A DNA stretch of 64,000 bases from Acidobacteriota bacterium (lineage in GTDB: Bacteria; Acidobacteriota; Terriglobia; Acidiferrales; UBA7541): the NCBI GenBank assembly GCA_013289955.1, contig JABCYZ010000006.1, positions 62,001 through 126,000 on the forward strand. The letters run 5' to 3'. Every line of letters begins with the position of its first letter. The first letter of the stretch is position 1. Below the pieces are notes generated by a model. It had not been told where the DNA came from. It saw nothing but the letters and a program-made list of their open reading frames with translations, and did no database searches. The position numbers and the translations under genes are program-made. Positions 1 to 64,000 of the stretch are shown here, piece after piece.

Positions 1-571
1 AAAGGGAAGACCAGAGGATAGATTGCTCGCGAGAAGAAAGGCGCGGTTCGATCAGAAACGGAAAGCTGAGAAGTGCGAGAAGGGAAGCGAGATTGGAGAG
101 AGCAAAAAGAGGATAGGGCGAACGGCCGGAGGCGCGGCGGGCGTACCACGTTTGCAGCAGCGGGCTTGTGGCGCTGAGCAAAACAAACGGCAGGCCGAGC
201 GAAAACGTGAGCAGGCCGAGGATGCGCCAGGCTGGATCGATTTCTACATGCGAGCGCCAGAATATTTCGGGCGCGATCGGCAACCACATCAGGCTGACGA
301 GAAGAAGTCCCAGGTGGAGGACGGATTGGCGCTGTGGTACAAGGCGACGAATCGTGGCGTCGGCGTAGAGATAGCCGAGAAGAAGCGCCGATTGAAAAAA
401 GACCAGGCATATCGCCCAGACGGCGGCGGAACCTCCGAACCAGGGAAGAATTAGTTTGGCGAAGAGCGGTTCGATCAGAAAGAGAAGAAAAGCCCCGAGA
501 AAAATCGTTGCGGCGAATAAAAGCCTCTGCCATGGCGGCAAGGAGTCGGGCGTTTCGGCAGAGCTGTGCAT
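1..571 (-). CDS. Partial (3' end off window): polytopic membrane protein, N-terminus resembling fused MFS/spermidine-synthase-like proteins
   Basis: Not in ORF track. Reverse-strand reading from ATG at 571: MHSSAETPDSLPPWQRLLFAATIFLGAFLLFLIEPLFAKLILPWFGGSAAVWAICLVFFQSALLLGYLYADATIRRLVPQRQSVLHLGLLLVSLMWLPIAPE..., open to the window edge. Confidence 0.65.
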   Translation of the reverse strand, partial: MHSSAETPDSLPPWQRLLFAATIFLGAFLLFLIEPLFAKLILPWFGGSAAVWAICLVFFQSALLLGYLYADATIRRLVPQRQSVLHLGLLLVSLMWLPIAPEIFWRSHVEIDPAWRILGLLTFSLGLPFVLLSATSPLLQTWYARRASGRSPYPLFALSNLASLLALLSFPFLIEPRLSSREQSILWSSL

Positions 572-584
572 ACTCCGGGCGGAA

Positions 585-1142
585 TCAGGAGCGGACCAGG
601 AAGCGCAGGTAGTACAGGATTCCGGCGACGGACTTCGCGTCGCGGATCTTGTTGCGGCGAATCATCTGTTCAATTTCGCCGTGCGTGAAAGCCTTGCAGG
701 TGATCTTCTCGTCTTCTTCCGGCTCCGCTTCTCCGGGTGTCAGATCTTCGGCGAGAAGAATGTACATGCGCTCCTCGAGAAAACCGGGCGTGGGGAAAAT
801 ATCTAGAAAAACGTGGAAGCGTTTGGCGCGGTAGCCGGTTTCTTCGATCAGTTCGCGGGCGGCCGCGCGTCGCGGATTTTCGCCGTTGTCGATGCGGCCT
901 GCAACCAATTCCCAAAGGAATTGCCGCGTGGCGTGGCGATACTGGCGAATCATGACAATGCGGCCATCTGGCAGGGCGGGGAGAACGACGACCGAGCCGG
1001 GGTGCGTTATGACTTCGCGCGTGACGCGCAGGCCGCTGGGCTCGATGATCTCATCGCGGCGCAGCCCGAAGACGGGACCCTTGTAAATCATTTTGCTGCG
1101 AAGGACTCTGGCGGTGGTGCGGCTAGGTGCTTTGGGCGGCAT
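585..1142 (-). CDS. NUDIX hydrolase (ADP-ribose pyrophosphatase-like)
   Basis: Nudix-box-like GRIDNGENPRRAAARELIEETGY; start taken at MPPKAPSRT rather than the track's upstream extension. Confidence 0.9.
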   Translation of the reverse strand: MPPKAPSRTTARVLRSKMIYKGPVFGLRRDEIIEPSGLRVTREVITHPGSVVVLPALPDGRIVMIRQYRHATRQFLWELVAGRIDNGENPRRAAARELIEETGYRAKRFHVFLDIFPTPGFLEERMYILLAEDLTPGEAEPEEDEKITCKAFTHGEIEQMIRRNKIRDAKSVAGILYYLRFLVRS

Positions 1143-1250
1143 AGTCCGTACGTTTTCTCCGCCGTTATCATACACTGTAGGGACGCGATCTATCGCGCCC
1201 CTGCCGAAGCGTCGAGGCGATCGGCGAAGGCAGCTCCGAGAGAATTGGCA

Positions 1251-2027
1251 ATGCCGATCAATACCATCATCGTCGATGACGAGAAGCCGGCGCGGGAAGA
1301 ACTTGCTTTCCTGCTGAAGGCCTTTCCCGAAGTCAACGTTATCGGCCAAGGGAAGAACGGCGTGGAAGCCGTGGCGCTGATCAAGGAGCACTCACCCGAT
1401 CTCGTTTTCCTTGACGTGCAGATGCCGGGGCTCGACGGTTTTGGCGTCCTCAAGAAAATAGTCGAACGAAAAATGAAAATGCCGCACGTGGTATTTGCCA
1501 CCGCGTTCGATCAATACGCCGTGCAGGCGTTCGATGTGAACGCCGTCGATTACGTGCTGAAGCCATTCGACAAAGCGCGCATCGCGAAGGCCATTCAGCG
1601 CGCTCGAAAGATGCTCGACACGCAGACCTCGACGACCGAGCGCCTCGAGCAGCTCGTGAGCCAACTCGGCGCCGCGAAGAGCGCGCCGCAAAGAGTGAAA
1701 GTGCTGGTGCAGTCGCAGCAGCGGCTGCTGCTCGTCAATGGCGAAGACATTATTTTTGCAACGACCGACGGCAGCGCCATTGTCGTCGTGACGCGCGAGG
1801 TGGAAGGTTCGTCGAACTATCGCACGCTCGAAGAACTAAACGCCACGCTCGATTCTGAATCGTTCTGGCGCCCGCACCGCTCCTACCTCGTGAACACGCA
1901 GCACATCAAGGAAGTCGTCCCTTGGTTCAACTCCACCTTCATCCTGAAAATGAACGACAAGAAATCGACCGAAGTCCCCGTAAGCCGCGCCCAAGCCAAG
2001 CGTCTGCGCGAACTATTTAAACTGTAA
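1251..2027 (+). CDS. LytTR-family response regulator (REC + LytTR DNA-binding)
   Basis: MPINTIIVDDEKPAREELAFLLKAFPE...DLVFLDVQMPGLDGF...DYVLKPF; C-terminal FWRPHRSYLVNTQHIKEV...VPVSRAQAKRLRELF. Confidence 0.93.
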   Translation: MPINTIIVDDEKPAREELAFLLKAFPEVNVIGQGKNGVEAVALIKEHSPDLVFLDVQMPGLDGFGVLKKIVERKMKMPHVVFATAFDQYAVQAFDVNAVDYVLKPFDKARIAKAIQRARKMLDTQTSTTERLEQLVSQLGAAKSAPQRVKVLVQSQQRLLLVNGEDIIFATTDGSAIVVVTREVEGSSNYRTLEELNATLDSESFWRPHRSYLVNTQHIKEVVPWFNSTFILKMNDKKSTEVPVSRAQAKRLRELFKL

Positions 2028-2238
2028 ATGGCACGGTACCCGGCGGGTATCCGGGTCCCCTCGTTCTGGGATTTTCGTGTGATAGAGACAGATCGAGATC
2101 CGAGCGGCATTTTCAGCGCCTCGGGACGAGCGGAGTTCGCGTCCCCCAAGCGCAGATTCTCGGGCTTCTCGGGCCCGCTCTATTTGGGACTGCTTCTCGG
2201 TGTGATAGCATCGTGCGTACCTCGCGTACATTCAACTG

Positions 2239-3471
2239 ATGGATTTTTCGCTTAACGACCACCAAAAACTGATACGGGATACGGTTCGCCGATTCATGGA
2301 TGCGGAAGTGCGGCCCCGGGTGAAGCAGCGCGACCGCGAAGAGCGTTTTCCTGCCGAAGAGATCAAGAGTCTGGCCGAGCTGGGCTGCTGCGGAATGATG
2401 ATTCCTGAAGAGTGGGGCGGCCCCGGGCTGGATACGCTTTCCTATGTGCTGATGCTTGAGGAAGTAGCGCGCGTGGACGCGGCGATGGCTACCTCGCTCA
2501 GCGTGACGAATTCGGCCGTGCAGGTGCCGCTGACGAAATTTGGGACGGAAGAGCAGAAGAAAAAATATTTGCGGCGCCTGGCCACGGGAGAAATCCTTGG
2601 TTCGTTTTGTTTGACGGAACCGGCGGCGGGATCGGACGCGGCGGGGATTCAGGCGCGCGCCGTAGCGGCAGAGCGTAGGGGGTCGGGTGTTGGGGCAAGA
2701 ACATCTGAGCCGCCCGGGCTGACGCCGGCAGCCGGTGCCAGCGGCGATGTCTATCGGTTGAACGGCACCAAGACCTGGGTGTCCAACGGCCACGTCGCTG
2801 GCCTCTTTATCGTGTTCGCGAAGACCGACCCGGACGCGGGCGGCAAGGGCATTACGGCGTTTCTGGTGGAGCCGGGGTTTCCCGGGTTCAAGGTGGGGCG
2901 GCACGAGGACAAGATGGGGCAGCGGAGTACGCCCGCCGTCGAGATTTTGCTGAACGATTGCGAGGTGCCGCGCGAGAACCGGCTGGGTGAAGAGGGGCAG
3001 GGATTGAAGATTGCGCTGAGCGCCCTGGACGGCGGGCGGATCGGGATTGCCGCGCAGGCGCTTGGATTGGCCGAGGGAGCGTTGGACGAGTCGCTCCGGC
3101 ATGTCAAGGCAAGGCGGGCGTTTGGGAAGTCGATTGGCGAATTTCAGGCGATCCAATGGATGCTGGCAGACATGCAGACGGAGATCGAGGCGGCGCGCGG
3201 GCTGGTTTATCATGCGGCATGGCTCAAGGATACGCACCCGGGGAAGTTGGGCGCGGCGTCGTCCAAGGCGAAGCTTTTTTCCAGCGAGATGGTGAACCGG
3301 GTGGTGGCCAGGGCAGTGCAGATTCATGGGAGCTCGGGGTATTCGCGGGAGTCGGATGTCGAGCGGATGTACCGCGATGCGCGGGTAATTACGATTTATG
3401 AGGGGACCAGCGAGATCCAGAGGACGATCATCGCCCGGGAGCTGCTGGGCGCGCCCGGGAAACCGGCGTAG
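2239..3471 (+). CDS. Acyl-CoA dehydrogenase
   Basis: MDFSLNDHQKLIRDTVRRFMDAEVRPR, CLTEPAAGSDAAG, YRLNGTKTWVSNG, QIHGSSGYSRESDVERMYRDARVITIYEGTSEIQR. Confidence 0.95.
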   Translation: MDFSLNDHQKLIRDTVRRFMDAEVRPRVKQRDREERFPAEEIKSLAELGCCGMMIPEEWGGPGLDTLSYVLMLEEVARVDAAMATSLSVTNSAVQVPLTKFGTEEQKKKYLRRLATGEILGSFCLTEPAAGSDAAGIQARAVAAERRGSGVGARTSEPPGLTPAAGASGDVYRLNGTKTWVSNGHVAGLFIVFAKTDPDAGGKGITAFLVEPGFPGFKVGRHEDKMGQRSTPAVEILLNDCEVPRENRLGEEGQGLKIALSALDGGRIGIAAQALGLAEGALDESLRHVKARRAFGKSIGEFQAIQWMLADMQTEIEAARGLVYHAAWLKDTHPGKLGAASSKAKLFSSEMVNRVVARAVQIHGSSGYSRESDVERMYRDARVITIYEGTSEIQRTIIARELLGAPGKPA

Positions 3472-3669
3472 TTAACCTTCACTGCCACCGGGGTTTTGCG
3501 CAAGCGTCGCTTCTGAGGAATTTTATGTTCTCGAGGAAGAGCGCTCGGGGCAGTGCGGGTTCTCGGCGACCTGGATGAGCAAGGCGGTGACGGACTTGGG
3601 ACTGAAAAAATACCCAATACAGGTAGTACCCGTAACCCAATCTTTTGTCAGGGCAAGGGAAGGAATGTT

Positions 3670-3706
3670 TATTCAGAGCGCAGAGTACAGAGAGAAGAGG
3701 AGAGCG
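3670..3706. repeat. Degenerate CACAGAG-type purine-rich intergenic repeat
   Basis: ttcagagcgcagagtacagagagaagaggagag. Confidence 0.4.
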
Positions 3707-3708
3707 GG

Positions 3709-5034
3709 TTGACGACAGAGGCTGAGGGGAAGAAGAGGAGTCGGGTGGTTAGCGGGATGCGGCCTACGGGCAGGCTGCACATCGGGCATTACTTTGGGGC
3801 GCTTGAAAATTGGGTGCGTTTACAGAATGACCCAGCGTACGAGTGCTTTTACTTTATTGCGGATTGGCATGCTCTGACCAGCGATTATGCGGATACGTCG
3901 GGGATAGCGCAGAACACCATGGAGATCATGACGGATTACCTGGCGGCGGGGTTGGACCCGGCCAGGTCGGTGATTTTTCAGCAGTCTTTGGTGCCGGAGC
4001 ATGCCGAGCTGCATTTGTTGCTGTCGATGGTGACGCCCTTGAGTTGGCTGGAGCGAGTGCCGACCTATAAAGAGGCATTGGAGCAGGTGAAGAATAGGGA
4101 TCTGCACAACTATGGGTTTTTGGGGTATCCGTGTTTGCAGACAGCAGATATTGTGATTTACAGCGCGCCCGCCGAGGCGGGCAAAGAAAGAGCACAGCTT
4201 TACGTGCCGGTGGGGGAGGATCAGGTCTCGCATGTGGAGTTGAGCCGCGAGATTGTTCGGCGATTCAATGGAACGCTCTTCACCGTAAGGCCGGAAATCG
4301 TCGATTACCTCATCGGGAGAGGTGCGGCACAACCCGAGAAATATCCCGCCGAGCTTCGCTTGATTTTGGAGGACGTTTCTAAAGTTCGTAAGCAAGGAGC
4401 CGACGCTTCTAAGGACGTTAGAAGCACCTCCGCCGCACCGGCAATTCGTCAGTTTATTCAGGAAAGCGGGTTAGTAAACTTTCTGGACGCTATCCCGGGT
4501 GCAAACTCATTTCTTGACATGCCCGACCCTTTGGTCGAGCCGCAGGTGATGCTGACAAACACGCCGAGGATACCTGGACTTGATGGGCGGAAGATGTCGA
4601 AGAGTTATGGGAATGCGATTACGTTGAGCGAGACGGATGAGGAGATACGGAAGAAGACGAAAGTGATGGTGACGGACCCCGCTCGGAAGAGACGTACGGA
4701 CCCGGGAAATCCGGATGTGTGCCCGGTATACGACTGGCATAGACTCTTTTCTCCGGGGGAGCCCGGGAGATTGGAGTGGGTGCGGCAAGGGTGCACGACG
4801 GCGGGGATTGGTTGCATTGAGTGCAAGTCGGCAATGGCGGACAATTTGATCAAGTGGATCGCGCCAAAACGAGAACAGCGGATCAAGTGGGAGAACGATC
4901 CGAAGGGCGTGCTGGAGATTATTGACGACGGATCGAAGCGGGCTCGCCTGGAGGCGAAGAAGACGATCGGGCGGGTCAGGGAAGCGGTGTTTGGATGGGA
5001 GAAGAAGAGAAAAGAACTGGCGAGTTGGGCGTAG
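3709..5034 (+). CDS. trpS: Tryptophanyl-tRNA synthetase
   Basis: GMRPTGRLHIGHYFGALENWV (HIGH), GLDGRKMSKSYGNAI (KMSKS), CPVYDWHRLFSP; likely TTG start at 3709, track start 3553 possible. Confidence 0.92.
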   Translation: MTTEAEGKKRSRVVSGMRPTGRLHIGHYFGALENWVRLQNDPAYECFYFIADWHALTSDYADTSGIAQNTMEIMTDYLAAGLDPARSVIFQQSLVPEHAELHLLLSMVTPLSWLERVPTYKEALEQVKNRDLHNYGFLGYPCLQTADIVIYSAPAEAGKERAQLYVPVGEDQVSHVELSREIVRRFNGTLFTVRPEIVDYLIGRGAAQPEKYPAELRLILEDVSKVRKQGADASKDVRSTSAAPAIRQFIQESGLVNFLDAIPGANSFLDMPDPLVEPQVMLTNTPRIPGLDGRKMSKSYGNAITLSETDEEIRKKTKVMVTDPARKRRTDPGNPDVCPVYDWHRLFSPGEPGRLEWVRQGCTTAGIGCIECKSAMADNLIKWIAPKREQRIKWENDPKGVLEIIDDGSKRARLEAKKTIGRVREAVFGWEKKRKELASWA

Positions 5035-5110
5035 CGAGATAGGAAAGGACACGGACTGGAGTCCGGGGATGGGGATGAAAAGCGCGAGGACGGCCCTAGG
5101 AAGAATAGAC

Positions 5111-5116
5111 TATAAT
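5111..5116 (+). promoter_or_regulatory. Candidate -10 element (TATAAT) just upstream of the kinase remnant
   Basis: Perfect TATAAT 11 nt upstream of the ATG at 5128; no convincing -35. Confidence 0.3.
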
Positions 5117-5127
5117 TCCCGGCAACC

Positions 5128-5343
5128 ATGGAGCTTTCTCCCGGAACAAAACCTGGGCCTTACGAAGTAATCGGGCCGCTGGGCACGGGCGGGAGGGGAA
5201 AAGTATATCGGGCGCGGGATACGCGGCTCGAGCGCACCGTGGCGATAAAACCGAAGAAGAGGGCTAACGCCGAGACGCAGGGGGCCGGGGAGTCGGCGCA
5301 TGTCTTTGGCGCTGGCGGCCGAACGTTGGCCGGGAATTCTTGA
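5128..5343 (+). pseudogene. N-terminal remnant of a Ser/Thr protein kinase (Pkn-like)
   Basis: MELSPGTKPGPYEVIGPLGTGGRGKVYRARDTRLERTVAIK matches a kinase glycine-rich loop and VAIK lysine region, then degenerates and stops; no catalytic loop. Confidence 0.7.
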
Positions 5344-5396
5344 GTGGTTGCATGGAAAGGGCGCGAGGAACCGTGCCCCTATAAAGGCAAGGATGG

Positions 5397-6206
5397 ATGG
5401 CGACGCCTGGGAATAAGTTGACGCGGGACGCGGCTTACAAGGTGAACATACCCTTGTATGAGGGACCGCTGGATCTCCTGCTGGATTTGATCAAGAAGCA
5501 GGAGATGAATATTCATGATATTCAGATTTCGCTGATTACGGCGCAGTACCTCGAATACCTGCACAAGCTGGAAGAGTTGAATGTGGATGTGTCGGCGGAT
5601 TTTATTTACATGGCCGCCACGCTTATCTACATCAAGTCGAAGATGCTTTTGCCGCCGGATCCTTTGGCTGCGGAGGATGGGGTCGAGGGCGATCCCCGGG
5701 CGGAGCTGGTGCAGCGGCTTGTGGAGCACGAGAAATTCAAGAATGCGGCGCAGCTTTTGTATCAGAAGCAGCAGGTGGAAGAGAACGTGTGGTCGGTGCC
5801 GGACAAGTCGCTCTATAACGACCAGGGGACGGAAGGCGAGCTGGTCGTTTCGCTTGTGGATTTGGTGAAGGTGTTTCAACAGGTATTGGAGCGGCGGAAG
5901 GAAGTTTCGCGGATTGAGTTGCAGCATGAGCAGTTTACTGTGGCCCAGATGATTGCGGCATTGCGGGCGCAGATTCTGGCTAGCCCGGATAATAGCGTTA
6001 GCTTGATTTCGTTTTTTGAAGCTTGTCCTTCGCGGCACGCGATGATTGTGGCGTTTTTGGCGGTACTGGAGATGGTGAAATTGCAGGCGGTCGGGTTGGC
6101 GCAGGAGAAGCAGTTTGGGGAGATTGTGGTGAAGAAGGGGAACTCGTTTGATGTGATTTTTGATGAGGCCGGCGGGATCCGGCAAATTGACGAGGAGTAC
6201 AGGTGA
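5397..6206 (+). CDS. scpA: Segregation and condensation protein A
   Basis: YKVNIPLYEGPLDLLLDLIKKQEMNIHDIQISLITAQYLEYL; adjacent to scpB. Confidence 0.95.
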   Translation: MATPGNKLTRDAAYKVNIPLYEGPLDLLLDLIKKQEMNIHDIQISLITAQYLEYLHKLEELNVDVSADFIYMAATLIYIKSKMLLPPDPLAAEDGVEGDPRAELVQRLVEHEKFKNAAQLLYQKQQVEENVWSVPDKSLYNDQGTEGELVVSLVDLVKVFQQVLERRKEVSRIELQHEQFTVAQMIAALRAQILASPDNSVSLISFFEACPSRHAMIVAFLAVLEMVKLQAVGLAQEKQFGEIVVKKGNSFDVIFDEAGGIRQIDEEYR

Positions 6207-6254
6207 TCGTTGAGGTCCAGAGCTGACAGCCAAAGCCCGGAGAAAAAGATTTTA

Positions 6255-6395
6255 GACAGAGGGGGCGGAGAGCACAGGGAGAACAGGGGAAGCCGAGAGA
6301 CGAAAGAAGAGAAAGAGAGCTTACCGAGAGAGACACATAGTTCAGAAAGAAGAGCAACGACCAGATTTCAGGAACCGCAGGGAAGAGAGAGTTCA
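6255..6395. repeat. Degenerate CACAGAG-type purine-rich intergenic repeat between scpA and scpB
   Basis: gacagagggggcggagagcacagggagaacaggggaagccgagagacgaaagaagagaaagagag... Confidence 0.45.
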
Positions 6396-6397
6396 GC

Positions 6398-7264
6398 ATG
6401 ACGCAGGAAGAGAGAAAAGCGGCACTCGAAGCGATTATTTATGCGGCGGATGAGCCGGCTACCATTGAGCAGCTGGCGAAGGCGCTGGGGGAAGAGAAGC
6501 TTGTCGTGCAGGCTTCGCTCGATGAGCTGGTGGCCAGTTACGCTGTGGAGGAGCGGGGGATTGAGATTCGAGCGGTGGCTGGCGGGTACAAACTTTATAC
6601 CAAGCCCCAGCAGCATGATGTGGTGCGGAGATTTATCAAGAGTCTGCGGCCGCCGCTGCGGTTGACGATGCCGGCGCTCGAAACGCTGGCGGTGATTGCC
6701 TACAAGCAGCCGGTGACCTCGCCGGAGATTTCGGAGATTCGCGGGGTGAATACTTCGGGAGTCATCAGCACGCTTTTGGATAAGCGGTTGATTACAACGG
6801 CGGGGCGGAAGGAAGTGATGGGACGGCCGATTCTTTACAAGACTTCGAAGGAATTTTTGATGCGCTTTGGGTTGAGCCATTTGGAGGAGCTGCCGAGTTT
6901 GAAGGAGTTTGAGGCACTGGCGCGGGAAGCGTTGGGGAGCGATGAGGGCGTGGCGCCCGGGAGCGAGGAGTTTAACGATGGCGAAGGAGCTGCCGGAGAG
7001 AACAAGGCAGCCGGGCGAAACGAGAGTCAGGAAGCGGTCGTGGCGGCAGGTGTCCGGGCGGAGACTGTTGCTGATGTGGTTGTGTCGGCCGAGCATTCCC
7101 AGGACACGGCGGCTGAAGCGATGGAGCACGTGAAAGAGGAGTTGGCGGAGGCGGAAGCGTTTCGCGAGCATGAGGCGCGAGCGACGGCAGAAGGCATGCC
7201 GGCAGGGGAGTTGGATGAGGAGCCGTTGCCGCCGAGCGTGAAGTCGACCGCGGCGGGGGAATAG
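6398..7264 (+). CDS. scpB: Segregation and condensation protein B
   Basis: AALEAIIYAADEPATIEQLAKALGE...LRPPLRLTMPALETLAVIAYKQPVTSPEISEIRGVNTSGVISTLLDKRLITTAGRKEVMGRPILYKTS. Confidence 0.95.
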   Translation: MTQEERKAALEAIIYAADEPATIEQLAKALGEEKLVVQASLDELVASYAVEERGIEIRAVAGGYKLYTKPQQHDVVRRFIKSLRPPLRLTMPALETLAVIAYKQPVTSPEISEIRGVNTSGVISTLLDKRLITTAGRKEVMGRPILYKTSKEFLMRFGLSHLEELPSLKEFEALAREALGSDEGVAPGSEEFNDGEGAAGENKAAGRNESQEAVVAAGVRAETVADVVVSAEHSQDTAAEAMEHVKEELAEAEAFREHEARATAEGMPAGELDEEPLPPSVKSTAAGE

Positions 7265-7585
7265 AAGCCGACAGATTCAGAAAGCAAAACAGGAAAGTTC
7301 AGAAAACGTCAGCCTGGGGCACCCCCGGGCGCACTTCTATCCTGTCGTCACACAGAACTTGCTTCATGACCGAGCTGCGGCCATTTGGGCCGCCCGTTGA
7401 CGGAGCGGCCGCAGGGGAAAGGCAAAACGGGCACCCCCTGAAAAGCGCCGAAAGTGGAATCCGCTGAGGGCAGTCTAAGGGTCTTGAACGCAAAAACTCT
7501 TGGGAACCAAAGTGATTCGGGCTCCGTACTGAATGAGGGCGGCAGGCCGCTTCAAGAAAAAGACGACGGTTTGGGAGGGAGAACC

Positions 7586-8422
7586 ATGAACAAGATAAAG
7601 AGTTTCCTGCAGGGCTGGATATCCGGGGCGGTTTGTGTGGCGGTGATTTCGCTGTTTTCTGGTGTGACCGCGCGGGCGCAGGACGAGAAGCGCACGGTCT
7701 TTGCCGAGGGCGATTTTCATTGGCAAGGTAATCTGAAGGCCGGGCAGACGCTGGAAGTGATCAATCGAAATGGAGAGATTGGAGCGAGCAAGGCTTCCGG
7801 GGATGCGGGGCGTGTAGAAGGCATGAGGAAAGGGAGCGATGACGACCGGGAATTGTTTATCGAGGTCGTCGAGTACGCGGATGGCGTGACGATCTGCGCC
7901 GTGTATGCGAAGGATAAGACGCCTGGACGGTGCCACCGTGGCGGCATTTCGTCGGAGTCAAACAACTGGAGATGGGGCGGCCATCACGCGAAAATCAATT
8001 TCGACGTGCAAGTGCCCCGCGGCGTGCGGCTCCATGCGATGACGACGAACGGCGCCGTGCACTGCGTGAAGCTGGACAGCGTGGTGCAGGCGGAGACGAC
8101 GAACGGCGACGTGGAAGTTTCTACGAGCGAATGGGCGTCGGCGCGGACGACCAACGGTGGAGTGCGCGTGAATATGGGCAACGCGAAATGGAGCGGCGAA
8201 TTGGAGGAAGCAACCACAAATGGCAGTGTGGATGTCACGCTGCCAGCTTCCGCGGAATTCAAAGTGGATGCAGCTACGACCAATGGCGGGATTCGTACGG
8301 ACTTTCCGATTAGCGTGCAGGGGCGCTTTAGCTCGAAGGAGCTTTCGGGAACGGTGGGCGGAGGCGGGCGAGAGTTGAAAGTGGCGACGACCAATGGCGG
8401 GATAGAGCTGAAGAAGAGCTGA
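7586..8422 (+). CDS. Secreted DUF4097-like beta-strand-repeat protein
   Basis: Signal-peptide-like start MNKIKSFLQGWISGAVCVAVISLFSGVTARAQ; six TTNG motifs in a beta-repeat region. Confidence 0.75.
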   Translation: MNKIKSFLQGWISGAVCVAVISLFSGVTARAQDEKRTVFAEGDFHWQGNLKAGQTLEVINRNGEIGASKASGDAGRVEGMRKGSDDDRELFIEVVEYADGVTICAVYAKDKTPGRCHRGGISSESNNWRWGGHHAKINFDVQVPRGVRLHAMTTNGAVHCVKLDSVVQAETTNGDVEVSTSEWASARTTNGGVRVNMGNAKWSGELEEATTNGSVDVTLPASAEFKVDAATTNGGIRTDFPISVQGRFSSKELSGTVGGGGRELKVATTNGGIELKKS

Positions 8423-8507
8423 GAGGCCCAGTAGAACCTCGCCAAATGGCTGAAACCGTACGCCCGCCTGAGGAGCCCCGGTTTGGTCGGTGGCTTGGAA
8501 AGGGAGT

Positions 8508-9332
8508 ATGCAGGAACGATTGCAGAAGATTATTGGACGGGCGGGGATTGCTTCGCGGCGGCATGCGGAGCAGCTGATTTTGAGCGGGCAGGTGCGCGTG
8601 AACGGGGTCGTCGTGCGGGAGCTGGGGACGAAGGCGGACCCGGCGACCGACCGGATTGTGGCCGCGGGGCGGACGGTGGGGGTGGGGACGGCGGCGCAGA
8701 GGAATATTTATTTGGCTTTGCACAAGCCGCCGGAAGTGGTTTCGGCGATGGCTGATCCCGAGGGGCGGAAGACTCTGCGGAATTATTTGCGGGGCTTGCC
8801 GGAGCGGGTGTTTCCGGTAGGGAATCTGGAGTATGCGGCCTCGGGGTTGGTGTTCATGACCAATGACGGGGATTTGGCGGCCGAGATGTTGAAGAATTGG
8901 GCGCAGATCGAGCAGGTCTATCACGTCAAGGTGAAGGGGATGCTGACGCTTGGGGACTTGGATCGATTGGGCAAAGAGATCGGCTTGAAAATGAAAACCG
9001 TGCGACAGCCGGACGCTTCCCGCGGCCGGGCGGCGAATTTTTGGTATGAGGTGCGGATGCGGGATTCGAAGAAGGATGAGTTGCGGCGACTTTTGATGAA
9101 GGAAATGCATCCGGTGGAAAAGTTGATGCGCATTGGGCTGGGGTCGCTGACCGTGGAGGGATTGCCGCGGGGGAGATATCGACTGCTGCCAGAGAAGGAA
9201 GTGGCGGCTTTGCGGATGAGCGCTTCGGGAAAGAAGGATGAGGGGTTGGGCCAGGAACGAAGGAAAGCATTTACACAGAGTTCAGAGAGGAACCAGGTTT
9301 CACGGAGAAGAGAAGCGAAGAAGCCGCGTTAG
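8508..9332 (+). CDS. RsuA/RluB-family pseudouridine synthase paralogue with altered catalytic motif
   Basis: S4 domain MQERLQKIIGRAGIASRRHAEQLILSGQVRVNG; VFPVGNLEYAASGLVFMTND where GRLD is expected. Confidence 0.85.
   Translation: MQERLQKIIGRAGIASRRHAEQLILSGQVRVNGVVVRELGTKADPATDRIVAAGRTVGVGTAAQRNIYLALHKPPEVVSAMADPEGRKTLRNYLRGLPERVFPVGNLEYAASGLVFMTNDGDLAAEMLKNWAQIEQVYHVKVKGMLTLGDLDRLGKEIGLKMKTVRQPDASRGRAANFWYEVRMRDSKKDELRRLLMKEMHPVEKLMRIGLGSLTVEGLPRGRYRLLPEKEVAALRMSASGKKDEGLGQERRKAFTQSSERNQVSRRREAKKPR
9270..9330. repeat. Degenerate CACAGAG-type repeat at the 3' end of the first pseudouridine synthase gene
   Basis: tttacacagagttcagagaggaaccaggtttcacggagaagagaagcg. Confidence 0.4.
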
Positions 9333-9383
9333 AGAACGATCCTACCGACCAGCTGGCATGGAATTGCGGGAACAATCGCGCTG

Positions 9384-10139
9384 ATGGCTCTTGAGAGACT
9401 GCAGAAAATTATGGCGGCTTGCGGCGTAGCGTCGCGACGCAAGGCGGAAGAGATTATTTTGAGCGGCCGCGTGACGGTCAATGGGACGGTTGTGCAGGAA
9501 TTAGGTACAAAAGCGGATACGGAGCAGGATGTGATTTGCGTGGACGGCGCGGCGATCGCGCGGCCGGAGAAGTTGCTCTATTTTATGCTGAACAAGCCGA
9601 AGGGGTATGTGACGACCGTCAGTGATCCGGAGGGGCGGCCGACGGTGGTCGAGATTCTGGGGAAGGGCGTGGGACGCGTGTATCCGGTGGGGCGGCTGGA
9701 TTACGCCAGCGAGGGATTGCTGTTGCTGACGAATGACGGTGCGCTGGCGGAAAGAATGATGAAGGCTGGCTCGCACATGCCGAAGACGTATCTGGTGAAG
9801 GTGAGCGGAAAGCCGGATGAAAAAAGGATTGCGCGGTTGCGGGCGGGCATTGTGATTGAGTTGGAAGATGGGCGGCGGGTGCGGACTTCGCCGGCAAAAA
9901 TACGGTTGTTCGAGGATGGAGAGAATCCCTGGTATGAGGTGGTTTTGATCGAGGGACGGAACCGGCAAATCCGGCGAATGTTTGAGAAGGTGGGACATCT
10001 GGTGGAGAAAATTCGGCGCGTGCGGATGGGGCCGTTGGTTTTGGACTTGGAGCCTGGAAGGTTTCGGGCTTTGACGGGAAGAGAAATCGAGCAGCTGAAG
10101 AAGGCGGCCGGTGGAGAATTGCCATCGATAAGAAAATAG
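9384..10139 (+). CDS. rluB: Pseudouridine synthase (RluB-like)
   Basis: S4 domain RLQKIMAACGVASRRKAEEIILSGRVTVNG; canonical VYPVGRLDYASEGLLLLTND. Confidence 0.93.
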   Translation: MALERLQKIMAACGVASRRKAEEIILSGRVTVNGTVVQELGTKADTEQDVICVDGAAIARPEKLLYFMLNKPKGYVTTVSDPEGRPTVVEILGKGVGRVYPVGRLDYASEGLLLLTNDGALAERMMKAGSHMPKTYLVKVSGKPDEKRIARLRAGIVIELEDGRRVRTSPAKIRLFEDGENPWYEVVLIEGRNRQIRRMFEKVGHLVEKIRRVRMGPLVLDLEPGRFRALTGREIEQLKKAAGGELPSIRK

Positions 10140-10149
10140 ACGGAAAAGA

Positions 10150-10196
10150 ATTTTACACAGAGGGCACGAAGTCGGCAGAGGACACAGAGAAGAACC
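10150..10196. repeat. CACAGAG-type intergenic repeat
   Basis: ttttacacagagggcacgaagtcggcagaggacacagagaagaac. Confidence 0.5.
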
Positions 10197-10253
10197 CCTT
10201 GAAGATGCGAGAATAGGACGGATGTCTGGCATGCAGGCAGTGGACAGGATTCG

Positions 10254-11384
10254 ATGACACGGACGATTGAGGAGTTGATTCCGGATTACATCCGAGGTTT
10301 GCCGGTGTATGTGCCCGGGCGGCCGATTGAGGAAGTCGAACGCGAGCTGAAGATTCATGCCGTAAAGCTGGCGTCGAATGAGAATCCGCTGGGACCGTCG
10401 CCGCGGGCAGTGGAAGCGGCGAAGCAGGCCCTCAGGGATGCGCACCGGTATCCGGACGGCGGCGCGCATTTGTTGCGCGAGACGCTGGCGGCGCGGACGG
10501 GGCTGGCGGCGGAAGAGCTTTTTGTCGGGTTGGGATCGAGCGAGATTATTGATCTGGCTTCGCGTGTGCTTTTGCGGCCAGGCCTGGAGGGGATGACTTC
10601 GTCGGGCAGTTATGCGCCGTTTTCGGTGGCGATCCGGGCGAGCGGGGCGGACTTGGTGCTGGTCCCCCAGAAGCGCTTTGCGTTTGATTTAGAGGCGATG
10701 GCGCAAGCGATTACGCCGAAGACGGGCGTCATCTATCTGGCGAACCCGAACAACCCTACCGGGACGGCATTTGGCCTGGCGCAGTTGGAGGAATTTCTTG
10801 GTCGCGTGCCGGAGAGCGTTTTGGTTGTGCTGGATGAGGCGTACGTTCACTATGCGCCGGGCTTGAACCGCCGGAAGACGGAAGAGATTTTTCGGCGGCG
10901 TGCGAATTTGCTGATATTGCGGACGTTTTCGAAGGTGTACGGGTTGGCGGGGATGCGCATCGGGTTCGCGATTGGGCGGCCGGGACTGCTGGCGGCGATG
11001 AACAAGCTAAAGACGCCGTTTAATACCTCGGGAGTGGCGCAGGCCGCGGCGCTGGCGGCGATGGACGACCGCGAGCACGTCACGCGGTGCATCGAGACAA
11101 ACGCAATCGAGCGCGCGAGATTAAGCGAAGGTTTGAGCAAGCTGGGATTGCGGCCTGTGCCCAGCGAAACGAATTTTATCTTTATGGAAGTGGGACCGGA
11201 AGCGAAAGAGATTTGCGGCGAATTGCTGCCACTGGGCGTGATCGTGCGGCCGCTGGGATGGATGGGATTTCCGGAAGCGATTCGTATTTCGGTGGGGACT
11301 GCGGAAGAGAACGGGAAGTGCCTGGCGGCGATGGCGGAGATTTTGGCAAAACGTGCAGGAAAAGGTGAGTTGGCCGCGCGATGA
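10254..11384 (+). CDS. hisC: Histidinol-phosphate aminotransferase
   Basis: KLASNENPLGPSPRAVEAAKQAL, YLANPNNPTGTAF, LRTFSKVYGLAGMRIGFAIG. Confidence 0.93.
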   Translation: MTRTIEELIPDYIRGLPVYVPGRPIEEVERELKIHAVKLASNENPLGPSPRAVEAAKQALRDAHRYPDGGAHLLRETLAARTGLAAEELFVGLGSSEIIDLASRVLLRPGLEGMTSSGSYAPFSVAIRASGADLVLVPQKRFAFDLEAMAQAITPKTGVIYLANPNNPTGTAFGLAQLEEFLGRVPESVLVVLDEAYVHYAPGLNRRKTEEIFRRRANLLILRTFSKVYGLAGMRIGFAIGRPGLLAAMNKLKTPFNTSGVAQAAALAAMDDREHVTRCIETNAIERARLSEGLSKLGLRPVPSETNFIFMEVGPEAKEICGELLPLGVIVRPLGWMGFPEAIRISVGTAEENGKCLAAMAEILAKRAGKGELAAR

Positions 11385-11821
11385 GAGTGCTGTTGCCGGA
11401 CGGAATGAGGCCCACAGCTGATCCAATTCTCGAAATTCTGAAGGCCTATAAGACGATGGCTGTGGTGGGACTGTCTTCGAATCCTTCGCGGGCGAGTTAC
11501 GGAGTGACGGAATACATGCAGAGCGCTGGATACAGGATCATTCCCGTGAATCCGAACGAGACGATAGTGCTCGGGGAGAAGAGTTACGCGCGGCTGGAGG
11601 ATGTGCCGGAGAAGACCGAGATTGTGGATGTGTTTCGACGGGCGGAGGACGTGCCGCCTGTCGTCGAGAGTGCGATAAAGATTGGCGCAAAAGTCTTATG
11701 GATGCAGTTGGGAATTGAAAATGCGGAGGCCGGGGAGCTGGCGCGGGCGGCGGGGTTGATCGTGGTGGAGGATGCGTGCATTTTGGTGGAGCATCGGAGG
11801 AGGGTCGGGCAGTTGGCGTGA
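11381..11821 (+). CDS. CoA-binding protein (YccU-like)
   Basis: KTMAVVGLSSNPSRASYGVTEYMQSAGYRIIPVNPNE...VLWMQLGIENAEAGELARAAGLIVVEDACILVEHRR; 4-bp overlap with hisC. Confidence 0.9.
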   Translation: MRVLLPDGMRPTADPILEILKAYKTMAVVGLSSNPSRASYGVTEYMQSAGYRIIPVNPNETIVLGEKSYARLEDVPEKTEIVDVFRRAEDVPPVVESAIKIGAKVLWMQLGIENAEAGELARAAGLIVVEDACILVEHRRRVGQLA

Positions 11822-11847
11822 GTTGAAAAATATTGGAAGCAGCTAGG

Positions 11848-11880
11848 AGCCCCGCGTGGATGTTCGCGCGGGCTATTTAT
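11848..11880 (+). terminator. Probable terminator hairpin after the CoA-binding gene
   Basis: AGCCCCGCG tggatgtt CGCGCGGGCT then ATTTATTTGG. Confidence 0.45.
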
Positions 11881-11978
11881 TTGGTAAAAGAAATCTGGCG
11901 GCGGGAGCGTATTGCCGGGACAGGATGCTGCATGTTGCGCCCCTCGGAGGAGAAACCACGGGCTTCGAAAGGTATTTG

Positions 11979-13127
11979 CTAGAGCGGTAGGGGAAAGATT
12001 TCGAGATTGCGTTTGCCTGGGAGGACGACGGCGAGAAAGCGCCCGTCGGGGGAGATGGCGAATTCACGGAATGACAGGCCGTGGAAAATGGGCTGCGGCG
12101 TGGGCGTGAGGACGGGAATAGCGTTGCCGGATTTTTGAGCGGTGAGCGCGGGGATGTTGATCCAGACGAGGTCGCCGGACTTTCGTTCGACGGCGCGTTT
12201 CAGCATGATGCGATTTTCGTCGGGAGACCAGTGGAAAACGCCGAGGCCGACACGGAGGCGAACGAAGTAATTGGGCAAGGCCAGATTGCGGACCTCGAGA
12301 ACCTCGCGGTCGATGAAGTAAGCAACTTTTTCGCCGCTTGGTGAAACGGAGAGGCCGCCCGCGTAGCCATCGAGCGTGGCGATCTCCTTGTCGTCCTGCG
12401 CGAGAAGTTCGAGTCGCTGGAGGCGCGGAGGGCCGGACTGCGTGCGATCCTGTTCGACGGCGATGGCAGCGTTGGTACGGGGAATGCGATCGGAGTCGAT
12501 GAAGGTGCGGCCCTCGAACGCGGGGCCCGCGGGGCCAGTCGTGATATTGGAGTAGTGGAAGGAAAAGAGCATGCGCGGCTTAATCTCTTCGGTCAGATAG
12601 ACGATGGTGGAATTGTCCTGGAGCCAGATGGGATTGAAGCAGTCCTTGATCTGGTTTTCCCCTTTGCCGAAATGGATTTCCTTGCCGTTGTCTTCAAACC
12701 CCAGAGCGGTGAAGGAGTCCTCGGTGCGGCCGCCTTCGTCAACACTCGCGGTGAAAAGCTGCGCGAGGAGCAATCGGCCGTTGGGGGACCAGTGGAAGGA
12801 ATCGACGGCGTAGGAGAAGGGCTGGTCGCCGCGAGTGAATTTGTCGCCCTGCAGGAGGCGGCGGCGTTTGCCGTTGGTGTCCTGGATCCAGATATCGTCG
12901 TGTTGCAGGTCGTATTTCTTGGTTTTGATGTTGTGCCGGACGGAGTAGGCGATGCGGCCGTCGGTGGCAAAGCGGAAGGAAGTGACTTCCTCGTCGATGT
13001 TTTGGACCGGCTTGTCGATATCTTGCGCCCTGGCATGCGGAACGAGAAAGCTGCTGTACGCGAAGACGAGCAGCGCGCCGCGACGCAGGAGGTGGAAGGA
13101 TCGCGTCGGGAATCGGAAGACGGTCAT
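11979..13127 (-). CDS. Secreted TolB-like/beta-propeller-like protein
   Basis: MTVFRFPTRSFHLLRRGALLVFAYSSFLVPHARAQ signal; repeated SPNGRLL, SPSGEKVAYF, SPDENRIML, SPDGRFLAVVL blades. Confidence 0.55.
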   Translation of the reverse strand: MTVFRFPTRSFHLLRRGALLVFAYSSFLVPHARAQDIDKPVQNIDEEVTSFRFATDGRIAYSVRHNIKTKKYDLQHDDIWIQDTNGKRRRLLQGDKFTRGDQPFSYAVDSFHWSPNGRLLLAQLFTASVDEGGRTEDSFTALGFEDNGKEIHFGKGENQIKDCFNPIWLQDNSTIVYLTEEIKPRMLFSFHYSNITTGPAGPAFEGRTFIDSDRIPRTNAAIAVEQDRTQSGPPRLQRLELLAQDDKEIATLDGYAGGLSVSPSGEKVAYFIDREVLEVRNLALPNYFVRLRVGLGVFHWSPDENRIMLKRAVERKSGDLVWINIPALTAQKSGNAIPVLTPTPQPIFHGLSFREFAISPDGRFLAVVLPGKRNLEIFPLPL

Positions 13128-14071
13128 GGCTTCGGGTGATCCGCGGTGTAGGGATGGCAGCAGGCTTTTTGTGCGGGGGTGAATTCCATAACTTCGACGC
13201 GCGTGCCGTCGGGGTCGTATGCATCGAGCGCCCATTTTCCATCGCGGCCGATTTCGGGGCCGTCAAATTCCTGCAATCCGTTCTTGTGAAGTTGTTCGGC
13301 GGTAGCGTGAATGTCTCTTACGCCGAGCGAAAAATGATTTTGGACGCCGAGCTCCTTGTGGTCGGCATTGGCGGGGATGTTGAGCATGTATTCGATCCAG
13401 CCGTGTCCGTCGGGCACCTGGATTTCATACCAGTCGAGCCCGTCGTCCTTGAAACCGCCGCGCCAGTAAAGACGAAATCCCAGGAGGTCGAGATAGAAGC
13501 GGTTTTCGGCCGCGAGGTCTTTCACGACGAATCCGGCGTGTAGTATTCGCACGTATGACGCCGCGTCGGGCGGCGGGTCATCCACCGGAATAGCGAACCG
13601 TTGGATGAAGGAAATGGGGTTGCCCTCTGGGTCTCGGACCTCGAAGTGGGCATCATACGGTTGCTTGTCGCTTGGGTTGGGGTCTTTCGAGATTTTACTT
13701 GGGTTTACACCGTGGGCGACAAGATAGCGACGCATTTGCTCGACGTCGTCGGTGAGGAAAGCAATTTCCGCGAGCCAATTCTTCGCGGCGAGGGAAGGAG
13801 TTTTCTCGAGAAGGATCGTCTGGTTTTCTAACGAGCCGACCGTGAAGCATGGCAGGGAAGTGTAAAAACACATGCCTACCGGACGGACGCCTACCAGCTT
13901 CGAATAGAACTGACGCGACTTCCTAACATCGGTGACGTAGACGCGAACATGGTCGATGCCTGTAATGCGCGGACGCGGCGGATTTTCCTGTGCGACGAGA
14001 GGGGAGCCCACGAGGCAGGCAGCCAAGGCGAGGGCCATTTGGGTCATTCGCATAGCCCTAAATTTTGACAT
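13124..14071 (-). CDS. Secreted VOC/glyoxalase-fold protein, two VOC modules
   Basis: ITGIDHVRVYVTDVRKSRQFYSKLVG and VRILHAGFVVKDLAAENRFYLDLLGF; N-terminal signal; 4-bp overlap with the downstream gene. Confidence 0.75.
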   Translation of the reverse strand: MSKFRAMRMTQMALALAACLVGSPLVAQENPPRPRITGIDHVRVYVTDVRKSRQFYSKLVGVRPVGMCFYTSLPCFTVGSLENQTILLEKTPSLAAKNWLAEIAFLTDDVEQMRRYLVAHGVNPSKISKDPNPSDKQPYDAHFEVRDPEGNPISFIQRFAIPVDDPPPDAASYVRILHAGFVVKDLAAENRFYLDLLGFRLYWRGGFKDDGLDWYEIQVPDGHGWIEYMLNIPANADHKELGVQNHFSLGVRDIHATAEQLHKNGLQEFDGPEIGRDGKWALDAYDPDGTRVEVMEFTPAQKACCHPYTADHPKP

Positions 14072-14095
14072 GAGCGCGATTCTTTGGGAAATGGG

Positions 14096-15028
14096 TCACT
14101 GCTTTGGGCCGGGGTGCGGGCCAGTGAAATCGGAGCAGCATGGTCTCTGGACAGGCGTGAATTCCATAAATTCGATGCGGGTTTGGTCGGCGTCGTAGAT
14201 ATTGAGCTGCCATTTGCCGTCGCGGCCGATCTTGGGTTGCTCCGATACTTTGATGCCGGCTTTCGCGATTTGGTCGGCAATGGCGTGAATATCCGGCACG
14301 CCGAGAGAGATGTGGTTCATGACGCCGAGAGTGTGCTTGTCGGCGGTGGGCGAGATGTTGAGCATGTACTCGACCCAGTCGGTGCCCTCGGGGACCTGCA
14401 TGGCGACCCAGTCGTCTCGCTCTTCGGTCATGCCGCCGTGCCAATAGGGACGGAAGCCGAATTCATTCACGAACAAGCGATTGACGGATTCTCGGTTCTT
14501 CACGACAAAGCCTGCATGAATGATGCGAACCGGATTCGAGGGATTCGACGGAGGTAAGCCGGCATTCACGTCCTCGGCGTTCGCCAAGTGATAGGAGTCC
14601 GTAATCGAAACGCGATGTCCCTCGGGATCCGTGAGCTCGAGACGAATGATCTCTTTGCTGTGCTTCTTCCTGACCTCATTAAAATCAACTTTATTAAAGT
14701 CGAAATATCTTTTGAAGGCCTCAAGGTCTTCGGTAAGGAAGGACACTTGGGCGAGAAGATTTGCAGGGGCAGGCACGGGCACTTTTTCGAAGGTGATGCG
14801 CTGCCCGCTGGGCAAAAACAAGTAGGGGGGAGGCGCCGCCTGGCAATAGTCGCAGGAATGATCGGGATCAATGAGTTTTAGATAGAACTTGCGCGCTTCG
14901 GTTACGTCGGAAACGAGAATGGTGACACCGGCAATGCCGAGAATGTGCGGGCGCCGGGGTGGCTTTTTCTTCGCCAGAACGGGAAGACACAAGGCCAAGC
15001 ACGCGAGTAACAATCCGATCTTTTTCAT
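14096..15028 (-). CDS. Secreted VOC/glyoxalase-fold protein (tandem paralogue)
   Basis: MKKIGLLLACLALCLPVLA signal; ILGIAGVTILVSDVTEARKFYLKLI and VRIIHAGFVVKNRESVNRLFVNEFGFRPYW. Confidence 0.75.
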   Translation of the reverse strand: MKKIGLLLACLALCLPVLAKKKPPRRPHILGIAGVTILVSDVTEARKFYLKLIDPDHSCDYCQAAPPPYLFLPSGQRITFEKVPVPAPANLLAQVSFLTEDLEAFKRYFDFNKVDFNEVRKKHSKEIIRLELTDPEGHRVSITDSYHLANAEDVNAGLPPSNPSNPVRIIHAGFVVKNRESVNRLFVNEFGFRPYWHGGMTEERDDWVAMQVPEGTDWVEYMLNISPTADKHTLGVMNHISLGVPDIHAIADQIAKAGIKVSEQPKIGRDGKWQLNIYDADQTRIEFMEFTPVQRPCCSDFTGPHPGPKQ

Positions 15029-15036
15029 GGGTGACC

Positions 15037-16383
15037 TCAGGGATTAGATACCGAACGGGATTTTACCTTGCGAATTTCTTCCAGGCGAGCGCGAAGGCGC
15101 TGTTCGAAGCCTTGGTCGGTGGGTTTGTAGTAGCTGCGGTTGGCGAGATTGCCGGGAAGGCAGGTCATGTCGGTGAGTTTGTCGTCGTGGTCATGGGCGT
15201 ATTTGTAACCTTGGCCGTAGCCGACATTTTTCATGAGGCCGGTGACGGCGTTGCGGAGATGCAGCGGGACGGGATCGGCTTCGGTCTTGTGCACGTCTTC
15301 GATGACATCGCCATAAGCAGTGTAGACGGCATTGGATTTTGGCGCGAGGGCCAGATACACCGCGGCTTGCGCGAGGGCAAGATTGCCTTCGGGCACGCCG
15401 AGAAAGTCGAACGCGTCCTTGGCGGCCAGCGTGACCGACAGCGCGCCCGGTTCGGCGAGGCCGATGTCCTCGCTGGCCATGCGGACCAGGCGGCGGGCGA
15501 GGTAGAGCGGGTCTTCGCCGGATTCGAGCATGCGGGCGAGCCAGTAGAGTGCGGCGTCGGGATCGGAATTGCGCACGGATTTGTGGAGCGCGGAGATCAG
15601 GTTGAAATGCTCTTCGCCGGCTTTGTCGTAGCGGAGAAGCTTGCGCTGGAGGACGTCTTCGAGGAGTTCGCGGGTGATGGTGCGGGCGCTGGTGGAGCTG
15701 GGCTTGGCGCTGCGAGCGGCGAGGTCGATCGTGTTGTAGGCGGAGCGGGCGTCGCCGTTGGCGTAGGACGCGATGCGGAAGAGAACGTCGTCGGTGGCTT
15801 CGACGTTTTCGTCGCCGAGGCCGCGTTCCTTGTCGGCGATAGCGCGTTTCAGGAGGTCGACGATCTCGGGAGTCGTGAGCGGATCTAGCACGTAGACCTT
15901 CGTGCGCGAGAGAAGAGGAGAGATGACCTCGAAGGAAGGATTTTCGGTTGTCGCGCCGATGAAGGTGATGTGGCCGGCTTCGACGTAGGGGAGAAACGCG
16001 TCTTGCTGGGCCTTGTTGAAGCGATGGACTTCGTCGACGAAGACGATAGTGCGCTGGCCGCCGTGGGATTTGTGTTCGGAGGCCGCCATCACTTCCTTGA
16101 TTTCCTTGATGCCGGCGAGCACTGCGCTGAAGGCGACGAATTCGGAGCGCGTGAGACGGGCGATCAGACGCGCGAGCGTGGTTTTTCCGCAGCCTGGCGG
16201 ACCCCACAGCAGCATCGAGGTGATTTCGTCATTTTCGATTTGCTGGCGAAGGGGCTTGCCGGGGCCGAGGAGCCTTTCCTGGCCGATGAATTCATCGAGT
16301 GTTCGAGGACGCATGCGCTCGGCGAGCGGCTGACGCGCGGAGTCTTCGAAGGCGGGTTGCGGCAATTTGGAAAAGAGGCTCAT
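15037..16383 (-). CDS. rarA: Replication-associated recombination protein A (AAA ATPase)
   Basis: LAERMRPRTLDEFIGQERLLGPGKPLRQ, LLWGPPGCGKTTLA, IVFVDEVHRFNKAQQDAFLP. Confidence 0.95.
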   Translation of the reverse strand: MSLFSKLPQPAFEDSARQPLAERMRPRTLDEFIGQERLLGPGKPLRQQIENDEITSMLLWGPPGCGKTTLARLIARLTRSEFVAFSAVLAGIKEIKEVMAASEHKSHGGQRTIVFVDEVHRFNKAQQDAFLPYVEAGHITFIGATTENPSFEVISPLLSRTKVYVLDPLTTPEIVDLLKRAIADKERGLGDENVEATDDVLFRIASYANGDARSAYNTIDLAARSAKPSSTSARTITRELLEDVLQRKLLRYDKAGEEHFNLISALHKSVRNSDPDAALYWLARMLESGEDPLYLARRLVRMASEDIGLAEPGALSVTLAAKDAFDFLGVPEGNLALAQAAVYLALAPKSNAVYTAYGDVIEDVHKTEADPVPLHLRNAVTGLMKNVGYGQGYKYAHDHDDKLTDMTCLPGNLANRSYYKPTDQGFEQRLRARLEEIRKVKSRSVSNP

Positions 16384-16397
16384 GGGAAGTCAAGGGT

Positions 16398-16682
16398 TCA
16401 AGAGACACACCGCGAGAAGTGACAGCCAACTGACGTTACAAGAATAGAGGCAAGAGAAACGGGAAAGAGATCCTTGTCGCGACCATGCCGGATTCGGTAA
16501 GGGATAAAAACGTGGTCTTCCCGAAGGCCAGAAGACTTGGCGTAATCGAAGCTGCCGTTGTTCGCTGACAGGCAATGGCTGACCAGGAATTCTTCCAGCG
16601 AGAAAGGAAACGTTAGGAAGACCAAATCACAGGCGGCAATAATCGCGAGTTCGAAGAGTACCGGTCTTCGCTTACCTTTCAT
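16398..16682 (-). CDS. Small putative membrane protein, unknown function
   Basis: ATG at 16682 overlaps the 3' end of the methyltransferase gene; MKGKRRPVLFELAIIAACDLVFLTFPFSLEEFLVSHCLSANNGSFDYAKSSGLREDHVFIPYRIRHGRDKDLFPVSLASILVTSVGCHFSRCVS. Confidence 0.45.
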   Translation of the reverse strand: MKGKRRPVLFELAIIAACDLVFLTFPFSLEEFLVSHCLSANNGSFDYAKSSGLREDHVFIPYRIRHGRDKDLFPVSLASILVTSVGCHFSRCVS

Positions 16683-17607
16683 TACGAGCCTCCAGAGCGC
16701 GCGATACAAGTGAATTGCGCTGGCGGGCGGCTTCGTAAAAGAGGACGGCGGCGGCAGCGGCGGCATTGAGGGACTCGGTGCCGCTGGCCATGGGGATGCG
16801 GATACGGGCGTCGGCGCTGTGTTCGACTTCCTCGGGGAGGCCTGCGCCTTCGTTGCCGACAAGAAGAGCGACGGGTTGGCACCAGTCGACTTCCCACGGG
16901 GAGAGGGCGCGCACTTCGCCCTCGCGCGGCTCGCGAACGCTGGATGCCAGCGTGCGAACATTCGCAATCTTAAGTTGCGTTAGGAGGATCGCGAGCGACA
17001 TTCCGGGAATAATTGGCAGATGGAGGGCTGCGCCGGCGGAGGCGCGAAGAGCTTTCGGAGAAAAGGGACTGGCGGTGCCGGACTGTCCGGAAGCAGCCGT
17101 GACCGCGCCCGTGGCGCCGAACGCGGCCGCCGTGCGCAGGATCGTTCCGACATTGCCGGGGTCTTGTACGCCAGCAAGGACGACGAGAAGCGGCGAACAG
17201 GCGGAAGCAGGCGTACGGAGCAAGTCATCGAGAGCGGCAACGCGTGGCTGAACGAGTGCCGCGACGCCTTGCGGGTGCTCGGTATCGGCGAGGCCTTCGA
17301 AGAGGCGGTCGGTGGTGCGCAGCTTGGGAAACGCCAGTTCCGGACGGTCGATGAGCGGAGCGAGTCGTTCGTGGTGGCGCTCGCCCGATTCACTGAAAAG
17401 CACCGCTTCGATGCGGCAGCCCGAGCGCAGCGCTTCTTCCACGAGGCGGACGCCTTCTACCCCCACAGAACCGGATTCCGTTGGCAGGCCGCCGCGAAGC
17501 GCCATGCGGAACCCTTTGAGCCAGCGATTGTCGCGGCTGGTAAGGATGCCGGAAGCGGCCGTAGGCGCGCTGGCATCGCTGCGAGCGGATTTGCCTGGGG
17601 AAGCCAT
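16672..17607 (-). CDS. TrmH/SpoU-family RNA 2'-O-methyltransferase
   Basis: VVLAGVQDPGNVGTILRTAAAFGATGAV, ALLVGNEGAGLPEEV, IPMASGTESLNAAAAAAVLFYEA. Confidence 0.9.
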   Translation of the reverse strand: MASPGKSARSDASAPTAASGILTSRDNRWLKGFRMALRGGLPTESGSVGVEGVRLVEEALRSGCRIEAVLFSESGERHHERLAPLIDRPELAFPKLRTTDRLFEGLADTEHPQGVAALVQPRVAALDDLLRTPASACSPLLVVLAGVQDPGNVGTILRTAAAFGATGAVTAASGQSGTASPFSPKALRASAGAALHLPIIPGMSLAILLTQLKIANVRTLASSVREPREGEVRALSPWEVDWCQPVALLVGNEGAGLPEEVEHSADARIRIPMASGTESLNAAAAAAVLFYEAARQRNSLVSRALEARNER

Positions 17608-17683
17608 TCTAGCGAGCGTAGCAAATTTCGGGTGCGGGAGGCTAACCGCGGCGGAGGGGAACAGCCGCTTCAAAAAGTGGGCC

Positions 17684-18727
17684 TTACTCGGGCCTTGCGG
17701 CGGAAGCCAGGAGTACAGGGTTCCGAGTATCTGGCGACCTGAGGCGGGCGCCGATCTCTCCGAGCAGTTCGAACGAGCGGAGGCGCGCGGAGTGATCGTA
17801 AATGTGAGCCGTCGCGATGATTTCATCGGGCTGTGTGACTTTCATGAAACTATCGACGGCGCGCTCGACCGTTTCAGGAGATCCCACTGCCGAGCAGAGG
17901 AGCGTCATGCTGGCGGAGGCCTTTTCTTGGGGCGACCAATAGGAATCAATGTCCAGGACGGGTGGGGGAATTTGACCGGGCGCGCCGCGGCGAAGATTGG
18001 TAAAAGCTTGCTGAACGGAACTGAAGAGATAGCGAGCCTGGGCATCCGTTTCGGCGACGACGACATTCAGGCCGAGCATGACGTAGGAATGAGCCGTTTG
18101 CCGCGACGGTTTGAAGCTCGCTCGATAGATCTCGATGGCCTGTATCATGTCGGCCGGCGCGAAATGCGATGCGAAGGCAAACGGCAATCCCAGCTCGGCG
18201 GCAAGCCGGGCACTGAAGAGACTCGAGCCCAGCAGCCAGATCGGTACGCGCAAGCCCGCGCCGGGAACGGCGCGAATTTTCTGATTTGGCGCGGCGGGCT
18301 CGAAATAGGATTGTAGCTCCGCGACGTCCTCGGGGAAATTGTCGGAACTAGAAGCCATGTTGCGCCGAAGCGCGCGCATGGTGGGCTGATCGGTGCCGGG
18401 AGCGCGGCCGAGTCCGAGATCAATACGATCCGGATACAGCGATGCGAGCGTGCCGAATTGCTCTGCGATGACCAGCGGAGCATGATTCGGCAGCATGATG
18501 CCGCCGGAACCGACGCGGATCGTCCTGGTGCCGCCAGCGACGTGGCCGATGACGACAGAAGTGGCGGCGCTGGCGATGCCGGGCATGTTGTGATGTTCGG
18601 CAAGCCAGAAGCGGTGAAAGCCCCAGGCTTCGGCGTGCTGCGCGAGGTCGAGCGAGTTGCGGAGAGCGTCCGCGGCAGTCGCGCCCTGAGGAATTGGCGA
18701 AAGATCGAGAATGGAGAACGGAATCAC
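17684..18727 (-). CDS. LLM-class flavin-dependent oxidoreductase (luciferase-like)
   Basis: [91 protein letters not shown]. Confidence 0.92.
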
Positions 18728-18917
18728 GTCCGATTGGATGCTCCGCAGGACAGGGAAGTTACGGATTTGGGGCGCTCCGCAAACGGCTCGAAGAGTTTTG
18801 AGGTTTTGAGCAGCGGAAATGCACCCGGCGGCACCGGCGGCAGGCTCTTATTGCATGCGGTGGATGGCTATGGTAGCGTCGCCGGACTGACGGAAATCAC
18901 GAGCAAAGCGGCGTAGG

Positions 18918-19586
18918 GTGCGTACGCGGCTTCGCCAAAGGCCAAAAAAGTTGCCGGCAGAACTGTTGCGCGTGGATGCGCAAAACCCGGAAGCAGAAGT
19001 GCTGCGCTACGCGGCTAGCTTTCTTAGCCGGGGAAGTGTCGTCGCTATTCCCACCGACACGTTTTACGGGCTGGCTGCCGACCCCTTTAATCTTGCCGCG
19101 GTGGATGAAATTTATCGAGTGAAGGGACGGCCGGAGACGCGCGCGCTGCCGATTTTGGTGCGTTCGCTCGAACAGGCCATGCAACTGGCGCGCGAGGTGC
19201 CGCAGAATTTTTTGCGCCTGGCGCAGGAGTTTTGGCCGGGGGCGTTGACGCTGGTCGTCGACGCAGCAAACCGGTTGCCGCTGAAAGTCACTGCCAACAC
19301 GGGAAAAGTGGCGTTGCGCTGGCCGAAGAGCGACGTGGCGCGCAGGTTGATTGAGGAGTTCGATGGACCCATCACCGGAACCAGCGCGAACATTTCCGGA
19401 TTTCCTTCGTGTTCAAACGCGGATCAGCTGATGAAGCAACTCGGCGGGCGGCTGCCGCTGATTTTGGATGGCGGAGAAACGGGTGCCTTGCTGGGGTCGA
19501 CCATCGTCCATGTTCATGGAGGCGCGTGGAAGATTATCCGCGAGGGCACGATTCCCGTGGCGGAGATTGAGAAGGCGCTGAAATAG
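18918..19586 (+). CDS. tsaC: L-threonylcarbamoyladenylate synthase (Sua5/YrdC/TsaC family)
   Basis: GSVVAIPTDTFYGLAADPFNLAAVDEIYRVKGRPETRALPILV, FWPGALTLVV, GPITGTSANISGFPS. Confidence 0.92.
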   Translation: MRTRLRQRPKKLPAELLRVDAQNPEAEVLRYAASFLSRGSVVAIPTDTFYGLAADPFNLAAVDEIYRVKGRPETRALPILVRSLEQAMQLAREVPQNFLRLAQEFWPGALTLVVDAANRLPLKVTANTGKVALRWPKSDVARRLIEEFDGPITGTSANISGFPSCSNADQLMKQLGGRLPLILDGGETGALLGSTIVHVHGGAWKIIREGTIPVAEIEKALK

Positions 19587-19601
19587 GTGCGCGGCGGCCG
19601 C

Positions 19602-21158
19602 TCACCGCGGACCAGGCAACGTGGAGAGGAAATCGTAGTCGCCGGTGGGAGAGAGCTTGAGATCGTCGAGAGAGCGGCGATGGACGGAAACGACGTCGGT
19701 GAACCAAAGCGGCAGGTAAGGCAAGTCATCCGCAAGGATTTTTTGCACTTCGCTGCAGAGTGCCTTCCTTTTTTCGCGATCCATGTCGATGCGAATTTGA
19801 TCGACTAACGCGTCGATGCGCGGGTTGCGGTAGTGTCCGCGGTTGGCGCCGTCGGGCGGGAAGCGCTTCGAGGAAAAAACAAATTCGAAAACGTCGGGAT
19901 CGTTGTTGGCGCCGACCCAGCGCGAATACGTGAGCTGGAAATTGCCGCGCGCGGCGTCGGAAAGAAGCGTGGCCAGTTCGAGCGGACGCAGCTCGAGGTC
20001 GACGCCGACGCGGCGCCATTGCTCCTGCAGGACGGCGCCGATCAGGCGGGCCTGCTCTTCGGTGGAAGTTTTTAGGGTGAGATGAAAACGGGTGCCGTCT
20101 TGTTTGCGAGGAAACCCGGCAGCGTCAAAAATGGTTTCCGCGCGTGCGGGATCGAGAGCGTAATGCGCGACGTTCGGTTCATAGGCCCAGTGATTGGGCG
20201 GAAGAATGCCGCTGGCAATGCGGGCTTCTCCGTGAAGCAGATAGCGAATGAGCGCTTCGCGGTCGGTGGCGAAGGCGAGGGCTTGCCGGACTTCGCGTTT
20301 GGCGAGAATGGGATCTTCGAGATTGAACCCGAGATAACCAAAATTTGTGCCGGGGCGCTGGGTAACAGCCAGAGCGGACTGTTGCGCGAGGACAGGGATC
20401 ATGTCGGGAGAGAGGGAGCTCATCTCGAGGTCGGCGGAGCCTTTCTGAAGTTCCAGCGCGCGGACAACCGCATCGGGCACAACGCGAAAACGCACGCGGG
20501 CGATTTGCGGTGCGCTGCGAAAATAATCGGGATACCTCTCGACGATGACCTCTTCGTCCTCGGACTGCGAAGCGAAGTGAAACGGGCCCGAGCCGATGGG
20601 ATGGCGCGAGAAATCGGATCCGGCATCGCGCGGGAGGATCCCCACGGCGGGGCGTGCGAGATTCCAGAGAAACGAGGCGTACGGCTCCGTGAGATGAAAA
20701 ACGACCGTCATGGCGTCCGGAGTTTCAATCGAGGCAACCATGCGGAACGCGCCACGTTTCGGGGAATGCGTAAGGGGATTGAGGATGGAATCGAACGTGA
20801 ATTTGACGTCGGCGGAAGTAAGCGGGCGGCCGTCGTGAAAACGGATGCCCGGGCGCAGACGGAACGTATGGGTGAGCGGGTCGGGCGCGCTCCACGAATC
20901 AGCGAGGTCGCCGTGCAAATTCATTTGATCGTCGCGTTCAAGGAGGCTGCTGAAGAGGAGGCTGTCGATTCTTTGGGATTGCGAGTCGGTGGCGAAGCGC
21001 GGGTCGAGATTGGTCGGGTTGGATTCGATCAGGAAGGTCAGGGACGAGGGACCGTTTAGGTTGCGGCGGCCACAGCCGGCCAAAAGAAGGAAAAAGGAAA
21101 GGGCGCAGAGCAGACGCGGCGTTCCGGGAGCGGATCGAGCGTTATCGCGGCGGGGCAT
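19602..21158 (-). CDS. ABC transporter substrate-binding lipoprotein (peptide-binding SBP family 5)
   Basis: Lipobox-like LLLAGC; TFRLRPGIRFHDGRPLTSADVKFTFDSIL; VRQALAFATDREALIRYLLHGEA. Confidence 0.88.
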   Translation of the reverse strand: MPRRDNARSAPGTPRLLCALSFFLLLAGCGRRNLNGPSSLTFLIESNPTNLDPRFATDSQSQRIDSLLFSSLLERDDQMNLHGDLADSWSAPDPLTHTFRLRPGIRFHDGRPLTSADVKFTFDSILNPLTHSPKRGAFRMVASIETPDAMTVVFHLTEPYASFLWNLARPAVGILPRDAGSDFSRHPIGSGPFHFASQSEDEEVIVERYPDYFRSAPQIARVRFRVVPDAVVRALELQKGSADLEMSSLSPDMIPVLAQQSALAVTQRPGTNFGYLGFNLEDPILAKREVRQALAFATDREALIRYLLHGEARIASGILPPNHWAYEPNVAHYALDPARAETIFDAAGFPRKQDGTRFHLTLKTSTEEQARLIGAVLQEQWRRVGVDLELRPLELATLLSDAARGNFQLTYSRWVGANNDPDVFEFVFSSKRFPPDGANRGHYRNPRIDALVDQIRIDMDREKRKALCSEVQKILADDLPYLPLWFTDVVSVHRRSLDDLKLSPTGDYDFLSTLPGPR

Positions 21159-22323
21159 AGGAGATTTTACCGAGAATGGCTGGCGCGCTCGCGCCGGTGG
21201 CGCTGGGCAGATTGCTGGCGCGTTCGTGGAATGTCTCATAAGCCAGCAACGCAAAAGCGAATGCTTCCTTGGCGTTTTCGGGAACGCCGAACTTAGAAGA
21301 CGGAAGAATCTCTATATTTCTCAGAGCAGCAGAAAGTTGCGCGAGGAGCAGGGGGTTCTTTGCGCCGCCACCGGAAACGATGAGTTGATGGATTCTTGTT
21401 CGAGGCAAGACAAAGCGGTTCACGGCGTCGACGACGGAGAGCGCTGTGAAAATCGTTGCGGCCCGGATGAGCTCGGCGGATTGGGCACGGTGTCTCCTGC
21501 CGAGCGCGAGAACTTTTTTTAGATAAGCGCGGCCGTAGTATTCGCGGCCCGTGGATTTTGGAGGAGCGAGCTTTAGATAGGGATCGCGCATCAGTTCGTT
21601 GAGTAGTGCGGGAAGAGGCCGGCCCGTCTGGGCGATGCGCGCGTTTTTGTCGAAGCGCTGGCGGCCGCGGCTGAAGTGCGAAACGAGGGCGTCGATGAGC
21701 ATGTTGGCAGGGCCGGTATCGAAAGCGAGAATTTGATCCGGCCTGGCCGACGCGGGAATGACGGTGATGTTGGCGATGCCGCCGAGATTGAGCGAGATGC
21801 GGCCGAGCTTTTCGTGCCGATAGAGAAGATAGTCGGCGTATGGGACAAGCGGAGCGCCCTGTCCCCCGAGAGCGATGTCGGCGGGGCGAAAATCGCCAAC
21901 GGTGGTGATGCCTGTGCGCGCAGCGATGACGGATGGCTCGCCGATTTGCAGAGTGGAAGCCGTAGCGCGGCCAAAATAAGGCGCAGGCGTCCCCTGATGA
22001 AAAATGGTTTGGCCGTGGCTGCCGATCAGCGCAATGCGTTTTGGTGAAACACGGAACTTGCGGCACGCCAGGAGCGCGGCATCCGCGAAAACTTCTCCCA
22101 AACGGAAATTCAGCTGGCTGAGTTCGCCTGCAGTGATGGGACGCTGCTCGGCGACACGCAGGATTTCTTTCTGCAGCGGGGCAGGAAACTTGCTGGAAGT
22201 GTGGCCGAGAATCTGTGCATGGAGATCCGGCCGCGCGCCGGAGATGCGTGCGAGCGCCACGTCGATGCCATCGGCGGACGTGCCGGACATGAGTCCGAGT
22301 ACGAGAGTAGTTCCGGGCGCCAT
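21142..22323 (-). CDS. anmK: Anhydro-N-acetylmuramic acid kinase
   Basis: LVLGLMSGTSADGIDVALARI, IGSHGQTIFHQG, NLGGIANITVIP, AFDTGPANMLIDALV, VSGGGAKNPLLLAQL. Confidence 0.95.
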   Translation of the reverse strand: MAPGTTLVLGLMSGTSADGIDVALARISGARPDLHAQILGHTSSKFPAPLQKEILRVAEQRPITAGELSQLNFRLGEVFADAALLACRKFRVSPKRIALIGSHGQTIFHQGTPAPYFGRATASTLQIGEPSVIAARTGITTVGDFRPADIALGGQGAPLVPYADYLLYRHEKLGRISLNLGGIANITVIPASARPDQILAFDTGPANMLIDALVSHFSRGRQRFDKNARIAQTGRPLPALLNELMRDPYLKLAPPKSTGREYYGRAYLKKVLALGRRHRAQSAELIRAATIFTALSVVDAVNRFVLPRTRIHQLIVSGGGAKNPLLLAQLSAALRNIEILPSSKFGVPENAKEAFAFALLAYETFHERASNLPSATGASAPAILGKISYAPPR

Positions 22324-22334
22324 CGTCTGTGATT

Positions 22335-22371
22335 GGATTTAAGCACAGAGGGCCCAGAGAGCACAGAGCGG
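22335..22371. repeat. CACAGAG-type intergenic repeat between mutS and anmK
   Basis: gattta agcacagagggcccagagagcacagagcggagaac. Confidence 0.45.
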
Positions 22372-22465
22372 AGAACGGGACGTGGAGATAAAGAGTGAAC
22401 GCACGCAACTCGTGTGCGACAAGGCTCTTTGGGGCGGTTTGCCCCGCCGGTGCAGCCAAGACGGC

Positions 22466-25219
22466 TTATGAGATCTGCTTCTTGAGTTCGGCGAGGAGGT
22501 TGAGCGCGTCGAGAGGCTTGAGCTGATCGAGATCAGCTCCGCGAATCTTGTCGAGGACGGCCCGGTCAAGGGCGGTGAACAGGACTTCCTGGTGGCCGTT
22601 GCGGCGGTAGGATGTGGATTCCGCGGAACCTGCCGGAGCGCCAGCCGGGGTTGCCGCCGGATCGTCAAACGCGCCAGGCGACAGCGTCTCGCTGAGCACG
22701 TGCTCACTCTGTTCGTGTCTCTTCAAAACTTCGCGAGCCCGTTCGATCACACTGCGTGGAAGTCCAGCGAGGCGGGCGACTTCGATTCCATAGCTTTTAT
22801 CGGCGCTGCCTGGTTCGACGCGGCGCAGAAAAATAATTTCGTTGGGGGTTTCTTTGACGGAGACGTGAACGTTTTGCACGCCAGTCAGGAGATCGGCCAG
22901 CTCGGTGAGCTCGTGATAATGCGTAGCAAAGAGCGTGCGCGCGCGAGTGTGCTTCTGGAGATGCTCGACGACGGCCCAAGCGATGGAGAGGCCGTCAAAC
23001 GTTGCGGTGCCGCGCCCGACTTCATCGAGCAGCACAAGACTCGATGGCGTGGCGTGATGCAGGATGGCCGCCACTTCGCTCATCTCGACGAGAAACGTCG
23101 AGCGGCCGCGCGCCAGATTATCGCTGGCACCAATGCGCGTAAAAATGCGGTCCGTAATCGGCAGCTTGGCCTGGCGGGCGGGAACGAACGAGCCCATCTG
23201 CGCCATGAGCACAATGAGCGCGGCTTGCCGAAGATAAGTGGACTTGCCGCCCATATTCGGGCCGGTGATGAGCAAAAGCTGCTGGCGGCCAGGGTCGAAG
23301 CAAAGATCATTGGGAACAAACCGTTCGCCGCGCTGCCGCAAAAGTTCTTCGATCACTGGATGGCGGCCGCCAACGATGAGCAACTCGCCGGTCGAGTTGA
23401 ATTCCGGGCGCGCATAGCCGCGATCAGCCGCCAGATTCGCAAACGAGGTGAGCACATCCAGCTGCGCGACGGCGGCTGCCGTGCGGCGAAGGCGTGCGGC
23501 CTGGGCCGCGATGCTGGTGCGAATTTCGATGAAAAGCTGCCGCTCGATTTCCAGAATTCGTTCATCCGCGGCAAGAATCTTCCGTTCGTATTCCTTCAGT
23601 TCGGGGGAAGTAAAGCGCTCGGCGTTCACCAGCGTCTGCTTGCGTTCGTAGTCGGCGGGCGCGAGATGGAGATTGGGTTTAGAAATCTCCATGTAGTACC
23701 CGAAGATGGAATTGAAGCGAATCTTCAGGGAAGCGATGCCCGTGCGGGTGCGCTCGCGCTCTTCCATCGCGGCGATAATTTGCTTGCTGTGCTGGCTGAG
23801 ATTGCGAAGCTCGTCCAGTTCGCCATCATAGCCGCTGCGAATGATGCCAGGATCGGTGGCCAAAGCTGGAGGCTCATCGGCAAGCGCGCGTTCGAGGCGC
23901 TCCCGCACGTCGGTGAGTTCATCAATCTCGCCGTACAGATGGCGAAGCAACGCGCTGCCGCCTACCGGAGGCGGCGTCACAAAATTCTTCAACACCGGAA
24001 GTTGCGCCAGCGATTTGCGCAGAGCGACAAGTTCCCGCGGCGACGCCAAGCCGAGAGTAATGCGGCTCGTGAGGCGCTCCAGGTCCTGAATGCCGCGCAA
24101 CTCTTTGCGGATCTCGCCGCGCACCACCGTTTGCTGCACAAGATGCGCGACGGACTCCAGCCGCGCTTCGATGGCGTCGCAATCGATCAGCGGGCGAAGG
24201 ATCCACGAGCGCAAAAGACGCGCGCCCATGCCGGTGACGGTTGCGTCGAGAGCGGCGACGAGCGTTACGGGCCCGCTGCGCGAAGACTCTTCCGTAAAGA
24301 TTGGCGCAAGAAGCTCGAGGTTGCGGACCGAGACGGGGTCGAGGACAAGCGTCTCGTGCTGCTCGTAGTAGCGGACACGATCCAAATGCTGCAGCGCCTC
24401 GACGCTTGGCGGTTGCGTGCTTGTCGACCCCGCCGCCGTGTCCGGGCCGCGAGCGGCGTTTTCCCGCAAATAGTGAACGATGGCGCCGGCAGCCGAGAGC
24501 GCTTGTGGATGATCGTCGAGGCCAAGTCCTGTGAGCTCGGCGACTCCAAACTGTTCGCGCAAAATCCGCTCGGCGTAGTCACGCTGGAAAATCCAGTCTT
24601 CCAAACGGCTCTCGACGCCGCCGGCTCCTTCGAGCAGGGAAGTTTTCGCGGTTTCAAAAAGCTGCTGAGGACGGGGGAGCAGCGTTTCGCGCGGGTGGAG
24701 GAGCTGCAGCTCGTCGCGAAGAGCTTCGTCGGCGCCGGGGCCTGAAAATTCCGTGGACTGGAATTCGCCCGTCGATAGGTCCACGAACGCGAGGCCCACC
24801 GGGGAGCCGGAGGTATGTTTTGCGACGGCGGCTAGGTAATTATTTTCGCGTGCGTCCAGAACGGATACGTCTGTGGCCGTGCCAGGCGTGATGACGCGCA
24901 CGACTTCGCGCCGCACGAGCTTTTTGCCGGGGCCGGGCAGTTCCATCTGATCGCATATCGCGATCTTGAAGCCGCCGCGAATGAGTCGCGCGATGTAACC
25001 GTCCGCGGCATGGTAAGGCACGCCGCACATCGGGATAGGCTGGCCCTTTTCACGGTTGCGCGAGGTCAGCGTGATTTGCAGTTCGCGCGAAGCCAGAATC
25101 GCGTCTTCGTGAAAGAGTTCGTAAAAATCGCCCAGGCGGAAAAGCAGGAGCGCGTGCGGATAGCGCGACTTGATGGCGTGATATTGCTGCATCAAAGGTG
25201 AGGTAGGTTCGCTCATCAC
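22466..25219 (-). CDS. mutS: DNA mismatch repair protein MutS
   Basis: TPLMQQYHAIKSRYPHALLLFRLGDFYELF-type N-terminus, LLLITGPNMGGKSTYLRQ, STFLVEMSEVAAIL, LVLLDEVGRGTATFDGLSIAWAV, FATHYHEL. Confidence 0.98.
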   Translation of the reverse strand: MMSEPTSPLMQQYHAIKSRYPHALLLFRLGDFYELFHEDAILASRELQITLTSRNREKGQPIPMCGVPYHAADGYIARLIRGGFKIAICDQMELPGPGKKLVRREVVRVITPGTATDVSVLDARENNYLAAVAKHTSGSPVGLAFVDLSTGEFQSTEFSGPGADEALRDELQLLHPRETLLPRPQQLFETAKTSLLEGAGGVESRLEDWIFQRDYAERILREQFGVAELTGLGLDDHPQALSAAGAIVHYLRENAARGPDTAAGSTSTQPPSVEALQHLDRVRYYEQHETLVLDPVSVRNLELLAPIFTEESSRSGPVTLVAALDATVTGMGARLLRSWILRPLIDCDAIEARLESVAHLVQQTVVRGEIRKELRGIQDLERLTSRITLGLASPRELVALRKSLAQLPVLKNFVTPPPVGGSALLRHLYGEIDELTDVRERLERALADEPPALATDPGIIRSGYDGELDELRNLSQHSKQIIAAMEERERTRTGIASLKIRFNSIFGYYMEISKPNLHLAPADYERKQTLVNAERFTSPELKEYERKILAADERILEIERQLFIEIRTSIAAQAARLRRTAAAVAQLDVLTSFANLAADRGYARPEFNSTGELLIVGGRHPVIEELLRQRGERFVPNDLCFDPGRQQLLLITGPNMGGKSTYLRQAALIVLMAQMGSFVPARQAKLPITDRIFTRIGASDNLARGRSTFLVEMSEVAAILHHATPSSLVLLDEVGRGTATFDGLSIAWAVVEHLQKHTRARTLFATHYHELTELADLLTGVQNVHVSVKETPNEIIFLRRVEPGSADKSYGIEVARLAGLPRSVIERAREVLKRHEQSEHVLSETLSPGAFDDPAATPAGAPAGSAESTSYRRNGHQEVLFTALDRAVLDKIRGADLDQLKPLDALNLLAELKKQIS

Positions 25220-25343
25220 TCAGCCAAGGGTCCGCCGAAGCAAGAAGACAACCATGCACCCGGGTGAGAGCGTTGCCTGTAGGGCGCAGCATGCGGCGCT
25301 CCTGCAACCACGGACGCGGATAAGTTCAAGTGCCGGCCAGTTC

Positions 25344-27509
25344 TCATGCGCGGATTCCCAGTTCCGTCAGAAGAAAAGCGTAATCCAGCGCGATTTCGCG
25401 CAAAAAATCGTAACGTCCGGAAGCCCCGCCGTGTCCTGCGCCCATATTGGTTTTCAACAGCAACCGATTCGTATCGGTTTTCAGCGCGCGCAGCTTGGCG
25501 ACATATTTCGCCGGTTCCCAATACATGACCTGGCTGTCGTTCAGCCCGGTCTTTACCAGCATCGTGGGGTAAGCCTTGGCCGCAAGATTCGTGTAAGGGC
25601 AATAGCTCTTCATATAGAAATAGTCTTTTGCAATACGCGGGTCGCCCCATTCCTCGTACTCGCCGACGGTAAGCGGTAGCGAAGCATCGAGCATGGTATT
25701 CAGCACGTCGACAAACGGCACGTGATTGATCACCAGGCGGAAGAGTTCCGGCCGCATATTCACAACAGCGCCCATCAGGAGGCCGCCCGCGCTGCCGCCT
25801 TCTATAACCAGATTTTGCGATGCGGTGCGGCGCGCTGCGATGAGATGTTCGGCCGCGGCAATGAAGTCCGTAAACGTATTGCGCTTATGGCGCAGGCGCC
25901 CGGCGTCATGCCACGGCTTGCCAAGCTCGCCGCCCCCGCGAATGTGCGCCACGGCATAGATCACGCCGCGATCGAGGAGGCTTACGCGGTTCGAGCTGAA
26001 GGTTACCGCGATGGAATGTCCGTAGCTGCCGTAGCCGTAAAGCAGAAGAGGAGCGGAGCCATCGAGTGGAGTGTCTCTCCGATAGACGAGCGAAATGGGA
26101 ACGCGCATACCGTCCTCAGCTGCGGCATGAAGCCGCTCGCTGACATATTGGGCCGAGTCGTACCCGCCAAGCACCGGCTGCTCTTTCAGGAGCACGCTTT
26201 CGCGAGTCCGCACACCATAGTCGAACACGGAACGCGGCGTGACAAACGACTCATACTGATATCGTACAAACGTTGCGTCGAACTCGGGATTGCTTCCAAG
26301 CGCGGCGCTGTAGGCCGGCTCTCTGAATTCGATGCGCTGCGAGGCAGCCAGCGCATCGGGTGCTTCGGCGCTGAGGTCCACAATCCGGAGATACGGCAGC
26401 CCGCCTTCCCGTTCGGTGAGAACGATGTGAGAGCGAAAGACATCAATACCCGCGAGCATCACTTCCGGACGATTTGGCACGACCTCCCGCCAGGAACCGC
26501 GCTGCGGCTTCCTGACAGGCGCGCACACGAGACGAAACGTCCGGCCTCCCGAATTGGTGCGAACAAAGAAATACCCGCCCGTATCATCCGGGCGGAAGCC
26601 CCGATTTTCTCGCGTCAAAGGGTTCGGATGATGGTCCACGTAATACTCATGGTCCGCCTCGCGCGCGGCAATCACGCGGAACTCCCCATACGGCTGTGCC
26701 GCGGGCAGAAAGCGCACTTCACTCGTCGTGTGGCTGAGGATCACGAGTAGCAGAAACGCGCCGCTGCGGGTGCGCTCGATTTCGATGCGGAAACGCTCGT
26801 CCGTCTCTTCATAAATCAGCGTGTCTGCTTCCGCCGAGCCGGCCAAGTGCCGATAGATCCGGTGAGACCGTTTTGTCGTTGCGTCCTCCACGGTGTAAAA
26901 GAGAGTGCGATTGTCCGCCGCCCAGGCCGCGCTGGTGACGCGCTCGATCGCTTCCGGAAAATCCCGGCCGTTCCACAAATTCTTGATTCGCAGCGTGTAC
27001 TGCCGGAACCCTGTCGTGTCCAGCGCATACGCCAGCAGCTGGTTGTCATTGCTAACCTCGCACGCGCCCAGTCCGAGAAAGGAATGGCCTTCCGCCAGGC
27101 GATTGAGGTCGAGAAGAATCTCGTCGAGCGAACCGCCGGAATCCACGCGGCGGCAGTGCACCGGATACTGCTTGCCCTCCTCCGTACACGTAAAATAGAG
27201 ATACCCGCGCAGGCGGTAGGGAACGCTCAAATCCGTTTGAAGAATCCGGCCAAGCATTTCCTGGTAGAGCGTTTCCTGAAAGGGTTCGCTAGGGCCCAGG
27301 ATGGCGTCGGTGTACGCGTTTTCCGCTTCGAGATAAGCGATGACCTCAGGATTTTCTTTGTGGCGCAGCCAGCCGTAATGGTCGACGCGGCGGTCACCGT
27401 GCACAACCGTCTCCACAGCCTCGCGGCGCGCAAGTGGCGGCGAGGGCGGGGCGCCGCCGCCTGTCTCGTTAGAAAATGCTGGCACTGCTGCTTTAGCGTT
27501 TGGGTCCAT
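25344..27509 (-). CDS. S9 prolyl-oligopeptidase-family peptidase (oligopeptidase B-like)
   Basis: GSYGHSIAVTFSSNRVSLLDRGVIYAVAHIRGGGELGKPWHDAGRLRHKRNTFTDFIAAAEHLI, LVIEGGSAGGLLMGAV, GAGHGGASGRYD. Confidence 0.93.
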   Translation of the reverse strand: MDPNAKAAVPAFSNETGGGAPPSPPLARREAVETVVHGDRRVDHYGWLRHKENPEVIAYLEAENAYTDAILGPSEPFQETLYQEMLGRILQTDLSVPYRLRGYLYFTCTEEGKQYPVHCRRVDSGGSLDEILLDLNRLAEGHSFLGLGACEVSNDNQLLAYALDTTGFRQYTLRIKNLWNGRDFPEAIERVTSAAWAADNRTLFYTVEDATTKRSHRIYRHLAGSAEADTLIYEETDERFRIEIERTRSGAFLLLVILSHTTSEVRFLPAAQPYGEFRVIAAREADHEYYVDHHPNPLTRENRGFRPDDTGGYFFVRTNSGGRTFRLVCAPVRKPQRGSWREVVPNRPEVMLAGIDVFRSHIVLTEREGGLPYLRIVDLSAEAPDALAASQRIEFREPAYSAALGSNPEFDATFVRYQYESFVTPRSVFDYGVRTRESVLLKEQPVLGGYDSAQYVSERLHAAAEDGMRVPISLVYRRDTPLDGSAPLLLYGYGSYGHSIAVTFSSNRVSLLDRGVIYAVAHIRGGGELGKPWHDAGRLRHKRNTFTDFIAAAEHLIAARRTASQNLVIEGGSAGGLLMGAVVNMRPELFRLVINHVPFVDVLNTMLDASLPLTVGEYEEWGDPRIAKDYFYMKSYCPYTNLAAKAYPTMLVKTGLNDSQVMYWEPAKYVAKLRALKTDTNRLLLKTNMGAGHGGASGRYDFLREIALDYAFLLTELGIRA

Positions 27510-27666
27510 GCGTCTCTTGATCTGGTGCGCTCGGCGGGTGGGCGCCGGGCCTTGCGCCGGATTTAGCCGGGGTCACGCTGAGCAAAGGTGAAATACGTTC
27601 GTCCGTTATACTAACGGAAGTCTGCGGCGGCGGAAAGCCGCGCCCTCAATGGGGGCAAGGAAAAAA

Positions 27667-28323
27667 ATGGCCCAGGAAACCGAAATCAAGCTGAGGATCA
27701 CGGACCTCCGAGCTTTCAAGCGGACCCTCGAGCGCCTGGGAGCGCGGTCGGTTGGGCGGGGATCCGGCCGGGTGCACGAATGGAACGTCATTTTCGATAC
27801 GCCCGGTGGCGGACTTGCCAAACATGGTCAGCTGCTCCGCATTCGAACGGAAACCGCGGAAGCCAAATCGATCAAGGACAAGGCAGCCTGCGCGAAGCGG
27901 ATCATCCTCACATTCAAAACGCCGCTCGTCCCGGGAAAGGCGCGACCCGGCAGCGCCCCGGAGAATCATCACTACAAAGTTCGCGAAGAGATCGAGCTCG
28001 AAGTGGCCGATGCCAGCGCACTCGCCAAGATCTTCGAAGGCCTCGGGATGCGCGGCTGGTTCCGGTATGAAAAATACCGCACGACCTTCCGGCTGCCGCC
28101 GTCTGAAAGCTGGGCGAAAGGCCTGCTGATCGAACTGGACGAAACCCCCATTGGAACCTTTGCCGAATTGGAAGGGCCCACCGCCGCGATCGACCGCGCC
28201 GCTCAGAAACTTGGCCACTCCCGGCGAGAGTTCGTCCTGAAGAGCTACCTCGCCCTATACCTGGAAGAGTGCCGGCGGCTTGGCAAGGAACCTCGGGACA
28301 TGGTCTTCGTTTCCAAGAAATAG
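27667..28323 (+). CDS. CYTH-domain protein (class IV adenylate cyclase / thiamine-triphosphatase-like)
   Basis: MAQETEIKLRITDLRAFKRTLERLGAR (ExExK), REEIELEV, KYRTTFRLP, LLIELDETPIGTFAELEG. Confidence 0.9.
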   Translation: MAQETEIKLRITDLRAFKRTLERLGARSVGRGSGRVHEWNVIFDTPGGGLAKHGQLLRIRTETAEAKSIKDKAACAKRIILTFKTPLVPGKARPGSAPENHHYKVREEIELEVADASALAKIFEGLGMRGWFRYEKYRTTFRLPPSESWAKGLLIELDETPIGTFAELEGPTAAIDRAAQKLGHSRREFVLKSYLALYLEECRRLGKEPRDMVFVSKK

Positions 28324-28373
28324 CCGCCTCAAAAGAAAAGATCAAAAAAATCGCTCGCAAAGTCATTCTTTGC

Positions 28374-28402
28374 TTGACTTTGAAACGAGCCCGGCTTATC
28401 AC
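28374..28402 (+). promoter_or_regulatory. Candidate sigma70-like promoter of the MgtE/NRAMP leader
   Basis: TTGACT - 17 nt - TATCAC. Confidence 0.4.
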
Positions 28403-28457
28403 TGCACCTGCGAGTGAAATTTGGTGATTCAATTGCTGCATCTTTGCAGTTCAGAAG

Positions 28458-28485
28458 TGCATGGCAGCCAAGCGGCTGGCATGCA
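28458..28485 (+). other. Strong imperfect palindrome in the leader
   Basis: TGCATG g CAGCC AAGC GGCTG g CATGCA. Confidence 0.55.
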
Positions 28486-28537
28486 GGAGTGGATTCTCTT
28501 CCGATGAGTGCGTCCAACGAACTCGAACCTGCTCGCT

Positions 28538-28665
28538 TCAGCGTGAGGCGATGCAGGGGGGCGAGGCTTCGGAAAGGCCATGCGGAAACGTCGCGCGAGG
28601 CAGAAAGTCTCCCGCAGGCGGTAGGGTGGGGAGGGTTCACTTCTGGCTAACGGTAAGTCCATTTT
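28538..28665 (+). ncRNA. Candidate divergent M-box (ykoK-type) Mg2+ riboswitch aptamer
   Basis: GUGAGGC ... AGGCCAUGCGGAAACGUCGCGCGAGGC ... CUGGCUAA resembles M-box core elements (GUGAGGC, GGCCACUG.., ACGUCGAGAGACGC, UGCUAAAG), upstream of an intrinsic terminator and Mg-type transport genes; not confirmed by covariance model. Confidence 0.42.
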
Positions 28666-28677
28666 TATGAGGTACTT

Positions 28678-28716
28678 GCCCGCAGCCGAGGCCATTTCGG
28701 TATGCGGGCTTTTTTT
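28678..28716 (+). terminator. Intrinsic terminator inside the leader of the MgtE-N/NRAMP operon (candidate expression platform)
   Basis: GCCCGCA GCCGA ggccat TTCGGTa TGCGGGC + T7. Confidence 0.75.
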
Positions 28717-28803
28717 GTGCCTGGTCGGGGGGCCGTAGACGGACGGTGCCAGGCGGGCTTCAGTGGAAATAGGGCCCCACGGCAGAAGTGAAGAGGCAGG
28801 ATC

Positions 28804-30045
28804 ATGGAACTTTACGCTACAGAATTGATGGGCGCCCAAGCCTACGACGTGCAGGGTAACTTCGTCGGACGCGTGCGCGAATTTTTCATTGAGCCTGCGC
28901 AAGCGACAAACAGGCTATCGCATTTCCTTCTTTCGCGCGGCCGCTTCCAGCCGCTGATCGCCCGGCACGACCAGGTTGCGACTTTTGCGCCGGGAACGAT
29001 GCGGCTCAACGTCAGCGAGCGCGCTCTTCAGCTTTATGAACCGAACGAGTCGCTCCTGGCGGTGCGCAAGGATTTGATGGACCAGCAGATTATCGACACG
29101 CGCGGCCGCAAAGTCGTCCGGGTGAACGACGTTGATCTTACGGAGATGAAGACCAATGGAAACGTGGAGCTGCGTGTCACGCAAGTCGATGTGGGGCTGC
29201 CTGGCGCGGTGCGGAGGCTGCTGCAAGGTGTGGTTTCGCGGGGCATGATCCGCAAGCTGCAAAGCAGGCTGCCGCAAAGCGCGATTCGCTGGGAATTCGT
29301 GAATTTGATCGAATCCGACCCGCTGCGCCGGGTCAAGCTGCGCATCACGCACGAAAAACTCGAAGACCTGCATCCGGCGGACTTGGCCGAGATCATGGAA
29401 GATCTCTCGGCGGCGGAGCGGCAGGGAATTATCGCCTCGCTCGATGAAGAGACCGCCGCGGCTGTCCTGGCTGAGCTAGATGAACGGCTGACCACGCAGA
29501 TCGTCGAGAAGCTGGACCCCGAAAAGGCCGCCGACATTCTCGAAGAGATGGCACCCGATGCCGCCGCCGATCTTCTGGCTGATCTTCCCAAGGAGACTTC
29601 GGAAGAGTTGCTGGAAGAAATGCCTGGGCAGGAAGCCGATGAAGTGCGCGAGCTGCTCTCCTTCGATCCTTCGACGGCGGGCGGGATGATGAATACGGAA
29701 TTTGTATTTGTGGGGGAAGGATCCCGGCGCGAAGAGGTGCTCGGCTGGATCCGTGGCCAGGAATTGAATCTCGACCAGCTCGACACCATCGTGCTGCTCG
29801 ACGGCCGGGCGGAGTATTCCGGCACGGTGTCCGTGGCGCGTTTGCTGCTCGCCGCTCCGGAACAGAAGATGTCCGAGCTGCGAAGCGAGCCGCTGCTCAG
29901 CATTGCCGGAGATGCCGATGAGAAGGACGTTTTTGAGCTGTTCGACAAATACAATCTGCGGATGCTGACGGTGGTTGATGAGGAGAAGCGTCCTATCGGC
30001 ACCGTGACCGTGGACGACGTGGTTTCGCGGCTGGTAAAGAAATAA
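28804..30045 (+). CDS. PRC-barrel-like + MgtE N-terminal domain + CBS protein lacking the MgtE channel domain
   Basis: MELYATELMGAQAYDVQGNFVGRVREFFIEP; LHPADLAEIMEDLSAAERQGIIASLDEETAAAVLAELDE...EKAADILEEMAPDAAADLLADLP; CBS region ends LTVVDEEKRPIGTVTVDDVVSRLVKK with no TM domain. Confidence 0.9.
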   Translation: MELYATELMGAQAYDVQGNFVGRVREFFIEPAQATNRLSHFLLSRGRFQPLIARHDQVATFAPGTMRLNVSERALQLYEPNESLLAVRKDLMDQQIIDTRGRKVVRVNDVDLTEMKTNGNVELRVTQVDVGLPGAVRRLLQGVVSRGMIRKLQSRLPQSAIRWEFVNLIESDPLRRVKLRITHEKLEDLHPADLAEIMEDLSAAERQGIIASLDEETAAAVLAELDERLTTQIVEKLDPEKAADILEEMAPDAAADLLADLPKETSEELLEEMPGQEADEVRELLSFDPSTAGGMMNTEFVFVGEGSRREEVLGWIRGQELNLDQLDTIVLLDGRAEYSGTVSVARLLLAAPEQKMSELRSEPLLSIAGDADEKDVFELFDKYNLRMLTVVDEEKRPIGTVTVDDVVSRLVKK

Positions 30046-30069
30046 AAAGGAATCTGGCGGAAGCAGCGG

Positions 30070-31389
30070 ATGAACTGGCAAAGCCTCAAATCGAGCTTGG
30101 AAGGCCTGCAAACGCGCGGCGAAAATTTGCAGCAGAAGATTCGCGGCCTGCGGCGCCGTCTGACCCTGCTGCTGGCGGTTGTCGGGCCGGGGCTGATTAC
30201 TTCGAACGTCGACAACGACGCGGGCGGCATCGCGACGTATTCGCAAGCCGGCGCGCAGTACGGCTACGCGCTGCTGTGGTCGCTGATTCCCATGACCATC
30301 GCCCTCTACGTGACCGAAGAGATGTGCGCGCGCATGGGCGTGATCACCGGTAAAGGGCTCTCCGATCTGATTCGCGAAGAGTTCGGATTCCGCCCCACGT
30401 TTTTTGTGATGATCACGGGCTTCTTTGTTGACTTGGCGAACGTCGTTGCGGAATTTGCGGGCGTGGCCGCGTCCATGGAAATGTTTCACGTCAGCAGGTA
30501 CATCGCTGTTCCCATCGCCGCGATATTGGTTTGGATTCTGGTGCTTCGAGGTACATATCGCCAAGTCGAGGTCATCTTCCTGATTGCGTGCGGGTTTTAC
30601 GTCACCTACATCATTTCCGCAGTCCTGGCCAAACCGGACTGGCTGGAGGCTGCCAAGCATGTCGTCATTCCCAACCTTCAGTTCAATTCCGGCTATTTAC
30701 TGACGCTGACGGCGCTGGTTGGTACCACCATTGCGCCGTGGCAGTTCTTCTATCTTCAGGCGGGTTTTGTCGAGAAAAAAGTCGGGCCGAGGCAGTATCC
30801 GCAAGCGCGCGCTGACGTTTTGGTAGGCAGCATCAGCTGCATGGTCATCGTGTTTTTCATTATCGTGGCCACGGCCGCGACCCTGTATGTTTCCGGCCAG
30901 CGCGACATCACCGATGCGGTGCAGGCAGCCAGGGCATTGATTCCGTTGGCTGGGAAATGGGCCGGATTTACTTTCGCGTTTGGCTTGCTGAACGCCTCGC
31001 TCTTTGCGGCCACCATCCTGCCGCTCTCGACGGCGCATGTGATTTGCGAAGGGCTGGGATTTGAGGCGGGGATCGACCACAAGTTTAAGGATGCGAAAAT
31101 TTTCTACGGCCTGTATACGGTCCTGATTGCTGTGGGTGCGGGGATCATCCTGATTCCGCACGTACCGATCTGGAAGATTTTCATTTTTTCGCAGGTGGGG
31201 AACGGTATTTGGCTCCCCGTGGTGGTCATCTTTATTCTGCTTCTCGTCAACCGGCGCGATCTGATGGGCGAGCACGTGAACACGCTCACGTTTAATATCG
31301 TGGCCTGGGTCACGGCGATTGCCATGATTATCCTCACCCTCGTGCTGGTCTACACCTCGCTCTTCCAGACGCCGCCCCCGGCGGGCTGA
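30070..31389 (+). CDS. NRAMP-family divalent metal transporter, probably NRAMP-related Mg2+ type (NRMT-like)
   Basis: TM1 GPGLITSNVDNDAGGIATYSQAG, TM6 TALVGTTIAPWQFFYLQAGFVEKK; multiple hydrophobic segments. Confidence 0.92.
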   Translation: MNWQSLKSSLEGLQTRGENLQQKIRGLRRRLTLLLAVVGPGLITSNVDNDAGGIATYSQAGAQYGYALLWSLIPMTIALYVTEEMCARMGVITGKGLSDLIREEFGFRPTFFVMITGFFVDLANVVAEFAGVAASMEMFHVSRYIAVPIAAILVWILVLRGTYRQVEVIFLIACGFYVTYIISAVLAKPDWLEAAKHVVIPNLQFNSGYLLTLTALVGTTIAPWQFFYLQAGFVEKKVGPRQYPQARADVLVGSISCMVIVFFIIVATAATLYVSGQRDITDAVQAARALIPLAGKWAGFTFAFGLLNASLFAATILPLSTAHVICEGLGFEAGIDHKFKDAKIFYGLYTVLIAVGAGIILIPHVPIWKIFIFSQVGNGIWLPVVVIFILLLVNRRDLMGEHVNTLTFNIVAWVTAIAMIILTLVLVYTSLFQTPPPAG

Positions 31390-31501
31390 GGCTCGGGACG
31401 CCGCTGCTCGGAAAGGGATGCACGACACGTCACCCCGGCATTGCGCCGCTGCCAAATCGTATGTTAACTTTGCGGCGTAAAGAACAAACTACAGAAAACC
31501 C

Positions 31502-32347
31502 GTGCCGTACACGAAATCACACACGACGCTGCAAGTTTCCGCCTCCGGGGCGCTTGGGCCGTTGACGCCTGAGGAAGCGCTCCTCTTTGAAAAGCTTGAC
31601 CTGGGGCGCCTGCCGCGGCATGTAGCCGTCATCATGGACGGGAACGGACGCTGGGCGCAGCAGCGGCATTTGCCGCGTGTGGCCGGCCACCGCTCCGGCA
31701 CAAGAACGGCGCGCTCGACGATTGAGACCTGCGCCAGGCTGAAAATCGAAGCGCTCACGCTCTATGCGTTCTCGGTGGAGAACTGGAGGCGCCCCAAGAC
31801 GGAAATCGATTTCCTGATGCAGTTGCTGCGCGAATATTTGCGCAGGGAAATCCCGCTGCTGCAAAAAAACGATATCCGCATGAAGTTTCTGGGGCGTACC
31901 GACGAACTTCCCAGGGGAGTGCAGGACGATGTGCGCGACGCCACGGAGCGAACGGCCGGGAACAAGGGCATGGTCCTCTGCGTGGCGCTGAACTACGGCG
32001 GCCGCGCGGAAATTGTGGACGCCATGAACGCCATCCTGGCGGAAGAGAACGGCCACGCCGGCCGCGTGGCGATTACAGAAGAGTCGCTCGCGCGGCATAT
32101 GTACACGCACGGACTGCCGGATCCCGATCTGCTGATTCGCACGAGCGGCGAAATGCGTGTCAGCAATTTCCTGCTGTGGCAGATTGCGTATGCCGAGATT
32201 TTCGTAACGGAAACGCTGTGGCCGGATTTCAACCGCGCACGCCTGCTCGAAGCGCTGGTGGAATTTCAGAAGCGTGAACGCCGCTACGGCGGCATTCGCG
32301 AAGGCCAGCCCGAAACGCACAAATCCGCACGCGTCGTTGGTGAGTGA
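31502..32347 (+). CDS. uppS: Isoprenyl transferase / undecaprenyl diphosphate synthase
   Basis: LPRHVAVIMDGNGRWAQQRHLPRVAGHRSG, LTLYAFSVENWRRP, LNYGGRAEIVDA, PDLLIRTSGEMRVSNFLLWQIAYAE. Confidence 0.95.
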   Translation: MPYTKSHTTLQVSASGALGPLTPEEALLFEKLDLGRLPRHVAVIMDGNGRWAQQRHLPRVAGHRSGTRTARSTIETCARLKIEALTLYAFSVENWRRPKTEIDFLMQLLREYLRREIPLLQKNDIRMKFLGRTDELPRGVQDDVRDATERTAGNKGMVLCVALNYGGRAEIVDAMNAILAEENGHAGRVAITEESLARHMYTHGLPDPDLLIRTSGEMRVSNFLLWQIAYAEIFVTETLWPDFNRARLLEALVEFQKRERRYGGIREGQPETHKSARVVGE

Positions 32348-32467
32348 ACGCTTCCGCCTGGAAACCGCCTTCCGAACAGCTCCCGCTCCTTTGTGCTTCT
32401 CCGGCGTGATTTATTTCTCTCGATGTGGTGAGATGGAGCGAGCCATTCGTCGGGGGATTCCTTTTCC

Positions 32468-33340
32468 ATGACCTGGAAGCGTGTCGCGACAGCCGCCCTG
32501 CTAATCCCGTGCGTGGTCGGACTGGTGCTTTGGGGCTCCGCTGCCGTGATGGCGGTGGCCCTCGCGCTCGTCATTCTCCTTGCCCTGTTTGAATTTTTTG
32601 CGCTGGGCGACGCGATCGGTCACCGCGCCTATCGTTTGTGGACGGCGACCTGCGCGCTCGTTCTAGTTTTTGCTCAGTGGAACGCGCCCGGCGAGGCGGC
32701 TTCGCCGATGACCGAAATCGTCAGCCGCGTTCGGATTCTCGGCTTTTGGGTGGCTCTGCCGAAACTCGAAGATGCCTTCTTTCTATTCTTGATGGGCGTC
32801 GCGGTCCTGACGCTCTGGACGAAGCGGCCCATGGTAGAAGCCTTGCCCGCTGCAGGAATCAGTTCCGGTGGACTGTTGCTCATTGCTTTCCCGCTCACCT
32901 TCGCCGTTCGTCTCGAGGCGATTCCCCGAGAAGGACCGGCCATTTTGCTGTTCGTTTTGGTCATCACCTGGGTTGGCGATACGGCTGCTTATTTTGTGGG
33001 CAGGGCCGTGGGGAAGCGCAAACTGGCGCCGGTCTTGAGCCCAAAGAAGACCTGGGAGGGAACCTTTGCCAGCATTTTCGGAGCCCTGCTCGTCGCCGTC
33101 GTATTTTCGCGGTGGCTCGTCGTTCCGTTGCCGCACCTGCTGACAATGGCAGCCCTCGGCAACGTTGCCGGCCAAGCTGGAGACCTGCTGGAATCCGCCT
33201 ACAAGCGAAGCGCGGGGGTCAAAGATTCCGGATCGCTGTTGCCGGGGCATGGCGGTGTCCTGGACCGGATCGATGCCCTGATATTGGCAATCCCGGTTGT
33301 CTGGTACTATTGGATTTGGATTTACTTGCCGAGCAGGTAG
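32468..33340 (+). CDS. cdsA: Phosphatidate cytidylyltransferase
   Basis: VGDTAAYFVGRAVGKRKLAPVLSPKKTWEG...AGQAGDLLESAYKRSAGVKDSGSLLPGHGGVLDRIDAL. Confidence 0.95.
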   Translation: MTWKRVATAALLIPCVVGLVLWGSAAVMAVALALVILLALFEFFALGDAIGHRAYRLWTATCALVLVFAQWNAPGEAASPMTEIVSRVRILGFWVALPKLEDAFFLFLMGVAVLTLWTKRPMVEALPAAGISSGGLLLIAFPLTFAVRLEAIPREGPAILLFVLVITWVGDTAAYFVGRAVGKRKLAPVLSPKKTWEGTFASIFGALLVAVVFSRWLVVPLPHLLTMAALGNVAGQAGDLLESAYKRSAGVKDSGSLLPGHGGVLDRIDALILAIPVVWYYWIWIYLPSR

Positions 33341-33428
33341 GTTCACAGGTCCTTCCATTCCTCGGGCAGGAGACAGACAGGAAAGTCTGTTCGAGCAGGT
33401 CAGCACGAAGCGGAGAAAAGATTCGTCC

Positions 33429-34619
33429 TTGAAGCAGCTATCCATTTTGGGTTCAACAGGTTCGATCGGGCGGCAGTGCCTTTCCGTCGTGGAAGCGCTG
33501 CCGGAGCGATTTGGTGTCGTGGCGCTGGCTGCTGGCGGCAATCTTGAGGAACTGACGGGCCAGATCGAGCGGCATCGGCCGGAACTCGTTTCCGTTGGCG
33601 ATAGAAAGAAAGCGGATGAGCTTGCCTCCGCGCTGCGTGCAAAAGGAATCACTCCGCTCCCGGCGATCCATCATGGAGCTGAAGGTATGCTGGCCGTCGG
33701 AACGCACACCAAGGCGGACATCGTTGTCTCTGCGGCCGTGGGCGTTGTCGGCCTCGAGGCTACCTACGAGGCGGTCAAGCTGGGAAAAACAGTTGCGCTC
33801 TCGAACAAGGAAGTCCTGGTGGCAGCGGGTGAATTGGTGATGGCCGCCGCAAAGAAAGCAGGACGCGAATTGCTGCCGGTGGACAGCGAACACAACGCGG
33901 TCCACCAATGCTTGCGGGGCGGCACTCCTGGCGAGGTCCGGCGGCTGGTGCTTACAGCGAGCGGAGGCCCTTTTCGCAAAACGCCGCTGGCCGATCTCGA
34001 GAACGTGTCTCCAGAACAAGCTCTGGCGCACCCAAACTGGAAGATGGGCAACCGCATCACCATCGATTCCGCCACGATGATGAACAAGGGATTCGAGGTC
34101 ATTGAAGCGCGTTGGCTTTTTGGCGTGCGTCCTGACCAGATCGATGTAGTGATTCACCCGCAGTCCACCATTCACTCCATGGTTGAGTTCGTGGATGGCT
34201 CCATTCTGGCGCAACTCGGGCCAACGGACATGCGGATGCCCATCCAATATGCGTTAACCTATCCGGAGAGGGTCGCGTCTAACCAGGTAGCCCTGGATTG
34301 GCAGAAGCTGCGGCGGTTGGATTTCGCAAAAGTTTCCACACGACGTTTTCCCTGTCTTCGCCTGGCACGGGAAACGATGAAGAAGGGCGGGGCCATGCCG
34401 TGTGCCTTGAATGCAGCGGATGAGGTGGCCGTAGCGGCATTCCTTGAGCGGCGGCTGCCATTCCGGGGAATTGCGGAAGTGATCGAGCGCGTGCTGGAAC
34501 ACACACCGAGCATGCGCTTTGAAAAGATGGACGACGTGCTGGCCGCCGACAGAGAGGCGCGCCGCACGGCGAAAGAAGAAGTAGAGCGTTTATCAGCAAG
34601 GGCCGTAGCGGTATCATAA
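33429..34619 (+). CDS. dxr: 1-deoxy-D-xylulose 5-phosphate reductoisomerase
   Basis: KQLSILGSTGSIGRQCLSVVE, LSNKEVLVAAGELV, PVDSEHNAVHQCL, TIDSATMMNKGFEVIEARWLF; likely TTG start. Confidence 0.95.
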   Translation: MKQLSILGSTGSIGRQCLSVVEALPERFGVVALAAGGNLEELTGQIERHRPELVSVGDRKKADELASALRAKGITPLPAIHHGAEGMLAVGTHTKADIVVSAAVGVVGLEATYEAVKLGKTVALSNKEVLVAAGELVMAAAKKAGRELLPVDSEHNAVHQCLRGGTPGEVRRLVLTASGGPFRKTPLADLENVSPEQALAHPNWKMGNRITIDSATMMNKGFEVIEARWLFGVRPDQIDVVIHPQSTIHSMVEFVDGSILAQLGPTDMRMPIQYALTYPERVASNQVALDWQKLRRLDFAKVSTRRFPCLRLARETMKKGGAMPCALNAADEVAVAAFLERRLPFRGIAEVIERVLEHTPSMRFEKMDDVLAADREARRTAKEEVERLSARAVAVS

Positions 34620-34645
34620 GAGTCAGAAGAGGGGAAAGCGGAGAT

Positions 34646-35989
34646 ATGGGAGCGGTTTACCTCATCGTTGGCGTTGTTCTCGTGCTCGGCGTAATGGTTC
34701 TGGTTCATGAATGGGGACACTTCGTCGTCGCGCGGATGTGTGGCGTGCGCGTAGATGTCTTTTCGATCGGCTTCGGTCCGCGGCTCTTTGGATGGAAGAA
34801 AGGGCCAACCGACTATCGGGTCAGCGCGCTGCCGCTGGGCGGCTATGTGCGCATGGCTGGGCAAGATCTTTCCGATGTGGATTCGGGGGATAAGCCGCCG
34901 ACGGGTGCTCCGGATGAGTTAATGAGCAAGCCGAGATGGCAGCGGGCGCTCATCTCCTTTGCAGGCCCTGCCGTGAACCTCGTTCTCCCGATATTTCTTC
35001 TTACTGGACTGTTTGCATTTGCGGGGGTGCCATACCCTGCCTATCTGGATGAACCCGCGCGCGTGGCGGGACTGCCTCCAAGTTCTGACTCGGCTCCGAG
35101 CCCTTTGAAAGCAGGCGACACCGTGCTTTCGATCAATGGAACGGCGACGCCGACCTGGGAACAAGCATTCCTGGCGCTCAAGCAGGTTGTGCCAGGGACC
35201 TCTATCAGGATGGAGGTGGAGTTTGGCGGAACGCGCCGAACGATCGAGGTGCCGGTAAACGATAAGACCGACTCGGGCCGGGTCTTTGGATATTTGCCGA
35301 TTCGCCCCATCATTGACCAGATCGGTCAGGGCGCCCCCGCCGACCGAGCGGGCCTGGAAGAAGGGGATCTGATCACGGCGGTGAACGGAAGCCACATCGA
35401 CTTCTGGGAGCAGTTCCAGCAGTTGACCAGGTCCTCGAACGGCCAGCCCATGGCACTGGATCTTGTTCGCAAAGGGCAGCCGGTGCATTTGGTGGTGACG
35501 CCTGAAAAGGGCGCGGCGGGAACCGGCGAAAACGTTTATCAGATTGGCATTGGTCCCCGCGAAGATACCGCGTACAAACGCGTCGCGTTCACCGAGAGCG
35601 TGAAGATTGCCGGCCTTGAAACCAAGGACACCATCGCGCAGACCGTGGACGTCGTCGGCAAACTCTTTAGCGGACGGGTTTCGATCAAGCAGCTTCAAGG
35701 ACCGGTGGGCATTTCCCATATGGCCGGGGAGGCTGTCAGAAAGGGACCGCCATACGTTGTAACGCTGATGGTCGTGATCAGCATCAACTTGGGAATCCTG
35801 AATCTCTTGCCAATACCAATTCTCGATGGTGGAAATATCTTGCTGCTGGCGATTGAAGGAATCATGCGGCGCGATTTGAGCTTGAGCTTCAAGGAGCGCT
35901 TTGTGCAGGTGGGGCTGGTGTTCCTCTTGGTCATATTCGCCATCGTTATGTATCATGACATTCTGCGGCGGATTTCGAGTCACTCTTAG
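34646..35989 (+). CDS. rseP: Site-2 protease / RIP zinc metalloprotease with PDZ domain
   Basis: HEWGHFVVARMCGVRVDVFSIGFGP; PDZ AGLEEGDLITAVNGSHI; NLGILNLLPIPILDGGNILLL. Confidence 0.95.
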   Translation: MGAVYLIVGVVLVLGVMVLVHEWGHFVVARMCGVRVDVFSIGFGPRLFGWKKGPTDYRVSALPLGGYVRMAGQDLSDVDSGDKPPTGAPDELMSKPRWQRALISFAGPAVNLVLPIFLLTGLFAFAGVPYPAYLDEPARVAGLPPSSDSAPSPLKAGDTVLSINGTATPTWEQAFLALKQVVPGTSIRMEVEFGGTRRTIEVPVNDKTDSGRVFGYLPIRPIIDQIGQGAPADRAGLEEGDLITAVNGSHIDFWEQFQQLTRSSNGQPMALDLVRKGQPVHLVVTPEKGAAGTGENVYQIGIGPREDTAYKRVAFTESVKIAGLETKDTIAQTVDVVGKLFSGRVSIKQLQGPVGISHMAGEAVRKGPPYVVTLMVVISINLGILNLLPIPILDGGNILLLAIEGIMRRDLSLSFKERFVQVGLVFLLVIFAIVMYHDILRRISSHS

Positions 35990-36022
35990 CCGGGAGTGCG
36001 CCGCACGCCAGGAGGGCGACAC

Positions 36023-36517
36023 ATGTCTGTATCGCCGGGCCACCGGGTTTCGACCGGCGAGCGCCTGAATACCTCAGAGACAACAGGAAAGCTGCAACAG
36101 GCTATACGGGAGCGCGGGATTCGGCTCACGCGGCAGAGGCGTGTCATCCTTGAAGTGATGGATGCGGCTGAGCAGCACCTGGATGTGGATCAGATTCTCG
36201 AGCGGGCACGAAAAATCGATGCGGGCGTGCATCTTGTCACCGTCTACCGCACGATCGATCTTCTTAAAAAGCAAGGCCTTATCGACGAACTTGACCTTTT
36301 GCACCTGCGCGGCGACCGGCACTACTACGAGAGCCACGGTCCACGGGACCACATTCATGTGGCGTGCCTCGGGTGTGGCAAGGTGCGGGAGTTCGAGAGC
36401 CGGCTTTACGAACAGCTCAAACAGCAAATCGCCCGGGACTTCAAGATGAAGGTCACCGTATCGCGCACGGAAGTGGGCGGATACTGCGAAGAGTGTCTGG
36501 TCAAGACCCCTTCCTAG
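36023..36517 (+). CDS. Fur-family metalloregulator
   Basis: GIRLTRQRRVILEVMDAAEQHLDVDQILERARKIDAGVHLVTVYRTIDLLKKQGLI, HIHVACLGCGKVREFES. Confidence 0.93.
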   Translation: MSVSPGHRVSTGERLNTSETTGKLQQAIRERGIRLTRQRRVILEVMDAAEQHLDVDQILERARKIDAGVHLVTVYRTIDLLKKQGLIDELDLLHLRGDRHYYESHGPRDHIHVACLGCGKVREFESRLYEQLKQQIARDFKMKVTVSRTEVGGYCEECLVKTPS

Positions 36518-36729
36518 AGGCCGAACGACCGGGAACCAATCGAACGCGCCGCATACTGGGAATCTCTTTTTGCCAGTTGCGTTTGGGTTTTGGACCTTCG
36601 TCGACCAGCACATCCTTTCCATGATGCAGGCCACCTCGACCGGGAGCCTGCAGGCTCAAGCGGCGGGAGCCACTGGGGATCCTCCGGGCGCGCGGCACTC
36701 GTCTCGAGCAGCGGCCCGCTACCGCCAGG

Positions 36730-38550
36730 TCAGACAGAGACGCGCAACGAACGCATGCGGCGCAGACGGGTGAAGAATTTATCGGCGTTGGCGATGTCTC
36801 GGGCGATTTGGGCGCGCAATTCTTCCGGACCACTGAACTTTTTTTCCTCACGCAGACGCTTCCAGAAATGTACCTCGATCCGGCCCGGTGAAATTTCGGG
36901 GATAGGGTCGAGGACATGCGTCTCGACGCTGAGAGTCGAACCATGGAAGGTCGGACGCACGCCGACGTTTGTGACGGAAGGGCGGCTGCGCGATTCGCCT
37001 TCAAGGAGCGTGCGCGTGACGTAAACGCCGCGGGCCGGGAGGAGCTCCTGTTCGGGTGCGAGATTTAACGTAGGAAACGTAAAGCGGCGGCCTCGGCCTG
37101 TTCCGGGGACGACCTTACCGCTGAGCACGAAAGGCCGGCCGAGAAGTCGTCCGGCGTGAGAAACATCGCCCGAAGCGATCTCGCGGCGGATGATGGTGCT
37201 CGAGACGACTTCGTTTTTGCAGACGACGTGCGGGATGATGACGACCTCGAAACCGCGTTCGGCGCCGAGGAGCAGAAGCATGCGGGCGTTGCCGGCCTGT
37301 TTGTGGCCGAAGCGGAAATTCTCGCCGACAAAAACGGCGCGCACTTTAAGATCGCGGACGAGGATCTGGTCAACGAATTCCGCGGGTGTGAGTTTTGCGA
37401 GGTCGTGAGTGAACGGCAGGACGAGGGCGGCTTCGATGCCGAGCTCGGCGAAGCAGCCGAGGCGCTGCTCGGTGGTGGTGACGCGCAATGGAGCCGACTC
37501 TGGGCGAAGAACTTTTTGAGGAAGAGGATCGAATGTCAGGGCCGTGGGCACAGCTTGTATTTCGTGTGCGCGGGCGACCGAGGCGCGAAGGATGGCTTGG
37601 TGGCCGAGATGAATACCGTCGAAGTTTCCGATGGCGAGAGTGCTTCCGCCCTTGGAAGCCGCATAGCGAATCGACCAGGCCAGCGGCGTTGAAAAAATCT
37701 CGAGTGGCGCCCACGGACTTGCGGCCGATCTGAGGACCGGAGACGGCGCGGCGGATTCGTCAACCTGCACTTCGATCTTGAGGCCGTCGTAGGCGAGCTG
37801 GACGTTTGAATAGCCGAGTTGCGACAAGCGCTCATTGGTTTCGGCATGCGACAAATCGTGGGCGATGTGCGTAAACCAGGCGCGGCGTGGATTGAGTTTT
37901 TTGACCAGCGCCAGAGCTTGATCCACGGTTTGATGCATGGGGTGGGGAATGTCGCGCAGGGCGTCAAGAATTAGCTCATCCAAATCGTGCAATAAGGCGA
38001 GCGAAGAGTCGGGGAGCGAACTGAAATCCGTCAGATAAGCCGCGCGGCCAAATCGGAAGCCCAGGACTTCCATGTCTCCATGCAGGAGCGGAATGGGAGT
38101 GAACGTAATGCCCAGAAGCTCGAAGGGTTCTTTGGCTTCGCGAAGGGTGACGCTGGGAACGGAGCTGAGCTTGGGCCTGCCGTCGAAGACGTAGGCGAAA
38201 GCGCGGCGGATGATTTTGAAAGTTTCCGCGTTGGAATAAACGGGGAGCGCCGTCTGCTGCCGGAGATTGTAGGGGCGAATGTCATCGAAACCCATGATGT
38301 GATCGGCGTGGCCGTGTGTGAGGAGAACGGCGTCCAGGCGATCGACACAGGCGCGCAGGCCTTGCTGGCGAAAATCCGGGGTGGTGTCAATGACGACGTT
38401 CTGGCCACTGCGCGAGAGGAGCAGCGAAGGGCGCAGCCGGTTGTCGTGCGGGTCTGGCGAGCTGCAGACGCGGCAGTGGCATCCGAGCGAGGGAACGCCC
38501 ATGGACGTGCCGGATCCGAGTACGGTGATTTCTAGAGGAGCCTGGGGCAT
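36730..38550 (-). CDS. ribF: Fusion: MBL-fold hydrolase (PhnP-like) + riboflavin kinase/FAD synthetase (RibF)
   Basis: N-half LGSGTSMGVPSLGCHCRVC...LLTHGHADHIMGFDDIRPYNL; C-half LAIGNFDGIHLGHQAIL...STIIRREIASGDVSHAGRLLGRPF...TFPTLNLAPEQELLPARGVY; one uninterrupted ORF. Confidence 0.92.
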   Translation of the reverse strand: MPQAPLEITVLGSGTSMGVPSLGCHCRVCSSPDPHDNRLRPSLLLSRSGQNVVIDTTPDFRQQGLRACVDRLDAVLLTHGHADHIMGFDDIRPYNLRQQTALPVYSNAETFKIIRRAFAYVFDGRPKLSSVPSVTLREAKEPFELLGITFTPIPLLHGDMEVLGFRFGRAAYLTDFSSLPDSSLALLHDLDELILDALRDIPHPMHQTVDQALALVKKLNPRRAWFTHIAHDLSHAETNERLSQLGYSNVQLAYDGLKIEVQVDESAAPSPVLRSAASPWAPLEIFSTPLAWSIRYAASKGGSTLAIGNFDGIHLGHQAILRASVARAHEIQAVPTALTFDPLPQKVLRPESAPLRVTTTEQRLGCFAELGIEAALVLPFTHDLAKLTPAEFVDQILVRDLKVRAVFVGENFRFGHKQAGNARMLLLLGAERGFEVVIIPHVVCKNEVVSSTIIRREIASGDVSHAGRLLGRPFVLSGKVVPGTGRGRRFTFPTLNLAPEQELLPARGVYVTRTLLEGESRSRPSVTNVGVRPTFHGSTLSVETHVLDPIPEISPGRIEVHFWKRLREEKKFSGPEELRAQIARDIANADKFFTRLRRMRSLRVSV

Positions 38551-38613
38551 GCTGAGATTGCTGAAACTCGTGTGCAAGCGGTCCGAATCAGCCTTTCAAA
38601 AGATTACTGGTTT

Positions 38614-39090
38614 CTAGGGCCGAGTCTTGGCTTTTGCCTGCGTCGTGGCTTGCGCCGCTATCGCCTGATTGACTTCCAGATAGGTCATCTTCAATTTGCC
38701 AAGAAGATCGAGGAGGAGGCTGTCTTCCTCTGGCGCGAGGTTTCCCTTGGTTTTCTCGTGAAGGGAATCGAGCATGTCGATCAACTCATGCGCAGCTTCC
38801 GGGTCGATGACCGGCTGACCGGTGCGTGGGTCGGCATAAGCACCCAGGACCATCGCCGCATTGCTGCCAATCATGCGGACGAGATTTTCGAATGGCTGGG
38901 AGCGCTTGGGCAGGTCGGCCGGAGGTTGCAGCGCGGCAGGCTTGGGAGCTTCGGCGACAGGATGGAGTTTTTCCTCGCGCTTGGCTTCGCGCTCCTTCTC
39001 CTCCATCGCCTCCTTACGGGGTTCACCATCTGCGGTAAAGGGGCGGCGGTCGATGACTCGGAATGATTCTTCTTGTTTGTGATCGGTCAA
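38614..39090 (-). CDS. DUF1844-domain protein
   Basis: MVLGAYADPRTGQPVIDPEAAHELIDMLDSLHEKTKGNLAPEEDSLLLDLLGKLKMTYLEV. Confidence 0.8.
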   Translation of the reverse strand: MTDHKQEESFRVIDRRPFTADGEPRKEAMEEKEREAKREEKLHPVAEAPKPAALQPPADLPKRSQPFENLVRMIGSNAAMVLGAYADPRTGQPVIDPEAAHELIDMLDSLHEKTKGNLAPEEDSLLLDLLGKLKMTYLEVNQAIAAQATTQAKAKTRP

Positions 39091-39267
39091 GGGAACAATC
39101 CTCTACTGTATTTGTCTGGATAAGTTTAGCACGGGTCAGAGAATTCGGAGGCGGCCCCGTGGGAAGCGTATTGGATACACCGGAACTAAATAGGAAAAGA
39201 TGGGTTAACTAAGATAGGTTAAGATTTTTGAAAGGGCAGTCAAACTAGAACGATAGGGGAGAAGCGA

Positions 39268-40167
39268 ATGCGAGTTTCAAAGCTCATAACGAAAATCCTG
39301 TCAACTGTTCTGACGGTGGCACTGCTGGTAGGCTGGCTACCCGCGGCGGGACTGGCCCAGGACCAGGGTGCACCTCCGCCCTCTTTTTCGCCGGACCAAC
39401 TTGACAAACTTGTGTCACGTATTGCGCTCTACCCGGACCCGCTGCTGGCGCAGCTACTGGCAGCCGCGACTTTTCCGGACCAGATTCCGGACGCTACAAA
39501 ATGGGCGGATGAGCACCACTACCTGACGGGCGACCAACTGGCCACGGCCATTACCGAAGACCATCTGCCATGGGATCCCGCGGTGCAGGCGATGCTGCCG
39601 TTTCCGACCGTTTTGGACACCATGGCTTCCGATATGGATTGGACGACGGACCTCGGCAATGCATTCCTGGCGCAGCGGCAAGATGTGATGGACGCAGTGC
39701 AGAGAATGCGGCAGAAGGCCAAGGATTTTGGCTATCTGCGAACAAATGGACAGATCGTTGTGAGTGGCGGCCCGTACATTGAGATCGCGCCCGTAAATCC
39801 CGCGTTCATTTGCGTGCCGTTCTATGATCCCTTCGTAGTCTATGCCGCGCCGCGGCCGGGGTTTGTGGTTGGCGGAGCGATTGGCTTTGGGTTCGGGGTG
39901 ACGATTGGAACCTTCTTCCGTCCATGGGGATGGGGCTACAGCCGGTTTGATTGGGGAGCACACGGGTTCTACATCTATAACCGGCCTTGGGGCCGCGTCT
40001 GGGGTAATCGATTTGCATATGTTCACGCCTATGGTCCCGGAGTGCGTCGCTGGGATGGCCCGCGTCGCGCGGAAGGGCATGCGTTGGTACAGCGCAGTGA
40101 ACGCGAGCGGAATGCATGGCGCGAAGGACGCGCGCACGTGGAGGAGCATCCGCACCCGCACCGCTAG
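39268..40167 (+). CDS. Secreted DUF3300-domain protein
   Basis: FSPDQLDKLVSRIALYPDPLLAQLLAAATFPDQIPDATKWADEH; signal peptide; aromatic/Gly-rich C-terminus. Confidence 0.82.
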   Translation: MRVSKLITKILSTVLTVALLVGWLPAAGLAQDQGAPPPSFSPDQLDKLVSRIALYPDPLLAQLLAAATFPDQIPDATKWADEHHYLTGDQLATAITEDHLPWDPAVQAMLPFPTVLDTMASDMDWTTDLGNAFLAQRQDVMDAVQRMRQKAKDFGYLRTNGQIVVSGGPYIEIAPVNPAFICVPFYDPFVVYAAPRPGFVVGGAIGFGFGVTIGTFFRPWGWGYSRFDWGAHGFYIYNRPWGRVWGNRFAYVHAYGPGVRRWDGPRRAEGHALVQRSERERNAWREGRAHVEEHPHPHR

Positions 40168-40197
40168 TCCGCAGGTATAAGTTAATAATTCGACCAG

Positions 40198-40233
40198 TAC
40201 AAGCACACTCCGGCTATCCGGGGTGTGTTTGTA
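40198..40233 (+). terminator. 16-bp RNA hairpin downstream of the DUF3300 gene
   Basis: TACAAGCACACTCCGG ctat CCGGGGTGTGTTTGTA; fully paired allowing two G-U pairs; weak T tract. Confidence 0.55.
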
Positions 40234-40346
40234 TTTAGAGGGCTTCGATCCTGCTGAGCTTCGCCCGGCTTCCCTCCGAAGGAATCTCTCTCTCGTGAGT
40301 CGCTTGTCAAAGTTTGTGGGGCACCGTAGAGTGGAACATTTGTTGC

Positions 40347-41306
40347 ATGACGCAATTGCCCGACAAAGCGATGGCTATCAAAAAGAAAAAGTCACGAAGA
40401 ACGGGAAGGGCTCGAGCCGCTCCTAGAGCCGCTGCGGATTCACAGCGCCTGACGGCGGGGGAGTGGTTCGAGAAACTTGCAGCGGTACAGGCGCGATTGC
40501 GGGCGCCGGACGGGTGTCCCTGGGATCGCGAGCAGACGCATGCCTCTTTGCGAACGTATCTGATCGAAGAAGCTTACGAGGTCCTCGAGGCGCTCGAAAG
40601 CGGGGATGACAGGAAGTTTGCGGAGGAGATGGGGGATTTGTTGTTGCAGATCGTGTTTCATTCAGAGATTGCGAGGGAAGCGGGACGGTTCGACGTTTCC
40701 GACGTGATTCGCGAAGTGCACGACAAGATGGTGCGGCGGCATCCGCACGTCTTTGGAGAAAAGCGCGCGAAGGACTCGGCGGAAGTGCTGAAGAACTGGG
40801 AACAGATCAAGAAAGAGGAGCGCGCCGCGGCCGGCAGGAAAAAGGCGGATGGAGGGAACGAGGGAGAGAAGTCCGGCTCGCTCTTGGACGGCGTCTCGAA
40901 GGCCTTGCCTGCGGCGCTCGAGGGATTTCAGCTTACGCGGCGAGCGGCTCGGATTGGATTTGATTGGGAGAGTGTCGAAGGCGTATTCGACAAAATGAGC
41001 GAAGAGAGCGATGAACTGCGCCAAGCGGTGAGCGCGAAGGATGCCGGGCGAACCGAAGAGGAGATGGGAGATTTGCTGTTTGCAGCGGTGAATTTGGCGC
41101 GTTTTCTGCATGTCGATCCGGAAATCGCGCTAAAGAAGGCCAATCTGAAGTTTTCGAGGCGATTCCGGAGGATGGAAGAATTGGCCTCGAAAAGCGGCAA
41201 GGCGCTGGTGGATGTGCCGCGCGAGAAGATGGAGGAATTTTGGGAAACGGCGAAGCGCGCTGAGAAAGACAGTGCGCGGAAGCTGGCGGAAGCGGGCAAA
41301 GCCTGA
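40347..41306 (+). CDS. mazG: Nucleoside triphosphate pyrophosphohydrolase
   Basis: LRAPDGCPWDREQTHASLRTYLIEEAYEVLEALESGDDRKFAEEMGDLLLQIVFHSEIA; second EEMGDLLFAAVNLARFL module. Confidence 0.93.
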   Translation: MTQLPDKAMAIKKKKSRRTGRARAAPRAAADSQRLTAGEWFEKLAAVQARLRAPDGCPWDREQTHASLRTYLIEEAYEVLEALESGDDRKFAEEMGDLLLQIVFHSEIAREAGRFDVSDVIREVHDKMVRRHPHVFGEKRAKDSAEVLKNWEQIKKEERAAAGRKKADGGNEGEKSGSLLDGVSKALPAALEGFQLTRRAARIGFDWESVEGVFDKMSEESDELRQAVSAKDAGRTEEEMGDLLFAAVNLARFLHVDPEIALKKANLKFSRRFRRMEELASKSGKALVDVPREKMEEFWETAKRAEKDSARKLAEAGKA

Positions 41307-42052
41307 TGCGCGAAGGGATGGTCGTTCGAAAATGCGCTGGCCTCGAGGAATTTCAACGCTGCGTTGAACTGCAAAAAGGAATTTGGGGCGAACAGGACCT
41401 AGAAGTCGAGCCGGCGACCTTGTTTGTGGTGGCTAGTGAAACTGGCGGCCAGGTTCTGGGAGCGTTCGATGGAGAACGGCTAATTGGATACACGCTGGCG
41501 CTTGTAGGGTTTCTGAATGGGGCGGTGTTCCTGCATTCGCACATGACGGGTGTGCTTCAGGAGTATCGTGACCGCGGCGTTGGGCGGGCCTTGAAGCTTT
41601 TTCAGCGCGAGGAAGCGCTCGGGCGGGGAATTCGGCTGATCGCCTGGACCTTTGATCCCCTGGAATTCAGGAACGCGCATTTTAATTTGAATCGGCTGTG
41701 CGCGATTGCGCGCAGGTATTTGCCGAACCTTTATGGATTCACTACCAGCCCGTTGCACTTGGGGCTACCGACGGACCGGTTGTGGGCGGAGTGGCATCTG
41801 GATTCGCAGCGGGTGGCGGCGGCGGCTCGGGGTATGGTGAAGGAGCCAGAGTTGGTTTCGAGTACCGCGACCGTGGAATTGCCGGCGGAGATCGATCTTT
41901 GGAAGCAGAGCGATACCGCTCGCGTTCAAGCGGTGCAGACGCGAATTCGGAGGGAGTTTACGGATTGGTTTGCGCGCGGGTATGGGTCGGTGGGTGTGCG
42001 GAAATCGCCGGCGGGTATGACTTATTTGCTGGCTCCCGGTAGCGATTTTTAG
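41306..42052 (+). CDS. GNAT-family acetyltransferase-like protein
   Basis: QVLGAFDGERLIGYTLALVGFLNGAVFLHSHMTGVLQEYRDRGVGRALKLFQREEAL; next to menC. Confidence 0.78.
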   Translation: MREGMVVRKCAGLEEFQRCVELQKGIWGEQDLEVEPATLFVVASETGGQVLGAFDGERLIGYTLALVGFLNGAVFLHSHMTGVLQEYRDRGVGRALKLFQREEALGRGIRLIAWTFDPLEFRNAHFNLNRLCAIARRYLPNLYGFTTSPLHLGLPTDRLWAEWHLDSQRVAAAARGMVKEPELVSSTATVELPAEIDLWKQSDTARVQAVQTRIRREFTDWFARGYGSVGVRKSPAGMTYLLAPGSDF

Positions 42053-42107
42053 TTGGGCTCGGCGGGGAGGGGGAAAGCCCTGCCCTACAGATTTCGAGTG
42101 GGGGACG

Positions 42108-43214
42108 ATGAAGATACGGGAAGTCACTTTGCGGGAAGTGCGGATGAAGCTGGTCACTCCGTTCGAGACGAGTGCGGAGCGGACGGTGGAACGGCGCATC
42201 GTTTTGACGGAGGTGGTTACGGATAACGCGGTGGGCTGGGGAGAATGCGTGGCGGGAGAGCATCCTTTTTATAGCCCCGAGACAACCGACACCGCTTGGT
42301 TGGTGATGCGGGATTTTCTCTGGCCAATGCTCAAGGGGAAGGAAATTGCTGGCGCGGCCGATGTGTGGGGCTTGCTCGATCATGTGCGCGGTCACAACAT
42401 GGCTAAGGCGGCGCTCGAAGCGGCGATCTGGGACGCGGAAGCCAAGCAGAAGGGCGTACCGCTCGCGAAACTGATGGGAGGAACCAGGGAGGAAATTTCC
42501 AGCGGCGTTTCGATTGGGATTAAGGAATCGCTCGATGAGTTGGCGGCAGAGGTACGGAAAGAATTGGCGGCCGGTTATCAGCGGATCAAAATAAAAATCA
42601 AGCCGGGGAAGGATGTGCCCCAGGTGAAGCGGTTGCGCGATGAGTTTCCGGGGATCAAATTGATGGTGGACGCCAATTCGGCTTACCGGATGGAGGATTG
42701 GCCGCTTTTGAAGCAGCTGGAGAGCTTCTATTTGATGATGATCGAACAGCCCCTCGGGTGGGACGATTTGTACGCGCACGTGGAATTGCAGAAAAAACTG
42801 GATACTCCAATTTGTCTCGACGAGTGCATACACACAGAAGAGCAGGCCCGGGCGGCCATCGCCCTGGGCGCGTGCAAAATCATCAACATCAAGATGGGGC
42901 GCGTCGGAGGCCATACGGTGGCCCGCCGGATTCATGACTTGTGCCAGCAGAATGGCATGCCGGTGTGGTGCGGCGGAATGCTGGAATCGGGAATCGGGCG
43001 CGCGCACAATATCGCGCTTTCGACCCTGCCGAATTTTACTTTGCCGGGCGATGTGGCGGCGAGCCGACGCTATTGGGACGAGGACATCATCGAGCCGGAA
43101 GTAATCGTCTCGGCGCAGGGGACGATTCGCGTGCCGACCGGGCCGGGGATTGGCTTTGAGCCGAGGCGCGAGCGGATCGAGAAGCTGACCGTGCGGAAAG
43201 AACGGCTGGTTTAG
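42108..43214 (+). CDS. menC: o-Succinylbenzoate synthase (enolase superfamily)
   Basis: MKIREVTLREVRMKLVTPFETS, GGTREEISSGVSIGI, IKIKIKPGKD, LMVDANSAYRMEDWPLLKQLE, CLDECIHTEEQA. Confidence 0.9.
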   Translation: MKIREVTLREVRMKLVTPFETSAERTVERRIVLTEVVTDNAVGWGECVAGEHPFYSPETTDTAWLVMRDFLWPMLKGKEIAGAADVWGLLDHVRGHNMAKAALEAAIWDAEAKQKGVPLAKLMGGTREEISSGVSIGIKESLDELAAEVRKELAAGYQRIKIKIKPGKDVPQVKRLRDEFPGIKLMVDANSAYRMEDWPLLKQLESFYLMMIEQPLGWDDLYAHVELQKKLDTPICLDECIHTEEQARAAIALGACKIINIKMGRVGGHTVARRIHDLCQQNGMPVWCGGMLESGIGRAHNIALSTLPNFTLPGDVAASRRYWDEDIIEPEVIVSAQGTIRVPTGPGIGFEPRRERIEKLTVRKERLV

Positions 43215-43218
43215 CCGC

Positions 43219-44211
43219 GTGCTGGTGGAGTCCTCCAAGGGGCGGGCGCCCAGCCGGCCCGTCGTTGCTTTCCTGATTGGCCTGATCGTGGTGATTTGGG
43301 CCATCAATTTCATTACCGCGAAGATTGGTCTGCGGTCTTTCCCTCCTTTGACGATGGCTTCGTTTCGCGTTTGCGGGGCGGGGCTGGTGATGATTCCATT
43401 TTATTTGGGTGTGAGGCGGCTACGGCTGGCGGCCTTTGCCGAAGCGGGCAGCGCGGCCGGGCGCGGATTTACGTATCGGGACGCCTGGACATTTCTTTAT
43501 TTGGGGTTTTTTGGCGTTAGCGTGAACCAGTTTTGCTTCACCCTGGGGTTGCATTACACGTCCGTGAGCCATTCGGCGATCATTGTGGGGATGGGGCCGG
43601 TTTACGTATTGATTCTAGCGGTGATGCTGCGGCTAGAGCGGGCGACGTGGCCGAAGGCTGTGGGGATGGCTATCTCGTTTCTGGGAATTGCGGTGCTGGC
43701 GTCGGAGCATAGGATATCGGCGCATTCGCCCTCCTTGCTCGGGGACGCGATTACCATGACGGGTTCGGTGGGATTTGCAACGTATGTGGTGCTGGGGAAA
43801 CGCGTGGCCGGGGAGTACGACGCGCTGACGATGACCGCTTACAACCACTTTGCGGGGGCGCTGATCGTGCTGCCTCTCGGAATTCATCAGGCCTGGCTGT
43901 TGGGAGCGGCAGGGAATTGGCGGGCCGTGCCGTGGCAAGCCTGGGCATCCATTTTGTATATGGGACTGTTTGGGTCGGCGGTGGCGTATGTGCTTTATTA
44001 CTGGCTGCTGCGGTATCTGGAGGCTTCAGAGTTGAGTGCGTTTACTTACCTGCTGCCTGTACTGGCGTCGATTCTCGGGATTCTGACATTGGGAGAAAAG
44101 GGTTCTTGGGCGCAAATCTTGGGTGGGACGCTCGCACTGGGCGGCGTGTACTGGACCGAATCGGGCAGGTGTATCCGCGCAGAAGGTGCCTCAGGTGGCG
44201 GCGGCGCCTAA
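43219..44211 (+). CDS. EamA/DMT-family transporter
   Basis: LIVVIWAINFITAKIGLRSFPPLTMASFRV; repeated hydrophobic segments; FTYLLPVLASILGILTLGE. Confidence 0.9.
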   Translation: MLVESSKGRAPSRPVVAFLIGLIVVIWAINFITAKIGLRSFPPLTMASFRVCGAGLVMIPFYLGVRRLRLAAFAEAGSAAGRGFTYRDAWTFLYLGFFGVSVNQFCFTLGLHYTSVSHSAIIVGMGPVYVLILAVMLRLERATWPKAVGMAISFLGIAVLASEHRISAHSPSLLGDAITMTGSVGFATYVVLGKRVAGEYDALTMTAYNHFAGALIVLPLGIHQAWLLGAAGNWRAVPWQAWASILYMGLFGSAVAYVLYYWLLRYLEASELSAFTYLLPVLASILGILTLGEKGSWAQILGGTLALGGVYWTESGRCIRAEGASGGGGA

Positions 44212-44600
44212 TCCGTTATGCTGAATTCGAGATAAGGCCTCGATACCTTCACGATGACGTCCCGGTCGTCTTCGACCAGAGTTACACGCCCGTCCTCGTC
44301 ACGGTTAGATCGACCGACCGCATCGAACTCAACGTCAATTTTGAAGTAAGGACACTGCTGGCTAACGTATCTCCGCCGCAATGCCGTCGATAGACCCCCT
44401 TCTGTCCTGAAAACTTCCAAAAGGTCCTTTCGGGTCATTCCGGGCCGGATGGTCTGCATTTTTTGCAAAGCCTCGGCTACCCATGCACGATGTTCTTCAA
44501 GGCATTGCTCGCGGCTAGCCAATGGGGTCGCGCTATCTCGGGTCAGACTTAGAATAGCCCCGCAGGAAAGGAAAACTAAGGTTAGTAATTGTCGACTCAT
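44208..44600 (-). CDS. Small secreted hypothetical protein
   Basis: MSRQLLTLVFLSCGAILSLT signal; EALQKMQTIRPGMTRKDLLEVFRTEGGLST. Confidence 0.5.
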   Translation of the reverse strand: MSRQLLTLVFLSCGAILSLTRDSATPLASREQCLEEHRAWVAEALQKMQTIRPGMTRKDLLEVFRTEGGLSTALRRRYVSQQCPYFKIDVEFDAVGRSNRDEDGRVTLVEDDRDVIVKVSRPYLEFSITD

Positions 44601-44769
44601 GGCGGACCCTCCCGTAGCGCTAGGCTTAGATGCCCTTTGTTAAGAAAGAGTAGAGGCTGGGGCATGCAGGCTGCGCGCGGCCGGGCTGGCCTCCTTGAAT
44701 CGGATAAACATAGACGGCAGGTTTCACGCCTCCCAGAGATTCAGCCTGAACCCCTTGCCTCCCCGCAGA

Positions 44770-44798
44770 TTGACCTGATTTCCGGGGCGTGTTAGGTT
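44770..44798 (+). promoter_or_regulatory. Candidate promoter for the leuB-like gene
   Basis: TTGACC - 17 nt - TAGGTT. Confidence 0.3.
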
Positions 44799-44863
44799 GC
44801 GATTCTTGTGCGCAAAATGTGCTGGACGATTCGGAATTTCTGGGAAGAGGCAGAGTTCTTCGC

Positions 44864-45979
44864 ATGACGACTAGAACGACGAACCCGGGTGGCAGGATGC
44901 CTTTGCGGTGGGGTGGGGAGAAGGCGCGTATCGCGGTGATTGCCGGGGACGGGATTGGCAAGGAAGTGACGCCGGAGGCGGTGAAAGTGTTGCGTGCGGT
45001 GACTGCACCGGCGAAGAGGCCGCTCGAGTTTGTGGAGTTTGATTGGGGTGCGGATCGCTATTTGAAGGATGGGGTGAGCTTGCCCGCGGGGGCGGTCGAG
45101 ATGCTGCGGGACGAATTTGACGCGATACTTTTTGGAGCGCTGGGTGACCCGCGGGTTCCTTCCAATCAGCACGCGGCGGATATTTTGCTGGGTTTGCGGT
45201 TCAAGCTGGACCTCTATGTAAACGCGCGACCGGTGGAGTTGCTCGACGAGCGGCTGACGCCGCTGCGGAACCGGACGGAAAAAGACATTCGGATGGTGGT
45301 GTTTCGAGAGAACACCGAGGGGCTGTACGTCGGCGTAGGAGGATTTTTCAAGAAGGGGACGGCGGACGAAATTGCAGTGCAGGAAGACGTCAACTCGCGG
45401 AAAGGGGTCGAGCGGATCATCCGCTATTCCTATGATTACGCGCGGGAGCATGGATTGAAGCGCGTTTGCATGAGCGACAAGTCGAATGCGATGACGTTCG
45501 CGCACGATCTTTGGCAAAGGGTTTTTAAGGAAGTGCGGCAGGAGTATCCGAAGATCGAGTCGCGCCATTTGTACATCGACACTTTGGCTATGGAGATGGT
45601 GCGAGATCCGGCGCAGTTTGACGTGATTGTGACGTGCAACTTGTTTGGGGATATTGTGAGCGATTTGGGTGCGCAGCTGGCCGGGGGGCTGGGACTCGCG
45701 CCCTCTGCGAATATTCATCCGGGGAGGACTTCGCTGTTTGAGCCGGTGCATGGCTCGGCGCCGAACATTGCCGGGAAGGGCATTGCAAATCCGTTTGGAG
45801 CGGTGCTAGCTTCGGCGATGATGCTCGATTTTCTGGGCTGGAAACAGGAAGCTCAAGTTTTACGCGAAGCCGTGAGGGCGGCGCTGCGCGAGAACTTTGT
45901 TACGCCTGAGCTGGGCGGAGTTAAACAAACAGTTGAAGTTGGCGATTGGCTCGCAAAGTTTGCCGGTAAGGTCAGATAG
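44864..45979 (+). CDS. leuB: Beta-decarboxylating dehydrogenase, probable 3-isopropylmalate dehydrogenase
   Basis: IAVIAGDGIGKEVTPEAVKVL, FRENTEGLYVGVGG, DVIVTCNLFGDIVSDLGAQLAGGLGLAPSANI, FEPVHGSAPNIAGKGIANP. Confidence 0.88.
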   Translation: MTTRTTNPGGRMPLRWGGEKARIAVIAGDGIGKEVTPEAVKVLRAVTAPAKRPLEFVEFDWGADRYLKDGVSLPAGAVEMLRDEFDAILFGALGDPRVPSNQHAADILLGLRFKLDLYVNARPVELLDERLTPLRNRTEKDIRMVVFRENTEGLYVGVGGFFKKGTADEIAVQEDVNSRKGVERIIRYSYDYAREHGLKRVCMSDKSNAMTFAHDLWQRVFKEVRQEYPKIESRHLYIDTLAMEMVRDPAQFDVIVTCNLFGDIVSDLGAQLAGGLGLAPSANIHPGRTSLFEPVHGSAPNIAGKGIANPFGAVLASAMMLDFLGWKQEAQVLREAVRAALRENFVTPELGGVKQTVEVGDWLAKFAGKVR

Positions 45980-46025
45980 CCCCGGTTAAAGCAGTGCTTC
46001 AGCTGTCGGCGCGCGCACCTTTCCT

Positions 46026-46709
46026 TCACTCCGAGTAGCTCACGCTTTGCTTTCGATCTCCCAAACTCAAACCAGTAATCAGCATGCCCATCAGGAACCC
46101 GCCGATGTGTGCCCACCAAGCGACGCCTCCAGTAGCAGCCGCGCCGACGGTGCTTACTCCCGCCACAAACTGCAGAAGAAACCAGTAGCCCAGAATGATG
46201 AAGGCCGGAATGGGGATGAAGAAGATAAACACGAGGGTGAGGACCCGGGCGCGGGGATAAAGAATGATGTAGGCGCCCATCACGCCGGAGATGGCGCCGC
46301 TGGCTCCGAGGGCGGGTAGTGCGGAATGGAAATTGAAGACGATGTGCGCAAGGCCGGACCCGATGCCGCAGGCGAGATAGAAGAGAAGATAGAGGAAGTG
46401 GCCGAAGTAATCTTCGACGTTATCGCCGAAGATCCACAGGAAGAGCATGTTGCCGGCGATGTGCAGAAATCCGCTATGCAGGAACATACTGGTGAGGATC
46501 GTCAGGAGGGCGGCTTCGAGATTGCCGTGGCCATTCAGGGCTAGCCGGATGTGATTGGGGATGGTGGCGTTGGCCAGTACGAATGCGTTCCCCTGGTGAG
46601 GAGGCAGCGTGATCTGGTAAAGAAAGACGATGACGTTCGTCAAAATGAGAAGGGTGTTGACGACCGGGTAGGTGCGGCGGGGGTTGAGGTCTTTGATGGG
46701 GATGAACAT
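46026..46709 (-). CDS. Rhomboid-family intramembrane serine protease
   Basis: SMFLHSGFLHIAGNMLFLWIFGDNVED, GASGAISGVMGAYIILYP, WWAHIGGFLMGM. Confidence 0.93.
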   Translation of the reverse strand: MFIPIKDLNPRRTYPVVNTLLILTNVIVFLYQITLPPHQGNAFVLANATIPNHIRLALNGHGNLEAALLTILTSMFLHSGFLHIAGNMLFLWIFGDNVEDYFGHFLYLLFYLACGIGSGLAHIVFNFHSALPALGASGAISGVMGAYIILYPRARVLTLVFIFFIPIPAFIILGYWFLLQFVAGVSTVGAAATGGVAWWAHIGGFLMGMLITGLSLGDRKQSVSYSE

Positions 46710-46733
46710 GCCGTTGAGTGCAAGGAGCGCCGG

Positions 46734-47666
46734 CTAGGGGAAAGCGGCGCGGTTTCGCTGCCCTTTCTGCTGCAACCGCTCGATCTTCTGCAATTCCGAA
46801 ATCCCCCCTCGTGCGCCGAGCGCCTGGCAGTTCAGTCCAGCGGCCGCGCAAGCGAAGTCCAGGATGCGCTGCAACTCCCAACCCTTCAAGATGCCGTAGG
46901 AAAAGCCGGCGTGAAAGAGGTCGCCTGCGCCGGTGGTGTCCGCAACGCGGACCTTGTAGGAGGGCGAATACCAGAAACGGTGGCCGTCCCAGGCGAGGGC
47001 ACCGTCGATACCGAGCGTCGCACAAACCGCGCGGCATCCGTAGGTTCGCTTGAGCAATGGAAGAGCTTTCAGAAGATCGCGTTCGCCAGTAGCCGCCGTG
47101 GGCAAATCCCGGGAGGTAACCGGGTAATCGACGAGCGGGAGCAGCTTGGCGAGCTGGGAGGACCAGTGATCGAAATCGGCGACGACGGGGATGTTTTCTG
47201 AGCGGGCCCAGGAGGCGGCTTTGCGTGTGGTTAGAGGGTCATGGCCGTCAATATAGAGAAGGCGTGCGGAATTGACCCAACCTCTTCGGAGAAAAGAGGA
47301 CGGAATGGTGAGGCGCGGATCGCGGCGCCAAACCACGGTGCGTTCGCCCGACTGAGCTTCCACAAAAATGAAGGACATCTGACTGAGCGCTTTGGGCGCG
47401 CGGGAGAGATGGAAAGTGACGCGTTCGCGCCGAAGCTCGCGACGATGCAGCTCGGCGAAGTGATCGTCGCCGACGCAGCCGACGTAATGCGTGCGCAGCC
47501 CCCAACGCTGGCAAGCGATAACTGTGGTGGCAACCTGGCCGCCGAGCATGATCTGCGCGTTGAGCGTTTCGACCTTTGAGCCGAGGGAGGGGAACTGGGC
47601 CACCTGCAGGATGGTGTCGGCTGTGTTTTCGCCGATGCCGAGGATGTCGAATTTTTGCGCGCTCAT
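46734..47666 (-). CDS. PfkB-family carbohydrate kinase
   Basis: FDILGIGENTADTILQVAQFP; VRVADTTGAGDLFHAGFSYGIL. Confidence 0.92.
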   Translation of the reverse strand: MSAQKFDILGIGENTADTILQVAQFPSLGSKVETLNAQIMLGGQVATTVIACQRWGLRTHYVGCVGDDHFAELHRRELRRERVTFHLSRAPKALSQMSFIFVEAQSGERTVVWRRDPRLTIPSSFLRRGWVNSARLLYIDGHDPLTTRKAASWARSENIPVVADFDHWSSQLAKLLPLVDYPVTSRDLPTAATGERDLLKALPLLKRTYGCRAVCATLGIDGALAWDGHRFWYSPSYKVRVADTTGAGDLFHAGFSYGILKGWELQRILDFACAAAGLNCQALGARGGISELQKIERLQQKGQRNRAAFP

Positions 47667-48017
47667 ATGCCGACGTGCAGGGTAACGGAAGAAGAGGAAA
47701 ATGCAAAGCGAGTTCGAGCAGTACATGAGCGTCCGATAATTCGAGATACGGCGCGAGGTTAGTTAACAGAACGCGGCAGCCGCTGTTTTGCGCAAGATGC
47801 GGCGCTCGATGCTTATTTCAAGTCCGGTTTAAAGGGATGACGCACGCGCTCTCCCCTGCCTGCCGCAAGATTCTTTTTCCAGGAAGCGCTACGTAGACAT
47901 TGCGTGTCGCGAGCGTGTGTGGTAATTAATTTAGTCCTGCGTGTGCGCGCGAATCGGATGTGGCTCTGCAAGTAATTCTGCAAAGTGTCCGGGGTAGCGT
48001 CGGCGCGCCGACTGCCC

Positions 48018-48758
48018 ATGCCTGCCAGGGAAACGGAAGCAATCATTCTGAAGACCTTTTCGCTGGGAGAGGCCGACCGCCTGGTGAGTTTCTTCGGGCG
48101 GACGTCGGGACGGATGCGCGGTGTGGCCGCGGGCGCGCGGCGGATCAAGAATCGTTATGGCTCGACGCTGGAGATTCTTTCCCATGTCCAGCTATGGTAT
48201 ATCGAGAAAGAAACGCGCGACCTGGTGCGCATCCAGCAATGCGAACTGCTCGAATCGTTTCACAAGTCGCAAAGCGATTATGCGTTGAGCACCGGGTTGG
48301 CGGTGGTCAGCGAAGTCTCGGAGCAGGTTCTGCCCGATCACGAAGTGGCGGAATCCATGTTCCGGCTGTTGCTGCTTACGGTCAGGGAAATCGAACGTAC
48401 GGGGGCGTGGCAGTTCCCCTTGAGCTACTTCGCTTTCTGGACGGTGCGGCTTGGCGGATGGCTTCCGCAGTTCGATCGATGCGCCGCGTGCGGCGCGCCG
48501 TTCGGTTCGCAGCCAGCCTTTCATGCGCCATGGGAGGCGGGACTGCTTTGCGAGAAGTGCCGGCGGGGTGGCATGAAGCCGCTGCACCTGGCGGCGAGAC
48601 AACTTGCAGAACGATTCGCAGGAGAGAAGCTCGATAAGATGGAGTTTCTGCCGGCGATGCAACAGCCCGCTGCGGAATTGCGAGAAGCTTCCCTGAACTG
48701 GGTCGAGCACCACACGGAGAAGCCGCTCGCCACACGAAGACTTTTGGAGACCACTTGA
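48018..48758 (+). CDS. recO: DNA repair protein RecO
   Basis: [48 protein letters not shown]; zinc motif CAACGAPF...CEKCRRG. Confidence 0.93.
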
Positions 48759-49696
48759 TTGCTAAAGTAAAACTTGAGAAAAAATCAGTTGGCCTAAACT
48801 TTCAAGATTTAGTTTTGAAACTCTCAGACTTCTGGGTGAAGCAGGGATGTGTCTTGCAGCAGCCCTATGACGTGGAGGTGGGAGCGGGCACGATGCATCC
48901 GGAAACTTTTCTGCGCGTGCTGGGCCCCGCCGCGTACCGTGTGGCCTATGCGCAGCCTAGCCGTCGGCCCGCCGACGGCAGGTATGGCGAGAATCCCAAT
49001 CGTCTCTACAAGCACACACAGTTTCAAGTGATTCTAAAACCCTCGCCCGCCGACGTGCAGGATCTTTATCTCGAGAGTCTCGGCGCGATCGGGATCGTTT
49101 TGAAGGAGCACGACATCCGTTTCGAGGAAGACAATTGGGAATCGCCGACGCTGGGCGCCTGGGGTATCGGGTGGCAAGTGCTGCTGGATGGACTCGAGAT
49201 TACGCAGTTCACTTATTTCCAGCAGAGCGGCGGCATCGATCTCGATCCTATTTCCGTGGAGCTGACCTACGGCTTGGAACGTATTTGCGCGTTCCTGCAG
49301 AACGTCTCGAGCGTTTACGACCTGCGCTGGTCGGCAGACAAGACTTACGGGGAAATCCGCTTGGCCGAGGAGCAGCAATTCTCCGAGTACAGTTTCAATC
49401 GCAGCGACGCGAAGGCTATCCGCGCAGAGTTTGATCTTCACGAGAAACAAGCCAAGGAACTGCTGGATGGCTTCAGCTCGGCGGGGAAAGAGCGCGGTCG
49501 GTATCCCGTTCTTCCGGCCTACGACCACTGCCTGAAGTGCTCCAACCTGTTTAATCTGCTGGACGCGCGAGGCGTTATCTCGACAACGGAGCGCGCCGCG
49601 CTGATGGCCCGCGTTCGCGCCGTGGCCTGCCGAACAGCGGAGGCGTACCTTGAACAGATTGGTGGGCCGACGGTGCGCCGCGAGGTGCGAGCGTGA
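48755..49696 (+). CDS. glyQ: Glycyl-tRNA synthetase alpha subunit
   Basis: [46 protein letters not shown] start overlaps recO stop. Confidence 0.97.
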
Positions 49697-51846
49697 GCCC
49701 GGCAAAAGGAAAATTGACCGAAAAGAGAGTTGAAGTATTGCTTGAAGTTGGAAGTGAAGAGATTCCCGCCGGGATGCTGCCGAAGGCAGAAGAGGATCTG
49801 CGCGCGAATCTTGAAAAACTCCTGGCGGCAGAGAATCTTTCAGACGGCGTGACGGTAGAAACGTACAGCGCGCCAAGGCGCCTCGTCGCCGAGATCCGAG
49901 GCGTTCTGGAGAAGCAAGCAGATGTGGTGGCCGAAGTGACCGGGCCGCCGAAGACGGTAGCTTATGATGCGGTCGGCGAGCCGACGCGTGCCGCGTACAG
50001 CTTCGCGGAAAAGCAGGGGCTTGGGCTCAAGGATCTGTACACCGTCAAAACTCCCAAGGGAGAATATCTCGCGGCCAAGCAAACCAAGCGCGGACGAACG
50101 GCTGAGCAGATACTCGGCGAGATACTGCCGCGGGCCATTCACGATTTGTCCTGGCCGCGTTCGATGACCTGGACAGGTATCGACGGGGCGCGATTTATCC
50201 GCCCGATACGTTGGATCGTGGCGGTGGTGAATGGCAAGCCGCTGAAGTTCTCCTTCGCAGGAGTCGTGGCCGGAGACACGACTCTCGGCCATCGCTTCCT
50301 CGGCAAGGGCCCCTTCAGGGTAAGAGACTTCGCAGACTACGAGAAGAAGCTGAAGGCCAACGGCGTAATCGTGCGCCCGTCCGAGCGGCGGGAGAAGATC
50401 TCGAAGGAGTTGGCGGCGCATGCGAAAAGGTCGGGGTATCGTATTCATGAAGATGCGGACCTGCTGAAGCTGGTCACCTACCTGAACGAATGTCCCAGTG
50501 TGCTCGAAGGCGATTTCGATCCCCGGTACCTCGCGCTGCCCGATGAGATTCTGATCACGGTGATGCGTGGCCACCAGAAATATTTTGCCGTAGAGAAACG
50601 GGGCGGGGAAGTTGCGCCGCATTTTCTTGCGGTCATCAATCTGCCGAAAGATCCTAAGGGCTTGGTGCGCGCAGGGCACGAGCGCGTGTTAGGAGCGCGG
50701 CTGGCGGACGCGCAATTTTTCTGGGAGTCGGACCAGAGATGTCGGCTCGCCGACTATTTGCCGAAACTCGAGCGGGTGACCTATGAGTCGCGGCTCGGAA
50801 GTTATCGCGACAAGGTGGAACGGACGCGGGCAATTTCGCGATGGCTGACCGAAGAGTGGTTCAACCGGGGGATGTTGCAGGCCCATGTTGCCGAAGCCGA
50901 CCGGGCGGCGGAACTTTCAAAGTGTGATCTGGCCACAGAGATGGTTCAGGAGTTTACGGAGTTGCAGGGGATCGTCGGCGGACTTTACGCGCGCGCGCAG
51001 GGCGAATCGGATAGCGTCGCCGATGCGATCTATGATCACTACAGGCCTGTGGGGCTTCTCGATCCCATTCCGCGGAATCTGATTGGGTGCGCAGTCGGGC
51101 TCGCAGACAAGCTGGATTCCATCCTGGGATGCTTCGCAGTGGGTTTGGTTCCAACGGGCTCGAGCGATCCTTTTGCGTTGCGGCGCGCGGCCCTGGGGAT
51201 AGTCAAGATTATCTTGGAGCGCAAGCTGCCGGTCTCGCTGTCCCTGGCAGTTGGCGCGGCCGCTAAGGCTCTGTTGACAAATCCTCCAAAGAAGGGAGTC
51301 ACACCGGAGCAGGAAACACAGGTGCTGGATTTCCTGCTCGATCGCGCGAAGTTTGTGCTGCGCGAACGGGAGAAGTTTAGCTACGACGAAGTGAACGCCG
51401 TCTTTCGAGCCGGGGTCGATGACTTGGTGGATGCGCACAAGCGGCTCATGGCCCTCAGAGCCATCCGCAAGTCGAAGAACTTCGAGCCGCTGGCCGTCTC
51501 TTTCAAACGCATCCGGAATATTCTGGAAAAATCGAATTTCAAGAAGGACGAAGTCGCGGCGATCCAGACGGACTTGTTCGAGAGCGGTGCAGAGAGAGAG
51601 TTGTTCGCCGCCGTGCGATCGGCGGCATCTAAAGTTCAGGCAGAGAAGCGCGCGGGAAGATATCAAGAAGCACTTGAAGTCGTGGCGGGGCTCCGCAAAG
51701 CGGTTGACGATTTCTTTGAGCAGGTCATGGTGATGGCGGAAAACGAAGCGGTGCGGAGAAATCGGCTCGCACTGCTGTCGGAAATTCTGCGGGAGTTCAC
51801 GACGATCGCGGATTTTTCAGAACTGGGTGGGGAGGAACGGCGATAG
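49693..51846 (+). CDS. glyS: Glycyl-tRNA synthetase beta subunit
   Basis: [51 protein letters not shown]; 4-bp overlap with glyQ. Confidence 0.96.
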
Positions 51847-51978
51847 AGAAGATAAAGTTTTGCTTTAGGTTCCCGGAAATAACCGGAGTCGGCGTGCCGA
51901 CAAGTCCTTATGGTCGCCGTACAGATGGGCAGTCGAAGAGAAATTTTCAAAATTCAAAAACGACAAGCGAGGAACACC

Positions 51979-54708
<2,730 letters not shown>

Positions 54709-54790
54709 TCGCTCAACACAGATGTAAAGTAATGCTCGAAGTCTGTCGGCACGCAGACAACTCAAGCAATGTCTCTGCTTCGGCGATTTT

Positions 54791-57121
54791 TTAGGTCGGC
54801 ATTTTGAAGAAGAAGTAGAGGCCCAGAAAAAAGAAGGTAATGTCGGTGGACCATGCGGCGAGAAGCGGCGGCAATTGTCCGACGCCGCCCATGGCTTCGA
54901 GCAGGCGAGCCGCTGTCCAGTAAACAATTCCAATGGCCACACCGAGCGCCACTCCTCCGACCGCGCCGCGCGTGCCGACGAGCAGAGCGAAGGGAATTGC
55001 CAGCAACATGCTGACCGGAGCGATGAGCGGGAAGGCCAGCTTGACGTGCCATTGCACGGTGAGGTTGGCGACGTCAAATCCCGCCTTGCGCAGCTCATCA
55101 ATGTAGCGCCGCAGCGCCCCCCAGCTCATCTGGGAAGCCTGGCGCACCTCGCGATTAAAATAGCTGGGCGGCTCAGAGAGCTCTGGCAGCGACGTGACCG
55201 GGAAGCGTTCATAGCGGGCGATGGTGCCATCGGCGAAATCGCGTACCCAGCCGCCTTCGAGAACCCAGACTTTCTGCGAATCGGACCACGTGGCGCGTGT
55301 AGCAAAGATCCGTCGCCGCATTTGAAAGGTCGCCGGGTCGAGTTCGACCACGCTTAGGCCTCCAAAAAGGTTTTGCGTGGGATCAAACAGGTCGTAGTTG
55401 TAGATCTTCTCGTCATTCCCAAAAATCCACCGCTGCGGATGCGCATAGGTCTGCGCCGGGCGGCCCTTGATCTGGTTTCTCAGCGCGTCTTGCCGTTGGT
55501 TGGCGTAGGGAAGATAGGTTTCATCGAGCACGATCATGCTGGCGGCAAGGGCCAGTCCGGCGAAAAGCAGGGGCACCGCCAACCGGTAAAGGCTAATGCC
55601 GCTGGCTTTGCAGGCCACGATTTCGTTGTTTTTGCTCATTACGCCGAGCGTGACCAGAACGGCAACGAGCGCAGCCAGCGGGGCCAGGTTGTAAACGAGA
55701 TACGGAGTCAGATAACGGAAATAGTCCACGACGATCAGAAATGGCACGCGATGGCGCGCGATGTCATCGAGCAGCTCGAAGAAAGTGAAGGTTTCGAACA
55801 AGAAAATGAAAGCGGCCATCAGCAAGGCGAAATGAAAAAAGAAACGCCGCAGCAGGTATATATCCATCAAGCGAGGGAAGCTGCCGCTGGTATGCACACC
55901 GTTCTCTTGCGGCTCAATGACGCCGTTGGGAATGCGGACAACTGCTATGGCGGCCGCGCGAGCACGCGCTTTCCGGCGGCGCAGCAATCTTGCCCAGCTG
56001 CGGAAGCGCACCAGGGGATTCAGCCAGCGGCTTTCGCCTCGGAATTGCTCCATGCGGGGAAGCAGGGCCAGTCCAAGAATGGCCAGCAGGATATTTGCGC
56101 CCCAGATTCCTAGAGAAGGCGGCAGCGTCGCTTGGCGCGCAAAGCCGGCGCCAATCACCGTAAGCAGGTAGTACGAGGCAATGATGATGACCGCAATGAG
56201 CGAGCCAGCCGCTCGTCCGCCGCGTCGCGGCTGCGCGCCAAGCGGCACGGCAATCAGGGCGAAGGCCAGGCATGCCACGGGAAAGGCCAGCCGGCGATGC
56301 AGCTCGACGCGCGCTTCGCGCCAGTTGGAGTCATGCGAGTTAAGCAGCTCTTCGAGAGAACGCTCGGAATTACTGAGTTCGCGTGGCTGCGCGGGCACGA
56401 GGCCATTCACCTCGAGAGGCCAATCACTCTGGCCGAACGACGTCACGGAGTAGCGATCGGGATCCTCCCGCGAAAATTCGTGCGTGCTGCCGCCCTTCAA
56501 GTGAAGCTCCAGCTTGCCCTCTTTGGCCTCGGCAATTACAATCGCATTCTCCGCCAGGGTGAGTTGCGAGCCGTTCTCTCCTCCGGCTTCAGCGAGAAAT
56601 ACGCCGTGCCATTGCGTGCCGCTGGCAGACACGTCGTTGACGTAAAGAACCAGTTTGGGGAAGCGCTCGTCGAAGACACGGGGCTGCACAGCGAAAGAGG
56701 CCTGGGAAGCAAGCAGATCGGTTTCAAGGCTCCGGTATTTATGGAACGCCATCGGGCCGAGCCAAACGGTCATAGAAAGCGTGACGAGGGCACCGCTGAC
56801 GGCGAGAACGCCAACCGGCAGGAGAATGCGGCGGCGTCCGATGCCCAGAGCCGTCAAGGCGATAATTTCGCTGTCCGCGGACATACGGCCAAGGCCCAGA
56901 AGCACGCCGATCAGTACGGCCATGGGGAGCGTGAACGTGAAGACGCCGGGGAAGATGCACAAGAAAAGCTCAAGGATTTGCGTTCCCGAGCCGCTATGAC
57001 GGACAAACAGCTCCATCAATCGAACAAGCTGTGGCACGAAAAAAACGAAAGTAAATACGGCAAGTCCGAGGAGTGCGTGACGAAAAACTTCACGAACGAT
57101 ATAACGGTCCAGGATGCGCAT
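54791..57121 (-). CDS. LptF-LptG fused LPS-export permease
   Basis: Two YjgP/YjgQ-type permease halves in one ORF: MRILDRYIVREVFRHALLGLAVFTFVF... and MDIYLLRRFFFHFALLMAAFIFLFETFTFFELLDD... Confidence 0.92.
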   Translation of the reverse strand: MRILDRYIVREVFRHALLGLAVFTFVFFVPQLVRLMELFVRHSGSGTQILELFLCIFPGVFTFTLPMAVLIGVLLGLGRMSADSEIIALTALGIGRRRILLPVGVLAVSGALVTLSMTVWLGPMAFHKYRSLETDLLASQASFAVQPRVFDERFPKLVLYVNDVSASGTQWHGVFLAEAGGENGSQLTLAENAIVIAEAKEGKLELHLKGGSTHEFSREDPDRYSVTSFGQSDWPLEVNGLVPAQPRELSNSERSLEELLNSHDSNWREARVELHRRLAFPVACLAFALIAVPLGAQPRRGGRAAGSLIAVIIIASYYLLTVIGAGFARQATLPPSLGIWGANILLAILGLALLPRMEQFRGESRWLNPLVRFRSWARLLRRRKARARAAAIAVVRIPNGVIEPQENGVHTSGSFPRLMDIYLLRRFFFHFALLMAAFIFLFETFTFFELLDDIARHRVPFLIVVDYFRYLTPYLVYNLAPLAALVAVLVTLGVMSKNNEIVACKASGISLYRLAVPLLFAGLALAASMIVLDETYLPYANQRQDALRNQIKGRPAQTYAHPQRWIFGNDEKIYNYDLFDPTQNLFGGLSVVELDPATFQMRRRIFATRATWSDSQKVWVLEGGWVRDFADGTIARYERFPVTSLPELSEPPSYFNREVRQASQMSWGALRRYIDELRKAGFDVANLTVQWHVKLAFPLIAPVSMLLAIPFALLVGTRGAVGGVALGVAIGIVYWTAARLLEAMGGVGQLPPLLAAWSTDITFFFLGLYFFFKMPT

Positions 57122-57177
57122 GGCGCGAACCGTGAGTGTAACACGGCAATGCAGCCGCTACTTGAAAGAGAGTGGCA

Positions 57178-59379
57178 ATGAATCGTGTGCATGTAGTGCT
57201 TTTGTGGCACATGCATCAGCCGCAATACCGGGACCCGGAAACCGGCAGGTATGTCCTGGCTTGGACGCGGCTCCACGCGCTCAAGGATTATTGGGGCATG
57301 GTGGCGATGCTCAAGGAATTCCCGAAGTTTCACGCCACCTTCAATGTGGTGCCTTCTCTCGGCATGCAGCTCGAGGAATATGCCAGCGGGGAGTTCAACG
57401 AGCCGTGGTTTTCTTTGGCTTTCAAGCCAGCCGAGGACTTAACGCGGGAAGACAAAGCGGAGATTCTGGCGCGGGCATTTCAGGTGAATCACGAGCGGCT
57501 GATGTCGCGGTGGCCACGTTTTGTTGAGCTGTATGAATGGGCACAGCCTGCGGGAGGCGCGCAGGCGCAAGTGTCGTTTACCCAGCGGGACTGGCGCGAC
57601 CTGCAATTGCTCTCGCAGTTGGCGTGGATGGAAGAGACATGGTTCGAGAAAGATTCCGTCGTCAGCCGGCTGGCGAACAGAGGAAAGGAGTTCACGGAAA
57701 GAGACAAGGCCGCGCTTAAGGCGAAACAGCTGGAATTACTCGGTTTGGTTTTGCCGGAGTATCGCGCTGTGGCACAGACAGGCCAGATTGAGCTCAGCAC
57801 CACGCCGTTTTACCACCCCATCCTTCCACTGATCTGCGATTCCGATATCGCTCGCGTGGCCAATCCCGGCACGCCGCTGCCGCGCCGCGCCTACCGTCAT
57901 CCCGAAGATGCGCGCGAACAATTGCGGCGCGCCTCGGCTTATCACGAGCGCGTGTTCGGAGCGAAGCCGACCGGACTCTGGCCTTCGGAAGGGTCCGTTT
58001 CCGATCAGGCTTTGGCCATCGCCGCCGAGGAAGGCTTTCAGTGGTTCGGCACGGATGAAGGCGTGCTCGGAAGAACGTTGAACGCCGGATTCTTTCGCGA
58101 TGCAAAGGGCGTCCCAGCGAATGCGGACCGTTTGTACAAGCCGCTGCGCGTGCAGCTTGGCGGCAAACCCATGACTGGATTGTTCCGCGATCACCATCTT
58201 TCCGATCTCATCGGTTTTGTTTACAGCCGCATGAATGGCAAAGATGCCGCCGCGGATTTGCACGGCCGGCTTCGCGAACTTGGCGAGCGCGTGCAGACTT
58301 CCGAACCTCTGACGGTTTGCCTGTTTCTCGACGGCGAAAACGCCTGGGAATATTATCCGGGGAACGGCCGAGAGTTTTTGCGTGAATTCTACGGCCGCAT
58401 CCAGGCCGATCAGGACTTTCGAGCGCTCACAGCGACGGAAGCGATCCCCGCCGCCGGCCTTGTCCCCACCAATGCGGGAATCTTCCCCGCTTCCTGGATC
58501 AACGCGAATTTCGATGTGTGGATCGGGCACAGCGAAGACGTTGCCGCCTGGGAGCTGCTCTGGGACGCCCGAGAAGCCTATGGCCGGGCCGTGGATGCCC
58601 GGAATCAAGGCCGCGACGGTGCACCAACGGAAACCGCCCTTGCAGAAGCGTTGGAATCCTTGCTGGCTGCCGAAGGCAGCGATTGGTGCTGGTGGTATGG
58701 TCCGGAACACAGCACGGCGAATGATGCAGAGTTCGATGCTCTCTATCGAAAGCATTTGACGGCCGTTTACTTGGCACTCGGGCAGGTGGCCCCGCAAGAA
58801 TTGGCGAAGCCCATAAAACGCCAACCGGAACACGCGCTGCAACTGGCACCGACGGGCTTTCTAAAAATCGCGGTCGATGGACGAGACACGACCTATTTCG
58901 AATGGCTTGGCGCAGGCCTCTACTCGCCCGAACGACGCGGCGGCGCGATGCACGGTCGCACCTTTTACCTTCATGAACTACGTTATGGTTTCGAGGAGGG
59001 GCGTTTCTGCGTGCGTGTGGACCCGTTCCTTGATCTTCTAGGAGAACTTGAAGATTCGGAATTCCGCATCACCATCGGCGGCGCCGAGGAAATTAACATC
59101 GTCGTGAAGCTTGTGCGCGGCCACTTGCAGGAATTCGCGGTGGAAAAGGGGCGGCTCTGCCTCCTGAATCCGAAGAGTGTGGCCGAAGCTTCTTTTGACC
59201 GCATTCTCGAAGTCGCCATTCAGCGCAGCGAGCTCCTTCTGAAGGGGCAGACCAAGCTGAAGCTCGGGGTCGCCCTTTGGCACGGCGGTTTGCCCGTGGA
59301 TGTTCTCCCCGCCGAAGGCTTTCTCGAAGTCCATCTCGGCGAAGACCACTCCGCTTGGTCGCCTGAAGAAAATTCCTGA
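57178..59379 (+). CDS. Glycoside hydrolase family 57 protein
   Basis: VHVVLLWHMHQPQYRDPETGRYVLAWTRLHALKDY, HATFNVVPSL, PTGLWPSEGSVSD, FQWFGTDEGVL. Confidence 0.93.
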   Translation: MNRVHVVLLWHMHQPQYRDPETGRYVLAWTRLHALKDYWGMVAMLKEFPKFHATFNVVPSLGMQLEEYASGEFNEPWFSLAFKPAEDLTREDKAEILARAFQVNHERLMSRWPRFVELYEWAQPAGGAQAQVSFTQRDWRDLQLLSQLAWMEETWFEKDSVVSRLANRGKEFTERDKAALKAKQLELLGLVLPEYRAVAQTGQIELSTTPFYHPILPLICDSDIARVANPGTPLPRRAYRHPEDAREQLRRASAYHERVFGAKPTGLWPSEGSVSDQALAIAAEEGFQWFGTDEGVLGRTLNAGFFRDAKGVPANADRLYKPLRVQLGGKPMTGLFRDHHLSDLIGFVYSRMNGKDAAADLHGRLRELGERVQTSEPLTVCLFLDGENAWEYYPGNGREFLREFYGRIQADQDFRALTATEAIPAAGLVPTNAGIFPASWINANFDVWIGHSEDVAAWELLWDAREAYGRAVDARNQGRDGAPTETALAEALESLLAAEGSDWCWWYGPEHSTANDAEFDALYRKHLTAVYLALGQVAPQELAKPIKRQPEHALQLAPTGFLKIAVDGRDTTYFEWLGAGLYSPERRGGAMHGRTFYLHELRYGFEEGRFCVRVDPFLDLLGELEDSEFRITIGGAEEINIVVKLVRGHLQEFAVEKGRLCLLNPKSVAEASFDRILEVAIQRSELLLKGQTKLKLGVALWHGGLPVDVLPAEGFLEVHLGEDHSAWSPEENS

Positions 59380-59503
59380 CACGCACTTTCTGGACTGCAT
59401 ACCCGGCCGGCTCCGGGAGCCGTGGTCTTCGATCTTGCCGGCCCCGATCACCTTCAAGAGTGCAAAGGGCGCGTCGCGCTCTGGTAGCCACGCTTCTTTC
59501 TCC

Positions 59504-59532
59504 TTGACAGTCTAGGAGACTCCGGCTAGATT
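59504..59532 (+). promoter_or_regulatory. Promoter of the padR-ADOP operon
   Basis: TTGACA - 17 nt - TAGATT, overlapped by CTAG-rich repeats. Confidence 0.6.
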
Positions 59533-59587
59533 CCTAGTTCGTCTAGGAGAAGAGTGGAACAGGCCCGAGCCTCTTCCAACCGCGCCT

Positions 59588-59929
59588 ATGGATAAACAAC
59601 TCGACCTTCTGCAAGGCACGCTGGATATGCTGATCCTTAAAGCCGTCTCCCTCGGTCCGTTGCATGGGTACGGCATCCTCCTGCGTATCCAGCAAATCTC
59701 GAAAGACCGCCTCGAAATCCAGCAAGGCTCGCTCTACCCCGCGCTTTACCGGCTAGAGCACCAGGGCTGGATCGCCAGCGAATGGGGCGAGTCCGAAAAC
59801 AAGCGCAAAGCCAAATACTACACGCTGACCGCCGCCGGGAAGGGCCGGTTGCAAGCCGAAACCGACAACTGGAACAGCATGGCTGACGTCATCCGGGGAA
59901 TTCTGGGCACCAAACCCGAGGAAGTATGA
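59588..59929 (+). CDS. PadR-family transcriptional regulator
   Basis: [82 protein letters not shown]. Confidence 0.96.
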
Positions 59930-62616
59930 ATTCCTGGAGCAGGCTGCACTCCTGGTGGCAAGCGATGCTGCATCGTTCGCGTATGGAGACCGAGATGGAT
60001 AGGGAACTCCGTTTCCACCTCGAAGCTTTTGCCGACGACTTGGTCCGCAGCGGCGTTTCGCCTGAGCAAGCCATGCGTCGGGCGCGCATCGAGTTCGGTG
60101 CCATCGAACGCGTCAAGGAGGAAGGCCGCGAGGCCCGCGGCGTCGCCAGGATCGGAGAATTGCTCCAGGATCTGCGTTTTGCCGCGCGAATGCTCCAGAA
60201 GAGTCCAGGTTTTACCGCCGTGGCCGTCCTCACGCTGGCCCTTGGCATTGGCGCGAATACCGCTATCTTCAGCGTGGTGAACGCGGTGCTCCTGAGTCCG
60301 CTCCCCTACGCCGATGCCGACCGCCTGGTGCTGGTGAGGGAAGTCTTACCCCACGCTGGACCGCAACCCTTCGAGGTCTCTGGACCGGATATCTCCCAGA
60401 TTCAAAAGCTGAATCATGTCTTTCAGAAAGTAGGTGGATTCCGAGTCTGGACCTATGAGTTTTCCGGAAGAGGTGAACCTCAGCGGGTAACTGCCAACCG
60501 CATCAGCAGCAATCTCTTCGATGTGCTGGGAGTGCAACCCCTTGTAGGGAGAGTCTTTACATCCGAGGAAGAGCTTCCCGGGCATCACGTGGTTATCCTG
60601 AGCTATGGGCTGTGGCAGCGTCGTTTCGACGGGCAACTTGCCATTCTCGGCCAAACTGTAAATCTGGACCGCAAGCCCTACACGATTGTCGGCGTTATGC
60701 CGCGGAGCTTCGTCCTACCGCTCCCCGGAATGGCGCAGGGAGTAGCCGCCGAACTTTGGGTGCCGTTGGGACTTACAAAGGCGGAGCTCGAGGACGTGGG
60801 AGATAATTTCGACTACAGCGTCGCTGCTCGCCTCAAACCGGGAGTTTCCCTGGGACAAGTCAACGCCGACTTGCAGCTCGTCGCGCAAGGGGTGCTGGAA
60901 ACCTACGCGAAAGCCATGAGCGACGCCCACCAGTCCCTGGGCGACTTCCAACTAGGGATGGCGGCGCAGCCGCTTCGCGATGATGTGACTGGTCCGCTGA
61001 GGCCGACACTCTGGATGCTCCTTGGCTCGGTGGGTCTGGTCCTGCTGATCGCTTGCGTGAACGTCGCAAACCTTTTAATGATGCGCGCCGCCGGCAGGCA
61101 GAAAGAAATGGCCGTTCGACTGGCCCTCGGCGCGGGAAGATTTCGCTTGCTGCGGCAATTCCTTGTTGAAGGGATGCTGCTTGCTTCTCTTGGAGGTGCG
61201 CTCGGTTTGGCGGTCGGACTCTGGTTTAAGGATGCTCTGGTAGCCAGAATGCCCGCGAGCGTACCGCGGTTTCACGCCATCGAACTCAATTGGGCCGTTC
61301 TACTCTTTACTTTTCTCATCGTTTCCGTGGTCGGAATTGTGTTCGGCGCTTTACCATCGATTTGGGCTTCAGGAACCGATCCCTATTCGTCTTTAAAGGA
61401 GGGTGGTCGCGGCGCCTCGGAAGGGCGTGAGCGTCAGCGTACGCGCGCACTGTTTGTGGTCGTCGAGGTTGCGCTCTCCGTGATGCTGCTGATCGGGGCG
61501 GGACTCTTGGTGCGCAGTTTCGAACGCGTATTGAACACCGATCCGGGCTTCCGTCCCGAGCGCGTCTTAACCGCGTCGATCGACCTGCCGCCCGACGAGT
61601 ACTCGAAGGATGAGCAGGTGGTTTCCTTCTACAGACAATTGACTGAGCGCTTGCGGCAAACCCCGGGCATTTTGGCCGTAGGAGGCTCGACCGACCTCCC
61701 ACTGATGGGAGGGTGGACACACGCTTTTACGCCGGAAAGTTATCGCCCCTCCCCCGGATCGGGACTCCTCATGAGCTATCACTCCGTTATTTATGGTGAC
61801 TACCTGCAGGTGATGGGAATTCCGTTGCTACGGGGACGCTACTTTACGGACCACGATGATCGGAGTTCCACGCACGCACTCATCGTCAGTGAATCGCTGG
61901 CCAAGAAGTATTGGCCAGGCCAGGACCCGTTAGGCAAGCGCCTCAAGTGGGGAACAGCGGAGACAGCCAGCCCCTGGCTCACGATCGTCGGCATCGTCGG
62001 CGATGTCAAGCAAGGACCTCTGGATTTCGTAACCGCTCTGCACACCTACGAACCCTACGCGCAACTCGGCGAGGCACCTTCGCTGCGCATCGCCGTGCGA
62101 AGCCAGGTAGAACCTGCCAGCGTCGCCGCTGCTGTCCGCGCCGCTGCGTGGGGCTTGGATCGCCAGCTTGCGCTCGCCAATATGCGGCCTATGGATGAAG
62201 TGATCAGCCGATCCACGGCTGCCCGTCGCTTCAACCTCCTGGTAGTGGGATCTTTTGCGGTCTTGGCGCTGGCCCTTGCAGCCCTGGGCATCTACGCCGT
62301 GCTGGCGTTCTCCGTCGCCCGCCGAACCCATGAGATTGGCGTTCGTATGGCTTTGGGTGCCGGAGGCGGTGACGTGCTAGGACTGGTGTTGGGTCAAGCA
62401 TTGCGTGTGACGGTGATAGGTGTCTGCTTCGGCGTTGTTGGCGCGCTTGGCTTGACGCGTTTTCTAGGAAACCTGCTCTACGAGGTGCAGCCAACGGATC
62501 CACCGACGTTCGTCGGCGTGCTGTTGCTGCTTCTAAGCGTCTCGATCGCGGCATCTTACCTTCCGGCTCGGCGCGCGATGCGGGTCGATCCGATGGTGGC
62601 GCTGAGGTATGAATGA
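59926..62616 (+). CDS. ADOP-type ABC transporter permease (MacB/FtsX-like)
   Basis: N-terminal [79 protein letters not shown]-terminal FtsX-like domain. Confidence 0.93.
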
Positions 62617-62665
62617 GGAAGGCGCAGGTCAACGCGGAGCTCGGGGTTATCACACCGGAGGTACT

Positions 62666-64000
62666 GTGAAGGTATGGAGTAGGATCGGTTCGTGGTTCCG
62701 CGCAATGCTCTGGCGCTCTCGTATGGAAAGCGACATGGACGCGGAGCTCCGTTTTCACCTTGAGGCATTCGCGGAGGATTTGGTACAGAACGGCGTTTCG
62801 CGCGAGGAAGCCCTGCGTCGTGCGCGCATCGAGTTTGGCGGGATCGAGCGCGTCAAGGAAGAAGGCCGGGAAGCTCGCGGCACGAGAATCATCGAAACGC
62901 TGCTGCAGGATTTGCGCTATGGCGCGCGCGTGTTCCGCAAAAGCCCCGGTTTTACCGCCGTCGCAGTTCTTACCCTCGCGCTCGGCATCGGCGCGAATAC
63001 GGCCATCTTCAGCCTGGTCGACGGCATTCTTCTTCGGCCCCTGCCGTTCAGAGCGCCGCAAAACCTCGTGAGCATCACCGGAACGTTTCCGAGGGGCGGG
63101 TTCGTGGCCATGCGCGAGCAGATGCAATCGCTCGATGTGTCGGCATATTTTGAAGGGCACGAATTCAATCTTACGGGCCGCGGTGATCCGCTGCGCCTGA
63201 CCGGCGCCCTCGTGTCTGCCGAATTTTTCTCCGTCCTGGGCGCGCGCCCCGAGCTGGGCCGCTCCTTTTATCCCGGCGATGACATAGCCGGCCGGGATAA
63301 CTACGTCGTCCTGAGTCACTCCCTCTGGCACGAGCGGTTCGGCGGCGATCCTTCGATTCTCGGCCGTTCCATCGAACTCGAAGGCGTCAGCCGCGAAGTT
63401 ATCGGCGTGATGCCCGCAGAATTTGTGTTTCCCTCTGCCAAAACCCAGATCTGGCTGCCTCTTCATAACGATCCTCGCGACACGGTCGCGTATTGGGCCG
63501 GCGATTTCATGCCTGTCATCGGACGACTCCGTCCCGGGACAACGATTCCGCAGGCCCGCGCCGAAATTCGGATGTTCCAGTCGCGAGTGCCGAAACTTTT
63601 CCCGTGGCCCATGCCGGCAGACTGGAACGCCGACATCAGTGTCGTTGAATTGCGTACCGGGATGGTCGGGGACATGCGCAGCCGTCTCTACCTGCTTTTT
63701 GGCGCGGTCGGTGTGATTCTTCTCATCGCTTGCGTCAACGTCGCCAATCTCGCACTTTCCCGCGCCGCCACGCGCGAAAAAGAAATTGCCGTTCGCACGG
63801 CCATGGGCGCGGAACGCGGACGGGTCATCCGGCAACTTCTTACAGAAAGCGTCTTGCTTGCTCTTCTCGGTGCTTTGCTTGGAATTTTTCTTGCCACCGA
63901 AGGATTGCAACTGTTGAAGGCCGTGCTTCCAGCCGATACTCCGCGACTTGCTGATGCGCATATCGACTGGCGGGTTCTTTCCTTCACAGGCGGCCTCGCG
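62666..64000 (+). CDS. Second ADOP-type permease, truncated by window end
   Basis: Not in ORF track. GTG start: [128 protein letters not shown]; open for 445 codons to the edge. Confidence 0.92.
   Translation, partial: MKVWSRIGSWFRAMLWRSRMESDMDAELRFHLEAFAEDLVQNGVSREEALRRARIEFGGIERVKEEGREARGTRIIETLLQDLRYGARVFRKSPGFTAVAVLTLALGIGANTAIFSLVDGILLRPLPFRAPQNLVSITGTFPRGGFVAMREQMQSLDVSAYFEGHEFNLTGRGDPLRLTGALVSAEFFSVLGARPELGRSFYPGDDIAGRDNYVVLSHSLWHERFGGDPSILGRSIELEGVSREVIGVMPAEFVFPSAKTQIWLPLHNDPRDTVAYWAGDFMPVIGRLRPGTTIPQARAEIRMFQSRVPKLFPWPMPADWNADISVVELRTGMVGDMRSRLYLLFGAVGVILLIACVNVANLALSRAATREKEIAVRTAMGAERGRVIRQLLTESVLLALLGALLGIFLATEGLQLLKAVLPADTPRLADAHIDWRVLSFTGGLA

Follow-up and report, generated by a model that had tools for sequence, protein, structure and literature searches.

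A gene for an MgtE-like protein without a channel stands directly before the gene for an NRAMP-like transporter in the genome of an acidobacterium from soil. This arrangement raises three questions: which metal the transporter carries, what a magnesium sensor without a channel contributes, and how the two genes are switched. The window is the whole stretch of DNA that was analysed, 64,000 nucleotides long, and the pair occupies the following positions in it.

28804 to 30045, + strand: stand-alone MgtE-like regulatory protein of 413 aa, with a PRC domain, a second beta domain, an MgtE_N domain and a CBS pair (open reading frame, Pfam).
30070 to 31389, + strand: NRMT-type NRAMP transporter of 439 aa (PF01566, E 5e-93; PDB ranking; tree).

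The reading favoured here, with moderate confidence, is an operon for the uptake of Mg2+ and probably also Mn2+. It would consist of an NRMT, a channel-less MgtE sensor and a leader-peptide attenuator.

The genes share the + strand and are separated by 24 bp; an earlier note on this DNA had counted 25. In all 63 related loci where both genes are readable, the partner gene lies directly upstream of the NRMT gene. The median gap is 38 bp, the gap is often 25 bp or less, and three loci have a 4-bp overlap. These loci were gathered by a scan that started from peptides of the window itself and are therefore mostly close relatives. The two genes of the pair also share a reading frame, which one TAA interrupts, such that a read-through chain would be 861 aa long.

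Pairs of an MgtE-N-like protein and an NRMT are already known. According to Shin et al. 2014 (PMC4072509), a gene homologous to the cytosolic domain of MgtE belongs to most NrmT loci, some of them behind an M-box; the authors proposed that the partner acts in cytoplasmic feedback regulation or as a chaperone. The two-protein module suggested in the earlier note is thus real but known. Two examples from that study are the Ca_c0685 operon of C. acetobutylicum and ACP_2976/ACP_2977 of A. capsulatum, where, as in the window, an MgtE-N-like gene adjoins a member of the NRAMP outgroup. In A. capsulatum the pair is, moreover, acidobacterial and without an M-box, and it resembles the window pair in arrangement. 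New here, compared with these pairs, are a leader with a terminator, counts of co-occurrence, the loss of particular sites of MgtE and the two beta domains in tandem.

Judged by its sequence, the second gene is an NRMT. The evidence starts with two motifs of the metal site.

30217 to 30228, + strand: TM1 metal-site motif DAGG (D50-G53), from alignment with orthologs.
30724 to 30735, + strand: TM6 metal-site motif TTIA (T219-A222), followed by PW, from alignment with orthologs.

Canonical NRAMPs carry DPGN in TM1 and GATVMPH in TM6; at these places the transporter reads NDAGG and GTTIAPW. The DAGG residues are kept in 65-68 of 68 orthologs; alanine replaces the metal-site methionine in all 68, and tryptophan replaces the histidine in all 68 as well. 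The motif changes, pointed out in the earlier note, are on this alignment conserved and not chance. The signature DxxG-TxxA defines the metal site of NRMTs (PMC8806188), and DAGG and TTIA match its form DxxG (TM1) and TxxA/T (TM6).

Structure and phylogeny point the same way. The best PDB match is EleNRMT from Eggerthella lenta (7qia, E 4e-100), with DraNramp (8e-30) about 70 orders of magnitude behind. EleNRMT is also the best match in a fold search, with a TM-score of 0.91 by target length. In a maximum-likelihood tree of 53 NRAMPs, the window protein forms a clade with EleNRMT (support 92/79) and is split from E. coli MntH, DraNramp and the genome's own MntH (support 100/99). The phylogenetic check proposed in the earlier note thus places the protein outside the canonical Mn/Fe NRAMPs, an identity that the signature, the PDB ranking and the tree rule out.

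The residues for proton coupling are lost as well. The first TM6 histidine is a tryptophan, the second aligns with a glutamine, and the aspartate of TM3 is replaced; the glutamate of TM3 and the glutamine of TM10 are kept. EleNRMT shares the DxxG-TxxA signature, the tryptophan for the first histidine, the glutamate on TM3, the glutamine on TM10 and the fold. It differs in that its identity to the window protein is about 41% and in that it was studied without a partner protein. EleNRMT moves Mg2+ and Mn2+ without coupling to H+ (PMC8806188). The window NRMT is proposed to be a facilitative relative of the NRAMPs, without proton-coupling residues and with an enlarged site that would accept a hydrated divalent ion.

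Which metal the transporter carries in this organism is approached through the other importers of the genome, which is 6.5 Mb long and 94% complete. A search for CorA gave no match in this genome, while a control search finds CorA in 14 of 14 genomes. Neither an MgtE channel nor an MgtA was found above cut-off in it. A weak PF01769 match (22.7 bits) lies below the cut-off and was rejected as MgtE, and P-type ATPase matches were rejected as MgtA, being far under its cut-off. An importer could have been missed, since the genome is 94% complete. The genome holds three NRAMPs: the NRMT of the window, a canonical MntH (L002, MDPGN...ATVMPH) and a member of a third class (L004, DDDPSG...TTISPY).

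A similar picture emerges across the phylum. NRMTs of the window type occur in 47 of 159 Acidobacteriota genomes. MgtE channels are found in 8 of these 47 and in 81 of the 112 others (Fisher p ~1e-10, uncorrected for relatedness), whereas CorA has no comparable bias in the 159 genomes. In 11 NRMT genomes, including that of the window, none of the three classical importers (CorA, MgtE, MgtA) was detected. The rarity of MgtE and these importer-free genomes argue that the NRMT supplies Mg2+ in these bacteria, possibly beside importers of other kinds. Genomes such as that of the window, where the NRMT is the sole visible Mg2+ importer, would mean that common soil bacteria take up Mg2+ mainly through NRMTs.

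Another explanation is that the pair is an import module for Mn2+, or for mixed transition metals. Mn2+ would then be the main ion transported in vivo, and also the ion sensed by the MgtE-like partner. The only published test of such a pair is that of A. capsulatum in B. subtilis, where the transporter Acp2977 fully rescued Mn uptake and rescued Mg uptake weakly, at millimolar Mg alone (PMC4072509). Because manganese was rescued better than magnesium, this test calls Mg2+ specificity in Acidobacteriota into question, and EleNRMT likewise carries Mn2+. A canonical MntH is, however, present in the window's genome, with no detectable classical importer for Mg2+ beside it. Against the Mn2+ explanation also stand the alanine at the metal-site methionine of every ortholog, the Mg sites 4 and 6 of MgtE that are kept in the partner, and a pair in Alicyclobacillus that sits behind a Mg2+ riboswitch. 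A module mainly for Mn2+ appears rather unlikely, and Mg2+, probably together with Mn2+, is preferred as the substrate.

The partner protein has the following domains.

28807 to 28947, + strand: PRC-barrel domain, residues 2-48 (Pfam PF05239), present in 46 of 47 aligned orthologs.
29056 to 29298, + strand: second, family-specific beta domain, residues 85-165 (conservation; predicted beta structure).
29368 to 29670, + strand: MgtE_N superhelical domain, residues 189-289 (Pfam PF03448, E 7e-28; fold match 2yvy).
29875 to 30036, + strand: second CBS repeat, residues 358-411 (Pfam), which keeps D405 and loses the equivalents of MgtE D226 and D250.

Pfam finds no MgtE membrane domain (PF01769) in the 413 residues, and the MgtE equivalog model covers the protein solely through its cytosolic part. 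The earlier description of a protein with a PRC start, a superhelical MgtE domain and a CBS region but no transmembrane part is borne out. Like the cytosolic domain of MgtE (2yvy, 2zy9), the partner has both the MgtE_N superhelix and the CBS pair. It differs in its extra N-terminal part of 165 residues, which the predicted model shows as two beta domains. The second of these carries a motif, D-L-M-D-Q-Q-I-I-D..G.K-V-V-R-V-N-D (also given as DLMDQQIID..GRKVVRVND), that is highly conserved in close and distant partners. An AlphaFold prediction of the 861-aa read-through chain, made with 95 rows, gave good domains (pLDDT 78, pTM 0.62); it informs about domains and not about an interface.

Comparison with T. 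thermophilus MgtE, using published site definitions (PMC5882242, PMC5529423), reveals which parts of the sensor survive. Mg sites 4 (D91, D247) and 6 (D95) are kept as D252, D405 and D256 of the partner. Mg site 5 is lost, with D226 replaced by N384 and D250 by S408, and so is Mg7, through the substitution E59A. The change D226N is half of the mutation that disables site Mg5 of MgtE. The ATP site is also lost, Y170, R187, D188 and F227 all being replaced. Finally, the partner ends where the plug helix of MgtE would begin. MgtE itself has the membrane domain, the plug helix, D226, D250, E59 and the ATP-site residues. Because the plug helix, the ATP site and one Mg site are gone, the partner is unlikely to have simply taken over the gate of MgtE. 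Of the idea in the earlier note, a two-protein module with the MgtE gate acting in trans, the module is supported, while the gate, in the form stated there, is not.

Evidence for the module is provided by co-occurrence. A stand-alone MgtE_N protein is present in 47 of 47 NRMT genomes. Its gene is adjacent to that of the NRMT in 24, within 8 kb in 10 and elsewhere in 13. In the other 112 genomes, 88 of the 98 MgtE_N places among the matches listed are full-length MgtE; a few weak places fall outside this list. The remaining 10 of the 98 are stand-alone proteins, and 9 of these 10 adjoin a second NRAMP class. The pair is also present, with either gene first, in Bacillota, Actinomycetota and Gammaproteobacteria, where plasmids of Alicyclobacillus, Rhodococcus, Mycolicibacterium, Cellulomonas, Serratia and Citrobacter carry it. 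That the genes for the partner and the NRMT form a functional module is supported by this pattern of linkage and co-occurrence.

Alternatively, the MgtE-like protein may be a separate protein that binds Mg2+ or Mn2+ or serves as an adaptor (a buffer, a chaperone or a PRC scaffold), and that is merely co-expressed with the transporter. For instance, co-expressing the A. capsulatum partner in B. subtilis had no visible effect, and the NrmTs of C. acetobutylicum are functional without a partner (PMC4072509). The missing ATP site, plug helix and Mg site fit a separate protein too, as do the 13 of 47 genomes where the two genes are not neighbours. The association is nonetheless almost perfect even in genomes where the genes are unlinked, and this disfavours a general buffer role. 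Likewise, the rescue test probed help by the partner and not inhibition at high Mg2+. A separate role is considered unlikely on balance.

In the favoured model of feedback on the NRMT, the soluble partner would most likely sit at the inner face of the transporter. High cytosolic Mg2+ would make it fold up through the acidic sites of the N-domain and CBS region (Mg4, Mg6), and import would slow. Docking would be achieved by the family-specific N-terminal part, probably through its beta domain and not through an MgtE plug helix. The role of the NRMT partner has been stated as an open question since 2014. Three findings make this role directly testable: the near-perfect co-occurrence across 159 genomes, the record of which sites of MgtE survive and which are gone, and the conserved beta domain peculiar to the family.

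Upstream of the pair lies a further element, between a CYTH-type gene and the gene for the partner. Its DNA is 75-88% conserved in about 25 loci.

28374 to 28401, + strand: sigma70-like promoter, TTGACT, 16 bp, TTATCA (conserved; start site inferred).
28504 to 28650, + strand: leader peptide open reading frame of 48 aa, MSASNELEPARFSVRRCRGARLRKGHAETSREAESLPQAVGWGGFTSG (ORF scan; codon-position signature).
28645 to 28658, + strand: putative antiterminator 5' arm, consisting of GGC, the leader stop codon and GGTAAGT (pairing in 22 of 22).
28674 to 28687, + strand: putative antiterminator 3' arm, ACTTGCC...GCC, which pairs with the 5' arm and overlaps the terminator 5' arm.
28679 to 28716, + strand: intrinsic terminator CCCGC...GCGGG, then T7 (91% of cells paired).

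The promoter arrangement TTGAC(A/T)...TTATCA is common to about 20 close ortholog leaders, and the terminator stem and T-run are conserved in the A3 alignment. A short open reading frame, conserved and coding, is thus followed by an intrinsic terminator, as in an attenuator. The peptide starts with MSxSNELEPGP in close relatives and with MSESEELEPFP, MSYSLDQEPLP, MSTPSEHDPGP or ME..SSNSEPG elsewhere. The acidic-proline motif occurs in variants such as ELEP, EHEP and NSEP.

The leader was also looked for mechanically. The scan required an ATG-started frame of 25-75 codons, an acidic-proline pair at residues 5-16 and a terminator 25-90 nt past the stop, and it found a qualifying leader in 48 of 62 ortholog loci. 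Shuffled controls gave a mean of 0.65 loci (maximum 3), or 1.4 (maximum 5) when the terminator region was kept. In the first 9 codons, pairs of leaders with less than 60% DNA identity differ by 0.39, 0.46 and 0.80 at the three codon positions. The BLOSUM score of these codons is best in frame, at 1.8 compared with 0.03 and -0.45. The third-position excess and the best in-frame score indicate selection at the protein level on the start of the peptide. Close leaders have no third-position excess and had first suggested conservation as RNA, a suggestion rejected on the clear coding signature of the diverged leaders.

The putative antiterminator arms can pair in all 22 aligned loci, compared with 23-56% in slid controls. 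Since their columns are nearly invariant, covariation speaks neither for nor against the antiterminator. The leader stop codon sits between the two parts of one arm (GGC...GGUAAGU with ACUUGCC...GCC).

The element could instead act as an RNA, either in the manner of a riboswitch or as a separate small RNA. The 3' block and the ends of the reading frame are strongly conserved as nucleotides in close relatives, the middle has no codon-position bias, and the near-invariance of the antiterminator pairs leaves room for an RNA of this kind. Yet the element matches no Rfam family, and besides the coding signature just described, the frame stays open through its variable middle in 48 loci. In all aligned close relatives, moreover, the stop codon falls at the putative antiterminator arm. 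An RNA of either kind is unlikely, and the leader-peptide attenuator is preferred.

Whether the leader belongs to the pair requires some care. Close relatives keep the upstream gene in its place too, and the position of the leader is therefore no proof by itself. The 3' element is found once in the window's genome and at most once in any of 18 congeners; it is present in 16 of the 19 genomes, and each of 12 copies that were fetched is immediately upstream of the MgtE-N gene. An assignment to the pair is supported by the terminator logic and by the occurrence of no more than one copy in a genome. The literature searched, which covered few subscription papers, yielded no leader peptide for NRAMP operons or for Mg operons of Acidobacteriota, and a leader peptide with a terminator was not found described in Shin et al. 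2014. The leader is thus presented as a new lead, a conserved candidate attenuator that probably switches the pair on at low magnesium.

Precedents for such a switch are found in other magnesium operons. When ribosomes translate MgtL to its end, transcription can stop; when Mg2+ is low they drop off at EPDP, and mgtA can be made (PMC11282234). MgtQ of mgtCBR relies similarly on Asp and Glu codons near its start (PMC8092293). Like both, the leader is a short reading frame before a gene for a putative Mg2+ importer, with acidic residues near its N-terminus, and its finished translation would be expected to turn the downstream gene off, the response to Mg2+ being predicted here. With MgtL it also shares proline beside the acidic residues. 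Many of the leaders, however, have a single acidic-proline pair (NSEPG), weaker than the EPDP of MgtL. The sequences are unrelated, and the leaders described here have 45-70 aa, MgtL about 17 aa and MgtQ 8 aa. Where MgtL has a Rho site and MgtQ a masked RBS, the leader has an intrinsic terminator, and it belongs to a different transporter family and phylum.

By this analogy, the leader appears to have the right parts for MgtL-like logic with an intrinsic terminator. A ribosome completing the 48-aa peptide would mask the antiterminator arm near the stop, the terminator would form and the operon would be off. If the ribosome left the leader early, for instance at the acidic-proline motif near the N-terminus at low Mg2+, the antiterminator would be free and the operon would be on. 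Mg2+ is the putative signal. A fuller proposal is that the leader, convergent with MgtL and the M-box, senses Mg2+ through acidic-proline drop-off and a terminator while the channel-less MgtE inhibits the NRMT, giving two layers of feedback; this combination is put forward tentatively and with low confidence. If it does respond to Mg2+, the leader would be another independent invention of a Mg2+-responsive leader. It would also provide an in vivo readout of which metal matters to the operon.

The M-box link drawn in the earlier note does not hold for this locus. Neither an M-box (RF00380) nor any other Rfam element matches in the window, and such an element before the pair was rejected; the same search detects the M-box in a positive control (L080). 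It does hold for a relative: the pair in Alicyclobacillus has an M-box (ykoK) riboswitch with a terminator in the place that corresponds to the leader. Both are cis elements with a terminator, but the element of the window encodes a peptide.

The MgtE-N/NRMT pair, in which a soluble MgtE-like protein is encoded beside an NRAMP-related Mg2+ transporter, is preceded in the window by two conserved features.

28504-28650, leader peptide ORF
28645-28716, predicted antiterminator, and terminator

This leader element has no Rfam match in the window, and no published description of it was found in the literature searched. At one otherwise conserved locus (L025), the upstream region lacks a match to the leader ORF, reflecting either sequencing error or decay. 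Sequencing error or decay may likewise explain two MgtE-N genes that are apparently frameshifted within otherwise conserved loci (L065, 2792-3859; L072, 2786-3724).

An example of riboswitch association is found on an Alicyclobacillus fastidiosus plasmid, where an M-box (145 bits) and a terminator lie immediately upstream of the pair (L080, 1910-2078). Other plasmids carry the pair in reversed gene order.

L138, 163-6224, Citrobacter
L083, 1521-6147, Serratia
L135, 1-5203, Cellulomonas

In all three, the genes beside the pair encode a regulator of the ArsR/SmtB family together with a heavy-metal P-type ATPase (annotated in Serratia as a winged-helix regulator and a HAD-IC P-type ATPase), which suggests that the pair functions in metal-resistance cassettes.

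A contig titled Betaproteobacteria, probably a mislabelled metagenome bin, has a locus of acidobacterial type with 90% identity (L013).

Further NRAMP classes are represented by L004 and L123-L128. The L004 protein (G000:C5:101174-102412, in the window's genome; motifs DDDPSG...TTISPY) has no MgtE_N partner there. A second class, related to that of L004, adjoins its own stand-alone MgtE_N protein in 9 genomes of other Acidobacteriota.

Two genomes have CorA genes that immediately adjoin either the NRMT gene or that of its partner (G119:C44:22210-24384; G120:C157:2593-5983). Finally, L133 (G133:C30) and L134 (G087:C17) are same-strand trios ordered MgtE_N protein, NRMT and a canonical-type NRAMP bearing a long C-terminal extension.
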